From contig NW_015971545.1 of assembly GCF_000182565.1 (NCBI RefSeq), positions 124,001 to 188,000 of the forward strand: a DNA stretch of 64,000 bases, in the 5' to 3' direction. Positions 1 to 64,000 of the stretch are shown here, piece after piece (the first letter of the stretch is position 1; every line of letters starts with the position of its first letter). The notes beneath the pieces were generated by a model that saw only the letters and a program-made list of their open reading frames with translations, had not been told where the DNA came from and made no database searches. The position numbers and the translations under genes are program-made. The DNA is from Spizellomyces punctatus DAOM BR117. Lineage: Eukaryota > Chytridiomycota > Chytridiomycetes > Spizellomycetales > Spizellomycetaceae.

Positions 1-728
1 TATGGTAATTTCCCATCAGTCGCATCAACCATAATCTAGAGGATCCCGTCCCCTTTGAACAAAGCGTATAACATTCCAAATAAAAAAAATAAAAATGGAA
101 AAGAACGCAATCGCGCTGGGTCATCCAGAGCTGCCAGAACCGAACCATTAATTCATTTTCGATGAAATTCCAAACATCCAACATATCAATAATTCAGAGT
201 TTGTCGTCCATGTGGAAATGGTTTTAGATAAAGTGGCCATCATGCACCCATGTATAACGATATCTGAACTCGACATATACAAGGAAGGATACGTCCCTCG
301 GTTCTCTCCATTAAATGTCGGAGGGTAATTTCGGAGGGTTACGTGATTCCCACTTGATTAAAAGATGACTAGTCGAGTATTTTACGTTACGAATCCTGTT
401 TTGAGGATATGATGCAAAAGTGCACACCCGAAAGCCTCCAAAAAAAGACTTTCAACCTTTCCGGAGAACCTCGGCCGAACGGTGCAATCATGCCCAGTTC
501 TAAAATTGACTCATCCCCATTCCAACTGTCAAACGTTCCGCCATTGAACGATCGTCCCCGGCGGTCCGGCTGGCGGGATGGTCGAGATTTTTGCAAGGCG
601 TGGAGTGCCGGGGGCAAACGCTTATCTCATCATACAAGCCACACAAGCCTCCATCCGGGGAAATTGAACACTTACTATATAATAGCCATCCCCAGCTACT
701 TTCTCCTCACTTCCGTCAGCACTTTTAC
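1..728. other. Intergenic, upstream of the GNAT gene
   Basis: I see no supported gene here. Open frames on both strands between about 390 and 980 overlap each other and have no recognisable domain. The stretch just before position 729 should hold the promoter of the acetyltransferase gene. A TATATAA-like string near 676-682 lies about 50 bases before the start codon and could be a core promoter element, but this is only a weak guess. Confidence 0.5.
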
Positions 729-1345
729 ATGGCTACTGAAACTTATCTCCCCGCCCATCCTGGTATCCGTCCAGCCACTGCCCAAGATATACCAGTCCTT
801 CTGGATATCATTAACGGCGCCTACCGAAACGATGCAGGGTGGACAACAGAATCCCATCTCGTCGAAGGTGCTCGAGCCCTTGCGCCAGATCTCGAAAAAC
901 TTATCCCCCCTCTTCGCGACCCATCTACGGGTACATTCTTGGTTTACCATCCTACTACGTCAACTGACCCCCTTGGTTGCATAAACGCCGAAATATTGCC
1001 TGATAATGAAGGCTATTTTGGAATGTTTGCTGTGAACCAATCTCAGCAGGGACAGGGAATTGGTCGGAAATTGATGGAAGCGTCGTTTGAGGTTATGAGG
1101 ATAAAGGGGTGCAAGAAATGTGTTATTAATGTTTTGACGGACAGGAAGGAGTAAGTACAGTTTGTTCCATCACGTCTTGCATGGTTCTGATTTTTTTTGG
1201 ACATTATGACAGTATTCAAGCTTGGTACGGTCGATGCGGATTCATTATGACTGGCAAGACGGTTCCGTTCCCCTCGGATGCCGGAGCTTCCAAGCTAAAG
1301 CCGGGTGTCCAACCGGTTTTAGTGTACATGGAACGGGAGCTGTAG
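729..1345 (+). CDS. GNAT-family N-acetyltransferase
   Basis: Two exons (729-1150 and 1213-1345) joined by a 62-base GTAAGT..CAG intron give 184 residues. The protein begins MATETYLPAHPGIRPATAQD, where 'IRPAT..D' is the usual first strand of the acetyl-CoA-dependent N-acetyltransferase fold. The acetyl-CoA pyrophosphate loop (motif A) is visible as QSQQGQGIGRKLM around residues 104-116. The second exon supplies IQAWYGRCGF, the usual late 'A...Y...GF' element, and ends LVYMEREL. The longer open frame starting at 591 is rejected because family similarity begins at the 729 ATG. The substrate cannot be told from sequence; small-molecule, peptide or spermidine-like substrates are all possible. It is on the opposite strand to its neighbour, recyclin. 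Confidence 0.85.
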
Positions 1346-1519
1346 ATTGCAAATATCCAAATATTTCTAAAGAGCACAGTGTATATATAGAATAATAGAG
1401 CGATATGATAATATCAATATTGGAAAACGATAAAGATTCTATTATGACACATTTCGAAATTCTCTCAAGAAGATTCTCTGTCCCAGACCAAACACATGTA
1501 TGAGCCCATTCCGTTCATC

Positions 1520-4500
1520 CTACTGTATAATGCAATCCTTGCTCTCCATGTACTTTTGTATCTTTTTGTAGTCGGTTCGACTCGCCAATAACTCATAAAT
1601 CTCTTCAATCCTCAAGGCACCCTGGTACCGCGGCAGATCGTGAACAAGTTTACGCAATTCCTCTCCACCATCCGCCAAAAACAGATTCCCCACTTCCTTG
1701 AGCACTTCAAAGAGCTTTTTAACGGATGCCACTCGGAGTGTACACGCCCATTCGTAATACCGATTTAGATCATATATAAGTTGCATTGCCCCTGTTTGAC
1801 TGACTTGTAGTCGTTTAATGTTTTTGCAAACGACGCTGTTTTAAAATTGTGTTTGGTGTGAGTCCGACGCAGGAGAGATTATCTAAATTGTATATAGTTT
1901 CTTACTTGAATATTCGCACGCCCACTTCGCCAAAAAAGACCTCCATCGTGTGCTTTTCCGCGACACCATACAGAATCTTTATATGGGAGTTCAGGCATTC
2001 AATGACTCTTTGACAAGCCTGCCCTCGACCGAATGAGTAACCATAATGCGAAAAAGAAAACATTTTGCCTACCTTTGTCGGCTTGAGATCCAACACCACG
2101 TCTTTCTCGGTCGGATTAAAATCCTTTTGCGCTTGCTCCACCAACAATATATAATCAATCTGATTCACCAAAACCTGTATACTCTTATCCATTCCATTCG
2201 CAACCGAATCATCCAAAAGTCTTTCAAAGCTTTTCTTATCCACCACAATATCCGACAAAAAGTCGGACTCGTCTATCCAGGGCTTGACGTCCTCTTGATA
2301 GTAGACTTCAATCATTTGCTGGATCAAATCCGCGATATGAACCATTTCAAAGAATTGGAGAGAGTCGGGGTTGACGGCTTTTTCGTCGGATTGATCCACA
2401 ACTTGGGCACGGCTTAGACGCTCAAGGGCGCTAAGGGACGACAAAATGAGTATGAGTGACCCAGTCAAATGATACCAGTGGAGCATACACTTACGTATCA
2501 AAAGCCGGTCGGATATGTTGTGGTCCAATAACATCCAGCAAAGCACAAAAGATTTTTTCCACATTGGTCCGTCTAATCGCAGAGTTGAGCAATCAGCACG
2601 ACGCTAATGATGCCAACAAGACACCCCAAAAAACTTACAGCTTGCCCATATCCGTAGCGGCGGTAATAACCAAAACCCGACCCAAAGCCTCCTTATTCGT
2701 ATGCATCAAATGCAAACAAAGCTCCAGAGAAATCAACGAGTTCAATGAATCATCATCCAAATGATATGTCACATTGTCGTCTTGTTCTATGGTTAAATGC
2801 GTAACGGGCTCTGCATTGTCTAAAAGTGATTGTCGGTGGGGTTTGACCTTGTTGTGGCCGCCCATTCCTGTAACGAGTTTGCCGAGCGCAACAGGTGCGA
2901 ACATGATGGTTTTCATTGTTTGCATGACTTGTCGTTTATGTGCTTGGGCCTTCTCTTGGTCTGCGATGAAGGCGGCGGCTTTTTTCTTCCGTGGGTCTCC
3001 TTTCTATCGAAAATTGCAACAATAACAATGAGCCAAGGTGCACTCCACGCAGAACTGACGCAAACATGAACTTGTCAACTCACTCTATTGGTCCACTTTT
3101 CCAGCTCCTTGTTAAATTTCAGCTGCATATGCTCCATCTCTTGCCTCATATAATTATTCGTGTATGGCCGGCAAATTGCCATAACAGCTTCCTTCAACTT
3201 TTCCGTTTGCACAGGTACCCCCGCATCGTTGTTTGCAATAAACTCTGCAAATTGCATGCAGCAATGTATACCGGTAGCCAACGTGTGCAAATAAATCCCC
3301 AATCCCTCGCGTTCGTTGGCGGCAGCCAACACTGCGCTCAAGTACTCTGCAACAGAGTCCTCAAACACTTTGTTGACAAATAAAGTCAGCGCGTCGGTTT
3401 CGGGAAGGAAAACTTGTGATATGATGCGAGCCTGTTCGCGGCAGTTATTGAGTGTGTAATCACTAAATTTGGCGAATTCGTCTGCAAGAGTGTAACCAGC
3501 GGCTGCGCCGCCTGTCGAAGGGAGTTTGGATGCAACTAATGACGGGTTGTAGGTGGGATCAAAGAAGACAGGGTTTTTGGAAATGAAGAGTTGGATGCAG
3601 CTCCCACCACCGTTCAGGTGATACGCTGCTAGCGCGTTCCGTTGCATTTCCTTGATATTCTTGCCGTCATACGCTCGTTCAAATTGACCAAGCACCATCG
3701 ACTCGAACCATTCTATCGTAGTCTCCAAGGCAAAATGTATGTCATCGCTTTCAGGTATAAAATGAGCTTCCGAAAAAAGCTTGAGGCGTCGCAATACCAT
3801 CGCAACCTCACTAATATCCTTGAAATCCTTGAATACTTTAGAATCCTTTTGTCGTTTTCGAAAGTCAAGGTAATAGGGGCACAGCTGGGTATAAGTCCGC
3901 CGGAACAAATCCCGCGCCGTTTGTCCTGATCCGCGGGAGTAAGTTGAAGGTTGCCGCCGTAAAGAGCCCACACTGATGGTGTTACTCTGCTTTCCAGCCG
4001 CTTTAAGTCCACCCGCTCCGATGGTGAGTGACGATTTTTTACCAGATGGTAATGTGGACGTGATGGACGGTTGTTGAGGTCGCTCTTCCTCGCCCACTTT
4101 TGAAGATTCTCCTTCGACGCCCGCCTGAACCGGACCATCTTCTTGTACATCCTTGTCATCCTTCGCATCCGCCGCCCCATCATCCTTCGCGTCGGTAGTT
4201 GGTCCCACTTCTGCAGGATCTTCCTTTTTATCCTGCTCGTCAGCCTCATCTTCCACCAACGAACCCCAAAGCGTCCCCGTCTCCAAATACTTTGTACTAC
4301 CCGGTAACATATGTCCGCCAGGCATTTGCCTCAACCGCGTCGACAACAAGTCGACCAATCCAGATGTCTCTGGAGCCGTAGCCCCTTCCCCTATGTGACT
4401 GTTCCCATCTACTTCAGGAGGATATATATCCAGCGCCCGAAGTTTGGGCTCATACACATCGTCATTGTACACGAGTATTTTGAACCGACGAGATACCTGC

Positions 4501-4625
4501 GCGACTTTTGAAAGGTCTGGGATTGGAAGGAAGGTGAATGTTCGGATGATAAGGTCGGGAGGAAGGGAAGCTATCGTTTTCGGAGGTGCTGCGGCCGCTG
4601 GTGGTGGGTCCTTGGAACGTCGCAT
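1520..4625 (-). CDS. RCY1: Recyclin-1 family F-box/Sec10-like protein
   Basis: Five exons (4625-3084, 3003-2639, 2572-2495, 2430-1906, 1799-1520) add up in frame to 929 residues; yeast Rcy1 is somewhat shorter. An F-box lies near residues 15-60 (SLPPDLIIRTFTFLPIPDLS). It is followed by a low-complexity acidic/Ala-rich stretch (about 85-230) and then a long helical Sec10/exocyst-like region to the end. Family members are F-box proteins of endosome-to-Golgi/plasma-membrane recycling that bind Skp1, and yeast Rcy1 ends in a prenylated CAAX box. Here the protein ends KDCIIQ followed by TAG, so a CAAX-type tail is present. Two minor introns differ slightly from consensus, but the phases agree. The promoter should lie in 4626-5056. 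Confidence 0.88.
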
Positions 4626-5056
4626 TGTGAGGTCAGTGGATTCTCCGGCGCGCCGGACGCGATGCAGTCTAGTTTGTCCGTCTTCAGAGAAAATAAAAAC
4701 TAGAATTCTATCCTATGAAGACCTTTGCAGTTTCTCCACCGTTTACTGTACTTGAGATAAAACAGTTTCTTGTGTCAAGAAACAAGGTTAAAAGGCACCG
4801 TAAACCGTAAACCCAGTGCTGGCAAGTGCATGTGGACATGGGGTAAGCATACTAAGCCATTTACCGCGTGAATCCCTCCGTTTGTCGCAAGCCACGTATT
4901 TTGACAATTATAATAGTCCCATCTCTATTCCTTGTCAAGAGCACACTACAAACAACATTACTATACAATGTTAAATACAAGTAAATTCATATTTAGCGCT
5001 TCAACTGAACTAAAAAGTGTTCGTTGAGCATCATCCAATTCAGAAGCGTTCTTCAT
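4626..5056. other. Intergenic between chitin synthase 3' end and recyclin 5' end
   Basis: This stretch of about 430 bases carries the 3' flank of the chitin synthase gene and the promoter of recyclin, both on the minus strand. I see no open frame with family similarity and no RNA gene. Confidence 0.5.
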
Positions 5057-8000
5057 CTATTTGACAGGACCATATCCCTGATAGCTACCGTGGTAGGTGG
5101 ATCCAGCTTCAGAAGATGAAACTGAGTTCGAGAATTGATGGACAAGCTGCTGTGGCCGAGTGGGCGAATAGCGTCCTTCGGCATAGTACGTCTGACCCGC
5201 CAACAAATCAGCATGACTACTTTCTGTTGGCGATGGGCTCGGAGTGCGTGGATGATACTCGGCCATTTGCTTTCCTTTGGCAACGTTCCGTCGCCAGGCC
5301 CGTTCGTATTCCTCCCAACGTTTTAAACTGACTTTGCTCCCGTCAAATGTGCCTCCTTCGTTTCCGTGGCCATTCTTTTCCGACGCACCGCCTGCACCGG
5401 TCACTTGTCTGGTTGCGCCCCAGGAAAAGTCATCAAAGTGCCAGAAGGCATAGACCGGTAGGACAAAGTTCCAAATAGGCAATGCCAAAATGTAGACACC
5501 CATCCACATTATGTACTGCCAGCGCCGGAATGAGAGGACCACAATGAGCGATGGGAAGAAGATGACAAAGAGAAGTGTGCCAATGTTCAGCCATTGCCCA
5601 GGGTCGGCGTCCTTATTCACGTTCGATACTATTGCATTGATGATTAGGTAGATGGTTGTCAGGATGGAGGCGGGAAGCACGGCGGTAGAGATGAGATCGA
5701 GGAGGACAATAAACTAGAGGGCAAGAAAAGCAATCAATATGGCACCCTGCACGCATTATACTCTTGATTGATGGCTTACCTGCATGGAAAAGCAAAAGGT
5801 ACCACAGAGATTGTTCACCAACACCAACTCCATCAAATTGTGAATGGTCGAATTGATCCATCTACGCCTCTGGCTCAACAAGGTAGCAAAGTCGTCAGGA
5901 ACCACAGTCTTGCAGACCGCACGGGGGATAAACACCATCTTCCGATTTGTGAATGTCCGCAGCATCAAGGTCGTCAAAAATCGGTCTTCACCCAGCAGCA
6001 ACAAATTCTTTTGGTGCAGTGTGTCAACTTCGTTTGTGGAATACGTCTCCACTACATCAGGGTTCGCCAAAATGGGTACCCATTCCCCGTCCTTGCGTGC
6101 TTTGATCCGGTACATGCAGAAACAGCCCGGCAGACATGTGACACCACCAAAGACACTTTCAAAAGCTTTTCCGAGGTGATGAGAAATGTAATACTCAAAG
6201 ACTTGGATCATCGTGACCCACGACTGAGTTTTGTTTGCAATTCGAGTTTCACCGCACAGACCCATGATCAACTGATCGTTGTGCATGGCGTTGATCATGA
6301 GCCGCAGTGAGTCCGGTGCAACTTTGGTATCGGCGTCCACCATGAGCACAATTTCAAAAAAGTCTGGGGTGACGCCCATGAGATGATGGACCTTGCGGAA
6401 CAAGTCAAAGTCCAGGGGGGTCATTCGGTCATTCAAGAGAACGCGCGTGAAAAAGTTCATTAGAATGAGCTGAGAGTCACGCTTTCCACGGTTGCCTGGC
6501 TTGGCTTCGCTCGCTTCTTCCGGTGTCCCACACTTGATCACCAAGATGGTCGGAACGCGGTGACCGGCGTGCGCTAAACGTATATATCAAATGAGAACAA
6601 TATCGAAAAAGGTGCACAAACCAGTGCTAAACTTACAGAAATGACCGACATAAACTCTAGCCATGTTGTGCTGCTTCGAACCAGACGCAACGGCAATATA
6701 CGAATACGGCTTTGGGTTGTCTCCAAAGGTCTGATCGATTTCAATCATATCAAGTAACAAGTCCGGTGTACTCTTTGGATTTCCTTTACCCGTAATCAGA
6801 CCATCAGCGATAATAAATAACAACTTTCTGCTATCGGTATAGTCCGTTGCAGCCATAGACTCCATCGTAGTTCGAAGAGAAGCTTCTCCCTCTGAGTAGC
6901 ATGTCACAAGAAGGACCGTGTAGAGATCCAAGCCAATGTCGTTGGGATTCATAATGTCCATCTTTTTACGATCGCTTATGTAGGTCAGTTCCGTGTCGTT
7001 GGACCTGTTTGCATATCCCACAGCAGCTGCGCTCGCGAATTGATTCGGAGTTCGTGCAAGACGATGTGATATGAACCAGTCAAAGATCACGGCCATGACA
7101 AATCGGGACAGAAGTACGCCAAGAACGATAACAGCAACAATGATCGAAAACAGGTACGAAATAATACATGACGCATCCTGTGCAGCGATCTGTCCAGCGA
7201 CGTACTTGTCAACCAAACAGTCGAATGCCTCCCTATTCATGGCAAATTCGGGAAGGTTGTTCAAAATACGTGTTGCCTCTCGACGATTCCTGATTCTTCG
7301 CAGCACCGCATCAACCGGATTGTTTGGTAGTGGCTGTCGGCCGAACTGGTCAAAGTAGGGTTTCAAATTCAAGACGCTGTCTTTGACAACCACGTAGCCT
7401 CGAGCTTCGATCTCGTCCCAAGTGTAGGCAACAAGAGGATCTACCGATTCTCCGCCATCTAATCGATCAAAGGGCTTCAATCCACTGCCAGCAAGCTGCC
7501 GACAATTACCGGCCTGCTGACATGGACTCTGAACGAACGCAAACGGGTATGTTGTGGCGTTCAGCTGCTGACAAGCTGCGACAGGTGGTTGTTGGAACAG
7601 ATCCGAAAGATCACTGCCACGAGGGTTGGTAAATTCGGGCCCTAGAGCCGGATTTGTCCTATACATAGTCCCAAAAACAATGATCCCTCCTGTAATATGA
7701 TGTGAGTGCGTGACAGTGACATTACTCTGCGTCTTTGGGCGAGCTTACCAGCAGCATCGATAGGGACTGGGGCGCCAGTCCCTGTTGGACACAGCAGAGG
7801 ATTCAATGCTACAATGAAGAACACCACGAATGCACACAGGATGACGATGATCCAGCACAGGGTGACCTTCTCCCTCCAGGCCTGCTGTGGACCTGCCCCT
7901 TTTATGTTGCAGCAGTTAAGGCAAAAGGCAGGAAAACAGCATGTCATCATCTTTGAGAAGATTGTCCATGTATCAAATTCGCTTTTGGCAAAGATATTTG

Positions 8001-8313
8001 CTGAGGCGTCTGGGCCAGCAGGACCTGCTAACATGCGGCGAGTACTCCGCATTGTTTGTGTGCGCAGCAGGGGCGAATTGACATATCGCTCTGGTCTTAC
8101 GAGAGTACCTGCAAAAATGGATACCAGGTCAAAAGAGAGCTCCCCAACGAGAGGTTCTAACGTCTCTGCGGCTGCACGTCTGTCAAACTACTTACCCTTT
8201 CTACCCAACGTCCTCCTTGTCATCGTCCGTCTAGGAAACGGGTACGGGTCGACAGCCCCAGATACATCAAGAGTCACTGTATCCGTTGGTGGTGTAGCTT
8301 CGTAAGAGCTCAT
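5057..8313 (-). CDS. Chitin synthase, class IV-type (no myosin motor)
   Basis: The gene reads from ATG at 8313 ([16 protein letters not shown]) to TAG at 5057 through several short introns. Exons include 8313-8196, 8108-7749, 7689 to about 6640, about 6570-5770, and 5715-5057. N-terminal half: a hydrophobic segment ([17 protein letters not shown]), a conserved Cys-containing luminal region, and a cytochrome-b5-like stretch around [14 protein letters not shown] second membrane segment follows ([18 protein letters not shown]). The catalytic region shows [10 protein letters not shown], a DAD-type motif ([12 protein letters not shown]), the acceptor motif [12 protein letters not shown], and QRRRW as the processive glycosyltransferase signature. 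Three membrane segments and a Ser/Pro-rich cytosolic tail follow. The absence of a myosin head places it with class IV enzymes. It would make wall chitin from UDP-GlcNAc at the plasma membrane. Confidence 0.93.
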
Positions 8314-9202
8314 TATTCTAACTTTTTTCTTGCTTGTCTATCTATATACAGTATCTGCAAGGTGGGAAACGTCAGTTGCTGTCAGATTTTTCCTGGCACG
8401 CCCATAGAGTTGCGTTTCAAAAGTGAGCATCAACAGTATACGTACTATTTGATAACCTTGTTGTCTATAGTAAAAGATACAGTAATCTCCATAAACACCA
8501 ATGCAAACACAACCTAGATGGGCTCACACTTTCCCTACTGCCATTGCTTTCAAAATATCAAGTTCCCACTTGCAACCGTATGCACAGCCACCGCCTCAAC
8601 GGATGGCAAAGTTGGACATGGCGCAGGAGCCCCTGAAGCAAAAGCGGCCGGCAGAAAGTTGTGGCTATGAAACAGTGTGGGAAAATTTTGTTTCAATTTG
8701 GAACAGAATTTTCTACGCGACTGTGCCACTTGATCTTAACAACGCGGTCGCTATGACATTGCCAAAGGCGTTCAAACCGCCCAGTTGCGCCAGATCTGTT
8801 CTGGCTCCTTAACATTTCATATTGTGGATTTTATCATGGCCCTGCTCGCAGGGGACAAGGCCATACAAGGCAGACGTCTTTCGTCTGTCATTGTCCTCTA
8901 ACCAAGCTACTGTTGTGTGATTTTGCTCCAACCAATGGGTATTTTGGACACGCATGTGCGTCATTAAGATGGATCTTACAAAGGTGGACCGTCCGATGGA
9001 GTGTCAGATTTTTTGGAATCATACTGTCCGTTTGTGAATTTCCAGTCTCTCTGATGTTCATCACGCATTTCGCGATGAGGGGTTTTGTGGCCATGGCAAT
9101 CCAACAGGACTTCCCATGATTCTGGCATCCTTCTGATAGCGGAAGGAAAACCAAAGGAACGATGCGCACTCTCAGCGCAAGCACTAAATCAAGTGTACTG
9201 TG
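8314..9202. other. Intergenic between chitin synthase 5' end and the SOSS-B-like 3' end
   Basis: About 890 bases without a gene I can defend. One plus-strand frame (8501-8812, 103 codons) is open but has no recognisable domain, no partner exon and no conservation signal I can see. The chitin synthase promoter must lie in the part next to 8313. Confidence 0.4.
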
Positions 9203-10542
9203 TCACTCTATCCTTGCCCTTTTATCAGGTCTTCTTGACCGATCTGGGCCTTGGTGTACGGACGGAGGTGGACGGAAGCGTTCGTTCGGGTATGGTGGTG
9301 GACCACGTGATCCAACAAAGTGGTTGGGAGGCTGCTGGTTTGGTGGATATGAAGGCGGTTGTTGCGGCTGAGCAGATAAAGCGTGTTGCAAAGGTTGTTG
9401 CCGGGGGAGAATTGCCGGACGGAGGGTGGGATGTGGAGGTGGGATGTACTGCAGCAGGCGGGGCTAAGAACGCGCTCCCATTGAACGTAAAAAACGGTCG
9501 ATACTCACCCAAGTCATAGACTTTGTCTCGGGTTCTCGCTGAGTCTAATAATCAATACGATAAGTAAGATATGACCACTATTATGAAGCGCAGAATGTCC
9601 TACCCATGCGCCCGCTCGAGTTCCGTCAGGTTCCCACAAATAATGACTGACATTTGGCTCTGGTTCAAAGGCTTGCAGCATGCTACAAGAAGAGCAGTTG
9701 GCTTCAACTCTTACTGGGCTCCAGTCTCAACATGGCATTTCCCACTCACTCAGCATATCGTTCGAGCTTGCCTGTATTAGGGTAAAGAGCAACTTGCAGG
9801 CTGCCCTTGAAAAATCGGGATTCGCTGCATCGAAGAATCATAACCATTTTTAACTCTCGAAAGTTGCATTTGAATGTCAATCTCGTTCTTCCATACCAGT
9901 TAATCAAGTGTAACATATTCCCTGTGGGTCATATCAGAGGGTTGATATCGGGATAAAGAGCGTACAGCGACTGGCCTGCCCTCTCCCAAACGTTACCTTG
10001 ATGCACTTTGTGACCAATATCTGCATCCAGCAACGAAAGGATGACTGACCCACTATCATCACCGACCCAGAAAAGGAATCTTGGACCTTTTCTTGATTCA
10101 ATTACGTCTAGGGTAAAGCAACGTCCAAACGCGCCAGTTAGACGAGAGCTCTGTGACGTCTGCATACGTGCTAGCTCGAGTATTACAATGGCTTGAGGTG
10201 AATGTTCTCGCTAGAACGTCAACTACAGTGCCACTGGAAAAACTGCGCAGATCTGTCACCGCCAGCTGTACTGTGCGAAACTCTGTCTACCGAAGCGTCC
10301 TGCCTCTACTTGGATCCTTCCAACTTTCACTTCATCTTCCACTCACATTTATCAATTACAACCACATCAAGGTTAACGCCTCTCATTCCTGGGCGCAGAT
10401 CCCTCACTTTAGTTGGCGGTACATCGGTCTGTGGCAACTCAGGAGATGGTTGATAGGTAAAATAAGGTGTGGTGGGTGGAGCAATCGGTAATGGAGGTAT
10501 GGAGGGTAAGTTATTCATAGTTTTGAATGCCGTTATCGGCAT
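9203..10542 (-). CDS. SOSS complex subunit B-like OB-fold single-strand DNA binding protein
   Basis: Seven small exons (10542-10347, 10107-9997, 9921-9897, 9824-9750, 9682-9604, 9544-9509, 9463-9203) join in phase to 260 residues. After a Pro-rich leader the protein shows VRDLRPGMRGVNLDVVVID and then a DDSGSVILSLLD strand pair. An FKGSLQVALYPNTGKLERYA block and an EPEPNVS element follow. In order these match the OB fold of human SOSS-B (NABP/hSSB1), which binds single-stranded DNA or RNA in DNA repair. The tail is Pro/Gln-rich with a basic RRPDKRARIE end that could be a nuclear localisation signal. Human proteins are about 205-210 residues. The gene faces OFD1 across 228 bases. The alternative start is the downstream ATG (MNNLPSIPP). 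The exon model is mine; the 25-base third exon is its weakest part. Confidence 0.72.
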
Positions 10543-10770
10543 ACCACAATGAAAACAAGAAAAGGATCATTTATGCACCGAACGCTACGTCTAAGATCAC
10601 AAGTAACTGCCGCACGGATGGAAGTTGACTGACGCAAAACAAGGCGAGGGTAGAACGCTGCGGGATTTATCGAAGGTCGTCACGTGGACGCATCAGTCAG
10701 CAGCTGGCGAGCGTTGCTCCGGTTCTTTGCCCCAAACAATCTGAGAGTGATCTACAGCAGACATTCGACA
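10543..10770. promoter_or_regulatory. Shared divergent promoter of the SOSS-B-like and OFD1 genes
   Basis: Only 228 bases separate the start codons of two divergent genes, so both promoters must be here. A TCACGTGGA E-box-like string lies at about 10680-10688. I looked for an RFX-type X-box, expected for many ciliary genes in animals, and did not see a convincing one. Confidence 0.45.
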
Positions 10771-13700
10771 ATGTTCTCTGCCACACGCATGAAAGACGCA
10801 GGCCCACATGATGCTATGAGCATGCAAGAGTTGCGAAGTCGAATGTTTGAATCATTGCGAACTGCTGGCGTCGCTGACAAGCTTAAAGTATATATATTGA
10901 CGCGGGGTTTCCTGTTTAACAAACATGATGCTGAAGAGACTTACCTTCCTTACAGTCCCAACTACGCGCAAAGATTGTTGCCGAGCTCAAGCTACGAGTC
11001 CATGCACATGCTCTTGGGAAAGGTCCAAATAGGGGATCTGGACTCGACGACACTGGCAGCACAAAAGGCCGGCTGTTGCACCAAGTGCTCGATAGCATGC
11101 TTGTAGACTACCTTAAGGCGCGTGGTTTTGATTTTACCTTGTCAGTGTTTCTGCCTGAAAGTGGGTTGAATCAGAAGAATCAGGTAGGAAGGCATTTTTT
11201 GGACTCTGGCTCTAGACCACATGGTGCATCAGCGCAGCTGCTGATGCCTGGAACGATAGATATTGTCGCAGGAAGATATTATGCAGGCACTACATATGGA
11301 TAATCACACAGTATTCTTTCGCGAGCTGGTAAGTAGCTGTTTGTCTATGTTGAGTTGGACCATCGCGCAGTATTTATCTCAGGGTCTTCCACAAGAATGC
11401 GTTGATGAAGTTTCAAGATTCAGGTGTGCAGATTGCAGCTATCAAATAAATCTGGATTTGCTATTTATACGAGCAAAAGTACTTCTCGTTAATCTACTGA
11501 CCAGTTTGATACGAATCGCTGACCTGCCCGTTGCGGACAAGGACGTGCAAACGGATTTGGATATTGAGGATTTTCTAGGTGCGTCGCCATTTTGCAATGT
11601 AATTGAGTGTCGTCAGCTGATGAATTTAGTGAATGCAAAGATTCCAAGTTCCGAGAAACCGACAGAAACGTGGCACAGCGAAAGCAAGATCAGGCAAGAC
11701 TTCACGCATTGGCAGTGGAAGAGCGCATACTTCGGTATCAACAGGAAGTAGAAAGCCGACTAAGAATAGAAATGGAGCAACAGGTACCGCGCGCAGGGCC
11801 CAGTATCCCTTATTTCATAATGTGCACAATGCATCAGCCGCTTATGCCACCTCTTTGCAGCTTACCCAGTTCCGAAGTATCGAGCTTGCTCAAATGAGGG
11901 TCGAAGAAAAGAAGAAATACCAAAGCGATATGTCACGGTTGAAAACCGACTTCGAGCAAAAAACTGTCGAATTGCAGGAAAAGGCTACAACCTTACTGGA
12001 ACAGGAGAGAGTACGCTTAGCCGAGCGAGAGAAGGTGACTACTGCAGTAAACTGCCGATAAAGAACGGGAAAGGTGACCCCAACACTAAAACAACCTCAG
12101 GACTTGGAGAAACATAATATGGATCTACGCCAGAAGTTGTTGGAGGAAAATAATCGGGCGGTAATGAAGGAGGCCACACTACGGACTGAGGCGGAGCTAA
12201 TGGCCAAGGAAGTAAAGTTGGAACGCGACGCTGTACAGCGTCGGTATGACGAGGCCTTAGCGCAGCTTTCCCAATTGCAGAATTTGAAGGAAAAGTATTC
12301 TGAAAAGTTGCAAGAATCTATGGCGCAGTAAGTGGATTAGGTACTTAACAGTATGAAATATTATGATAAATAACTTGTGGTTGGGGTTGAACGATAGGTA
12401 TAAAATCGACACAAACAGAGAGTACAGCAACTTGGTGTCGAGTGTTGAGATTGAGAAGGCGAAATTGGAAGGTATAGTTCGTTTCTTGCATGAATTGCTT
12501 GAACCCCATCCATTACATTCCTCATCAATATGTGCAGCTGAGCGCGCAATGCTCCGTGAAAAAACCAGCGCCGTGGAAAAAATGTCAGCTCAGGTTCAAC
12601 GCGCGCAACAAGATATGGACGACATACAGGACCAACTGAAAGAAGCACGGGCACAAGCTCTCAGGTGGCGACAGGAGAAAGAGGAAGCCGAGCATACTGT
12701 TAAAGATCTGTCGCTTCAGGTATTCCTCGTGTGGTAATGATCGATCTTGTGGTGTGACTGACATGTTGAGCTACCTGCCGGTACAGCTTATGTCACATAA
12801 AACATCATCGGCTTTAGAGTTCGAGATTCAAAGTTTGAAACAGTATGTTTGACGCTGCAAGGGCCAGTATTGTGCATAAGGTTTTCTAACGACATCGTAG
12901 GCAACTGGTAGAAGCTGAAAGAATGGCTGAACGACGACAAGAAGGTTCGCATTATAATTTGTGGACTAGATAATCATCACCTTTTGTTCACCGAATTTGG
13001 ACGCAGACTACCAATCACTCCTCAAAACTCTCATGTTACCAAATGATGACGTACAAAAAGAACTGGCCAAATGTCGTCGATCTGAAGCGAAATGGCAGCG
13101 GGAATGTCAAAACCTTGTGATGCGACTTGACAGCGAAGTGCGTTGTTTGAAGTCACATGTTGTGGATCGCACATGGCCGCTCACACACTTTCTTAGCTCA
13201 ACCGCAATGAGGAACTACAGCGAAAATGCGAAGATAGCGTTCTTCAGGTTAAAGAGCTTAAGCGAGAAAACGCTGATTTGAGACTGGTACTACACCAGAC
13301 TCGAGAAGGTAAAATGTTGCAATTTCTAAAAATGTGACATTTCTCCGCGTACCGAAACGGTTTTTGGCTTCTACAGCTTTGAATCATCAGATAGCTCAAG
13401 ATTCTGTCATTGACTTTAGGAGCAACAATCAGCCCCGCAGGTAGTCGTCCTTCAATCCCCGTCACTGTCGCCATACTATCAAAATTGCTAAGCAACTTAT
13501 ATAGCGACTTTTTGCCAGATCCACNNNNNNNNNNNNNNNNNNNNNNNNNNNNNNNNNNNNNNNNNNNNNNNNNNNNNNNNNNNNNNNNNNNNNNNNNNNN
13601 NNNNNNNNNNNNNNNNNNNNNNNNACCAGCTGGACCTGCACTGTAGCGACTTCCCAAAGCTAGACTCCCAGAAGTCGACACGCTTCACACACCGGAAGTC

Positions 13701-14865
13701 ACTTATCGGCTTCAGAAGAATACTGGGCAATTGAACAGCGAGAGTGGGCAGGACAATTCTTATGCCGGTCTACGGTTGCGCTTAGAGGCGGGCGCTTTGG
13801 GATTACCGGTAGTTCATGAGGAACTGACCCATCGTCCATCGCGAAACGATGAACCGACAGCACGTTTTGCTGGGGGAGAAGGAACCGGAACCGGTACTAA
13901 GGCAGAAAACCCTGGGACAGTCGGCAATGTAAGGTCACAAATAAGTGCAGCGACGCGACAGCCCTCAGAACATAAAAGGGACAACGCATCGGATGCGCCG
14001 TGCGTAATGCAAAACGTTGCACTCGCTGACACTCCGTCATCAATGTCTCAGCCACGGCAAGCGGAGAAGCCAGAATCCACGCATACACAAAAGGATATAG
14101 ATAAAGCTGAAAAAGATCGGGAAAAGCAAGAAAAGGATCGAGCGGAGGCTGAGGCGCGGGAGGTCGAGCGGCAGAAGGCTGAAAAACGGCGACGGGAAGA
14201 GGAACGTCGAGCACAAGACCTCGAGCTCGAGCGCGTACGACGAGAGAAGGAACAGCTGGTTAAAGAGGAGGAAGCTAGAAAGCGTCGAATGGAATTAGAA
14301 CGCAAAGAAAAGGAAGCGGAAGAGACCCGACGAAAGGAGGCGGAAGAAAAAGAGCGAGCTGAAGCCAAGAGAAGGGAGGCAGAGATAGCCAAGCAAACGG
14401 AGCAGACCAGTGTGGTAGATCAGCTCGAAAATGATCCCCTGATGGCCAAGTATATTTCAATAGTGAAAGAACGAAGAGAAAAAGAAAAAGTATGTTTTTG
14501 CATACAGCATAGTTTCCAGAAACTGTGCTGAAATTTCAACCGCTCTTTTCCAGGAGAAGGCAACAGCAGCGCCATCAGTCGCTAACCAAGTTGAAGACCT
14601 AATGAAAAAGTTGGATACGGTATGTACTCCTGAAATTGCTACAATATCACGATCGTTGGGCTCACCACCGCCTATGCCAGTCATCCATGCTCTCCAGCAG
14701 GTCGTCCATATCTGGCCTCAACTTTGGGGCAGGAGACACGGCAGATGAAGTCAGGTATGACGCTTTCCCGCGCGAAATCTGCCATTACTCATACTGAAAA
14801 GTGCCACTTTTGACCCTCTCAGCGCTCCTGGATTCGATGAAACTACGGAGGATGATGGGTGGTAA
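10771..14865 (+). CDS. OFD1: OFD1 homologue, LisH-containing centriolar/basal-body coiled-coil protein
   Basis: The start is MFSATRMKDAGPHDAMSMQE (ATG 10771). A downstream ATG at 10822 would begin right at the family block MQELRSRMFESLRTAGVADK. After an intron comes a LisH segment: SMLVDYLKARGFDFTLSVFL then PESGLNQ, nearly the same pattern as animal OFD1. Long coiled coil follows across many small exons (for example 11880-12060 and 12090-12330). Position 13525-13624 is an assembly gap of 100 Ns, so part of the coding sequence is unknown. The C-terminal part is a Glu/Arg/Lys-rich helix, then ENDPLMAKYISIVKERR, then an end in EDDGW that resembles the acidic-Trp end I recall for vertebrate OFD1. 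The protein acts at distal centrioles and basal bodies, hence a flagellated life stage. Confidence 0.88.
13525..13624. other. Assembly gap (100 Ns)
   Basis: Exactly 100 Ns inside the OFD1 gene, which usually marks a scaffold join of unknown true size. Any exon in it is missing, and reading frame across it cannot be checked. Confidence 0.99.
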
Positions 14866-15016
14866 ACCCTAGAAAAGAGTTGTACAAAAGTGCTTAAATT
14901 ATTGAACATAGTTTCGTATTATTTTTCGGTATGTGACCATGCAAATTATCCATCAGAGCTGTATCTACATAAATTCAGTTATGCGATAAAAGAAATCTCT
15001 ACTTGTGAAATCTTCG

Positions 15017-16172
15017 TCAATCATCATCTTCATGATGCACATAGTCCAGATATCTATCGCTTTCCAGCAAGAAATCGATGTCGGCAATCCGCCAATGGCG
15101 CGCAGATAGAGCACGCCCTTCGTGACCCTCCTCTTGGGTAAAATGTTGACCTTCGAAAAGCACAACGATTTCGCGTCGACAGCTTTCTGAGGATATGACA
15201 TCTTCTACCAGGTCACTTGTCAGATCCTCCGTTACTCTGGACGCAAGATCCGCTGCTTGTTGGGAAGGGTCATTCTGCTTCGCCGCTAGTCCGATCCCCT
15301 CAGTACTTTGGTTTCTTGAGTCTTGTTCTGCCTTTAGTCTAACGTGCCTATAAGTGACCTCAGCATCGAACGTGACCTCCAGTTGCACAATAGCCCCCTC
15401 CTCCATCGCTTCTACTGACAGTTGATATGGCGTCATGTGACGTGTGGCTACATCCTCTTTGGAAAATACCGCTCCAAGCGAGAAACCCTTGAATAAATAA
15501 TGATCTTGCCCAAGTTCGTAATATCGAGCGATGCCGGACATCCGAATCAGCCGTGGCCTAGCGGCCGTCCCAATTTCCGGCCCAAATTGAACCTTCATAT
15601 CGGTTATTCGAGCATCGTGCAGATGAAAGTTGAGCGATACTTGCTGTGCTTTAGATTTAACGTTGGATATCGCTTTGCTGAGACGATCGTACAACGGACG
15701 AGTAAGCATCGAACGGAAAACTTCGTCTGTGTCCCGACTGGAGCCCGGTTTTGATAGAGCAGTGAGAACAGTGCAAAAGCGCTCAAGTGCATAGCTTGCT
15801 CCTATCATAAATTGGTATTCTATGTAGCTGCGACATAAAATGAGACGTTTGCAAACCGACAGTGGACAAGATGATCACATACAATTCACCATAGGCCTGA
15901 TGAACAAAAGTCCTTGCAAAGAACGATATCAGCTCCCGTTTTATGGGATTGATAATGTAAGTCGCTAGCGGCGAGGTGCCAGGCACATGAGGAGGGCCTA
16001 TGGGCCGGATTGGCGAGCGACTCAGTCGCCAAGGAAATATTTTACTGTCGTCATGTTGGTCGATGGGTGCGCCAGATGACCATCGTCGAGAGATGCAACC
16101 TGGGGTTTGATGCACCTTGTGTATCCAGACTTTGTGAGTTGGGAGTCTAAATCGATTGCGTGCAAAGTGCAT
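15017..16172 (-). CDS. Mitochondrial Tim44-like domain protein (Mba1/mL45-type)
   Basis: Two exons (16172-15883 and 15827-15017) give 366 residues. The first 40 residues are rich in Arg/His/Ser with almost no acidic residues (MHFARNRFRLPTHKVWIHK..., then RRWSSG), which fits a mitochondrial presequence. A helix (RELISFFARTFVHQAYGEL) leads into an alpha/beta region whose pattern resembles the Tim44/Mba1/mL45 fold: FYIEYQFMIGASYALERF, then a long helix with LYDRLSKAI, then strands such as IVQLEVTFDAEVTYR and a final HWRIADIDFLLESD. Mba1 and mL45 help attach the mitochondrial ribosome to the inner membrane. The fold assignment is by general pattern only. Charged low-complexity residues near 285-310 are an insertion. 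Confidence 0.5.
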
Positions 16173-16860
16173 GTCTTGTCATTCCCCAACCCGCTCCTTT
16201 TGACAGATGCCCAGTTCGATCTGCAAGAACCCGAGGGTTGGATGGCGGTTGGCAACCCAACACACACTTACCACAGCCCCATCTGGTTCATTTGGTACGA
16301 TCGGATCGCTTGGTACCGCCGGTTTGGTACCGACAAACTAACGAGGCGTGTGGTAAGCAAAGCCCATCGGAGTTTGAAAAAATCGGTCATCAGAAGCCTC
16401 TGCTGCTTGCCACCGGCGACTGCGAACTGTTCTCTCCATAGTCCTCCAGATACACCTAGTCCCTCTGAAATGCATCTGGTTGCTTTGATCTGTAAACCTT
16501 CCGTGTCTGGGAAAGCCAGTCTGATTTTGAAGCAGAATCACCAGTGCTGGGGTTAGTTTTGAGGATCACGAAAGGATCAGAAATATCCAGACCGTTCATT
16601 TGGGCCGATTCGCACTATTTCTGAAGTTTATACGTCATTCACATTGTCTGTTTCGAGTCTAAAATAAGCTTCGGACAACCCCATCTTATGACAAGAGAAA
16701 ACTCACCGGCTCGCAAACAGAACTTGACTCCCGTGAAAACATAGATCGGCAATGTATTAGAACTTCTCACTAGGCTTCTGTCGCACATTACTCCATTAAA
16801 CCGAGCTCATATCTGAGATTGGGTACTATATAAAATTCCTAGTGCTGTAAAACGGCCGCG
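16173..16860. other. Intergenic, divergent promoters
   Basis: About 690 bases between the divergent Mba1-like and PDE-fusion genes. Open frames at 16160-16560 have no family features. The upstream regions of both genes must be here. A TATATAAAA string at about 16829-16837 sits roughly 25 bases before the start codon at 16861, closer than is usual for a TATA box but the only candidate. Confidence 0.45.
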
Positions 16861-19800
16861 ATGGAGTACAGCATAACCCTCTCGGGATACTGTGACCCGC
16901 ACGTTATACACTTCAACCCACGAACCGCACTGGTTATTCAGCGAGTCCGTCGTGTGGACAACCCAAACCAGACTGTAATATGCAAAGGCAATACCTTCTT
17001 CGACGAAGAAGAAAATATCAAGCTGAAACATGAATACGAAATCCTCCATCTCATCCACAGCAACTTGGCAGAAATTGAGCTGACAAGAACACAGAACCAC
17101 ACACATTCCTCTGGAACATCAAGAATACTTGCGTCCGGGAATTATTCCCGAGGGGAGCCGCTCACTCCCGTATCGGAGGATTCTTCGTTGACCCTCACAT
17201 CACCAAACACCAGCAGCACCCGACACAAACCCGGTGGACGACGACCTAGGAGCACTAGCCTCAGCCATGACAGCATTGACGGACATTTGTCAGACAGAAT
17301 TGTTAAGCCAATTTCCTTGGAAGACGTCAATGGACAATATTTTCTGATACTGGAAGACTACGGCGGCATGTCTCTACGGGAATTCGCATTGGGCAAGCGA
17401 GTGCCACGAAAAAACCAGAACACTGAATCGCCGCCAGTGAACCTCACAACGGCAAATTTAGATTTTGAAAAGACAAACTCCACCATCACCCTCCAAGCAA
17501 CCACAAGGTCGACTAATTGGATTGGAAGACTTCCTGCATATCGCTACGCAACTCGCAGAAGCGCTTGACATTGTCCATGCTGCCCAAGTCGTACACAAAG
17601 ACATTAATCCCGACAATATCGTGGTGAGGCGGGATAAGGGCCGCATAGGGGCTCAATTGATAGACTTCAACCTTGCCGAAGTGACAGATATGGGTACCCA
17701 GCCAACCCAGCGGAATTATTTGGAAGGGACTTTGGCTTACTTGTCACCAGAACAAACGGGAAGAATGCAGAGAGTAGTGGATTATCGGACAGGTAATGCT
17801 GTTAATGCCATGCATTGAACGAAAATATACTTACGCCTGCACGGATAATGTAGACTTCTATAGCTTGGGAATAACACTTTGGGAGGTGCTTGTTGGAAGT
17901 CCACCTTTTCAGTTTGACGACGCTACGGTATGGTTATAGGATGCGTTTACGAACACAGTAATTGAAACTGACAACTCTCCAGGAGTATGTACATGCCCAC
18001 CTCGCTAAGGAGATTGAGCCTGCAAATCTGCATGATCCACTCATTCCAAAGGCGTTTTCCGATATCATTAACAAAGTGGGTGTCGTTGCTTTTTCCTAAC
18101 CCCGACATTCTTTTTTCATTAATTATTGGACAACTTTTATAGCTAGTTAGCAAGGCGCCCGAAGCCCGCTATCAATCGGCATCAGGACTTCGTTTTGACT
18201 TTATGACCTGTATGCGGCGACTAAAAGAAGCTAAAGCTGCCAGACTCTGCGCAAAAGATGAAAAATTGTCAGATTTTGACATAGCCCAGATCTTCAATGA
18301 CTTTGAGTTCGATATCGCCTCCCGCGATTATTCACATCATCTCAACATTCCAGATAAACTCTATGGACGTGACCGGGAAACCAAAGAATTGCTTACGTCC
18401 TTTGAGAATGTTGCATGCGGAAAGAGTCGCAGTGAACTAGTACTAGTGTGCGGTGGAAATGGAGAGGGAAAGAGCTCCTTGATTAATCATCTCAGAAAGC
18501 ATGTAATGAGGAATCGTGGTTTTTTTGGTGAGCTGAAGAAGACTTAAAGATACGTCCATCGAGCAATGAGGTTATAACAAATTTGCCTTGAACATAGTGC
18601 GTGGCCAGTACACGGAATACAATCGGGATAAACCATTCGGAGGACTCGTACAAGCGCTAGATGAACTCATTCGCCAGCTCCTGGGAGAAACTGCTGAAGC
18701 GATGGAGAGATGGCAAAACTGTCTGAATACTACCTTGGGCCCAGAGATTTTGGCGATCGTTACGGACGTTCTTCCAGATTTGGAAATGATAGTGGGACTT
18801 CAGCAGTCTGCTGAATTGCGAGTGGATGCCACATCAGCTGAGCAGACGTCCTTCATTCGTGCTATGCAAGCTTTAATTGGCTGCTTTGCGCAAGCCGAAC
18901 ACCCACTGGTGGTCTTTTTGGATGATCTACAGGTACAGTTCTTCGTGAAAGAGCAGCTTAATGATTCAACATTCTAATTCCCCCGCTCTATGCTGGTAGT
19001 ATGCCGAGTCCGCTTCGCAAAAATTGCTGCAAGCCATTTTATTCGACAGGAGAATAGGCCATTTGCTGATAGTCGCAACACTGCCCAGCGGAAGTCCAGG
19101 AGCTGCACTGGGAGCTGCATTTGGTCCAACCGTTCAACGAATCCAGTTTGAGGCCCCTCAAAGATTACGTCGAATCGAGCTAGGGCCGCTTACTAATGCG
19201 GCGCTACGAGAAATGCTTTCCGATACTCTTAAACCCGCAGCTGAGGATATTGACGTACTGGCATCCCTAGTTTCCCGAAAGACAATGGGAAATCCACTTC
19301 ATGTCCGTGAGTTTCTTCGCTACGCGGAACAGCAAGGGTTGATCTATTTCAATGAGGTTGTTGGTGGGTGGGCTTGGGATGTTCATGAAATGGAGCGGCA
19401 GACTGTGTTGAGCGAGAACGTCGCGGACTTGCTGTTGACAAGATTGCGCCAGTTCTCGCCCGAAACTCAGACGTTACTGCAACAAGCAGGTAAGTAAACA
19501 TTTGTATCATCTTCGAATTCTTGTTATTTTAACGATCTTTGTAAATTCCTCTAGCATGTATTGGCGACTCGTTTGACCTTCGATTGCTATCGTTTCTTTC
19601 TGAGATTAGTATCGTCCAAGTGGCGACGTTGCTATGGGCGGCTGTTAAGGAGGGATTTCTCCTGCCACAATCACAAGAACCTCCACTTGCCCGCTCATTG
19701 TCAACAATCTCGAGGAGCTCCTCAGGATCCATCAATTCGCAAAATCAGAACCATTTCCGACCAGGACATAGGTCGTCCCTGTCCCTTAATAAATCCGTGG

Positions 19801-22800
19801 GAGGCATGGTCATGTCATATAAGGTACTGGATGGTCCACATTCAGCTCCTGATTGGGTGGAAACTAACGAGATCACCTACGACAGTTCTGCCACAATCGA
19901 CTCCACCGGGCTTGCTATGATATGATCGACCCTGAGGTCCGAAGAAAATGGCACTTGCAAATCGGCAGGTTATTGCGGCGGAACTTGAGCGAAGAAGAAA
20001 AGCAGGAGAACGTTTTCACTTTGGTCGCTCAATACAATGAAGTACTCGATCTTTTGACAGATCGCGAAGAGCCAGCTTATGTTGCTCGGTTAAACTATGA
20101 AGCTGGACTACGAGCGAAAAAATCAAATGCGCATCATGCTGCCCGACGATATTTTAGCATTGCCCAGTCACTACTTGGCGAGGATGATGAAGCCTGGAAG
20201 GTCAACTATGAGCAGATATTTAATATTAAAAAGGCTGTGGCGCAAGTCAATCTTGTCGAAGGTCTTTACGACGAGGCAACAGCTATACTGAAGGATCTGT
20301 GTCGCCGGGCAACGAGTGTTGGCGATCAGCTAACAGCAAGCAGCATACTCGTCAGCGCATACCATATTCAAGGGAGATTTAACGACATCATGGAAATGGG
20401 ATTTAAGGAGTTGAAAGCCTTTGATATTCCAGCTCCAGAAAACGAGCAGGATGCCATATCAATGGTCAGAGCAGAAATTAGCGAGCTTGAGCGATTAATA
20501 GCTGGTCGCAGTGAGGAGGAAGTAGCGAGAGAAGTCCGTCCTTTGGAACCGACTGTTCAGATGCTGCAGACGGTGCTGCTCTCTATCGGAAGCGCAGCGG
20601 GTTCCCTCGGACGATTATATCAATGCCAGTATTTCTACGTAAAGGTAATAAGGATTAGGTCCTTTGTGTGTGTACAGACTAACCGAAGAACTCTCCTTCA
20701 TAGGGTTGCGTGCTAGCTATGCAAAAGGGCCTCAGTCATCGAAGTGCCGAACTTTTTGCATTTGTTTTACGAGCATACGCTGGATGTCTGCCGGAGCCAG
20801 ACTTTCCACGCATGAGATGGGTATCGAAACTCTCCTTTCTCCTGATGGACAAGGCTACTCTGGAGATTCAAGCACGTGCCCGTCTGGGTTTGCTCATGAA
20901 TGGATATATCTATGTTGCCAGTTTCAAGTCCTTTGAAGAAAACGTAGAGCGCTGCATTACTGCAGGCATCGAAGCTGGGTACTACTCGGTGGTCATATAC
21001 GCGATGTGCACGTTCCCCGGGGTCCTACTTTCGTATGGACGCCCTGCTGCCGCATACAGCGAATGGCACAAAAGGTATCATCCATTTATGGAGAAATTCA
21101 AAGGATTCTTCCTGAATGTATGGAACGGTACGATCGCGGAGTTAGACGCCTTGAGCTCTGGGATCGAATGCGTATACCAGAACAGAGATGTTATGGCGAC
21201 CGGAATGACTCGTGCTCAGGTATATTATTTTCGCCTTGTAAATGCGCTGCTTTTTGAGCGCGAGGATAGGCGGATGCTGCTGGAGCAGTATAAACAAGAA
21301 GACAAAATGAATGCTTACATGGGCATACCAAGGTGGGTGTATGTGAGATCGCGCAACTTTCTCACTTGATAATATCTGATCCGAGCGGGAAATAGATACA
21401 TTGATATCTTCGTGTGGCAAGTGATAATCGCAGCATCGGAGTATAATCTTCCTAACCAGGACCGGAAACAACTTCTAAAAGAAATTGATGATGCATGTGC
21501 TATGGTCAAGAAATTTGCAGAGCAACCACCCCAGGAGATTATGTGCAAATATTACCTTGTGTCCGCCGAAAGAGTAAGCCGATCATTTACTTGTAATTGA
21601 GTCTGTAGCAGAAGATAATCATCCTCAACTGGTCAGGCAAGAATCCTCGGAGATATGACGGAAGCGAGGAATTTCTACGATAAGGCATTGGATGCCGCTC
21701 ATGAGCACGGTTTTCGGTTTCATGAAGCCCTCATAACAGAGCGCTACGGTCGTTTCTGGCTAGAAATGGGATCGAAGCGTCTAGCACGATCATGCTTACA
21801 CGACGCTTACTTTCTCTGGCACTCTTGGGGGAGCGAAGGAAAATGTAAACAATTGCAAGCACGCTACGCCGATATAATGGACCTCCACCTTCTGAACAAG
21901 GGTCTTTCTGGAACTCGGTTTGGCAGCCTTCATGGTACCACTCAACGTTCGTCCATTACGGAACAGCACAGCTCTACCACCGTCGACTTGGATTTAACCA
22001 CAGTGCTCAAGGTCACGCAGTCGATCAGCAATGAGACCAGCTTGGAAATTTTGCTGACCAAGATTATAAAGTTTGTCATGGAGAATGCCGGAGCAGAAAA
22101 AGGGATGCTCGTGCTGCAGCAAGAGGGAAAGCTGTTAATTGAAGCACTCGGAGTGATTGATGAAGGTGGCGAGCATCACGAGGTTCTTCAACATGTTCCG
22201 ATTGAGAAAGCGACGCACGAACAAGGGGTGCCACTATCTGTGGTCTACTATGTATTCCGTTCCCGCGAACCTCTGGTTTTGGTTGATGCAGTCGCGGATC
22301 AGACGTACGGTAAAGACGCATACGTCACCGAGCGGCAAACTAAAAGCATTCTGTGCTGTCCTATCGTACATCAAAACATGGCTACGGGGGTGGTCTATTT
22401 AGAGAATGACCTCCAGACTGGCGCATTTACTGCCGACCGTCTCGAGCTCATTCAGTCTTTAATGGCTGCTGCATCGATGTCGATTGAAAATGCGAAGCTT
22501 GCCAAGACCAACACTGAATTGACAGCTGCTTTGCGAGATTCTTCAACGAAGGCAACGCCACGATATAACCTCGACGGGCCCATCAAGAAGACAATTGACA
22601 TGCTCCAAGGGTTCAAATTCAGGCTACCGCCCGGTGATCCCGGCATTCGACAAATTGACTTCATTATGAAAGCATTGACCTCAACAGACTTCTTCTCCTC
22701 GAATATTGATGAGATCAACGATGAGACGGGAAAAGGCATCGATTCCGATACTAAAGTATGGATTGAAAGCTCCTTGCTTCAGAAGGAACCTAGTCGAACA

Positions 22801-24908
22801 AGGCGGGCAGATGCCAAAGAGCATATGTTTGCGAAGAAAGCTGAGGATATTTCGAAGGCATCTCTGAAAGTGATGGAGAGTCACGTAAGGCCGAGCAAAG
22901 AGATTTCGTCCATCAATATGGCAGAAGTGAACGCTCTTTTGGAGAGATCCACTTCGTTCGATTTCAACATTTACGACCTTGCGGAGGCAACTAATGGCAG
23001 GCCGCTTTTTTTCCTGGGAGTCCATCTTTTGGAATATTGGGGCTTACTGCAGCATTTCTCGCTGGACGAGATGAAGCTGCGGGCGTTTTTTGAGCAGATT
23101 GAAGGCGCATACCATCCTCTGCCATATCATAATAGGTATTTCTGTTGAGTGTTTGTGTGTACGCCAGCCCCAACTGATCATCATGTGTTTAGTACACATG
23201 GAGCGGATGTACTTCAAACCGTAAATATGCTTCTCTTAAGCGACCCCAAAATGGCAGCAAACTTTACCAAGATGGAGATATTTGCTGCATGTATTGCAAG
23301 TGCCGTACACGACGTGGACCACCCTGTGAGTAGCTCGTCGTAAGCGAAGTTGCTGTAATCGGTGGCTTACCGCATCTGTTATTCACTTTGTAGGGGCTGA
23401 ACAACAACTTCCTGGTTCAATCTTCTCATCCGCTCGCCATTTTCTATAATGATATGTCGGTATTAGAGTTCCATCATGCTGCCAAAGCGTTTGAAATTGC
23501 ACAACAACCGGAAACAAACGTGTTTGACGGACTGAATAATGACCAGTATCGAGAAGCACGGAAACTCATTATTAGCATGGTGGTTGCAACTGGTGTGTAT
23601 ATGACATGTTATTCGCTAGCTATTTTATTGATTTACCATGGAATCCCCAGATATGGCACAACATTTTCACTACATCAACAAGCTGAAGAGCAAGATCGCT
23701 GCTTCTGCTTTGAATTGGGAAGAATCTGGGGATCGCGCCTTGTTACTGGAGTGTGCGATCAAATGCGCAGACCTCAATAACTCAGCAAAGCCAATCGAGC
23801 AATCACGAAAGTGGGCGTTCCAGGTGATGCAAGAGTTCTTCCTGCAGGTGCGCAAAGCGGAAGTCATTGTGAAATATCCACAATAATGAGAATGACGATT
23901 TGTGCTGCATTAGGGTGACCGTGAACGAAAACTAGGCATGCCGGTTTCGAAATTTATGGATCGATATGATACCAACATTCCAAAATGGTATGTGGGTGGG
24001 AGGGCAAAGAATTTCCACATATTTACGTACTTAATTATTCTTGGTGATGCAGTCAAATAGGATTTATTGACATCCTCGTTGTGCCGCTCTTTGATTCTTG
24101 GTCGCAATGCATTCAGACGGACTTTTCAAGACGATGTATGGACAATATATCTCAAAACCGCAGCCATTGGGAATCCCTCTTGGATAAACCAGAAGCTATC
24201 CCAAATTTCCCCCCACCGCCGGATGAAGAGCGTGAAGACTTCCCCCTAGTTGCCCCATCAACACCCCCGTTTACACCGCAGCAGTATCTCACGGCGCCCA
24301 TCGTAGACAATATGGTGCGAATTGAATCCAAAGAACCTCCTCAACCCGCGCCCGTACGCCAAGATGCATCTGAGGGCGCAGCTGATGGCACCTTTCGATC
24401 TGTCCCTGGAATAAAACTACCAGGGGAGTTGAAGGGAAGATTGAGCAACCCACCGCAACCTATCTCAGCCCCTTCTCCTTCAAGAAATATCATAATTACA
24501 CCACGTAAAACATCAGAAACCACATCCACCACCACCACCCCCATCCCTAAAATCATCCGAAAATCCACATCAGGCGGAAACATTGCTGGGTTCGCAGAGG
24601 GAGGCAGCCGTGACGTCTGGGCACCATCAAATTCTGGACGAGAAAGAAATTATACAGCACCAGTTTCAGCCCGACGACGGTCGAGTGCAGGTGTTGGCGC
24701 ACTAGCGTCGGATTCAACAGTGCCCAAAATACCCGGAAAACTACTATTACCAGCGTTACCAAAATCTACCTCGGCCAGTAGTTTTGACCGAGAACTAGAT
24801 AACACTCCCGACGGATTGCAAAACCTCCCAAAACCACGTCCAATAGCACGATCTGGCCAAGATGGCAAGCCTCCAGGAAACGGCCGACCAAAAGGAGTAA
24901 CGTCGTGA
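16861..24908 (+). CDS. Protein kinase-AAA-TPR-GAF-class I cyclic nucleotide phosphodiesterase fusion
   Basis: I assemble 17 exons with agreeing phases, 7,041 coding bases, 2,346 residues. Residues 1-345: protein kinase-like domain with HKDINPDN near 223 and IDFNLAE near 246, followed by FYSLGITLWEVL. Residues 400-900: a large NTPase domain with P-loop GGNGEGKSSL near 449, a DDLQYAESAS block, and the KFCHNRLHRACYDMID element. Residues 900-1460: helical (TPR-like) repeats ending in the 'W...G...K...L' pattern. GAF at 1478-1650 (GAEKGMLVLQ, SILCCPIV, GVVYLEN). All of these are typical of the N-terminal half of large fungal hybrid histidine kinases. Instead of H-box, HATPase and receiver, residues 1795-2105 are a PDE: PYHNSTHGADV, HDVDHPGLNNNF, TDMAQHFHYINK, CADLNNSAKP. 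A Pro/Ser-rich tail follows. It probably hydrolyses cAMP or cGMP under control of the front domains. Confidence 0.88.
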
Positions 24909-25366
24909 TATTTCTATGACCTCAATATTTTCAGCTGCTTCCAATTTATTCATTTGCTGTGGTTCACGGGACCGTAGAAAGTAGGGTTTTTTGATTTTGA
25001 TATTTTCTAATATAAGACGATGTGTTGATTGTTGAGGATCTCTTAGTTTGTTTATAATGATTCCGTAAGCGATGTCCAGAGTTGCGGACGCGAGCCGTTT
25101 TCATGGCAACGCCAGGAGGCCAGAGAGCACAGGCAATACTTATCCTTCTCGATAATCTTGGAAATAGCGCAGCACACCTTCTCGCCCTCACTTTGACTGT
25201 TTATTGTACGTGACATGTCGATTGCAGATGGGCACAGGATCTGTTGGCATATTGTAAAGGAATATTCACGCTAGTTTTATCTTCGCGCGCTCTTCACAGG
25301 TACAAGATCGCCGACACGATTACCAGAAACTTGTTTAAACAGTACAATCCCCGCAAGTAGATCAAA
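24909..25366. other. Intergenic between PDE fusion and CCT3
   Basis: About 460 bases. The first part is the 3' flank of the PDE-fusion gene. The rest should hold the CCT3 promoter. A minus-strand frame at 24964-25191 is open but I see no support for it. Confidence 0.45.
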
Positions 25367-27458
25367 ATGCAGGTCCCGGTGATGGTTATGAGTAAGTTGA
25401 TGATACGGATGTTTCACCTGTCCTGTACACTGGATTTACGTTTCCCGTGCACTAGACGCGAACATGGAGCGGGAGACAGGCCGAAAAGCCCAGCTCTCGA
25501 ACATCCAGTCAGCAAAGGTGTGGATTTACGTCTGAATTTGCATGGGAAGCATATGGTTGGCGCTGCAGTTATACGTTGCTAATGATGGTGATTGAAGGTG
25601 ATCGCCGATATTATCCGAACGTGCTTGGGTCCCCGCGCTATGTTGAAGATGTTGTTGGATCCCATGGGCGGTATTGTCATGACGAACGATGGAAATGCCA
25701 TTCTACGAGAAGTAGAAGTGGCTCACCCAGCAGCGAAGTCCATGATTGAGCTCGCAAGAACTCAGGATGAGGAAGTTGGAGATGGGACAACTAGTGTGAT
25801 TATCCTTGGTCAGTTCTCAACGGTGATTCTTTTCTGCGCGGCTTTCTCACAGGGACGTGATTTCCAAAACAGCTGGTGAAGTTCTGACCGCGGCACTTCC
25901 TTTTCTGGAGCGTAACATACACCCTATTACCATTATTGGGGCTTACAAGCGCGCATTGGAGGATGCACTGAACATTATGAAGGATATATCAATTGAGGTC
26001 GATATAAGCAACAAGCCGGAAATGATGCGCATTATCAAATCCACTATTGGAACAAAGTTCGTATCGAGATGGAGCGATTTGATGTGCGGACTGGCGTATG
26101 ATGCCGTCAAGACGGTGAACCTGGAGATCGACGGAAAGCGTGAGGTAGACATTAAGCGCTATGCTCGTGTGGAAAAGGTATACTCTATTGAAAAGAGATA
26201 TGTGCTTTTTGGTGCTGAACACCGCGCGTTTTTCAGATACCTGGTGGGGAGATTGACGAGTCAAAGGTTTTGGACGGTATCATGGTCAACAAGGATGTCA
26301 CACATCCCAAGATGCGCAGGAAGATCGAGAACCCTAGGATCGTGCTCCTCGATTGCCCACTTGAATACAAAAAGGGAGAGTCGCAGACGAATGTGGAGGT
26401 GACGGACGAATCGCACTGGTCGCGTCTGCTGGAGATCGAAGAAGAACAGATTAAAGAGATGTGTGACCACATCATTCGCTTGAAACCTGATCTTGTATTC
26501 ACCGAAAAAGGGGTCAGCGGTAGGTATTGTGTGATTCCGGCTGATTCTGTGAACACTACCTGATGATTCGTCTTATAGACTTGGCTCAACATTTCCTGAT
26601 GAAATCCAACATCACTGCTATCCGCCGAGTCCGCAAGACCGACAATCACCGTATTGCTCGGGCCACTGGCGCTACCATTGTGAATCGAGTAGAGGACTTG
26701 AAGGACTCCGATGTCGGCACACAATGCGGTCTCTTTGAAGTTCGCAAGATTGCCGATGAATACTTCACTTTCCTCGAAAAGTGTGAAAATCCTAAGGCTT
26801 GCACAATCTTGCTCCGTGGACCCAGTAAAGATGTTCTACAGGAGATTGACAGGAATTTGCAAGATGCTATGTGCGTTGCCCGGAATGTCATGTTCGAGCC
26901 GCGCCTTTGCCCCGGGGGTGGTGCGACAGAGATGGCCCTTGCCGTCCGCCTCGGTGAGAAGGCGAAAACTATTTCTGGAGTGGAACAATGGCCGTACAAA
27001 GCCGTTGCGGAAGCTTTAGAAGTCATCCCACGTACTTTGGTACAAAACTGTGGTGGAAACGCCATCAAAACATTGACGCAGCTCAGGGTATGAGATTTCT
27101 GTATCGGTTTATCCACCAAGACCTACATTCTGACCTGTTTCTCTTAGGCGAAGCATGCAACCGTGGACAACTTCTCTTGGGGTATTGACGGGGAGAGCGG
27201 CAAGATCGTGGATATGCAAGAATACGGTGTTTGGGAGCCACACGCTGTCAAGGCGCAAACAGTGAAGACTGCTATCGAGTCGGCATGTTTGCTCCTCCGA
27301 GTAGATGACATTGTGTCCGGTTTGTCAAGGAAGGAGGCTGGTGGCGGTGGGCAAGCTCCCGCCATGCAGGAAGCACCTGAGGTGAGGTCACCATAGACTT
27401 TGCATCCAACTCGCGGTTGCTCACTGATTTCTCGTTGCAGGAGGTTGGTGAGCGCTAG
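25367..27458 (+). CDS. CCT3: T-complex chaperonin subunit gamma (CCT3)
   Basis: The gene starts MQVPVMVMNANMERETGRKA and runs through about eight short introns to ...EEVGER and TAG at 27456. It carries group II chaperonin signatures in order: IIRTCLGPRAMLKMLLDPMG, then MTNDGNAILRE, then QDEEVGDGTTSVIIL (ATP site, with GDGTTS), and near the C-terminus CPGGGATEMALA, the usual 'PGGGA.E'. The gamma subunit is recognised by KGVSDLAQHFLMKSNITAIR, by NANMERETGRKAQLSNIQ, and by GIDGESGKIVDM. It is part of the eight-member cytosolic ring that folds actin and tubulin. The second exon is only about 70 bases, so the 25367 start was chosen by splicing 'A|AC GCG AAC ATG'. The gene is ordinary and intact. 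Confidence 0.95.
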
Positions 27459-27618
27459 AGGCTAGTTTTCGACATTCGATTGAGTGAGTTGTCACCATGG
27501 TCTAGTCCAGACTGTGTTTGTACAAAGGGGGATTTTGAATGAGATGGGTCTATAATAAGAGTGTGCAAAGTTGTTAAAAGCTGATCTGTTTAAACATGTA
27601 CAATGGAGGTCAGACATT

Positions 27619-27644
27619 GCGCGATAGGGACAGGTCAATGCCAC
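27619..27644 (+). repeat. 26-base direct repeat, left copy
   Basis: The string GCGCGATAGGGACAG plus the next 11 bases recurs with two mismatches at 33892-33917, in the same orientation. The copies lie about 160 bases after the CCT3 stop and about 210 bases before the phosphorylase kinase start, so they bracket the accessory stretch. Confidence 0.75.
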
Positions 27645-28089
27645 GTACTGTACATCAAACCTGCGCACGCAGTGCCAAGTTCCTGCGATGCTTGAACGAT
27701 TAGAACTTCGCTACAAGTTGTAAACGATCATGGCACTGTCATTAATATTTTGCCAGTGGCATAAGTGTGCTTCACTAGTATATAGTTCCTTAATTGGTAG
27801 GTCTGGTTTCCACTTGTGGCCAAATCATGGGACGGACTTGCTTGCTGAAAGCTGCTCTATTGCTTGAATACCCCTCATACCGATTTTCTGTCAGCGAACC
27901 ATGGCGGCAAGTCTCACGACAAATAGCGGTATGAAGGCGATGCCAAAAGTTTCTGCCCTGATTGCCGTAAGCTGTGTATAAGTAGGAGATGTTTAAGTCT
28001 CGGATATGATACCAAGATTGGCCCAGTTCTCGTGGGATGGATGGCCGGTCGCTGGTTAAGAACTGGAGCATACCGTCACACCCCTTTCA

Positions 28090-28102
28090 CCCCCCCCCCC
28101 CC
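28090..28102 (+). repeat. Poly-C tract (13 C)
   Basis: A run of 13 C residues preceded by further C-rich sequence. Such tracts are prone to sequencing length errors. Confidence 0.9.
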
Positions 28103-29212
28103 TCGGAAGGATTGAATTTGGAAGTGACACTGTGTGTGGTTCCTTCCAGAGAGACGTTTGTAATCGATCTCTATCCGTTGCATAATTCCAGGATCTGGCC
28201 AGATTTTAGATATGGATGACGAGTTAGCAGAGTTTGTCGTTCAGAGTAAGCAAATCGTCCTAGAATATATCAACGGCACCCAACCGGTACCACTCATGCG
28301 GCAGCCAGCACCGTAATTCCTTCTTTTTTTGCATCATTAATAATGACGGCGTAAAAGACAGCATGGAAGATGGAGCGATCGGACGAACCATTCAGCCATC
28401 GTTATGTGGAGAACCGTTTACTTTGGTACGTCACCATAATCATTCAGGCAAATGAGTTTGTTATCAAATCTTCTATCTGTCAAGAGGTCCTGCGACATCA
28501 GACAAATGTCGCAAAGCTGACTGCAAATTAATGGGACATTGGCATGTCAATTACTGTTTGCAATGCCAACACAATCAGATGTGCATGTGGGGGAAACAAG
28601 AAAGCTGTCCAAAAGACATGCGGAGAAGGACAAAGGGAAAACGATGTCATTTGAAATCATCCAGAGTTGGAAAATGGTTGAATCGACAGCTCGGAATTTG
28701 CAGCATGCCGTATTTTCAGGTAGCGCCAAGACTTTTGAACATGCTGAGCGTCCAACACAGCCTTTCCATTGTTAGCAAAAGACTTCAGAGGCAACACCTA
28801 CTCTTTGAAGCATATAAAGCGTCCTCGAACGTGTTACCCACCTATTGCTAGCATCATGAGCAATGTGACCGGATATTCGATTACGCTCTAGTAAAAGAGC
28901 GAATAACGGGGGATACCAATTGGACAATGTCCTCATTTGGGTCTTCACGATATCCACCTGGGCTGGATATTTGGGACGTTCTCACGATCTGTCAGGCGTT
29001 TTGAGTCCTACACGATGGACTTTTGCACACGGCCGCCGAGATTGACACTGCTCTGAGCTGGATCCGAGCGTTCAACAGTGCTCACATTCGAATTCAGGAA
29101 TCCCATATCAGAGGTACCATAGCTCTCAGTCCGCAACCAAAGGGTTTACTAAGGTGCTGTTTTCTGGAACTTTAGACCACGAGCCAACCTATCCGTCGGG
29201 TTTCTTATTATG

Positions 29213-29394
29213 TGCATTAATAAGAAGTATTTCTCGGCGTCGGGCAGCTCCAACAGCCTCAGTACGGAAAGCTGGTGAAGAAAGTATCGCGGGACATAAG
29301 TAGCTTTGTGTCTGATTCCATACGACAGAAGCTGTAACGGCAGCCTCCGTTCTGCTTCCAGTCTACCCGCTTTCACCTCGTGTGCAAAAAGTCC
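29213..29394 (-). pseudogene. Decayed coding fragment, repeat family A copy 1
   Basis: Read on the minus strand this segment encodes KAGRLEAERRLPLQLLSYGI followed by RHKATYVPRYFLHQ and SVLRLLELPDAEKYF. It is the inverted copy of 30328-30513 at high identity over about 185 bases. I do not recognise the protein. No start codon or flanking exon can be assigned, so it appears to be a remnant of a duplicated gene or of a transposable element's open frame. The copies are about 950 bases apart, in opposite orientation. Confidence 0.6.
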
Positions 29395-30049
29395 TTGTGA
29401 AGAAAGGGTCGCAACTGTTTACTCACGGAGCATCAATAACTGTTCTACGAGGTATTCTTCCCCGATTCAGTTGCGGTAAAGCTATTGTTTCTGATATTAC
29501 TTGCTTTGCTGTTATTTTCAGTTGTGCCGGCACGGGGGCGTTTCCACCGTTAATGGCTGGAGAGGTATTATGTGAATCTCCGGAATGTGAATAGCCGGAA
29601 TGTCAGTCGCAGCAAAAGTTGGATCATCAAAAACTCCCTCCTTCCCGCACAACCACACGTCCCAAAGAGCATACCCATGGCTGCACCCGTCGGATGCTCC
29701 GCTGTCGTGATTAAGCGATACACACCGATGACAAACTTAACCACCGGCCTGACCTCAAGGGATTCTATAGCGCACTATCCTTCCACGGACCTGTTCACTA
29801 CCCTTACCAACGAATTTCGAAGAATGCGGATAGATACCCTCTCGGCGCTACCGGATGCGGGTGCCCTGCTAACAGAATCGTTACAGTAGATATGTATTGT
29901 GGGTGCAGATACTAAGTAGTATCGGTAATCACTGGTATCTGACCTCTTACATAGGAGATATGAGAGAACGCCTTGAAGAGACGTTACCCGGGTTTCATGC
30001 CCTAACCCTAATCCGCTCGTACCGTCTTTATCAGCGACTGACGCACCTA

Positions 30050-30110
30050 TTCCACCGGACTGTATGTACTTTTTTTTTGACAAGGAACTGGTAGCATGTG
30101 ACTTACTATG
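30050..30110 (-). repeat. Repeat block D, inverted relative to 32738-32797
   Basis: About 60 bases here, including a T-run, are the reverse complement of 32738-32797. On the minus strand both encode a peptide of the type HSKSHAT.S.SKK. The block is followed after about 20 bases by a partial copy of repeat family A (30130-30180), so the two families are physically linked here. Confidence 0.7.
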
Positions 30111-30129
30111 CTTTCTTGACAAGGGTTGT

Positions 30130-30180
30130 CTGTTTTGAGGCTGTTGGAACTATCCGACGCAGAGAAATACTTACTATGAA
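30130..30180 (+). repeat. Repeat family A, short partial copy
   Basis: Roughly 50 bases (GAGGCTGTTGGAACTATCCG and onward) match the 3' part of the fragments at 29213-29394 and 30328-30513, here in plus orientation. It makes a third, truncated copy. Confidence 0.65.
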
Positions 30181-30249
30181 AGTAGGAACGTTTTACACGA
30201 CGTGTGGACTTGGCCATCATTGAAGCAGATCTCCCAGCATTGACCGACA

Positions 30250-30944
30250 ATGAAACCCAACGAGTTCAAGAAGTTTTCTTTAAGAAACGCAATCAGGACA
30301 AATTACCTCGTAGAACCAGAGGACGCGGAGACTTTTGCACACGAGGTGAAAGCGGGTAGACTGGAAGCAAAACGAAGGCTGCCGTTACAGCTTCTCTCGT
30401 ATGGAATCAGACACGAACCTTCTTATGTCCCGCGATACTTTCTTCACCAGCTTTCTGTACTGAGGCTGTTGGAGCTGTCCGACGCCGAAAAATACTACTT
30501 CTCAATGCAGAAGCGCTACAACCATCCTTGCGTGGCCTGGGCCATCATGAAAAGAACATGGAGCACGTTATCAAGAGCTTTGAAGCAATGGCTTCTCAAC
30601 TCTCGCCACGATCGACACATCGCACTGAGGAACATGGCGTCTTTAGCAGTCAAAGGTACCGAAAAGAAACCCCCCAACCCCCCCTCCCTCGGTATTACAG
30701 TTTGTCTTCCAATGCCCGAGAGTAGAAGGTCGGCATGTTCACTTGCCGGGAGAATCACCCAAGTCTACGGATCTCGGAATTTCTTCCCGCAAGCGAGCAG
30801 ATGTTTGAACGAATCACACGACTATTCAAGCGACAAGCGGAGCTCCAAATAGAGGTCCCCCGTGCGGGTGCTGGCGTTCACGAGTTTGAAGCATTTAGAC
30901 ACAGCGTAGCTCAGGCTTTTTACCTCTGGATAGTTGCATTGTGA
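30250..30944 (+). pseudogene. Decayed coding fragment, repeat family A copy 2 and downstream
   Basis: A frame open from 30250 contains ETFAHEVKAGRLEAKRRL, then LLSYGIRHEPSYVPRYF and LRLLELSDAEKYYF. Coding potential then jumps to other frames: RYRKETPQPPLPRYYSL near 30655, and LPASEQMFERITRLFKRQ then EVPRAGAGVHEF near 30786-30900. This suggests one ancestral open frame broken by small indels. I do not recognise the family. The first 185 bases of similarity are repeated inverted at 29213-29394. It could be a lineage-specific gene or part of a mobile element. No terminal repeats or transposase motif are visible. Confidence 0.4.
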
Positions 30945-32080
30945 CCGTCTGTGTTATTTTTGGTATACAATCATTTGCATGTAACATTCAATAATATGGG
31001 CAGTTAGTTTCATTGCATGTACTCAGAGGTTACCCAACCACGAAGGTGCATAAGTGATTTAGTATTTGTTAGGTATCGCATATAACGTACAGTTTAAGTA
31101 TACGGAAACAAACGGTTAGTGTGAAAGTTGTTCTCTACTCTGTGAGCTTTAGCATAGCGAAGTATACACGGTGATGAGCCAACAGATGCTTAACCAGAGC
31201 TTTGCCGACCGGCCTTTATCAAGTTTAGCGTTACAAGGATGGCTACAGGTGGGTTGCCATTCAGAATTGCAAGTGCTGTGAATATCGTGGTGACAAACGG
31301 TGCCGTTGTGGAGAAAACACAAGGTTACTACTGAAAAAGGTTAATTCGTGTCGATATCTGGGAAGCTGGTTTTTACTGTATCTTATAATAGTGAAAATGA
31401 CAAAATGGATGCGATCCAGCAACATATGTTTGCAAAATATGGACCAACCTTGCATTATATTGACAGAAATGGACCAAACGCATAGCCAGTAAAAGTTTGA
31501 CACAGATGATTGCTATTTGTGATATTTCGATGCAAGATACAAACCTCATAGATGCTCTTAGCCTTAAATCTGTTTTTGAAGTTTTTGTCAATTGTTCTTC
31601 ACTCTGTCATCGCTAAATAAAAACAATGTCCTCTCTCTCCCTCCTATATGCAAACTATTTACCTTTAAGAAGGAGCCACTCCAAGTGCTTTGTCACCTCG
31701 CCTCTGGAATTCTTGGTACTCTCAGAGTTAAACCTTTTGTAGATGTGCTAAGAGCATAATAGGAATGAAATGGACAGCGAGATACAGAAATTAGCAGCTG
31801 GGACACTTGATATCACGGTTTGTCCATTTCTGTCAATAAGATGAGAGTTGTGTCCAGCAAACATATGGTTGACTGGATCACGTCCATCTTCGTCATTGTC
31901 CCTTGATAATATCACAGCAGGTGCAATCCCCTCTTTTGACGGTGTCGCAAAGTGTCACTCATATCTGTAAGCCCTCGTTGTTGTCGCTAACAATTGGCTT
32001 GTCACTCATCTCTCAATGTGCTTTTCTGTAGACGTCACACATCCATGGACTGCTTCAGTATGGACTTGAATTTTAAACTC

Positions 32081-32089
32081 TATAAATAA
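32081..32089 (+). promoter_or_regulatory. TATA-like element
   Basis: TATAAATAA lies about 180 bases before an ATG at 32264 that is followed, six codons later, by a GTAAGAG donor-like sequence. Joining to the plausible next exon does not keep an open frame, so any gene it served now looks broken. Confidence 0.25.
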
Positions 32090-32537
32090 GACTCGCTTCT
32101 CCATCTCCCATGTACAAGTATCACTTGACTTGACCGACGTTCAACCACCTCCAGTCTTCCCAGCGGTACCCACAACGCATTTCAATCTTCTCTGAGGAGC
32201 ACAGCTAAGCAGAATCCGACTGGAGTTTGACAAGTAATCAAGTATCGGGAGTGATACTTTGCTATGACCTGGCCCATTCGGTAAGAGATGTTCATGGCTT
32301 GTTCTCTAAAAGCATTAGGAAATAATAAATTGTTAAGCTTCTACCGAGGTCCACTTGTATTTCAGCAACAGGAGTATCTCCGTCATCAGATCGCAGGGAA
32401 TCTAGTGCCATTATGTGGCGAACTACTGATTAGCGAGGTATGTCCACTTGATCCGTTCCAATACATAAAAACGTCGTTTTCTTTGAGAATTTTCTCTCAA
32501 TCAGACTGTTTCTATTATTGCATACTTAGATTTACGT

Positions 32538-32890
32538 TCCGAGCTTAATAGACAGCGACAGTCACCAGGTCAAGAAGTTCCCTTTCCATTTTCCGCTGGA
32601 CAGCGTCGTTTCCGTGCTTCCCTCCCCAGTCTTGTGTGGTGACAACCTTGGCTCAACGACCACCGAGTCAGATACCTCCTTTTGTGAAACATCACGATCA
32701 GAGGTATATGTCGATACAAGCCTTGATAGCCGCGGGACATAGTAAGTCACATGCTACCATTTCCTGGTCAAAAAAAAGTACTTACAGTGGGGTGGACGCA
32801 CCGCAATCAGCCCTGTCCCGTTTCAATAGCACGAATTGAAGAAGATATGCCAATACCGTTATGGCGATCTGTATTGATAATGGAATGTCA
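32538..32890 (+). repeat. Repeat family B, copy P (blocks A, X, core, D, C)
   Basis: In plus orientation: block A (32538-32575, encodes RSELNRQRQSPGQ), block X (about 32604-32634), core (32637-32719, encodes GDNLGSTTTESDTSFCET then SRSEVYVDT), block D (32738-32797) and block C (32848-32890, encodes VMAICIDN). Blocks A, core and C each occur inverted in 33238-33461, whereas block X occurs there in the same orientation. A stop codon (TAG) follows the core frame, so it is not an intact gene. Confidence 0.7.
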
Positions 32891-33161
32891 TTTTCCGGTA
32901 ACGGTACCCTGCGAGAGATGGACAATGGCGTCTCCGCGTCGAACCCTACATCCGGTAAGTCTTCCAAGTACTTGTGGTCTTCATCGCCAATTATCCAAGC
33001 TTCCTGATCAGCTGCCCAGGTTGTCTCTACAACTATTGATGAATCTGACAGGTATCTTGAGGCAGGAGAACGGAGCGATGCATCCGTGCGTACCTTCGCG
33101 GCGGCGACCGTGGTCGGTTCCTAAATGGGAGTTGCATTTTGACGCTGTTGTGAAGACCAGT

Positions 33162-33635
33162 TCATTCGAATTTCGATTTGCCTCTATCCTGCACGGCTGG
33201 TGGTAATATTGGTACAAGCTCTGGTACGGAAACCTGTTGACCTGGTGACTGTCGCAATCTATTGAGCTCGGAACGTCGCTTGCGTGCCTTCCTCCCCAGT
33301 CTTGGGTTTGTATCGACATATACTTCTGATCGTGATGTTTCACAAAAGGAGGTATCTGACTCGGTGGTCGCTGATCCAAGGTTGTCACCACTCTGCTCTC
33401 CACTAGTAACCGTTACCGGAACTGACATTCTATTATCAATACAGATCGCCATAACGGTATCGGCTATTAGAATGGGATAGGGCTGATTGCGGTTGGAAAG
33501 CACCCGCCAAGGGGGAGTTATTAGAAGGTGAGTTTGGATGAATGGCATGTGATGATATATCAAAGGTAACAGTACAAGGACATCATGGCTATTGTCAATC
33601 TGGCGATTAATTGATGATGGTCCTACGTAGGACAT
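33162..33635 (-). pseudogene. Repeat family B, copy Q (157-codon open frame, minus strand)
   Basis: This minus-strand frame is open for 157 codons and contains block C (VMAICIDNRMSVPVTVTSG), core (GDNLGSATTESDTSFCET then SRSEVYVDTN) and block A (RSELNRLRQSPGQQV). It shares these blocks with copy P at 32538-32890. I do not recognise the protein. The peptide is rich in Ser, Thr and Arg and has no membrane segment. It may be the better preserved member of a small local family, or a remnant of a mobile element's open frame. Confidence 0.35.
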
Positions 33636-33891
33636 TCATGACTCTGGTCGCTTAACATCGGACATGACGCGGGAAGATCATCGTCGACCTGGTTTTCCTG
33701 TACTTTTCTGCATACTATAGACAATGTAGAAAAGCAGGCGGGGTAATTACTGTGCATCGGATAATAACTTCTGTATATGTACTCTGTAATATATCCGGCA
33801 ATATCTGTTTAATGGAAAAGGGTCAAAGTCCAATTGAGATGTGCGTATGTAAGCACATTAACCACTGACCCCCGTGATCGCACGTGAGACA

Positions 33892-33917
33892 GCGCGATAG
33901 GGACAGATCAACGCCAC
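33892..33917 (+). repeat. 26-base direct repeat, right copy
   Basis: Matches 27619-27644 with two differences in the same orientation. It lies in the upstream region of the phosphorylase kinase regulatory subunit gene. Confidence 0.75.
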
Positions 33918-34127
33918 AACTTAACCAGTATCAATTATCATCAGATCAACCATCGGCGCGACTGCTTTACAAAGCCCATTCCGGTTCAATTTCAAAGCAA
34001 CGACAAAAGTCATCCCATATTCTTAGACCAAGGACAAGGACGTACGGAAAGTACGTCTTTGGTCCAGCTTTTATTTGCTGCACCGGCTCCTCGATACACA
34101 GCATACCCCACCTAGCGAACCGGCATC

Positions 34128-37100
34128 ATGACGATACCGAGCTCAGACGTTCGAAGAGCGTTGGAGAGATACTATTTGGAAATTGCCAGTATTATATTGG
34201 CCCGCCAGAATCCGGCCACGGGATTGGTATGTTTTTTTAGGGTTATAAAGAGTGTGAGCTGGACGACGCCGAAAAAGGTGAAATGTACACGGCATGTCGC
34301 CGGTAACATTGGTGGACAAAAGTCTGCCCAAAGTTATCCTCGATGTTTTCCAACTTAGGGACCATAGGAAAAGCGCGAACAAATAGGAGAGCACGCCGAC
34401 GTTCTCGGTTATTCATGTTTTTCTTTCGGCTTTTTATCTGCAGATACCCGCGTCGGTGGCGATAACCACTCATGGCGATTATCGGGATGCCTGGGTGAGG
34501 TAAGAGAGAGCACTCTCAGCTACGGATAGTATTTTGTGCATTTTCATTTATTGAGGGTTTATCAGAGACAATGTGTATTCGATCTTTGCCGTGTGGGGCC
34601 TGGCGCTCGCATATCGGCGCATTGATGATGATGATGGGAGAGGATGTGAGCGACGTGCTCTAACGCTTGTATGGTGAAACTTTGACGGCTGACGATATGT
34701 TCGGTTATCAGATGAACTGGAGCATGCCACGATAAAGACCATGCGTGGGCTTTTGTCTGCTATGATGCGACAAGCGGATAAGGTGGAACTCTTTAAGAAT
34801 ACTCAAGCTGTTCATCATGCATTACATGCCAAGTAAGGACATGCTGCGGAATAGACCATGTGATTTTGGATGTTCTAATTTACCTTGCAGGTACAATACG
34901 CAAACAGGTGGAACAGTCGTAGGAGATCACGAATGGGGCCACCTCCAACTTGACGCAACCAGTATCTTCCTCCTGGCTCTTGCCCAGATGACGGCAAGTG
35001 GGTTGCGGTTAATTTATACGATGGACGAGGTCCAGTTTGTGCAAAATTTGGTATTTTATATTGAGCGCGCATATAGGTGGGTTGTTTCTGTTTCCGCCTC
35101 TAATTGTGTGAAGATTATTAAGTGTCATCCCTGTACCGCGGATCGTGTTGATGTAGAACTCCTGATTATGGCGTATGGGAGAGAGGAAACAAAGTCAATC
35201 ACGGGCAACCCGAGTTGAATTCGTCGAGTATTGGAATGGCTGTCGCGGCGTTGCAAGCCATCAATGGAATCAACCTCTTTGGAGCAAGAGGTGGACCTTC
35301 ATCGGTACAGAAATAACATACTTTACGCATAGAGTGACTGAGTGACCGACCTCATCGACTGATTCACCAGGTCATACATGTTCTGCCCGACGAACTCACA
35401 CGCAATGCAACTACACTCCAGTCCGCCCTCCCGCGTGAATCCGCGTCAAAAGAAATTGACGCTGCCCTGCTTGCTGTGATCTCTTTTCCAGCATTTGCGG
35501 TACATGATCCACAGCTTGTTGCCCGTACGCGGAACGAGATTGTAAAGAAGTTAGGGGGAAATTACGGGTTTAAACGCTTTTTGAGAGATGGCCATCAGAC
35601 CGTCTTGGAAGACACCACTAGGTGCGTTGAGTTATTTAGTGGAGTCTTGTATTTTAGAGACTAAGATCAGATCACCCCATTTGGTAGGCTGCATTATGAC
35701 CCATCGGAGCTCAAGGTGTTTGAAGGAGTTGAGTCGGAGTGGCCCTTGTTCTATACTTACATGATCCTGGATGGGTAAGACGCACACCTTGTTTTGAGAG
35801 TTGAAACCATATCTGACATGCATTTGTGAAGGCTTTTTCGAGACGATTTCGATCAAGTGAGAGAGTATCGTCGAAAGCTTGATCCATTACTCGTCGATTC
35901 AGCAAGAATTCCCAAATTCAACCGTGAACGCATAGCCCACGCATCGCATCCATCTTCCATGACACGTTCCCCATCTGTCACAAAGCAAACCCTTCCCCCA
36001 GCTCATATGCGTCTGGTCCCAGAGTTATTTATCGTTCCCCGCCAATTGGTGGAAGCAGAGAAAGCTCAGCCGGGCTCACAAGAGCGTGTTCCAAATGAGA
36101 ACGTTCCACTTGTTTGGGCGCAGAGTTTATATATTCTGGGTAACTTGATATACGATGATCTCCTATCGCCTGCAGAATTGGATCCACTTGGTCGTAGAAT
36201 TGCTGCTAGTCGTCGTAAGAGCCATTCAGAAGTGGTTGTTCAGGTGGTACTCTTGTCGGAGGATGAAGAGCTCCAAGAAAAGTTGATGAAATTCGGCTTG
36301 GATACGCAGACAGTTCAAAACTGTGCCCCGGTGACAATTTCACCTCCGTCGGCATTGAGAGATGCGTATACCGCTCTAGGCGAGAATCCAAAATTGGTAG
36401 GCACCTGACATTGGCGAAACTAGTAATTGGCTTATAGGCATTGATTGTGCTTGATATCCAGAAATTGACCGGCAGGCCTAAGCGGCCAATTGGTACCCTC
36501 AGCACTTGCAAATTGTATCGCTGCCAGGGGAGGCTTTATGGTGAGGCTCTTGTTGCTGTCTCTACGATACATGTTAGTTTTTTTTAAAATGATCCTTTTT
36601 GTTTATCAGCGTTCACTCCTCACTTTATGGATAAGGAGGAGTTCTATCTTGTCAGCGACAATGACTATTTGGTTAGTCTTTTTGAACAGGAACTATCGTT
36701 TGTCCGAAACCACTGGTTCTCCACTGGACGACCGACGATGGTCGTCATGCTGACACGTGAAATGCTCGGAGGGCTGCGCGGTGCCGAGCAGAAATCCCAA
36801 GGATGGCGCACGCGTTCTGCCCACAGCAGCAAACGCAACCTTCTGAATTTCATGATGTCCTTGCGATCTGGTAATGTCGGTGGCGTCCGGACACGACTCG
36901 GTCGCCTGGGTGATATGATCAATACCGCTTGCATTGAGAGTTTGGACTTCCTTGTGAGTGCTGAGAACAGTGACTACGAGGACTGGGCCACGTTGTTGAA
37001 GGGAGAAGAGACTTGTTTGGAGGCTTCCAGACTGTCGTATTCGGAGCACGATACAGAAGAGACGAGCAAAGAGCGAATACATTCCGCGGGATCGTTACCT

Positions 37101-39757
37101 CGAAGAAGGATCCGACGACGTGGAAGTATGGATTTAATGAACCCGAAAAGTCCCTTGGCGAGCCCCTGGTATACTGATGAGCCTTTATTGAGCGATTCGT
37201 TCATGCTTCATGATCATGTAGACCATGATCAGAGACCTGCAATGGGTCTCGTAGAAGAACAACCCATCAGAGTGCATTCACCTATTCGTGGTCTAGCCAC
37301 GAACTTGTTTGAAGACAAGCAAACTGATGGAGCTGTGACCACGGACGGTGAACCTGCTCGGACCGACGGTGAATCAGAAAAGGACAGCGCTCAGAGCGGG
37401 ACTCCCCCAGAAGTTCTCACTTTGACACTCAATGACCCAGATCGTGTGGATGAAGCCATCCAGCTTCTGGAGCGATCTGCGAATTTATACGATCAAATCG
37501 ATCTATTGCACTACCTCCAGTCTTGTCAAGGGCTGGATTATTACATCAAAAACCTCGGTACAATCTCCAGCCTGCTGGAAGAAGTGTACGTCAAGGCAAT
37601 GCATTTGCGACAATGGAGCATTGTGCGGCAGGCGGCAGGGTTGTTGAAGAAGGTTGTCAACTCGTTGACGATCAATGTGGCGGATCTTTTGATTCGTCAG
37701 CGCCCTGTAACAGTGGGCTTTGGAACAGAGGAGACATTTATCACTTCTCCAATGAACCCGGGAGCTTTGAAAGAGTTGATTTATCAACATTGGTACGTCA
37801 TTTTGTGAGTCGTGACCGGATTCCCAGTTGACCTGTGACTGACTTACCTGTGGCAAAACAGCGCCAGCGATGTACGGGAAGCGCCGCTGGTACAAGAGGT
37901 TTTAACTTACCTCGGCTCGTTCATTCGGGGAAATCCACACATGTTCGAAGGTATCATGCGTATTCGCACGCACTTTTTCATCATTGCGATGAGAGAAGAG
38001 ATTTCGCGCTTGAAAGGCTGCAACGAAGAAGAAGCTGTAGAACATCTTATGCAGCTTAGTCCCTACGAAATGAAGAGCGTGCTTGGTCAAGTGCTGGCTG
38101 CTCACGACAATTGTAATGCACCGGATGCAGCGCCGGGATTGTCCTCTGTGGCTCGTTGGAAACATCTTGGCCATGTACAGGTACAGGGAACCGAGTCAAC
38201 TTCATTGAGGCTTTCGAACATTGGAGCCAATTTGCCCACCGAATTGGCGATCAGCGTCCAATCCGCTGGATTTGCGGCTGGCAATTTTGCAAAGATTGAA
38301 GTTAAGCGGGATGGAGCCATTCAAGCCATCCGAGGTGCGCTCGGACGTGGATTGAATGTCGCGGTTTTAGATCCGTTGGATGGAACGGTTTTAGAAAGGG
38401 TGTCATTTGATACTCACATTTCCAAGGAAGAGTCGGAAGATTTCGCGAAATTGGTTGAATGGCTGGAGCCGGGAATGATTGTCGTTGTGGCTGCGATGGA
38501 TGATGCAACGGATCATTTGACAGATACCGCTCTGTCGGCTTGTGAGAGGTTAGGATCCGCTCAAGTGAGGAACGTAAAGTACCGAGACTCGTGGTGCATC
38601 ATTGGTGAAAAGGGTGCCGAAAAGGGCTCTGTACCAGAATCGCATCGTTCTGCAGACAAAGGTCCTACAGACGTGCTGACACGGGACATTGATCTTGGGC
38701 AGCGTCGGAAGAGTATTTTGAATCACGGAGGAACAACATCGAATGCGACGGCGATGACACTGTTGTTGCCTTCGCAGGGCAGGTGGTTGAGGCGCCGAAA
38801 GAATGATGGGGCTTTGAATCGCGTCCCACCAGACTTTTATCCAAAGGTTTGGAATGTTTTGAGTCGAACGGAAGGGATTGTGGTTGGGAAACAGTTTCTG
38901 CCGAGCAATCCAACAGTGTATGAAAAGACTGCAGAGGAACTGAATTTTGGTAAGTATTTTGCAATATTTATGTTTTGAATTTCATTGGCGCTGACAAGCC
39001 TCTTTGTCCAGCTCTGCAAGTGGAATCTCTCCTCGACGTTATCCGCGATCCGGCCGAGCGACAAGTCGCTGCAGAGTGTCTCATGGTCATTTCTCGCATT
39101 GGTGAACGGAACCCTGAGATTCAACTTCGAAAAGGTCGACTGGATCTCATGTCCATTATTCGGGACGCCATCGAGACCTTTTGGAATCAATGGGTCAAGG
39201 AACATGCGTCTTCCCAACAGCCATCTGTTCAAGCGTCGCAACAAACCGATAAAGAGGGAACAGGGGAGATACCCAATCTTGTTCAGCAAGTCATGTCCCC
39301 GCTGCAACCACCTCTAATGAGTCGCACCTCTGGACGATCGTTGAGTGGGTTGAGCGTCAACACCAATGTCGGAGAGGGCCGCTTAAACTCCTCCACAGCA
39401 CTTTACGCAAATTTAGAATGCACACCAGCGCAACAAGCTGGGCTCCTTTCTCAGCCATCCAGTGCCACCTTTACCAATTTCCCCAGTTTGCCTGCTCAAT
39501 CTGGAACCAACAATGTGGGCAATGACTGGAGTTTTGAACGCAATGAGCGGATTGCCCGACGCTTGTTTTTCGATTTGCCTCAGGATGCGATATCGTCCAC
39601 AACGTCCTCGTCCTTTGCAGGATCGGAGACGGATTCTGCATTGGGGAGTATGAGTACGACCTCGTCTACTGTTCATGAAATCGGAGGCACTATGGAATTT
39701 TTAGCGGGTAGCTGTGTGAAGTTGCTCTGTGATGTCAAACTTGGAGGGGGATTTTGA
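34128..39757 (+). CDS. PHKA: Phosphorylase kinase regulatory subunit (alpha/beta type) with ILEI-like domain
   Basis: Thirteen exons join in phase to 1,562 residues; animal alpha subunits are about 1,230. N-terminal GH15-like (glucoamylase-like) domain: [89 protein letters not shown]. The middle follows the animal protein ([32 protein letters not shown]). Then a helical region with [14 protein letters not shown]. Residues 1065-1205 look like an ILEI/FAM3 domain ([45 protein letters not shown]). The C-terminal region resumes with [16 protein letters not shown]. The end (DVKLGGGF) lacks the animal CAAX box. In animals this subunit restrains the kinase that activates glycogen phosphorylase and relays cAMP and calcium signals. 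No catalytic gamma subunit is in the window. Confidence 0.93.
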
Positions 39758-40943
39758 GACGAAGATGCAGTTCAAGGGAGATGTTGGAATTTGAGGTGTC
39801 TCTCTGGTGCTTGAACCGAGAGAATTTATTTACGGACCAATGACTTGTGTATGTAGATGTTTTTTCCCCCAATGGGTATGTACATCAAATGTGACGGGAC
39901 CAGTCTATCATATCACTATCGATTGGGACATGCACAGAATCCATAGGCACAATATTGCCCAACAATGCCTCATTGTGGCCATCCAGTAAAAGATATCAAG
40001 GGTTTCCTATACCTTGGACCTCGAACCATCTTTTGTTCTTTGCCCGTCCCACAAACAAGTGATTTTGCTGCCTGTGACGTGCGCTAGTGTCCCCTCTGTT
40101 CATCAGCTATGGAGATTAAAAGTTGTGTGTGTGTGTGTCGCAGCCCAAAACTTGTTTGTTCCAATAAATGGTAAAAGGCCGCTGGACGTGCATCGCTACT
40201 ACTACATCACCAAAGCAGAGGCCACCCCGAGGTAACCAGCGGTGGCTACGAGCCTGGTACTCTTAAAACCGGGAACTCGTCTGAAAAAACGTTTGCCTCT
40301 CGCTGTTTTTGCGCATGGGTTTCAATGCAATGACGCCTGACAGCGACACCTGGGGACAAAAAGGTGTTCCAAAACCCCCCAAGTGTCCAGAGGCCCGGAC
40401 TCGGTGCCTTCAATCATGTGAAGTGGCTTGTGCTCCAAATGTGACGCACAAGTGCCACCGCGTGGCTTGTGGACTATCAGCGACGCATCTGATTGGACGG
40501 CCAAGGTGCGGCCTACTTTAAAACGTGTTTCAAAAGCGTTTTACCTGATCGAGCGTCTGCGCCACTTCATAAGCAAAGTTAGAGTGTTGAAACTGGAAGG
40601 AAACGACGACGACGACGACAGGGGGATTTTTGCTTTTAGGTTTTCTTCCTTTAGGTTTTCTTCTTGCTGGAATTTGTCCTTTGTTGTCGAGATTTGCATC
40701 TGCGTTCTTTGGACACTTGCAAAAGCATTCAAGCGTTTTTTTTACTCTTCGGCACACACACACACACACACACACAGATTTACAGAGGTTTTGGCCGTTC
40801 ACGGATCGTGTTCGCCAAAGGGTTTGTTTCTCCGACTTCTATGCCCTCTTTGATAGAGCGCTCGTCACGGCTTAAAAGGAGGTGTAAGGTGTCCGCTGGA
40901 GGCAAACGTAAGTGGAAAACGTATAAAGACAAAGGGCAGAGTT
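39758..40943. other. Intergenic between phosphorylase kinase and SH3 protein genes
   Basis: About 1.2 kb with a CA microsatellite at 40753-40776. Open frames are short and overlapping. Part of it may be an upstream exon of the SH3 protein, because that gene's apparent first exon has no signal peptide although the protein has a membrane segment. Confidence 0.45.
40753..40776 (+). repeat. (CA)12 microsatellite
   Basis: Twelve CA units in the stretch upstream of the SH3 membrane protein. Confidence 0.95.
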
Positions 40944-42428
40944 TTGGGGCGAGATGAATCTGACTTTATGAAAATAGGATCGAGGTGTCATAGATCACAA
41001 AATCATGGCTCTAAAAAGAAGCGTCCGATCCCAACGCCCACCATTATCAACCCTGGCGGGGCAGGCGGTCCTATTCGAATCACCTTTACCATTCCACTGC
41101 CAACGAAACCAACCGTCACGGTGATTGGCACTTCGCGACCTCCCATCGTAACACCCATCACCACCATCCTAGAAACCATTCCCAATCCAACCTTCTTTCC
41201 ATCCTTACCGACACCTAGCCCTTCTCCTACACTGCTACCTCTGCCTCCACCTTTACCTACATTTTCATCATCATCATCCTCCTCATCATCATCTTCATCA
41301 GGATCAACGCCAGAACCAACAGTGTTGCCTTCCAACCCCTCACCTACCGACACCCCAAGCCCAAAGGGACCAAGTAATAAAGTAACCGAGCGGCCGACGA
41401 TAGGCTCTTTTCCCACAATCACGCCAACCGGTATCCCTCTCCCAATAGGTTCCAATCCCGGTCTTTCACCCGTTGAGCGAAACGGTATCATCTTGGCCGC
41501 TGTCGCACTTTTGATAATAGGTGCCATTCTAGCATTTTGCTGCGTGAGAAGAAGGAACCGCCGACAATCACAGCAACTAGCAGCAGCTCGTGCCGAGGAC
41601 AGCAATCTCATGGACGGAGCTGCATCGTTGGGCCGAGCCGACAGTGATTTTATCGCATACAGTAGGCCACCTGTTAGTGGGTCCATCAACGGTGCCGGTG
41701 AAAGGGATTCATTAGATATGGGTACGCCGGAAATGTCGGCGCTGGAACGACCGACCACGACCAACACCATCACCGGAATCGTGGACAGATACAATAGCAC
41801 AGCACCTAATCTCGGAGCAGCCGGAGTAATGGGAGCAGCAGCACTAGGCGCAGGCGCCGTTGTGCTCCCCAAAGGCAAACAACGAGACTCGAACGGAACC
41901 ATCACGCGCGACGCGAGTCCAGGCAACCCCAGCGCACTCCCCATGTACCGATTCTCCAAACTATCATTTTCAGATAGTAATGGACAAGAACCTATCGTCC
42001 CTCCCGAACAGATGGCCTTTACACCCACCCCCACACCGCTCGACATCTCCCAACCTTCCGCACCAGGCTCACCCCAACCCTACAACTACACCATTCTCCA
42101 CGGCTGGATTCCACAACGCTCGGATGAATTATTATTAGAATCCGGGGACGCTGTGGCCGTTTATCAGGTGTTTGAAGATGCGTGGTGTGAGGGTGTGTGT
42201 GAGCGAACGGGGTTAGTAGGAATGTTCCCTATGGCATGTTTGAGAGATCCGAGGGGGGAGTCGGTGTCTGGGACGTCGCAGAGGGAACGATCGGTCGCGG
42301 GAAGTGTAGCGAGCTTTTTTGATGGGTTTAAAGGGGTAGAATCAAAGTTGGAGGAAGGAGGTCCAAAGAGGTATTCGAGTGTGTACACTGTGCCGACGTC
42401 GGGTAGGAATCAGGATGGGGAGGAGTAA
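40944..42428 (+). CDS. Fus1-like single-pass membrane protein with C-terminal SH3 domain
   Basis: A single open frame of 494 residues, possibly missing a 5' exon. Residues 25-175 are rich in Pro/Thr/Ser (likely O-glycosylated and extracellular), including a poly-Ser run at about 108-120 coded by TCA/TCC/TCT repeats. One membrane helix follows (ILAAVALLIIGAILAFCC, about 180-200) with basic residues RRRNRR on its cytosolic side. The C-terminal part holds an SH3 domain at about 383-440: LHGWIPQRSDELLLESGDAV, then WCEGVCERTGLVGMFP. This order is that of yeast Fus1, a mating or polarity membrane scaffold. No signal peptide is visible at the 40944 ATG. A different function in wall sensing is equally possible. 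The minus-strand open frame over the same stretch is a shadow. Confidence 0.75.
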   Translation: MGRDESDFMKIGSRCHRSQNHGSKKKRPIPTPTIINPGGAGGPIRITFTIPLPTKPTVTVIGTSRPPIVTPITTILETIPNPTFFPSLPTPSPSPTLLPLPPPLPTFSSSSSSSSSSSSGSTPEPTVLPSNPSPTDTPSPKGPSNKVTERPTIGSFPTITPTGIPLPIGSNPGLSPVERNGIILAAVALLIIGAILAFCCVRRRNRRQSQQLAAARAEDSNLMDGAASLGRADSDFIAYSRPPVSGSINGAGERDSLDMGTPEMSALERPTTTNTITGIVDRYNSTAPNLGAAGVMGAAALGAGAVVLPKGKQRDSNGTITRDASPGNPSALPMYRFSKLSFSDSNGQEPIVPPEQMAFTPTPTPLDISQPSAPGSPQPYNYTILHGWIPQRSDELLLESGDAVAVYQVFEDAWCEGVCERTGLVGMFPMACLRDPRGESVSGTSQRERSVAGSVASFFDGFKGVESKLEEGGPKRYSSVYTVPTSGRNQDGEE

Positions 42429-42894
42429 AGGTTGGTAGCTGTAACATTTAGGTAGTTGCTTTTGACATTTACTTTTGGAAAGTGGGACTGTTTGGTTTTT
42501 ATTTTTTTTTTTCCTACTTGCCTGTTCTTGTTGGTTTGGTGCATATTGCATACATGTAAGATTGTATATTTCTTGTATCATTTGTGCAGAGAACAATGTA
42601 CATTCTTTGATGGTTGTGATGGACTGCAATTCTTCCTAATTTCGGGTGCTTCATTTCCAAGGCAAAAGTCATTACGTTTTCCTTTCTTCAATCAACTCAA
42701 CCGTTTACAATCTTGGATTAAAAACGTAGAGCACATTCTGGCAAGTGCATGACACTATACTTCTAGGTGCTCGTCTATATTTTTACAATGTGCTTCCAAT
42801 AGTGTTATAATTGGCGACAACAGTAATTGTCCAGGAGATGTCATATAGTAACAAACCATAGCCAAACAAAAAAAAAAGTTCCAAAATATCACAA
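42429..42894. other. Convergent intergenic stretch
   Basis: About 470 bases between the 3' ends of the SH3 gene (+) and the ankyrin/coiled-coil gene (-). It is AT-rich and holds only the two 3' flanks as far as I can see. Confidence 0.5.
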
Positions 42895-45800
42895 TCATGC
42901 CAATACACTCATAACTCTCTTTGAATCCGATCGATCACCCTGCCCAACACGCATCTTGAATCTCTCCAATTCAGAATTCAATTCCCGAATCTGCTTCTCA
43001 TATGCTGCTTTAAGAGCCGTTTGGTTTTTAATCCACCCTTTTTCAACCTGCACGCGTTCTTGGGTGTGTTGTTCGAGTTTAACGACGATGGCGCGGACTT
43101 TGGCGTCGTAGGTGCGTTGGGCAGTCAGGTGGGCGGATTGGAGGGCATGTTTAAGGTGGGAGATTTGGGTTCGGAGGCGTGTGGTTTCATTGTTGTTTGT
43201 AGGTTGGGAGAGGGTGTACTGAAGTCGAGCTTTTTCTTCAAGAAGAGTTTGGATTTTAGAGTTGGCTTCGTTGAGTTGCGTTGGTGTGGGTTGGTCTCGG
43301 ATGGATTGGAGGGTGTTGAGGAGGGTTTGGATACGGGTTTCAGAGGACTGTCGGTGTTGTTCTAAATAAGAGATGTGCGATTGAAGTTGGGATCGGGTTT
43401 GGGAGAGGGTAGCAATTTCAGTTTGGAGGGTCGTGTAAGTTTTTTCAGCTCGTATTTCAATTTCTTTGCGAAGGGTGCGTTCAGATTCGAGTTGGATTTC
43501 CAGTCTTGTTTTGTCTTGGAGGAGGGTGGGATCGGGGGGTGGATTGGAAGAGAGTTGGTTGAGTCGTTTGGTGAGAGTGGCGAGCTCGGTTTCTCGAGTA
43601 TGCAAAAGAGAGCGTTGGGACTCCAGTTCTCGTTCCAATGTAGACCGTTGATGCTCCCAGGTTGTTTTGGACGTTTTCCAACCATCCAATTCCAACTTGC
43701 TCGCATGAACCTCTTTTTCGAGGACGAGGATACGAGACTCGGCTTCCTCTCGTCCTCGCTCAACCTTTCTCAATGCATCTCTGTTTTGTTTTTCAATCCC
43801 CTTGATCTCGTCTTGAGCAGCTGAAACCAATTCTTCCAACCTCCGCTTTTCGGTCTCCCATTTCAATTTCAGTTGACTCCATTCAGCGGCTTCCCGTGCA
43901 GAGTTCTCCAACAGAGACCTGACAAACCTGTTTTCTTCTTCCAGTCGCAAATGCTCGACTTCAAGGGTTGTAAGCGTTTGTTTGAGATCCAAGAGTGTTC
44001 GCTCGTGATCGGTGCGTTCTTTTGTAAGAAGGATTTCGAGGTCGGATTTTTCGTTCCAGGTTTTACGGGATGTGGATTGAGTTTCCGTAAGGGAGGCCGA
44101 AAGAGTTTTGTTTGTGTTTTCCAAGTCGCCCAGCGTTTGAAGCGTTGATTTCAATTTTGCTTGGGTTTCTTCGAGTTGGGATTGGAGGGATTGAGTTCGA
44201 GCGGTATAGGTAGCCAACTCATCTGAAAGAACGTTTATTTTTTGAGCGTACTCTTCCGATTGGAGTATTGTCGCTTGATTAGCCTTCTCCGCATCGCTTA
44301 CGGCCTGGGTGAGGCGTGCCTCCAGTTCCGTTTTCAAATCACTCAACCGGCGTACTTGATCTTCCAATTCACTGATTCGTGTTATGGGGATCTGGGAGTG
44401 AGACGAGAGATCCAGTATGTGTTGACGTGCACGGTCGTTTTCAGAGGTCAAGTCTGAGATTTTAGCGAGGAGGTTCTTGTTTTGGGTTTGGAGGGAGGTG
44501 ATGGTAGATGCAAGTGTACTTATTTTGGATTCCATGGCTGCTTTGTCTGTCTCGTGTTGCTGGTGTGCCATGTTCAGGAGATTGGTCAGGTTCGTCCGGA
44601 TTGTAAGTGGGATGTGGGAGGTGGTTTGGAGATGAGTGATGAGGGTACCCAGAGTGGGTTGGGTATCGAGTAATTGAACCAAATCACGATCAAAACGAGT
44701 CGTTTCCTGGTCTTTTTGTGATCGCTCTTGTTCAAGGGTTTGTTTGAGAGCCGTTATCATCTCCTCATATTCCGTCTTGATGGTTTCTACTCGTTCATTC
44801 CACTCTTGCTCGCGCTCTTGCATGGATGTCGTGTTGGCCGCTTCGCTTTGCTCGACTTTTAGGATCCATTCCCGTCGTTCAGCTTCCATCGTCTTGGTTT
44901 GCATCTCCAGGGCCTCCTTGAGGCTATCAATCTCTGCAACAAGACTCCGTTCCCATTCCCCTCGTTGAGCTTCCCCGCCTCGCGTTGCCTCCAATTCATG
45001 TCGAAGGGCCTCCATCTCTGTTAGCAACACCCCTTCCCGATCACGTCGTTCAAGAATCTCACGGTTCTTGGTCTCCAATTCCTCTTTGAGCTGCTCAAGA
45101 CGATCCACAAGGTCCTGTTCCCGTTCTTGTTGTTCAGCAAGCTCACGTTCTCGTACCGCCAGTTGTTCTTCGAGACCCCCAACCTGCGCACCCAGCGTCT
45201 CATTCAACCGCCGATAGTCTTCCGCGAGTGAGCGGGCGGTATCCAAGTCATGAGATTGGGAATGAAGGGTGTGGGTCAACGTGTCGATGGTGGATTGATG
45301 GGATTGGAGATCAAGTGCCGTAGATGCAGTTAAACGTTCGAGATGGGACTCAGCGTCCATGGCACGTTGTTGCAAAGTGTTCAAATCAGACTGTAAGGAA
45401 TTGATCGTGTTCTCTTGAGTTTGGGATAAGGACTGGAGGGTTTCGAGTGCGGTTTCGAGAGACTGGATGCGGGTGGTGTGTTGGTGTGTTTCCTCTGCAT
45501 GGGCTTTTTGAAGGTCGGAGAGATTGGTTTCGAGGTCAGAGACAGTAGCCAAGATGGCAGTGTGTTCTGCTTCGCGAGATTGACGAAGGGATTTTTCGTG
45601 GGTGAGGGATTGGGTTAGGGTTTTGAGTTCAGTGTCGTAGTGGTTGAGGAGTGTCAAGAGGTCTTCTTGGGTGGGGTTTGTTTGCTGTTGGTCGGTAGAA
45701 ATGGGTGGAGTCGTGAGGTCTTTAATCTGTTGACGGAGGGTTTCGATTTGTCTGTTTCGGGATTCAATGGCGAGGGATTCGGATTGGAGTTCTTGACGGA

Positions 45801-48800
45801 GAGTTTCAAGGTCGTTGGTGGTTTGTTCCGTGAGGAGGATTGCGCGGTCTTTTTCTTGTTTTTCACGTTCGACGTCAGCGTCTCGTTTCCGAATGTCGCG
45901 CTCAAGGTCTTGAATGCGGAGTGTGAGGGTGTGAGTATGTTGGGCAGAATGTTCGAGTTTGATGGTCGCATTGGAAAGATCTTGAGTTGTTTGATCCAGT
46001 TGATGGGTCGTGCGAACGAGCTGGCGTTTTGTTTCCTTGAGTTCGTCTGCGAGTTCGTCGGTGCGAAATGTGAAATCCGTTTGGATTTGAGTGAGAGTTG
46101 CCCGGGACTGTAATAATTCAGTTTGAAGAGTTTTGAGATCGGATTCAAGACGAGTTATGTAGGCTTCATGTGGATCCGGGGTTATTGTTGTCGTCGTCGA
46201 GTCTTGGCCGTCGGGGTCCTCCAAAGAGTCCAATTCCTCCTCCTCTCTTTCGCCTTCTTTGAGTTCCACTTGATCCTGCGCTTGTCCTTGCCCACGCTCA
46301 AAACCAGCTACACGGCCCCTCAACAACCGAACCTCCCTTTCCAGAACCCTCGTCCTCCTCTTCTCGGCCTCACACATGGCCTCCACTTGAATCACCCGGT
46401 CTTGAGCAGCACCCACCTTTCGCTCCGCCTCATCTGCCCGTCCAGTGGCCGCCCGCTGCTCCTGACCCAACATGGCAGCCCTCGCATCCTCGGCTCCCTC
46501 ATGCTCAGCCAATTGCGCCAATAAATTGGTGACTTGGCTTTCAAGCGCTGCCGCTCGCTTTCGGGATAAATCTCGATGTAAACTGACTTGAGCGAGTTCG
46601 GATTGGGTTTGGTGAAGGAGGGTATATGTGTTTTGAATCTCAGTTTGTTTTTCATCAAGGTTTTTTTCGGCGTGATCTAGGAGGTCCACTGTGGTTGTCA
46701 GACGGGTTGTGAGGTCCGTTAAGGTGTTGTTGAGGTCGGGTGGTGTTGGATACTGCTGTGGAGTGATGGTTGTCAAGAGTTGAGTCCATTGGGTGGGGGT
46801 GGGAGTATCTTGTGTGGGTGTGTACCCGAATTTGGCGCAAAGGAGGTGCCAGACTTGAGTCCATTGAGGGTCGGTCGGCAACTGTGAATCCATTCTTGGC
46901 GAGTCTTCATGCGACGGAACTGCATTTGACGGGTGTTCACTCACCGACTCTGCAGTGATCGGTTCTTTATCGGTTGTGTTTGTTTTCGGTATCGTAATTG
47001 GCACACCTTGGTCAACGCTAGATGCCATCACCTCTTCTTCCTCCATGTTAGACAAATCCATCCCAGTCGAAGCCTCCCCTTCATCACCCGCATCTACACC
47101 CATTTCCACCTCTCCAACTTTATTCTGCACCAGACCTTCATCCATCGTCACCAATGCAGGATCACGATTGGCATCTCCCATTGAATCGCTCTCCTCAGAA
47201 ACACTCTCATCCATTGTATGCACAACATGCAATTTCGTTTCCTCCCTCTGTTTCTCCAAACCATCATCCGCATCAACCTCCTCTACATCCATATCCTCAT
47301 CAGACCCAAACTCGTCATCAAACTCTGACCCACCCACCGCATCCAACAAATCCGTACTCTCATCCTTTTCCACCTGTGAATGCGCACTGGGTACCAAATC
47401 CTACACACAACAACAACAACAAAAAAAATACTCAGCATGAAACTCAAAACCAAAACATATCATTTTACGGTACGTACCGTAAGACTAGCCTTGGATACAG
47501 AAGGAGATCTAGAATGTAATATGGATGATTCCGAGTAGGCTATGGAAGATGTTTCCGAATGAAGGGATGCTTCTACGATAGAGGATTCAGAGTCGAGTGC
47601 GATGGAGATGGCTGATATCTGAAACTATGGTACAGAACGCGGTTTTTGTGAGATATGTGGAAGAGATGGAGCAGTTAAAAGGAGGGGGAAACGTACTTCG
47701 TTTGGGCTGGGTGTGGGGAAAGTGGCCTGGGGTGTTGGTTGGGGTTTTGTGTTTTCTGAAGTATATTCTTCGTCATCTTCATCTTCATCGTGATCTTCTC
47801 CCGTGTCCTCATCCTCACCGTCATCTTCACCTTCATCCTCTCCCACGTCTTCTAGCTGCTTGACTTCATCTTTTACTAGTTCTCCATCTCCATCGCTCTC
47901 CTCATCCTCATCACCCTCCTCATCACCTTCTTCATCACCCTCATCCAAACTCCCAAACTCCAAAACCGGTTCCACCACTCCCGATTCCCCACTCACATCC
48001 TCCACACGCCCCTCATCATCCCCCTCATGAACCCACCCCTTCTTTTCCCTCCTCTCCCACTCCTCCCAGACCTTTGCGTCCTTGTCATCCCTTGGCGTCT
48101 TACCATGCACATCCCGTAAAGACGGGTCCGCTCCATGGGTAAGTAAAAGAGGAATCAGGGCCGGTGGAGATACATGGAGGGGAGTCCTATGAAAACATAA
48201 AGTTCAGACATATGATTGTTTGTGGGTGTGTGTGAGGGGAGTGGACGTACTGGAGGAGATTATTGGGGAGGTTGGGATTGGCGCCTTTGGAGAGGAGGAG
48301 GGGTGTATAGTCCGTATGCGTAAGCAGGGAGTAATGAAGGGGTGTATTTCCATCCTTTAAAAAAAAAAAAATAGTGGTATCAATACAAAAGTGTTAAACC
48401 CACCCAAAATAAAAAGCAATTTGCGAGTGCGAGTTGGTATATTACCTTATCACGAAGATTCACATCCCCACCCACCTCCAAAACCTTTTGAATCCCCTCT
48501 TTACTCCCTCCAACCGCCAAATGCACAATCCCCATCCCGCGTCCATCAACAGCGCCGACATTTGCACCCGATTCAACAAGCAGGGATACACACGCAAGCT
48601 GCCCAGCAAGCACAGCACATAAAAGCGGTGTCCGTCCATCCAGATCACGAGCCTCCATATCGGCATATGGGAGTAAGAGGTTGATACAGGGGATGGAACC
48701 TAGGCGGGCGGCAAGGTGGAGGGCAGTGAAGCCATGGTGAGTGTCCCGTTTGTTTGGATCACGGGTCGAAAGGAGAGATGGGATTTTTTTGAGGTTGGAA

Positions 48801-49063
48801 GTGTACACTGCTTTATGGAGTGTGTTGAGTTTTTTGGGGTTGATGGGTGGCAAGGTGGGTGTCAATGACTGGGCAAGGGTGGATGATATAGATGCGGAGG
48901 TGCTACGAGAGCGTGGTCGGAGCATGTTGCGGAAACTGGTGCTGAGAGAAGGGGAGCGGCCTCGAGGGGAACCTTTCGGGGACCCGCGGGGAGAACCATC
49001 TCGACTATCTTGATGGTCGTCTTGGCTTTCGCGGGATTTGCGGAGAGAGAGTTTACGGATCAT
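42895..49063 (-). CDS. Giant ankyrin-repeat and coiled-coil protein (ANKRD26-like layout)
   Basis: Five exons read from ATG 49063 to the stop at 42895: about 49063-48446, 48362-48251, 48187-47695, 47622-47479 and 47401-42895. They give about 1,950 residues. After a Ser/Arg-rich leader come five to six ankyrin repeats (LHKAVYTSNLKKIPSLL, FTALHLAARLGSIPCINLLL, TPLLCAVLAGQLACVSLLVE, NTPLHYSLL, TPLHVSPPALIPLLLTHGAD). A very acidic Glu/Asp/Gly stretch follows, then a short Ser-rich exon, then about 1,450 residues of almost unbroken heptad coiled coil rich in Glu, Gln, Leu and Thr. N-terminal ankyrins plus a long coiled coil is the arrangement of ANKRD26-type centriolar proteins. Coiled coils give false similarity, so only the layout is firm. 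The two 5' exon groups would look like separate genes without the splice analysis. Confidence 0.8.
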
Positions 49064-50039
49064 TTGGAGATTTGTTGGTTTTTGGGATTTATTTTGAAAG
49101 CTCGTTTATAAAAAAAAAACTTGCAAAAAAATAACCATATAACAAATCCTCCCAGAAAAACATACAAGATCCCACTCTAGTAAGACAAAAAGAATGGAGA
49201 CGCGCGCAACTGATAAACCCATACACACCCGACCGATCGGGCCAAAAGCACATGCACCCCATATACACATACACTTCCTACATACGCCTCCTACATATAT
49301 ATATGCAGCTACCTACACATATACCATACATGCATACAACAAAAGAATAACCGGCAACATGATATGAAAGACTGGCAAGATCCATACATTCTACATGCAA
49401 CCATAAAGACCTCAACGCCTCCGATAACACAAACCAATACACACTTTCTGCATTCCATCCTTCTGGTAACTATCCTACCCGCACATGCAACACATTTTCC
49501 AAGTCAATTTGCATCTACCCACATCTTCCCAATCTTCTCATCCTCTTTGGTCAACATCCCCGCACAACCCAGAGCGGAGGGGGATTACGTACACAGCCAA
49601 GCCACTCGCGCGTCACTGCAAGTCACCATCAATTGGAGATACACACGACCATCACCGACAACAAGATGAGGATAAAAGGATATAATACTATACACTTACC
49701 CATATGCAAAATTAAGGTATGGATATATTGCCTTTTAAAAACAAACCATGCAAAAACCTACCTATACGTGAAAACCCCATTTCAAAAATGTACACTCTCA
49801 TTGCAAAATATAATATAGTCATACTCCAATGTGCACGCACACACTTTGCTTTGTTTTGTTTTGTTTGAACATGGTTCAAAATAGATTACCCAAAATCCCC
49901 AAGAAAAAAACACAAAAACACCACATGTATATATACATGAAAAAAAAAACAATATCAAACGGAGACGGGTGTGATAAACACACCATGATATCAAATAGAG
50001 TAAAAAAAAAAAAAACACCTCCCTCCCCCCAGCGAGTGC
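49064..50039. other. Intergenic, AT-rich
   Basis: About 980 bases between the kinase 3' end (50040) and the ankyrin gene start (49063), both on the minus strand. It contains a TATATATATATG run and A-rich tracts. It should carry the ankyrin gene promoter. I see no gene. Confidence 0.5.
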
Positions 50040-52010
50040 TTAGATATCCTCCCCTTCACGAAACCGCAACCAAGGATGCGCACACATTTCATCAACCGTG
50101 GCTCGTTGGTAGGGTTGGACCGTCAACATGCGCTTAATAAAGTCGCGATGGTCTAAACCAAAAAAAAAAAACTACACGGTCAAATACAAATGCAAAAATC
50201 ATGCGCAATGAAAACATAAACGCAACATACCAGGTTCAACACTCTCTGGAAAAAACACAACCCCCGCCAACGCACTCTCAATATTCTCAAAAGGCATGGC
50301 ACCACCAGTAGCAATCATATACAACAAACACCCCAAAGCCCATATATCCGCTTCCGGACCCCGATACAATCCACCAGCCAGGATTTCAGGCGCCGAAAAC
50401 AAGCGAGTACCATAAACAGCAAAATGACCCGTATTCTTTTGTGACATGCCAAAATCAACGAGTTTAATATGGATCGTGTCGGTGATGATCACGTTTTCGC
50501 CGCGAAAGTCGAGGTAGCAGTAGTTGTGGAGGGAAAGTTCGCGATAGGCAGAGACGAGTTGGCGGGAAAGGCGGCGTTGGATGGAGGGGTGGAGGGGGTG
50601 GTAGAGAGCGAGGAATTCGTCAAGGTCCCCTGGATGGCCGTGGCGGGGGCGTGTGAGGGAAGTGAGAGGGGGTTGGGGCCGGGAGGCGAGGAAAGTGAGG
50701 CGGAGAGAAGTGTCAGCGAGTGCCGGAGGGGGTGGGGTGACCCATCCGTCTCCAGAAAGAGCGTCGTTGTGCTTGATATCGTTTGGGGTGGTGGTGGTGG
50801 TGATGGGAGAGGGCGACGAGGACGTTGGGATCGTGGGTGTGGGGGGCGAGTCTGGGAAGCGCTCAGGAAAGCATTCGGGGAACCGACGTTGGCTCGTCCG
50901 TGTGGTCCTTGTTGTGGAACGTGTCAGGCTAGTGCTGCTTTTGTTTGTCGTTCTTGTAGTCGGATTTCGTGTGACTGCCGGAGACTCGGCATTTGACAAG
51001 GACTGCACATCCCCTTCCAAATGCTGCAAGAAATGCACCACTTTTTCCATAATAATGACATAAAATACGTCGTCCGCATAAAGAGCGAGAAAGCCAACGA
51101 TATTGGGATGTTTAATGTTGCGCATAATGTCTGCTTCGACGGGGATGGGAAAGGGGTATGCATCTGTGATGATGAGACTGGCTGGCGCGACACGATCGCG
51201 TGCAATGAATTTTGCGGCAACGGGTTTGCCGTCGAGACGATCGAGAGCGTCGGCAACGAAACCGTTCCCACCGTAGCCCAAGAGGCCAGTAAAAAGGTAG
51301 CGGTTCGAGAGTTCTTGGGGGAGCGTGTTGATGGTTTGTGCAAAGACGCGCATGACATTGTCGACTTCGTCATAGACTGTGTCTGCCGCGTCGGCCAGCC
51401 CCCCAGCAATCGTCTGGTCGGCAGGGAGATGTGAAGAGCCATTTTCTTGTTGCCCTGTCAAACTAGGACGCTGCCTGTCACCCCAATCTTGCCAAATTGA
51501 CCTTTCCACTTGTAGTTCTTCTTCCTCTTCTTCTTCGTGTTGCTCTTCTTCGTCATCCTCATCGTCAAAGGGATGAAATGTGTTTCGGCCAATTAGACGA
51601 GTCTTTATGACTGTTCTCCCCTTTGCATCTGTGCGAATTTTAACACGAACGTGCTCTGTGGTACTTGATGGACGGAGGAAAAATACGAATGAAAAGCATC
51701 GAAAGAAGATGCGTCTCAGCCGTCTCCAAAATGGTATGCGCCGTGGGCGAGGTAATGCCGAGTGTTCAGAGACGTGGCGTGATGGGAGGGGGCGAGAGAC
51801 TGAGCGGCGGAGAGGGGAGGGGGCAGAAGATGAGTGCACAAGGGCAGCTTGTGGAGCGACAATGTACGAGGCAAAGCCGTTTGTTCTTGTTGGACTACTA
51901 GTCGTCGCAGGTGTCGTAGTGAACAGAGTATCGGGAGAGACGCCAGAGGAGGGGGGAGAGACAGGGAAACTGGGTTCTGAGCCCTGCGCAGGCGGGGGAT
52001 AAGAAGCCAT
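50040..52010 (-). CDS. Serine/threonine protein kinase with hinge insertion and altered catalytic loop
   Basis: Two exons (52010-50231, 50152-50040) give 630 residues. The first 230 residues are disordered, with an Arg-rich segment beside a hydrophobic patch (RRLRRIFFRCFSFVFFL) that could hold it at a membrane, and an acidic run. Kinase domain from about 240: GLLGYGGNGFVADA, then PVAAKFI with the ATP-site Lys, and EADIMRNIKHPNIVGF. The N- and C-lobes are separated by about 130 residues of Ser/Thr/Pro/Arg-rich sequence. The catalytic loop reads YLDFRGENVII, so Asp and Asn are kept but His-Arg of HRD are replaced. KLVDFGMSQ, SAPEI and DIWALGCLLYMIA follow. The second exon adds RMLTVQPYQRATVDE. 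The substrate is unknown. It most resembles the CAMK/PASK-like group in layout, but I would not assign it. Confidence 0.85.
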
Positions 52011-53227
52011 TTGGGTGAAATGGCCCCAGAGTGTCCACAGTCGAAAAAGGTGACTCTCAAGTGATGCCGGCCGCGACCCGTCCCCTAATCAGCAAATGCA
52101 CTCTCCCCAACTCTGCAAATGCACAAAACGTGCAGCGAGGTATCCCCAAGCGTACGAGAGCGGGCGTGCGGGTGTGCGTAAGAATGTGTGCGTGTAAATG
52201 TGCGTGCGTAATGCGCAACTCTGCCTGTGCCGGGTGGAATGCCAGTGTGCCAAAAAGGACGAGAACGACGACGAGAAGCGCTTTGAATGCAAATGCTAAA
52301 TCACGTGAGAAGATAAGATCACATGACCATGACAAGAGTTTGAATCAAAGCAAAGTAAATGGCATTTCAGTCTTCCTTCTCGCAGATGGAATGAATGCAA
52401 GATATTCTTCATATATGATACACCCACACAAAGATGTACATTACGGATGTGCATATGTATCTGGGAGGAGGAGATGGAGGGAGTGTGATACGGGGTAATT
52501 GACAACTGAAAGTTTGAACTCTCATTCTTGGATTCACTAAACGCATTGATGAAGGCTTTAAACAAGACATGTTTTTTCTACTCGTTCATTCAAAGCCTCA
52601 TTAGACTGAACCTAAACCTTGTTTATTTTCGATGCCGCCCCGTGTCTCGTAGCGTCATATCCAAGATTCATAACCTTCACGCCAATTGTGATATTCCATT
52701 TCCGTTACGTATTACTTGGTAGATTATTCAGGTACTTTTAAGCAATGTCTACAGTGGGACACCATGTAATTCTCTAGAGCGACATCGAATTGCAATCTGA
52801 TGCATCAAAATGACAGAGATTGTTTACTCTATACATACAGTGTGACATTCCATAGTCTACTATATCAACATATGAGATATGCATTGAGAAACCTATTGTC
52901 AAACACATTTCTGAATCCACTCTAGAAATACAAGCACAAGGACCATTATTCTTTTATTGCTGCATTTACACGAATGGCCATCTCTCTCTTGAAGAAGGAT
53001 CGTGTGGCTTGGTCGTGACGGAGGTTCGTGACGTAACCAAACTGGTTCAAAGTGTGCTTTTGGGCTCTAGCGTTTTCCTTCTTTATGGCTTTGGCAGTTT
53101 GACAACTGTCTGGTTTTCTTCCCCTAACCAACAGCAACATTTGCAAGTCGCAACCCGTGCATTGCACAATTTGCATATTTGCAAAACATCTCGACACTCA
53201 TCAACTGACACCCGCGCGACAACACAC
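52011..53227. other. Intergenic, divergent promoters
   Basis: About 1.2 kb between the kinase (-) and GRAM-PX (+) start codons. A plus-strand frame at 52031-52498 is open but rich in Cys and Arg with no domain. A possible upstream extension of the GRAM-PX frame begins at 53009. Nothing else is visible. Confidence 0.45.
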
Positions 53228-55836
53228 ATGGCAACACCAAACCCATCCCTCCCCCCACCCGACGTACCTATCCTCGCAACACTCGACACCTCCGACCGCC
53301 CCTTTGAAGACATTATCGCCGACACCGCATCCCCTGTCATAGAATCCATTCTAGAGGACCGCCCCATCTTGCCCATCCCACGCTCCGCAGACGGTGTGGT
53401 TGTCATTGACGAGGGCCCACATGTGCAAGAGACAAGTGTGAGAAAACGGCTTGTTGGCAAAGTCAAGACGGTTCTAAAAGAGGTGTGAATGGTGTGTGTA
53501 TGATTATTTCGGTCATTGGGAGGGTAAATAAACTGGATTTTGGTTTTGAATTTGTTAGAGGGTTCGAAAGCAGGCTCGTGCTGCAAAGGATTTTGTAAAG
53601 TGCTTTACAGGTATGTGTTTTTGGCCCCTACTCTATCGTTCATTGGCTAGCACCAACATATCATCATCGGCTGTTGTGGTCGCCTATTACCATTGGCCTC
53701 CTTGTCATGTGTCTTGGTCATTAACCCATTTGTTGATGATCGCAGAACCGTATATACCACCCCCATCCAAACGCGCCGCCAAATCCCTCTCCATCACATC
53801 CATGAAAGATGCAGGAACAAGATTTCAATCCGCCATATCGCCCTATATCGACGTCTTGGAATACACTGTCAAATTATCGAGATGGGAAGATCCGTGGAAA
53901 ACGGGCGGATACGCAGTGGTAATATTCCCCCCTCCCCTCTGCTTTAAAGCCGATTCGAAAAAAAAAACACATGCAAAATCATAATGGATAGTTTTACTTT
54001 TTTAAAAAATTAGCTCTACTTTTGGGCTTGGTACGCTCGGTACCTCCCCTACATGATCCTCTTTGCACCCCTCGTAGGTCTCTTGTTCACCTACATGGAT
54101 ACCCACTCCCATCCCATCATCCAAGGACACCGCACCACCCCGCAAACAGCTTCAACGCAAGTTGGCGTCACATCCAGCCTCGCATCCGCTGCGACAGAGA
54201 GCTTTCATTATGCTGTGCATGGGGCGCCGGCGAGTGCGAGTGCTTGGTGGAAGGCACTCGGGGATTTGTATGGGACGGGGCGCGAAGGGTTGGGGCTGTT
54301 GGAGGATACGAGTGTTGTGTTGGAAAAGGTTAAAAAGTAAGTGTCCTGTTTACCTTGTAGCGTTTTCAAAAGCAGGTGGTAATGGTTTGCCCGGCGTCCG
54401 AATGATATTACAGTTTACTTGTATGGCGCGTCCCAGAAAAAACAGCGCAAGCAGCTCTCTTTTATACCGCTTTCATCGCCATCCTCCTCACCGTACCTTT
54501 CCCTACCCTCTTTTACTGCTCCCGTATGTACAAACTCCATACACTCTTTGTTATCCACTTGCACCTATTCACCTCTAGTCATTTTCGTTGCTTGGTAGAA
54601 TTCATTTTCGGGTGGTACTTTTTCGTCATTTTAGCGCTCAAGCACCATTTTCCACGCTACAGAGATGAATTTGACCCCATCTCCAATTTCTTTGAGAACA
54701 TACCTTCCGATGCCGACTTGCGCGAAAAGGACGCTATTGAAAACGAAAAGGTAAAAGAAGAGACTATTTTACGTAAATATTGATGAAAACATTAACACAC
54801 CAGATACAGCCCACGCTTCCATCTATTCTCAACCTCCCCCCAACACCCGTCCTCGATACTTTTACATGCATCCACACAAACCCCACCGCCATCCTCTCCT
54901 CAACATGGGGCACCATGTACACAACGCCCACACACTTGGCCTTTGTACCTAAATTCTCAGAGACATGCGTGGTGATCCCTGTGATGGACGTACAAAGGAT
55001 ACGTAGGATCCGGATTGAGAGTCTATTACCGGGGAGTGGACGCGGGATTGGGGTTGGATTGGAGGGCGGTGTAGAGGTAACGTATGTGTGCTTCACCATC
55101 AGTATGGCTTATAATGTTGTTAATAATTTTTTTATAGTATGTGTTTACGAGCTTTCCGGATCGGGAGGCGGTGTATAGGCATTTATGTGAGATTTGTTCG
55201 ATACCCCTTGATGCACCTTTGATACCCTCTTATGTCGAAAATGATGGCGAAAAGGTTTGAAAACTCTCCCACGTCATGGTCACCCGGAGGGTTATTGTTC
55301 TCATGCATTTGTTTAGGTACCGGATGACACAACAAGCGTATCATCATGCACATCCTCGGCAACAGATTTCACGGCAACTGGGTATAGCGTCTCGGATACA
55401 CAACTCGTAAGGATCAAATGAATATTGTGTTTTGCCCTACTCCAACAACGAGATACTCAAACACACACGTTTTTAGCCAACCCATCCCCACATCCACATC
55501 ACATCCCCCAAAACGCACACAAACCCGCTGGGTATCCCAACACATACAACCTACCTTATCATGATCCCCCAACTAAATATCTCCACGCGAAGACGATACA
55601 AGGAATTTGTCGCACTGCGTAAACAACTCCAACATGCAAAAAAATCCAACACTCAAGCACCAGCTTTGAATGTAATGAACGTGGCGGAATTGCCAGAAAA
55701 GAAACTTTTTGGAAGATTTGATCCACAGACGATACAGGATCGTCAGATTGCATTGGAGAGGTTTTTGAATGCGCTTGCTGTCAGGCCTGAAGTGTGGAGT
55801 TGTGAGCCTTTTATAAAGTTTATTAGGGGGGAATAA
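53228..55836 (+). CDS. Membrane protein with GRAM and C-terminal PX domains (GRAMD4-like)
   Basis: About nine exons run from MATPNPSLPPPDVPILATL to FIKFIRGE and the stop at 55834. A basic segment (RVRKQARAAKDFVKCF) precedes two hydrophobic groups: YAVLYFWAWYARYLPYMILF (with LVGLLFTYM), and FYTAFIAILLTVPFPTLFYC followed by VEFIFGWYFFVILAL. A GRAM-like domain follows (SSTWGTMYTTPTHLAFVPKF, VYVIP-like strand, VYRHLCEI). The C-terminal PX domain is split over an intron: HIHITSPKTHTN, TYLIMIPQLNIS, RRRYKEFVALRKQL (phosphoinositide pocket), and DRQIALERFLNAL. GRAMD4-type proteins combine membrane helices with GRAM. A PX added behind it suggests an ER or mitochondrial membrane protein that touches phosphoinositide-bearing membranes. 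One intron uses a GTACAA donor near 54530, which is the least certain junction. Confidence 0.8.
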
Positions 55837-56469
55837 GTTGTGGTGTTGGATTGAATATTCACATATTGAATATACGAATTCCCTTCCTGGATAGCATAAA
55901 ACACACGTTATTGCGTGAATTGATGTGATGAGTTTGTTACAGAGAGTGTTTCTGACCAGGACGATTCATGATCGTCAACAATGCTGCATTGGATTTGAAA
56001 ATGTCCTTGGTATGAGGCTCAAAGTGTGTAGTTGTGGAGTCTGTATCATAGCAAGGACCTGTCCATACGAGATACGGTTATGCAGCCAGGATGTAATGTG
56101 CCCACACGATCAATAGTCATTATGCCCCATCATTCCCCATAACCCATAATCTCTTGCATGCCATGCCAAGATATTTCAAAATAACGAATAATATTGCTTG
56201 GCATCTAAAAAACCACACAGCACACATTTCAACGGAAGTGTTCAGTGGCTGTGTTACTGCGCATTCTCACAGAGGCACAGTCATGGCGATATGTGGGCTG
56301 AGCAAGATGAGCCTTTTTGGTTTTGCGGACGGGGGGGGATTGAAGGAAAGTGTTCAAAAGGAGCTTGAAAGATTTGGAGCATCCTTGTTCCAATTCCACA
56401 TCTTTTGCTAGTGTTTTGTAACGCACATCATACTACGTATACGGGTTTTAAGCGGACTCTAAGCCCAAA
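55837..56469. other. Intergenic with decayed PX-exon copy
   Basis: About 630 bases between the GRAM-PX and TMEM198-like genes. Apart from the pseudogene fragment at about 55950-56065 I see no gene. The last part should hold the TMEM198-like promoter. Confidence 0.5.
55950..56065 (+). pseudogene. Decayed partial duplicate of the GRAM-PX last exon
   Basis: This stretch aligns with about 55730-55830 of the gene just upstream. The shared strings include GATCGTCA, TGCATTGGA, AATG..CTTG, AGGC...AAGTGTG.AGTTGTG. It corresponds to the last PX helix. Small indels break the frame and no other domain is present, so it is a tandem remnant about 230 bases downstream of the source. Confidence 0.65.
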
Positions 56470-58006
56470 ATGATTTCAACGGGGACGATGCACCGCGTTC
56501 TCCTCCTACTCGCATTCAGCACCACCGTGCTCGGCTTTGGTCGATACAAACCACATGCCGGCGCACGCCCCCAGACATCCTTATGGGATGCACGACACCC
56601 TGGGTTTAAAGAAGCCGTCAGGTACTATTATCCCTATCGACCAGAACGGATACCCTATCAGCAGGCCTGGGAGGAGATTCCAGTGCCGAGGGTCGGGCCG
56701 GGTATTCCGCCTCCAGAGAGGAATGGACCGGAATGGTGGGGTGGAGAGGTTCCGCCTGTGAATGGTGAGGGGTGGGTACCTCCTCAAAAGGGTCAGTTTC
56801 CATCACCCAAGGGTCAATGGCCCCCTGTGAGTGAGGACGACTTTAAGCGGTTGCCAAACCCTTTTCAAAACCCATCACCCATGATGCCTACGACAACGAC
56901 TCGACCCGCTGCGGCATCTATGCCAACAACAACACCAAGCCTTGCTGCTCCTGCTGCTGTTTTGCCTGCTGCTGCTCCTGCTGTTGCTGCTGCTCCTGCT
57001 GTTGCTGCTGCTCCAGCAAGCCCTGCATCAGATGGAACCGTCAATAAACCTTCACCCGAATTCGCGGCCCTCCAAGCAAACGCAGCAAACGATACAGAAG
57101 GGAAGGCAATCGATAATATCAATGGTAGGGAGTGTTGTAATTCCCTCTATTCCAATGGTTTGTCGTATTGACATGCATGATGTGTAGCGGCTTTAAACCA
57201 GATTACCGTCTACAACACTGTTGGAGCCATTATTTTAATGGTGACGGGAATCATGTTTGTCTTTTTTGGACACAAGGTGTTTAAAGCTGTTATTTTTATC
57301 GGTGGATTTTACTTTGGAGGTACTACAGTGTTTTTGTGTATTGTATTTTTGGTTGGTGTACAAGTATTGATGATTTTTGTCTTTCTTAGGTGTTTTGGCC
57401 TACGTGACCCTCTCAGCCCTCGAAGCCCGCAACGTGAGTTTCGGCACACACCGCGACCTAATCTTCCTGATCGTCAGTATTATCGTCGGTCTCTTGATTG
57501 GATCCTTATTCTTGTGTGTCTGGCGGTTGGGTCTCTTTGCCATTGGCGCCATGCTCGGCTTTACCCTGGCCATCATGATCCTTTCACTAGGCAACGACGG
57601 TCTCTTGCACGGTGTCGGCCGCACAATCTTTATTGTCGTCCTGACAGTCGTATTCGGTATCCTGATCCTCTTTGCCGAACGTCCCATCTTGATCATTGGG
57701 ACCTCCTTTGCTGGTGCTTTTGCCCTGTTTGTCGGTATCGATGTCTTTGTCAAGGCGGGACTTGTTGACGCGCTGCGTCGGTTCCTTGCGAGCGGTTCCG
57801 TCGAGTACGTCCCTGCCAAAGGCGTTTACTTGGAATTGGGTGGAATTGTCCTTGTTGCGTTGGTGGGCATTGCTGTGCAGTGGTATATGACGCGCAATAA
57901 GGGACACAATCATCACCGTGGCAAGCTTGCGCATGGATCAAGGGGCGAAAAGGCACAGTTGGTTGCACCCGAGACGTCGCAGATTACGGTTGTGACAAAG
58001 CATTAA
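56470..58006 (+). CDS. TMEM198-like multi-pass membrane protein
   Basis: Three exons (about 56470-57124, 57188-57321, 57390-58006) give roughly 468 residues. An N-terminal signal peptide is likely (VLLLLAFSTTVLGFG; start at MISTGTM or the second Met, MHRV). It is followed by a Tyr/Pro-rich and Trp-rich luminal part and an Ala/Pro run (residues 155-185) coded by GCT/CCT-type repeats. From about residue 230 there are seven hydrophobic helices, including VGAIILMVTGIMFVFFGHKV, LIFLIVSIIVGLLIGSLFLC and ELGGIVLVALVGIAVQW. The helix order and the 'G...FGHKVFK' start are those of the TM198/TM7SF3-like domain. A His/Arg-rich cytosolic tail ends it. Animal TMEM198 acts in Wnt signalling; the fungal role is unknown. 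Confidence 0.78.
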
Positions 58007-59527
58007 GGATTGGAATTGTTTTTGTGGGGATATATCCTTTTCTTTTTTTTGTATATTGGGATGGATGGGGATGCAGAGGAATATTTTTTTTGTTTGTATA
58101 CTTGAATGAACATGCGACTTTTGCATATTTTTGCAAAACACATTTATTTGTAACGAAGACTTATGGTCCGTCACATTCAATGGATTTAACATACATATCT
58201 ATGAATCTTGCATCCAACCGTCTCTCTACACCGACATCAGCCTTTAGGTCGGGTGTTCAGCAAATCCTATCATAAAATCTGGCTTTATCATTTCTTCTCC
58301 AATGCATACTGGCATGTTGTCCACTTTTAGTTATCCGATAGCGTCTTTTGGAAGGGTGGTTGTAGAGGGTAACTGGCGGGCAAGACAAGAGTTTGGGTTA
58401 ACATGGTGACAAGGGGAGATTGTAACGAATTCAAAGTGTGACTAGGTAGTTGGGTGATAACCCCTCCGCTAAATGTTCTTACTGAGAAAAAAGCAAGTTT
58501 TTGGGCACTTTAACAAAAAGATATCTCCCAAAGGGCAGCGCCAGAGTTTTCGAATGGAGATGGACAATGAGGGGAATAGACTATGTTAAAAAAGCTATAC
58601 TGGACGTGAAATCATTAGAATATAAACATAACGCTGTTCTGGTTCGGAATTGCCACAATGAAAATATTCAATACTGTCTATAAACTCCAAACGAACAACT
58701 CTATCCAAAGGGTTTTAAAAATCCCTTTTAATAACTCGGTTTCTTCAATGTGGGACTTGGAATGGTTTTCCAGTTTTTTTTTGAACGTATTTTCAAACTT
58801 TAGTTTCTCGTTTGTTGAGAGTACTTGTTAAGTGTATTTTGGAGGGGTTGGTAATGTTCTCTGTTTTCCGTCTTGAATAACTTGGGATGGATGATGGAGG
58901 GTGCAGGAACGGTAACATTTGGTAAAAAGTTACTTGGCTAGCTAATGGACGTAGTTTAATGACCAAGGGTTTGTAGTTTTTGACAGAATGCAATATGAAA
59001 GAATACTCTAGTATTTTTGATAAAAACGACACGGTTCAGTCCTGCATTCAAAAACGAAGCTACGAGAAAACGTCAAATCAAAAATACCAACTCAAGAATG
59101 TTTGATAAACGTCAATGTTCAAGTTGCATTTTATAGTTAAAGCTACGATGTGAGCAACATCATGGGCAAGAGTACAAATATTCTGGATGCTATGTATCTG
59201 CACTTTTCAAAAAACTTATGCATTAAAGGCACGTTTTAGCCATATCCATCTCTCAAGACCCAAACCAAAACCTACAGCACCGCATGTAAAATAAACCCAT
59301 AGAACCACCTTGAGAACAAAAAAAAAGAAAGAATACCTACGGTGGTTGGGACGAGTGAGTATAACATCATCACAACACACAAGATCACATTAAAGCCCCC
59401 CACATAAAAGCCTCACACCATCCAACAAAAAAAGCTTATAAAAACTTCCAACCGACCCAAATAACCCACATACAAGCAAATCGTTCTTTATACCACTATC
59501 TGTTTTGTTTTGCTAAAGTGATAACCA
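58007..59527. other. Intergenic, AT-rich
   Basis: About 1.5 kb without a supportable gene. A frame at 58501-58683 (60 codons, +) and one at 58793-59032 (-) are open but have no features. No tRNA-like arms or obvious RNA gene are visible. Confidence 0.5.
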
Positions 59528-60401
59528 TGTCAGATGCCATCCAACCACCCGCAGGTGGTGGAATCCGGGGATCACTCTACGACGGTCGGCAGGGGTTCTC
59601 AAATGGTCGTATCCGATGTACGTATGCAAAAAGTCGTCAATTCCAGATAGACAAAAAAAAACATAGTTACATTGCATTTTTGTTCGAAATAGCTGCATGG
59701 GCCTCTGCATACGCACTCTACATCCTCTACCTCCTGGCACACCTACTGAAACCCATGTGGGATCGATACCTGGCACCCAGTACATCGGCACCAGCCACAA
59801 GTGGTCAAGGCGAAACGGTTCCAGCGACTACGTCGACGATTGCGGCGGCGGAGAGTATGGAAATGAGGCAAGAGAAGAGGTGGAAGAGGAGGTTGGGGAG
59901 GTTTGCGGGGGCTTTTCGGTGTGGGTTTTTGGCGATTTTGGCGACGACTTTGGTAAAAAATGTTTTTTTTTATTTATTATGGGGGATATTATGTAGTGCT
60001 GGCTTTTTTGTGTACAATTATTGATGCCAACTTTTGTTTTCTTTATAGGTGGTCATGTCTGGCCATGGGTATACTCGGGTAAGTGTATCTCATTCCCCTC
60101 AAAATAACAAAAAAAAAAATACCTAAATCTAAAACCTGAATTTTTAGACCTCGATTATTCTGCAATGGCTCGCATTCGCCTTTATTCTCGTCTGGGCTCT
60201 GGTTCAGTTCCTTCCATCTGCATGGGGATGGATCTTGGATGTCCTGGTATGTTTACATTATTTATGTCGTTCGTGTTTTTATCTATGAAAGGGATTAATG
60301 ATGGAGGGGGTTTGTAGGTGACGGCCATCTTTGTGATTTTGTTGCTGATTGTTTGGGGGATTGCGTGGTGGGCTGCTCCGTCGCAGGGAGTGGTGGGATG
60401 A
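59528..60401 (+). CDS. Small four-helix membrane protein of unknown family
   Basis: Five exons starting MSDAIQPPAGGGIRGSLYDG give about 220 residues and end WWAAPSQGVVG. Helices are visible at SAYALYILYLLAHLL, FLAILATTLVVM (split by an intron), IILQWLAFAFILVWALVQFL and VLVTAIFVILLLIVWGIAWW. A Thr/Ala-rich loop lies between helices 1 and 2 with a basic RWKRRLGR segment, which suggests that loop is cytosolic. The tetraspan layout recalls MARVEL-type proteins, but I do not recognise the family. The first intron (about 59620-59690) contains an in-frame continuation, so an unspliced reading gives a wrong 168-residue protein. Confidence 0.65.
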
Positions 60402-60642
60402 AGAAAAAGTTTTGTTTTTGCGCAAGGGTTGGAGTAGCATTTGCATATCAGAGTAATTGCTTTAAAGTAGTTTTATTGTGGTGCGTATTTTGTACTATTG
60501 TAAACAAAAGAAATATCATCTGTTTTTGCATTCGCTGCCGGTAAGCCAATGATATCTCGCCAAAAACCTTCCAATAAATCCTCCAGATCTTGCACGCCAG
60601 TCTACTCCCACACCTTTAATCCATCAACTCTACAAATCTCTT

Positions 60643-61228
60643 TTACGCAGCAGGAGCATTTTCCTTTTGTCCCAACTGCCCCGAAGCAATCATTTGCATA
60701 TACGTCCCAATAATCGCCATAAACGCAAACCTATAGAACACAACCAATCAATGACCCGCTAAACCCATAGTACAAATCTGGCTCATTTACGTACGATATC
60801 CCACTTGCACCCTGTCTACCATCCGATTCGCTCGCCTTGCTCGTGCATACTGATAGGATACTGCTTACCAATGCGACCCAAGATACCCACCGCAGCTAAA
60901 AAATGACATGAATTCTCTGCATGTGACAAGTTAAAAATGCAAAAATAAACATACGCGCAACACCATTCCTGTTATACCTAAACATGAAAAAGTATCAGCA
61001 AAATGCTATAAAAAAGATTAACCACAAAGAAACCCGCCCGAAAAACCTACCCGCAACAATCCCAACCATTCCAATCAAATCCCCCCATGGATTCCTCACT
61101 CGGAGGTGGATACTTGAACGGAACGATATCTACTCCATATTAGCCTCACATAGTATATTAATCATAGCAGACAGGCTAATGTTACCTTCCACCCGACGAG
61201 GATCCTCGTACGATCTCAGTCTGCCCAT
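60643..61228 (-). CDS. WDR83OS: Asterix homologue (PAT complex, WDR83OS family), apparent frameshift
   Basis: From ATG 61228: MGRLRSYEDPRRVE, intron, DIVPFKYPPPSEES, then a G-run, then DLIGMVGIVAG, intron, ITGMVLR, intron, LRWVSWVALVSSILSVCTSK ending ASGIS, intron, and FAFMAIIGTYMQMIAS ending ENAPAA. The order DPRR / YPPPSE / LIGM / LRWVSWVA / S-rich / MAI.. is that of Asterix, a roughly 105-residue ER protein that with CCDC47 forms the PAT chaperone for multi-pass membrane proteins. The conserved frame before the six-G run (plus-strand C run 61081-61086) and the frame after it differ by one base. With five Gs the protein would be continuous. Splice junctions explain every other change. It is therefore either a homopolymer error or a recent mutation. 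Confidence 0.8.
61081..61086 (-). other. Homopolymer frameshift site in the Asterix gene
   Basis: Six Gs on the coding strand, where a continuous conserved frame would need five. Both sides are recognisable parts of the same family, so this is the break. Confidence 0.7.
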
Positions 61229-61646
61229 GTCGAATACCCTCACGAGTCCATCCTGTGTGCGTAGCGCTCATCATGCCCCCAGACCGCATCACGTGATATG
61301 CTGACGTAAAATCTGAGTTGGAAGGATTTTGAGGGGGGGCGGTGTTCCCTTTTTTTTCGATAGGTTTCCATTGTATGGCTACTTATGAACACTTGTGACG
61401 TTGTAATGGTATCATATCATACAGTGGGTAAACTGGTTTAGTTTGGAGTAAAGCAGTGTGTTGATGATGAGAAAAAGTGTTTATGGTTGAAAGTTGACAA
61501 CAGCGAATTGAAATGTGTTGAAAGTGACCCTTGAAATATTGGGGATCTGCATTGTGTCATTGTAGCGTTGGTAGCATCTTGACGTTTTAAACCCACGGGT
61601 ATCGTGAAAATCCCAACCCTTTCAGAAAGAACAGATCTCTCAAGTT
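61229..61646. other. Divergent promoter region, Asterix and F-box/WD40 genes
   Basis: About 420 bases between divergent genes. A TCACGTGAT E-box-like site is at about 61290-61298. No other element is assigned. Confidence 0.45.
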
Positions 61647-63482
61647 TTGTCTTTCATTCCAATCATGCGAGTACCAGCGCATTTCATAGCATCCTTTACT
61701 CCCTACCCATCCAGCTCCTCTCACAAAAAAGCCCTCCCACCCCCCAAAACACAATGTCCCGACAAGTACGTAACCCATCGACTCCCCACCGAGCTTTTAC
61801 AAAGCATCATGACCCGCCTCGATACACCCTCGTTAGCCTCCTCAGCTCAAGTCTGTAAAACATGGAACACCCTCTTAAGAGATAACATTCTCTGGAAACG
61901 TCTCTGTAATCAAAAGGATTGGCATCCAATCTCGAAAACAAGGACAGAAATGATTAAAGAGGTTTCATTGACACCTTGGAAACATGTATATAAACATAAT
62001 TTTTTGACGTGGGTGAATTGGATGAGGGGAGATTGTCAGGTGAGGAGTGTTTTGGATGTTGAGGGGAATGGTAGGTTTGTTGTTTTGGTGTGTTGGGATA
62101 TAATGGGAATCGTTACTTTTCCATTGGCTTTCGTAGTCTTTTTGACGTTTTACGTATTTCAGTTCATTCATGTGTTTTTTTTCTTGGTTTTGCTGTGTAG
62201 GGAGGAATCTACCTATGCAATTTGATGATTCGTGGGTTGTCTCGGTCGTCTTGGGCGAGGACGGCAAAGTGGTAAGTACACTTGTTCAAAATCCTGATAT
62301 CATCAACCTTCCTAACAACTCTTGACAGTGGGATATGGAAACAGGCGAATGCCATTTCCGCCTCGTAGGGCACCAAGGAACCATCTCAGCAGTAAAGGTA
62401 ACACCACTTCACCAACACACTACAATATAAAGAATGTCTCTCTAATATGGGTTTCTCTTTTTTCGTTTTCTCTCAGTTTGATCGGAAATACGTCGTAACG
62501 GGCGGGATTGACACGACACTGAAAATCTGGGACACATCGTCTGGAGAATGCCTACGGACCCTCGTAGGACACCAAGGCGAGATCGTTTCGGTACAATACG
62601 ATGATGATGTTGTTGTATCTGGATCTGAGGACTGTGATATTCGGGTAACGATTCTTTTTTTTGTATTTAATGTTGTTTGACTATTAAAACATTTCTTGTT
62701 GAAATCTCTGGATTTTTGGTGGTTCTTAGGTCTGGCGAATGGGCACTGGAGCGTGTTTATCGGTTCTTAGTGGACATACTGGGGCAGTCTGTTGTCTCCA
62801 ATTTGAAAAAGAAGTGATTGTATCTGGGTCGGCAGATCATACCATCAAAATCTGGTAAAACCCCCCAAAAAGAAGGAACTCAATCATCTCCCATAGACTT
62901 ACCACCACTCAACATTTACAAGGTCGTTATTGACACCCACAACCCCCCGCACCCTAACCGGACACACAGGATACGTCTATTGCCTCCAATTCAATCACAC
63001 ACGAATTTGTTCTGGCTCTGAAGACGCTTCTATCAAAGTATGGGATATGGCCTCTGGGGAGTGTCTTCAAACGCTTTTAGGACATGAAATGGGGGTGGTT
63101 TGTTTGCAATTTGATGAACGAAAGATTGTAAGTGGGAGTTCGGATAAGAGTGTCAAGGTGCGTTTTGTTTTATCAATGTCTTTAACGTTCCTCATCTGTA
63201 CTCACAATCTGTTCGCTTGCATTTGGATGGCTAGGTGTGGGATATGAAGACGGGGTCATGTCTCTACACTCTTAAACAACATACTGAAACGGTATGCCAA
63301 AAGTACGCTTTTTACCTGCACAGGTCGTATTGGTATCTCAACAATCATCCCAGGTCTGGAATCTAAAATTCACATCGACGAAACTCATCACGAGTTCATT
63401 TGATCGGTCGCTGCTAGTGTGGGATTTTGCTGTCATTGATGATGACGATGATAAAGAGGAGAACGAAGAAGAAAAAGAATAA
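61647..63482 (+). CDS. F-box/WD40-repeat protein (SCF substrate adaptor)
   Basis: About seven exons give roughly 460 residues. The frame starts MSFIPIMRVPAHF (61647), with the second Met at 61665 also possible. The F-box (HRLPTELLQSIMTRLDTPSL, ICKTWN-like QVCKTWNTLL, ILWKRLC) is followed by WHPISK.. and seven WD40 blades: SVVLGEDGKVWDMETGECHF, FDRKYVVTGGIDTTLKIWDT, YDDDVVVSGSEDCDIRVWRM, VSGSADHTIKIW, CSGSEDASIKVWDM, VSGSSDKSVKVWDM and a last blade ITSSFDRSLLVWDF. The C-terminus is acidic. This is the layout of Cdc4/Met30/Fbxw7-type ubiquitin ligase adaptors, in which the F-box binds Skp1 and the propeller binds phosphorylated substrates. Which member it is cannot be told. Exon 1-2 junction: AATG|GTAGG..TAG|GGAGG, giving NGRNLPMQFDD. 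Confidence 0.88.
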
Positions 63483-63603
63483 GACGCATAGAACCGGAAC
63501 CGTATAATTAGAACATTTAATCAAACACAATAATCAAGAATGGATGTATTTTGAGCGAGAAAATGAAATAATCACATAAAATTCAAAAAGATAAATGCGG
63601 GGG

Positions 63604-64000
63604 TTATACAAATTGAGTGTGCAAGTTATCACCACTTTTTGACTTATTATGCTTTGACTGGCGTTCCTCGGTGCATCGGAACGTATCTTGGATGCCCGGA
63701 CGGGGTGAACCACGAGGAGGTGCAACAAAGGAGGGTATGGTCCCTGGAGGGAGTTGAAGGTTATTGGAGCGGGATGAGGAGCGAGATGTTGATTTGGGCG
63801 AGGAGGGTGTAGATGGATTTGATAAAGACGAGTCAGATAGACCTAGGGCATGGAGTAGTTCGCGGCGTTGGGTTTTGGGAGGGAGAGGTGGCAGGATTGA
63901 CGGATCTGCTAATGTATCAGAAAGGAGGTTGCTCGATCTACTTCGGTACATGGTAGGTTCTTGTGTTTGTTGCTTATTGGTACTTGCAAAGAGCTCTGCA
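63604..64000 (-). CDS. Ser/Pro-rich protein, 5' end beyond the window (partial)
   Basis: A minus-strand frame is open from the window edge (64000) to TAA-type stop at 63604, ending KSGDNLHTQFV. Upstream of the internal ATG at 63951 it stays open (ELFASTNKQQTQEP), so the true start lies outside. The visible 130 residues are disordered, rich in Ser, Pro and Arg, with RRELLHALGLSDSSL as the only helix-like part. No domain is recognised. The codon pattern and the lack of stops in a 397-base stretch make a real 3' exon likely. Confidence 0.5.
   Translation of the reverse strand, partial: AELFASTNKQQTQEPTMYRSRSSNLLSDTLADPSILPPLPPKTQRRELLHALGLSDSSLSNPSTPSSPKSTSRSSSRSNNLQLPPGTIPSFVAPPRGSPRPGIQDTFRCTEERQSKHNKSKSGDNLHTQFV

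Follow-up and report, generated by a model that had tools for sequence, protein, structure and literature searches.

A kinase, NTPase and GAF head joined to a class I phosphodiesterase in Spizellomyces punctatus and other chytrids: a likely single-chain sensor-phosphodiesterase

Gene structure and domain organization

The window, the whole 64,000-nucleotide stretch of S. punctatus DNA that was analysed, contains a gene whose coding region lies at 16861..24908; this and all features below are on the plus strand. The region comprises 17 exons and encodes 2355 amino acids plus a stop. All 17 exons are in frame when joined, the 16 introns are of the GT-AG type and 43-68 nt long, and the stop is at 24908. 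A preliminary description of the locus had proposed one gene of 17 exons in phase; the gene is as described, with the junctions at 21573/21637 and 23135/23193 exactly where they had been placed. The corresponding public S. punctatus protein, P0001, has 2310 aa versus 2355 aa for our model. P0001 lacks three short head stretches (12, 9, and 24 residues) that make up the entire length difference, with exon 1 ending 12 codons earlier in the public model; otherwise the two are the same chain, in a comparison that stops short of the last residues.

The protein contains, in order, a protein kinase, an AAA_16 NTPase, helical repeats, a GAF domain, and a class I phosphodiesterase (PDE), the order that the preliminary description had given. 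Exon 1 (16861..17436) encodes the kinase N-lobe with the beta-3 lysine, Lys 42, and the kinase core (residues 201-362, Pfam Pkinase, 6e-23) spans exons 2-5 at 17522..18190, with Asp227 in an HKDINPDN loop and Asp248 in a DFN motif. The NTPase (AAA_16, residues 418-620, 1e-25) spans exons 5-7 at 18356..19074 and carries Walker A Lys456 and Walker B Asp592/593. A helical TPR-like stretch follows (about residues 860-1500, exons 9-12, 19919..22026). These repeats are weak by sequence, TPR_MalT scoring an E of 0.0035, short of the cut-off; in their exon-12 part, where the repeats end, helices are modelled, and the predicted structure of this exon opens with paired helices. Exon 12 (21637..23135) then continues in one open frame through the GAF domain (residues 1506-1653, 22042..22485, 9e-13), the linker, and the start of the PDE. 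The PDE (PDEase_I, residues 1867-2093, 2e-83, 280 bits) extends over exons 12-17 at 23125..24119. The C-terminal tail (residues 2115-2355, 24183..24905) is poorly conserved: 14 of 31 relatives cover it, at a median identity of 26.0%. One gene with this domain order is a firm reading of the sequence.

A Pfam search of the whole protein at E<=0.1 found none of HisKA, HATPase_c, and Response_reg, and the absence of an H-box, HATPase, and receiver noted earlier is thereby upheld, as is the expected profile of positive (Pkinase, AAA_16, GAF, PDEase_I) and negative (HisKA, HATPase_c) families. Profile searches placed no HATPase_c at the locus of this gene (C9:140861-148908) and no Response_reg anywhere on contig C9. 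A RegA-like protein was rejected on the lack of Response_reg in the protein and on this contig. In the S. punctatus genome, neither another such head nor a receiver close to a PDE turned up.

Distribution and conservation among chytrids

All four Pfam families occur in one chain in 26 of the 120 matches listed, the S. punctatus gene included, and these come from 22 chytrid taxa. The preliminary description knew of no described protein with this layout. Database proteins with it thus exist, while no published description was found in the open papers searched. In the head tree (212 of 219 rows kept; P0012, P0018, P0027, and four others left out for low coverage), all 29 chytrid heads included, from a set of 32, form one clade with support 1.0. 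The fused PDEs likewise form one clade with support 1.0, together with eight shorter models, seven of them named as chytrid, in a PDE tree made from 153 rows after 156 of 158 had been retained; P0010 and P0030 are not in it. Reduced length or a missing domain is seen in six chytrid models (P0002, P0012, P0016, P0018, P0027, and P0033), which probably reflects gene-model gaps. P0029 has the GAF and PDE without the kinase/AAA head, and was left out of the head tree, the placing of kinase and AAA residues, the identity and residue counts, and the NKFDE counts.

Conservation differs along the chain. Median identity to S. punctatus is 71.4% for the PDE (26 of 31 rows covering it), 57.5% for the linker core (31 rows), 52.5% for the kinase (27), 51.4% for the GAF (31), 28.8% for the AAA (28), and 25.6% for the repeats (30). 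Of the 28 chytrid rows that have a letter at kinase position Asp227, 24 retain the aspartate; for Walker B Asp592 the count is 14 of 27. The Boothiomyces and Terramyces copies P0022-P0024 show one K-to-Y and two D-to-N changes at the kinase positions, with the PDE residues intact. Both the kinase and the NTPase may have activity in S. punctatus and its close relatives, but since they have decayed in other chytrids, regulation of the PDE is suggested to be the function that is conserved.

We consider it likely that the protein is a one-component, single-chain sensor-phosphodiesterase whose head gates a cAMP PDE; that the two are coupled is suggested by their co-conservation and by analogy. The preliminary description had sensing wired into cAMP or cGMP breakdown: its layout stands, the wiring remains inferential, and of the two nucleotides the sequence favours cAMP. 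A different view, with the head serving chiefly as a scaffold or working as a kinase in its own right and a constitutive PDE co-localised with it for local cAMP breakdown near kinase targets, would fit the retention of catalytic Asp227 in most chytrid rows, and the repeats would suit protein binding. We regard it as unlikely, since kinase positions are lost in P0022-P0024 while PDE residues are kept, Walker B Asp592 is retained in only about half of the rows, and the GAF and conserved linker adjoin the PDE, as PAS does in PDE8. As a separate observation, the intact kinase motif in S. punctatus and most rows makes an active kinase output possible.

The phosphodiesterase domain and its predicted substrate

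The key residues of the PDE are His1868, His1872, His1909, Asp1910, Asp2021, Asn2024, and Gln2072. Among the chytrid rows covering each position, His1868 is kept in 30/30, His1872 in 31/31, His1909 in 31/31, Asp1910 in 31/31, Asp2021 in 27/27, and Gln2072 in 23/23. The metal and glutamine residues are unchanged in each row covering them, and the earlier call of intact motifs is upheld. Near the metal site, P0027 has HDVNH versus HDVDH and P0028 has HSSTH versus HNSTH. Asn2024, which aligns to the asparagine of the PDE4 ADLSN motif, is present in 27/27 rows.

Sequence, an uncertain guide to substrate choice, favours cAMP over cGMP as the predicted substrate. The closest named solved PDEs, among the best 60 of 151 matches, are the cAMP-specific PDE4, PDE8, and PDE7, and a Foldseek search with the relative P0232 ranked PDE4 first. 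The S. punctatus genome also holds cNMP-binding domains and class III cyclases. Breakdown of cGMP, or of both nucleotides, within a cGMP pathway as in a zoosporic fungus has some appeal, given the several putative class III cyclase matches in S. punctatus and the functional rhodopsin-guanylyl cyclase gene fusion described in a fungus with zoospores (PMC4046227). The cAMP-specific nearest relatives and the invariant Asn2024 and Gln2072 speak against it, and we hold it to be improbable.

The GAF domain and the join within exon 12

Cyclic-nucleotide-binding GAF domains are described as carrying an NKFDE motif (PMC11977230). In the S. punctatus GAF, these positions read N-D-F-R-L. Arginine occupies the NKFDE Asp position in 32/32 chytrid rows and in 176/187 bacterial-type rows, and no chytrid row (0/32) has glutamate at the position after it. 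The GAF region is alignable with bacterial histidine kinases in a protein search. This GAF is of the bacterial, histidine-kinase type and its sequence shows no NKFDE motif; an animal-type, cNMP-binding GAF was rejected on these motif positions. The preliminary description had pointed to animal PDEs as carriers of GAF domains, and this GAF is not of their type.

An ordinary animal-type GAF-PDE, switched by cyclic nucleotide at the GAF, would share the placement of a GAF ahead of the PDE seen in PDE2, 5, 6, 10, and 11, and Foldseek matches do include the GAFs of PDE5, 6, 2, and 10 and the cAMP-bound GAF 5w10. With the motif that characterizes the cyclic-nucleotide-binding GAFs of those enzymes (PMC11977230) replaced throughout the chytrid rows, and with bacterial histidine kinases aligning to the region, this explanation is highly improbable.

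The fusion point lies inside exon 12, whose 1499 bases contain no stop in the coding frame versus 21 and 31 in the remaining two; none of 2000 base shuffles was open. Two adjacent genes joined by mistake, or merged gene models, can be dismissed with near certainty, because the GAF-PDE join sits within this one open exon and the same fused chain recurs in the 22 chytrid taxa.

The linker between GAF and PDE

The linker (residues 1660-1866, 22504..23124) is mostly helical in the model, with one low-confidence stretch. With the threshold relaxed to E<=10, Pfam still returned no family for it, and the exon-12 structure model shows helices and no alpha/beta ATPase fold in the GAF-PDE region. A hidden HATPase, raised earlier as something that might lie here, was rejected on these two results.

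Within the linker, residues 1670-1765 correspond to the segment preceding the PDE in stand-alone chytrid PDEs; with animal PDE8 the similarity there is modest. The linker profile was strong for the former and weak for the latter. In round 1, among the 60 matches listed, the PDE8 rows shown had E values of about 1e-4 to 4e-4, and other PDEs were also found (e.g. P0280 at 1e-5 and P0042 at 8e-5). Round 2 is partly circular for PDE8, as rows P0315 and P0321 (E 9.6e-5) entered the profile; five PDE4/PDE1 controls scored in this round had E>=0.12 or were unmatched. The profile match of the PDE8-like row P0041 falls downstream of its PDE motif, and linker-only BLASTP returned no animal PDE8 row among the matches listed. 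These data point modestly to an upstream region common to PDE8 and other PDEs, not specific to PDE8. The join is not bare: sensing had been proposed to run straight into the PDE, and a linker resembling PDE-upstream regions stands between GAF and PDE.

Relatives of the head and comparison with known systems

The head (Pkinase, AAA_16, repeats, GAF) resembles that of large hybrid histidine kinases. The Chk1/Mak2/Mak3-type fungal hybrid histidine kinases constitute group X. Their order of Ser/Thr kinase, AAA-16, and GAF is the same, and the likeness to them is one of layout. Candida albicans Chk1p is described with S_Tkc, AAA-16 (AAA 689-894), and GAF (1828-1975), about 900 residues separating AAA from GAF, followed by HisK-ATPase-REC (PMC9069115). 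Where this type ends in HisKA-HATPase-REC, the S. punctatus protein has a PDE, and the phosphorelay parts are gone.

The head also resembles that of the bacterial HstK class, the trifunctional Ser/Thr kinase/ATPase/sensor histidine kinases, and is homologous across kinase and AAA, with 35-39% identity to the listed non-chytrid rows over 97-100% of P0001 residues 150-860. Related heads, mostly bacterial among the matches listed, carry histidine kinase outputs, and the listed bacterial-type relatives also include class III cyclase (12), SpoIIE (8), GGDEF (3), and sigma-54 (2) outputs; none listed has PDEase_I. The term "hybrid-histidine-kinase front half" in the preliminary description thus captures the resemblance to Chk1p and is too narrow for a head that carries other outputs. 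No Dikarya protein was among the best 120 of 7526 head-search matches. With the chytrid clade on a long branch and only the best-scoring rows listed as its bacterial sample, the head tree singled out no nearest bacterial group.

On the output side, the linker and catalytic domain are 31-35% identical in PDE8 rows, and the stretch preceding the catalytic domain of the S. punctatus protein resembles that of stand-alone chytrid PDEs and, modestly, that of animal PDE8. PDE8 has PDE8A_N and PAS where this protein has the kinase-AAA-GAF head; neither was found in the S. punctatus protein at E<=0.1, and both were found in the PDE8B row P0349. In RegA of Dictyostelium and Acanthamoeba, environmental sensing likewise ends in cAMP breakdown. 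RegA, however, is described as having a receiver phosphorylated via separate sensor histidine kinases (PMC3906536), whereas the S. punctatus protein is a single chain with no receiver.

Proposed mechanism and evolutionary implications

In the sensor-phosphodiesterase that we favour, the kinase/NTPase/repeat/GAF head, acting via the conserved linker on the class I PDE, would likely switch cAMP breakdown on or off. A ligand, ATP, or redox state would change the head; the change may run down the long GAF-exit helix, numbered 266-304 in the model and corresponding to about 1636-1674 in the protein, and on reaching the linker would alter PDE activity, probably in a dimer. With cAMP as the substrate, PKA activity would be lowered.

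As for its origin, we tentatively suggest, as a possibility short of a probable one, that a Chk1-type head in an early chytrid shed its histidine kinase and receiver and acquired a PDE8-like enzyme; what had been a two-component stress receptor would thereby have become a one-component switch for cAMP. One published survey looked for histidine kinases among early fungi with HisKA, HATPase_c, and REC as queries (PMC5285503), and the S. punctatus sensor-PDE would escape a search keyed on these domains.

If this is true, a signal that other fungi relay by phosphorelay to a MAP kinase would directly set cAMP in chytrids, and the protein would mirror the bacterial head-cyclase proteins, the presumed makers of the messenger that is destroyed here. 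A large receptor module would have had its output swapped from phosphorelay to second-messenger breakdown and been retained in many chytrids. This would account for a route in chytrids from a Chk1-type sensing module to cAMP that needs no RegA-type protein. What Chk1-type heads sense would become testable with a simple PDE assay as the readout.

Gene model and domain content

The window spans positions 124001-188000 of contig C9 in a 24.0 Mb genome. The gene at 16861..24908 (+) was rebuilt as 17 exons joining in phase, as first described; they are separated by 16 introns (GT-AG, 43-68 nt) and encode 2355 residues. Spizellomyces punctatus belongs to the order Spizellomycetales, phylum Chytridiomycota, and the public protein of strain DAOM BR117 for this gene, P0001 (2310 aa), is 100% identical to the gene product across residues 1490-2110 in the protein search. 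Compared to near the C terminus, P0001 differs from the rebuilt protein only by three short gaps within the head: 12 residues are missing at the exon 1 end, 9 where exons 5 and 6 meet, and 24 from exon 8. Together these make up the whole length difference. NCBI calls P0001 "serine/threonine protein kinase" and UniRef calls it "Phosphodiesterase"; neither name conveys the combination of domains.

Pfam placed all four expected families above cut-off: Pkinase (residues 201-362), AAA_16 (418-620), GAF (1506-1653) and PDEase_I (1867-2093). HisKA and HATPase_c were negative, no histidine-kinase or receiver domain was found in the gene product at E≤0.1, and the region between GAF and phosphodiesterase (PDE) matched no Pfam family even at E≤10. 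Exon 12 (21637-23135) carries the repeat end, the GAF, the linker (residues 1660-1866) and the PDE start within one reading frame with 0 stops; the other two frames contain 21 and 31 stops, and 0 of 2000 base shuffles stayed open.

The AlphaFold model of exon 12 (499 aa, 42 alignment rows, mean pLDDT 82.7) runs from helical repeats through the GAF to a long helix (model residues 266-304). Shorter helices follow at 313-329, 335-348 and 370-380; after them come residues 382-423, modelled with low confidence, and the first PDE helices. The model shows no ATPase fold in the linker, in agreement with the Pfam searches and with the initial reading that H-box, HATPase and receiver are absent after the GAF. 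Because little aligned past the GAF in Foldseek (TMq <0.3 in the 50 matches listed), that search supports only "a GAF". The model of P0232, a Physocladia relative (925 aa, mean pLDDT 76.8), has the same order and ends in a helical PDE, with PDE4 as its first Foldseek match.

Distribution among chytrids

A protein search with residues 1490-2110 (best 120 of 130 matches listed) placed Pkinase, AAA_16, GAF and PDEase_I in one chain in at least 26 proteins, P0001 counted (26/120 matches listed), from 22 taxa. The same architecture is thus present in other chytrids, and together with the open exon 12 it upholds a single gene across the GAF-PDE join. Taxonomy, looked up for 8 species, gave Spizellomycetales, Rhizophlyctidales, Lobulomycetales, Chytridiales, Cladochytriales and Rhizophydiales, with Quaeritorhiza carrying no order. 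Chytridiales is represented by Obelidium and Zopfochytrium, the Zopfochytrium protein P0027 being a short model outside the 26. Blyttiomyces, Polyrhizophydium, Cladochytrium and Entophlyctis helioformis have two copies each.

Pfam annotations list HisKA, HATPase_c or Response_reg for none of P0001-P0032 (P0001 and its chytrid relatives), and no protein outside this set combines AAA_16 with PDEase_I among the matches listed. The fused layout did not appear among those matches from Batrachochytrium, Synchytrium, Gonapodya or Neocallimastix, though their PDEs did; absence from the list is not proof of absence. Separately, two Entophlyctis luteolus proteins, P0036 and P0037, join P-type ATPase domains to PDEase_I in one predicted protein and may be merged gene models.

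Residue conservation

Residues were counted over 32 chytrid rows, each site over rows with a letter there. The residues of the PDE metal site, whose motifs were reported as intact, are kept in every such row: His1868 30/30, and His1872, His1909 and Asp1910 each 31/31. Asp2021 and Asn2024 (27/27 each) and Gln2072 (23/23) are likewise invariant. Beside the metal residues, P0027 reads HDVNH and P0028 HSSTH.

In the chytrid kinase, the HxD Asp is kept in 24/28 rows and the DFx Asp in 22/28; in the AAA domain, the Walker A Lys is kept in 25/28 and Walker B Asp592 in 14/27. The corresponding counts in bacterial-type rows (P0044-P0230) are 167/183, 167/183, 182/184 and 184/186. S. punctatus has all kinase and Walker residues, with DFN where DFG stands; bacterial-type rows read DFS in 125/187 and DFG in 40. 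Kinase residues are lost in Boothiomyces, Terramyces, Globomyces, Entophlyctis helioformis and one Polyrhizophydium copy, and the Walker A Lys is missing from Siphonaria, Obelidium and one E. helioformis copy. By median identity to S. punctatus, the PDE is the best conserved part (71.4%, 26 rows), and the repeats (25.6%), tail (26.0%) and AAA (28.8%) are the least conserved. This pattern appears to suit a head retained as a PDE regulator better than a PDE retained for the kinase.

Cyclic-nucleotide-binding GAFs are marked by an NKFDE motif, according to a passage of PMC11977230. The S. punctatus GAF reads N-D-F-R-L at these positions and, because Arg replaces the motif Asp in 32/32 chytrid and 176/187 bacterial-type rows, it is unlikely to sense cAMP or cGMP.

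Relatives of the head and of the phosphodiesterase

A search with residues 150-860 of P0001 (best 120 of 7526 matches listed) returned S. punctatus, its nearest kin (P0002-P0007, P0010) and Quaeritorhiza, followed by non-chytrid proteins at 35-39% identity. Three of the first four of these, P0121, P0123 and P0124, combine head, GAF and class III cyclase; thereafter the matches listed were mostly cyanobacterial histidine kinases. Other outputs on heads listed in the two protein searches taken together were class III cyclase (at least 12), SpoIIE (at least 8), GGDEF (at least 3) and sigma-54 (at least 2). P0168, a head with cyclase, is named Pseudomonadota; the remaining head proteins with such outputs we take as bacterial, judged from their company in the match lists.

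A midpoint-rooted FastTree of 212 heads unites the 29 chytrid rows in a single clade (support 1.0) and scatters the 12 cyclase-linked rows, whose common ancestor spans 165 rows. The head-cyclase proteins, probably bacterial, are P0054, P0062, P0075, P0088, P0094, P0121, P0123, P0124, P0131, P0168, P0179 and P0200; P0121 and P0168 additionally carry HNOBA.

Kinase-histidine kinase fusions have long been known in bacteria; passages of both PMC1262709 and PMC2176072 cite HstK. The fungal counterpart of the head is Chk1p, likened here by published domain layout. As laid out in a passage of PMC9069115, Chk1p has S_Tkc at 435-636, AAA-16 at 689-894 and GAF at 1828-1975, and then ends in HisK-ATPase-REC, whereas in the S. 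punctatus protein a PDE comes after the GAF. S. pombe Mak2 and Mak3 are named as having the same extra domains (passages of PMC9069115, PMC5383687).

The fused PDEs group together with support 1.0, in a clade that holds 29 fused rows and 8 shorter models, of which 7 are named as chytrid. Its sister group (0.989) comprises seven other PDEs. Three of these, the chytrid proteins P0240 (ANF_receptor 3-215, E 5.5e-21; PDE 697-926), P0248 (82-305, E 1.8e-15; PDE 742-973) and P0263 (from Pfam annotation only), place a ligand-binding ANF_receptor region ahead of the same PDE type and are possible receptor-phosphodiesterases.

A linker profile (residues 1670-1765), run against 130 PDE proteins, matched upstream of the PDE in stand-alone chytrid PDEs (Synchytrium 7e-11, Irineochytrium 2e-11, Gonapodya 5e-8, Batrachochytrium 1e-6) and in animal PDE8 rows (1e-4 to 4e-4), which have PAS at the place held by GAF in S. 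punctatus. It also matched other PDEs, P0280 (1e-5) and P0042 (8e-5) among them. Five controls, from PDE4 and PDE1, gave E≥0.12 or no match in round 2. Given the stand-alone matches, the region upstream of the PDE probably came along with it.

Genomic setting

Genome searches scored best candidates only, exon by exon, so that counts are lower bounds. The head gave 26 matches in its own genome: 10 in the gene itself, 15 weak matches of its kinase part and one of a GAF; this search showed no second head. We found at least 37 HATPase_c places and at least 43 Response_reg places, although HATPase_c is not confined to histidine kinases. No Chk1-type histidine kinase was seen, since none of 15 AAA_16 places lay within 31 kb of the 37 HATPase_c places. 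Nor was a RegA-like (receiver-PDE) gene, because no receiver lay near any of the eight PDE loci: no Response_reg place was found on contigs C3 and C9, and on the other PDE contigs a distance of about 90 kb or more, judged by eye, separates the PDE from the closest receiver.

The genome also holds at least 25 cNMP-binding domain places and at least 14 class III cyclase places. An ORF on contig C26 (L056:409-2350, about 66862-67919) has GAF and class III cyclase exons and a putatively FHA-like N-terminus. Its GAF is the sole non-kinase match outside the gene in the search with the head, and the ORF is possibly the maker of the messenger broken down by the PDE. Three class III cyclase matches lie within 8 kb on both strands at C13:298938-306581. 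Downstream of the gene, open frames at 25361-27480 (+) presumably encode the chaperonin subunit CCT gamma.

Proposed mechanism and significance

The protein is a single chain with intact PDE residues and without phosphorelay modules. The preliminary description of a hybrid-histidine-kinase front half fused to a cyclic nucleotide phosphodiesterase was right, and is stronger than could be known at that stage. As a mechanism, the head would sense a state, and this would be relayed along the GAF helix and the linker into the PDE; this is a good though tentative inference. A passage of PMC9069115 credits Mak2/Mak3 with peroxide sensing, although one in PMC5383687 describes the double mutant as not peroxide-sensitive.

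We found no description of the kinase-AAA-GAF-PDE layout in the titles, abstract starts and passages of open-access literature searched. In this chytrid protein family a known head carries a new output. In amoebae, stress signals are integrated by the PDE of RegA, which controls encystation (passage of PMC3906536), and by this analogy the chytrid protein may act when zoospores encyst or germinate.
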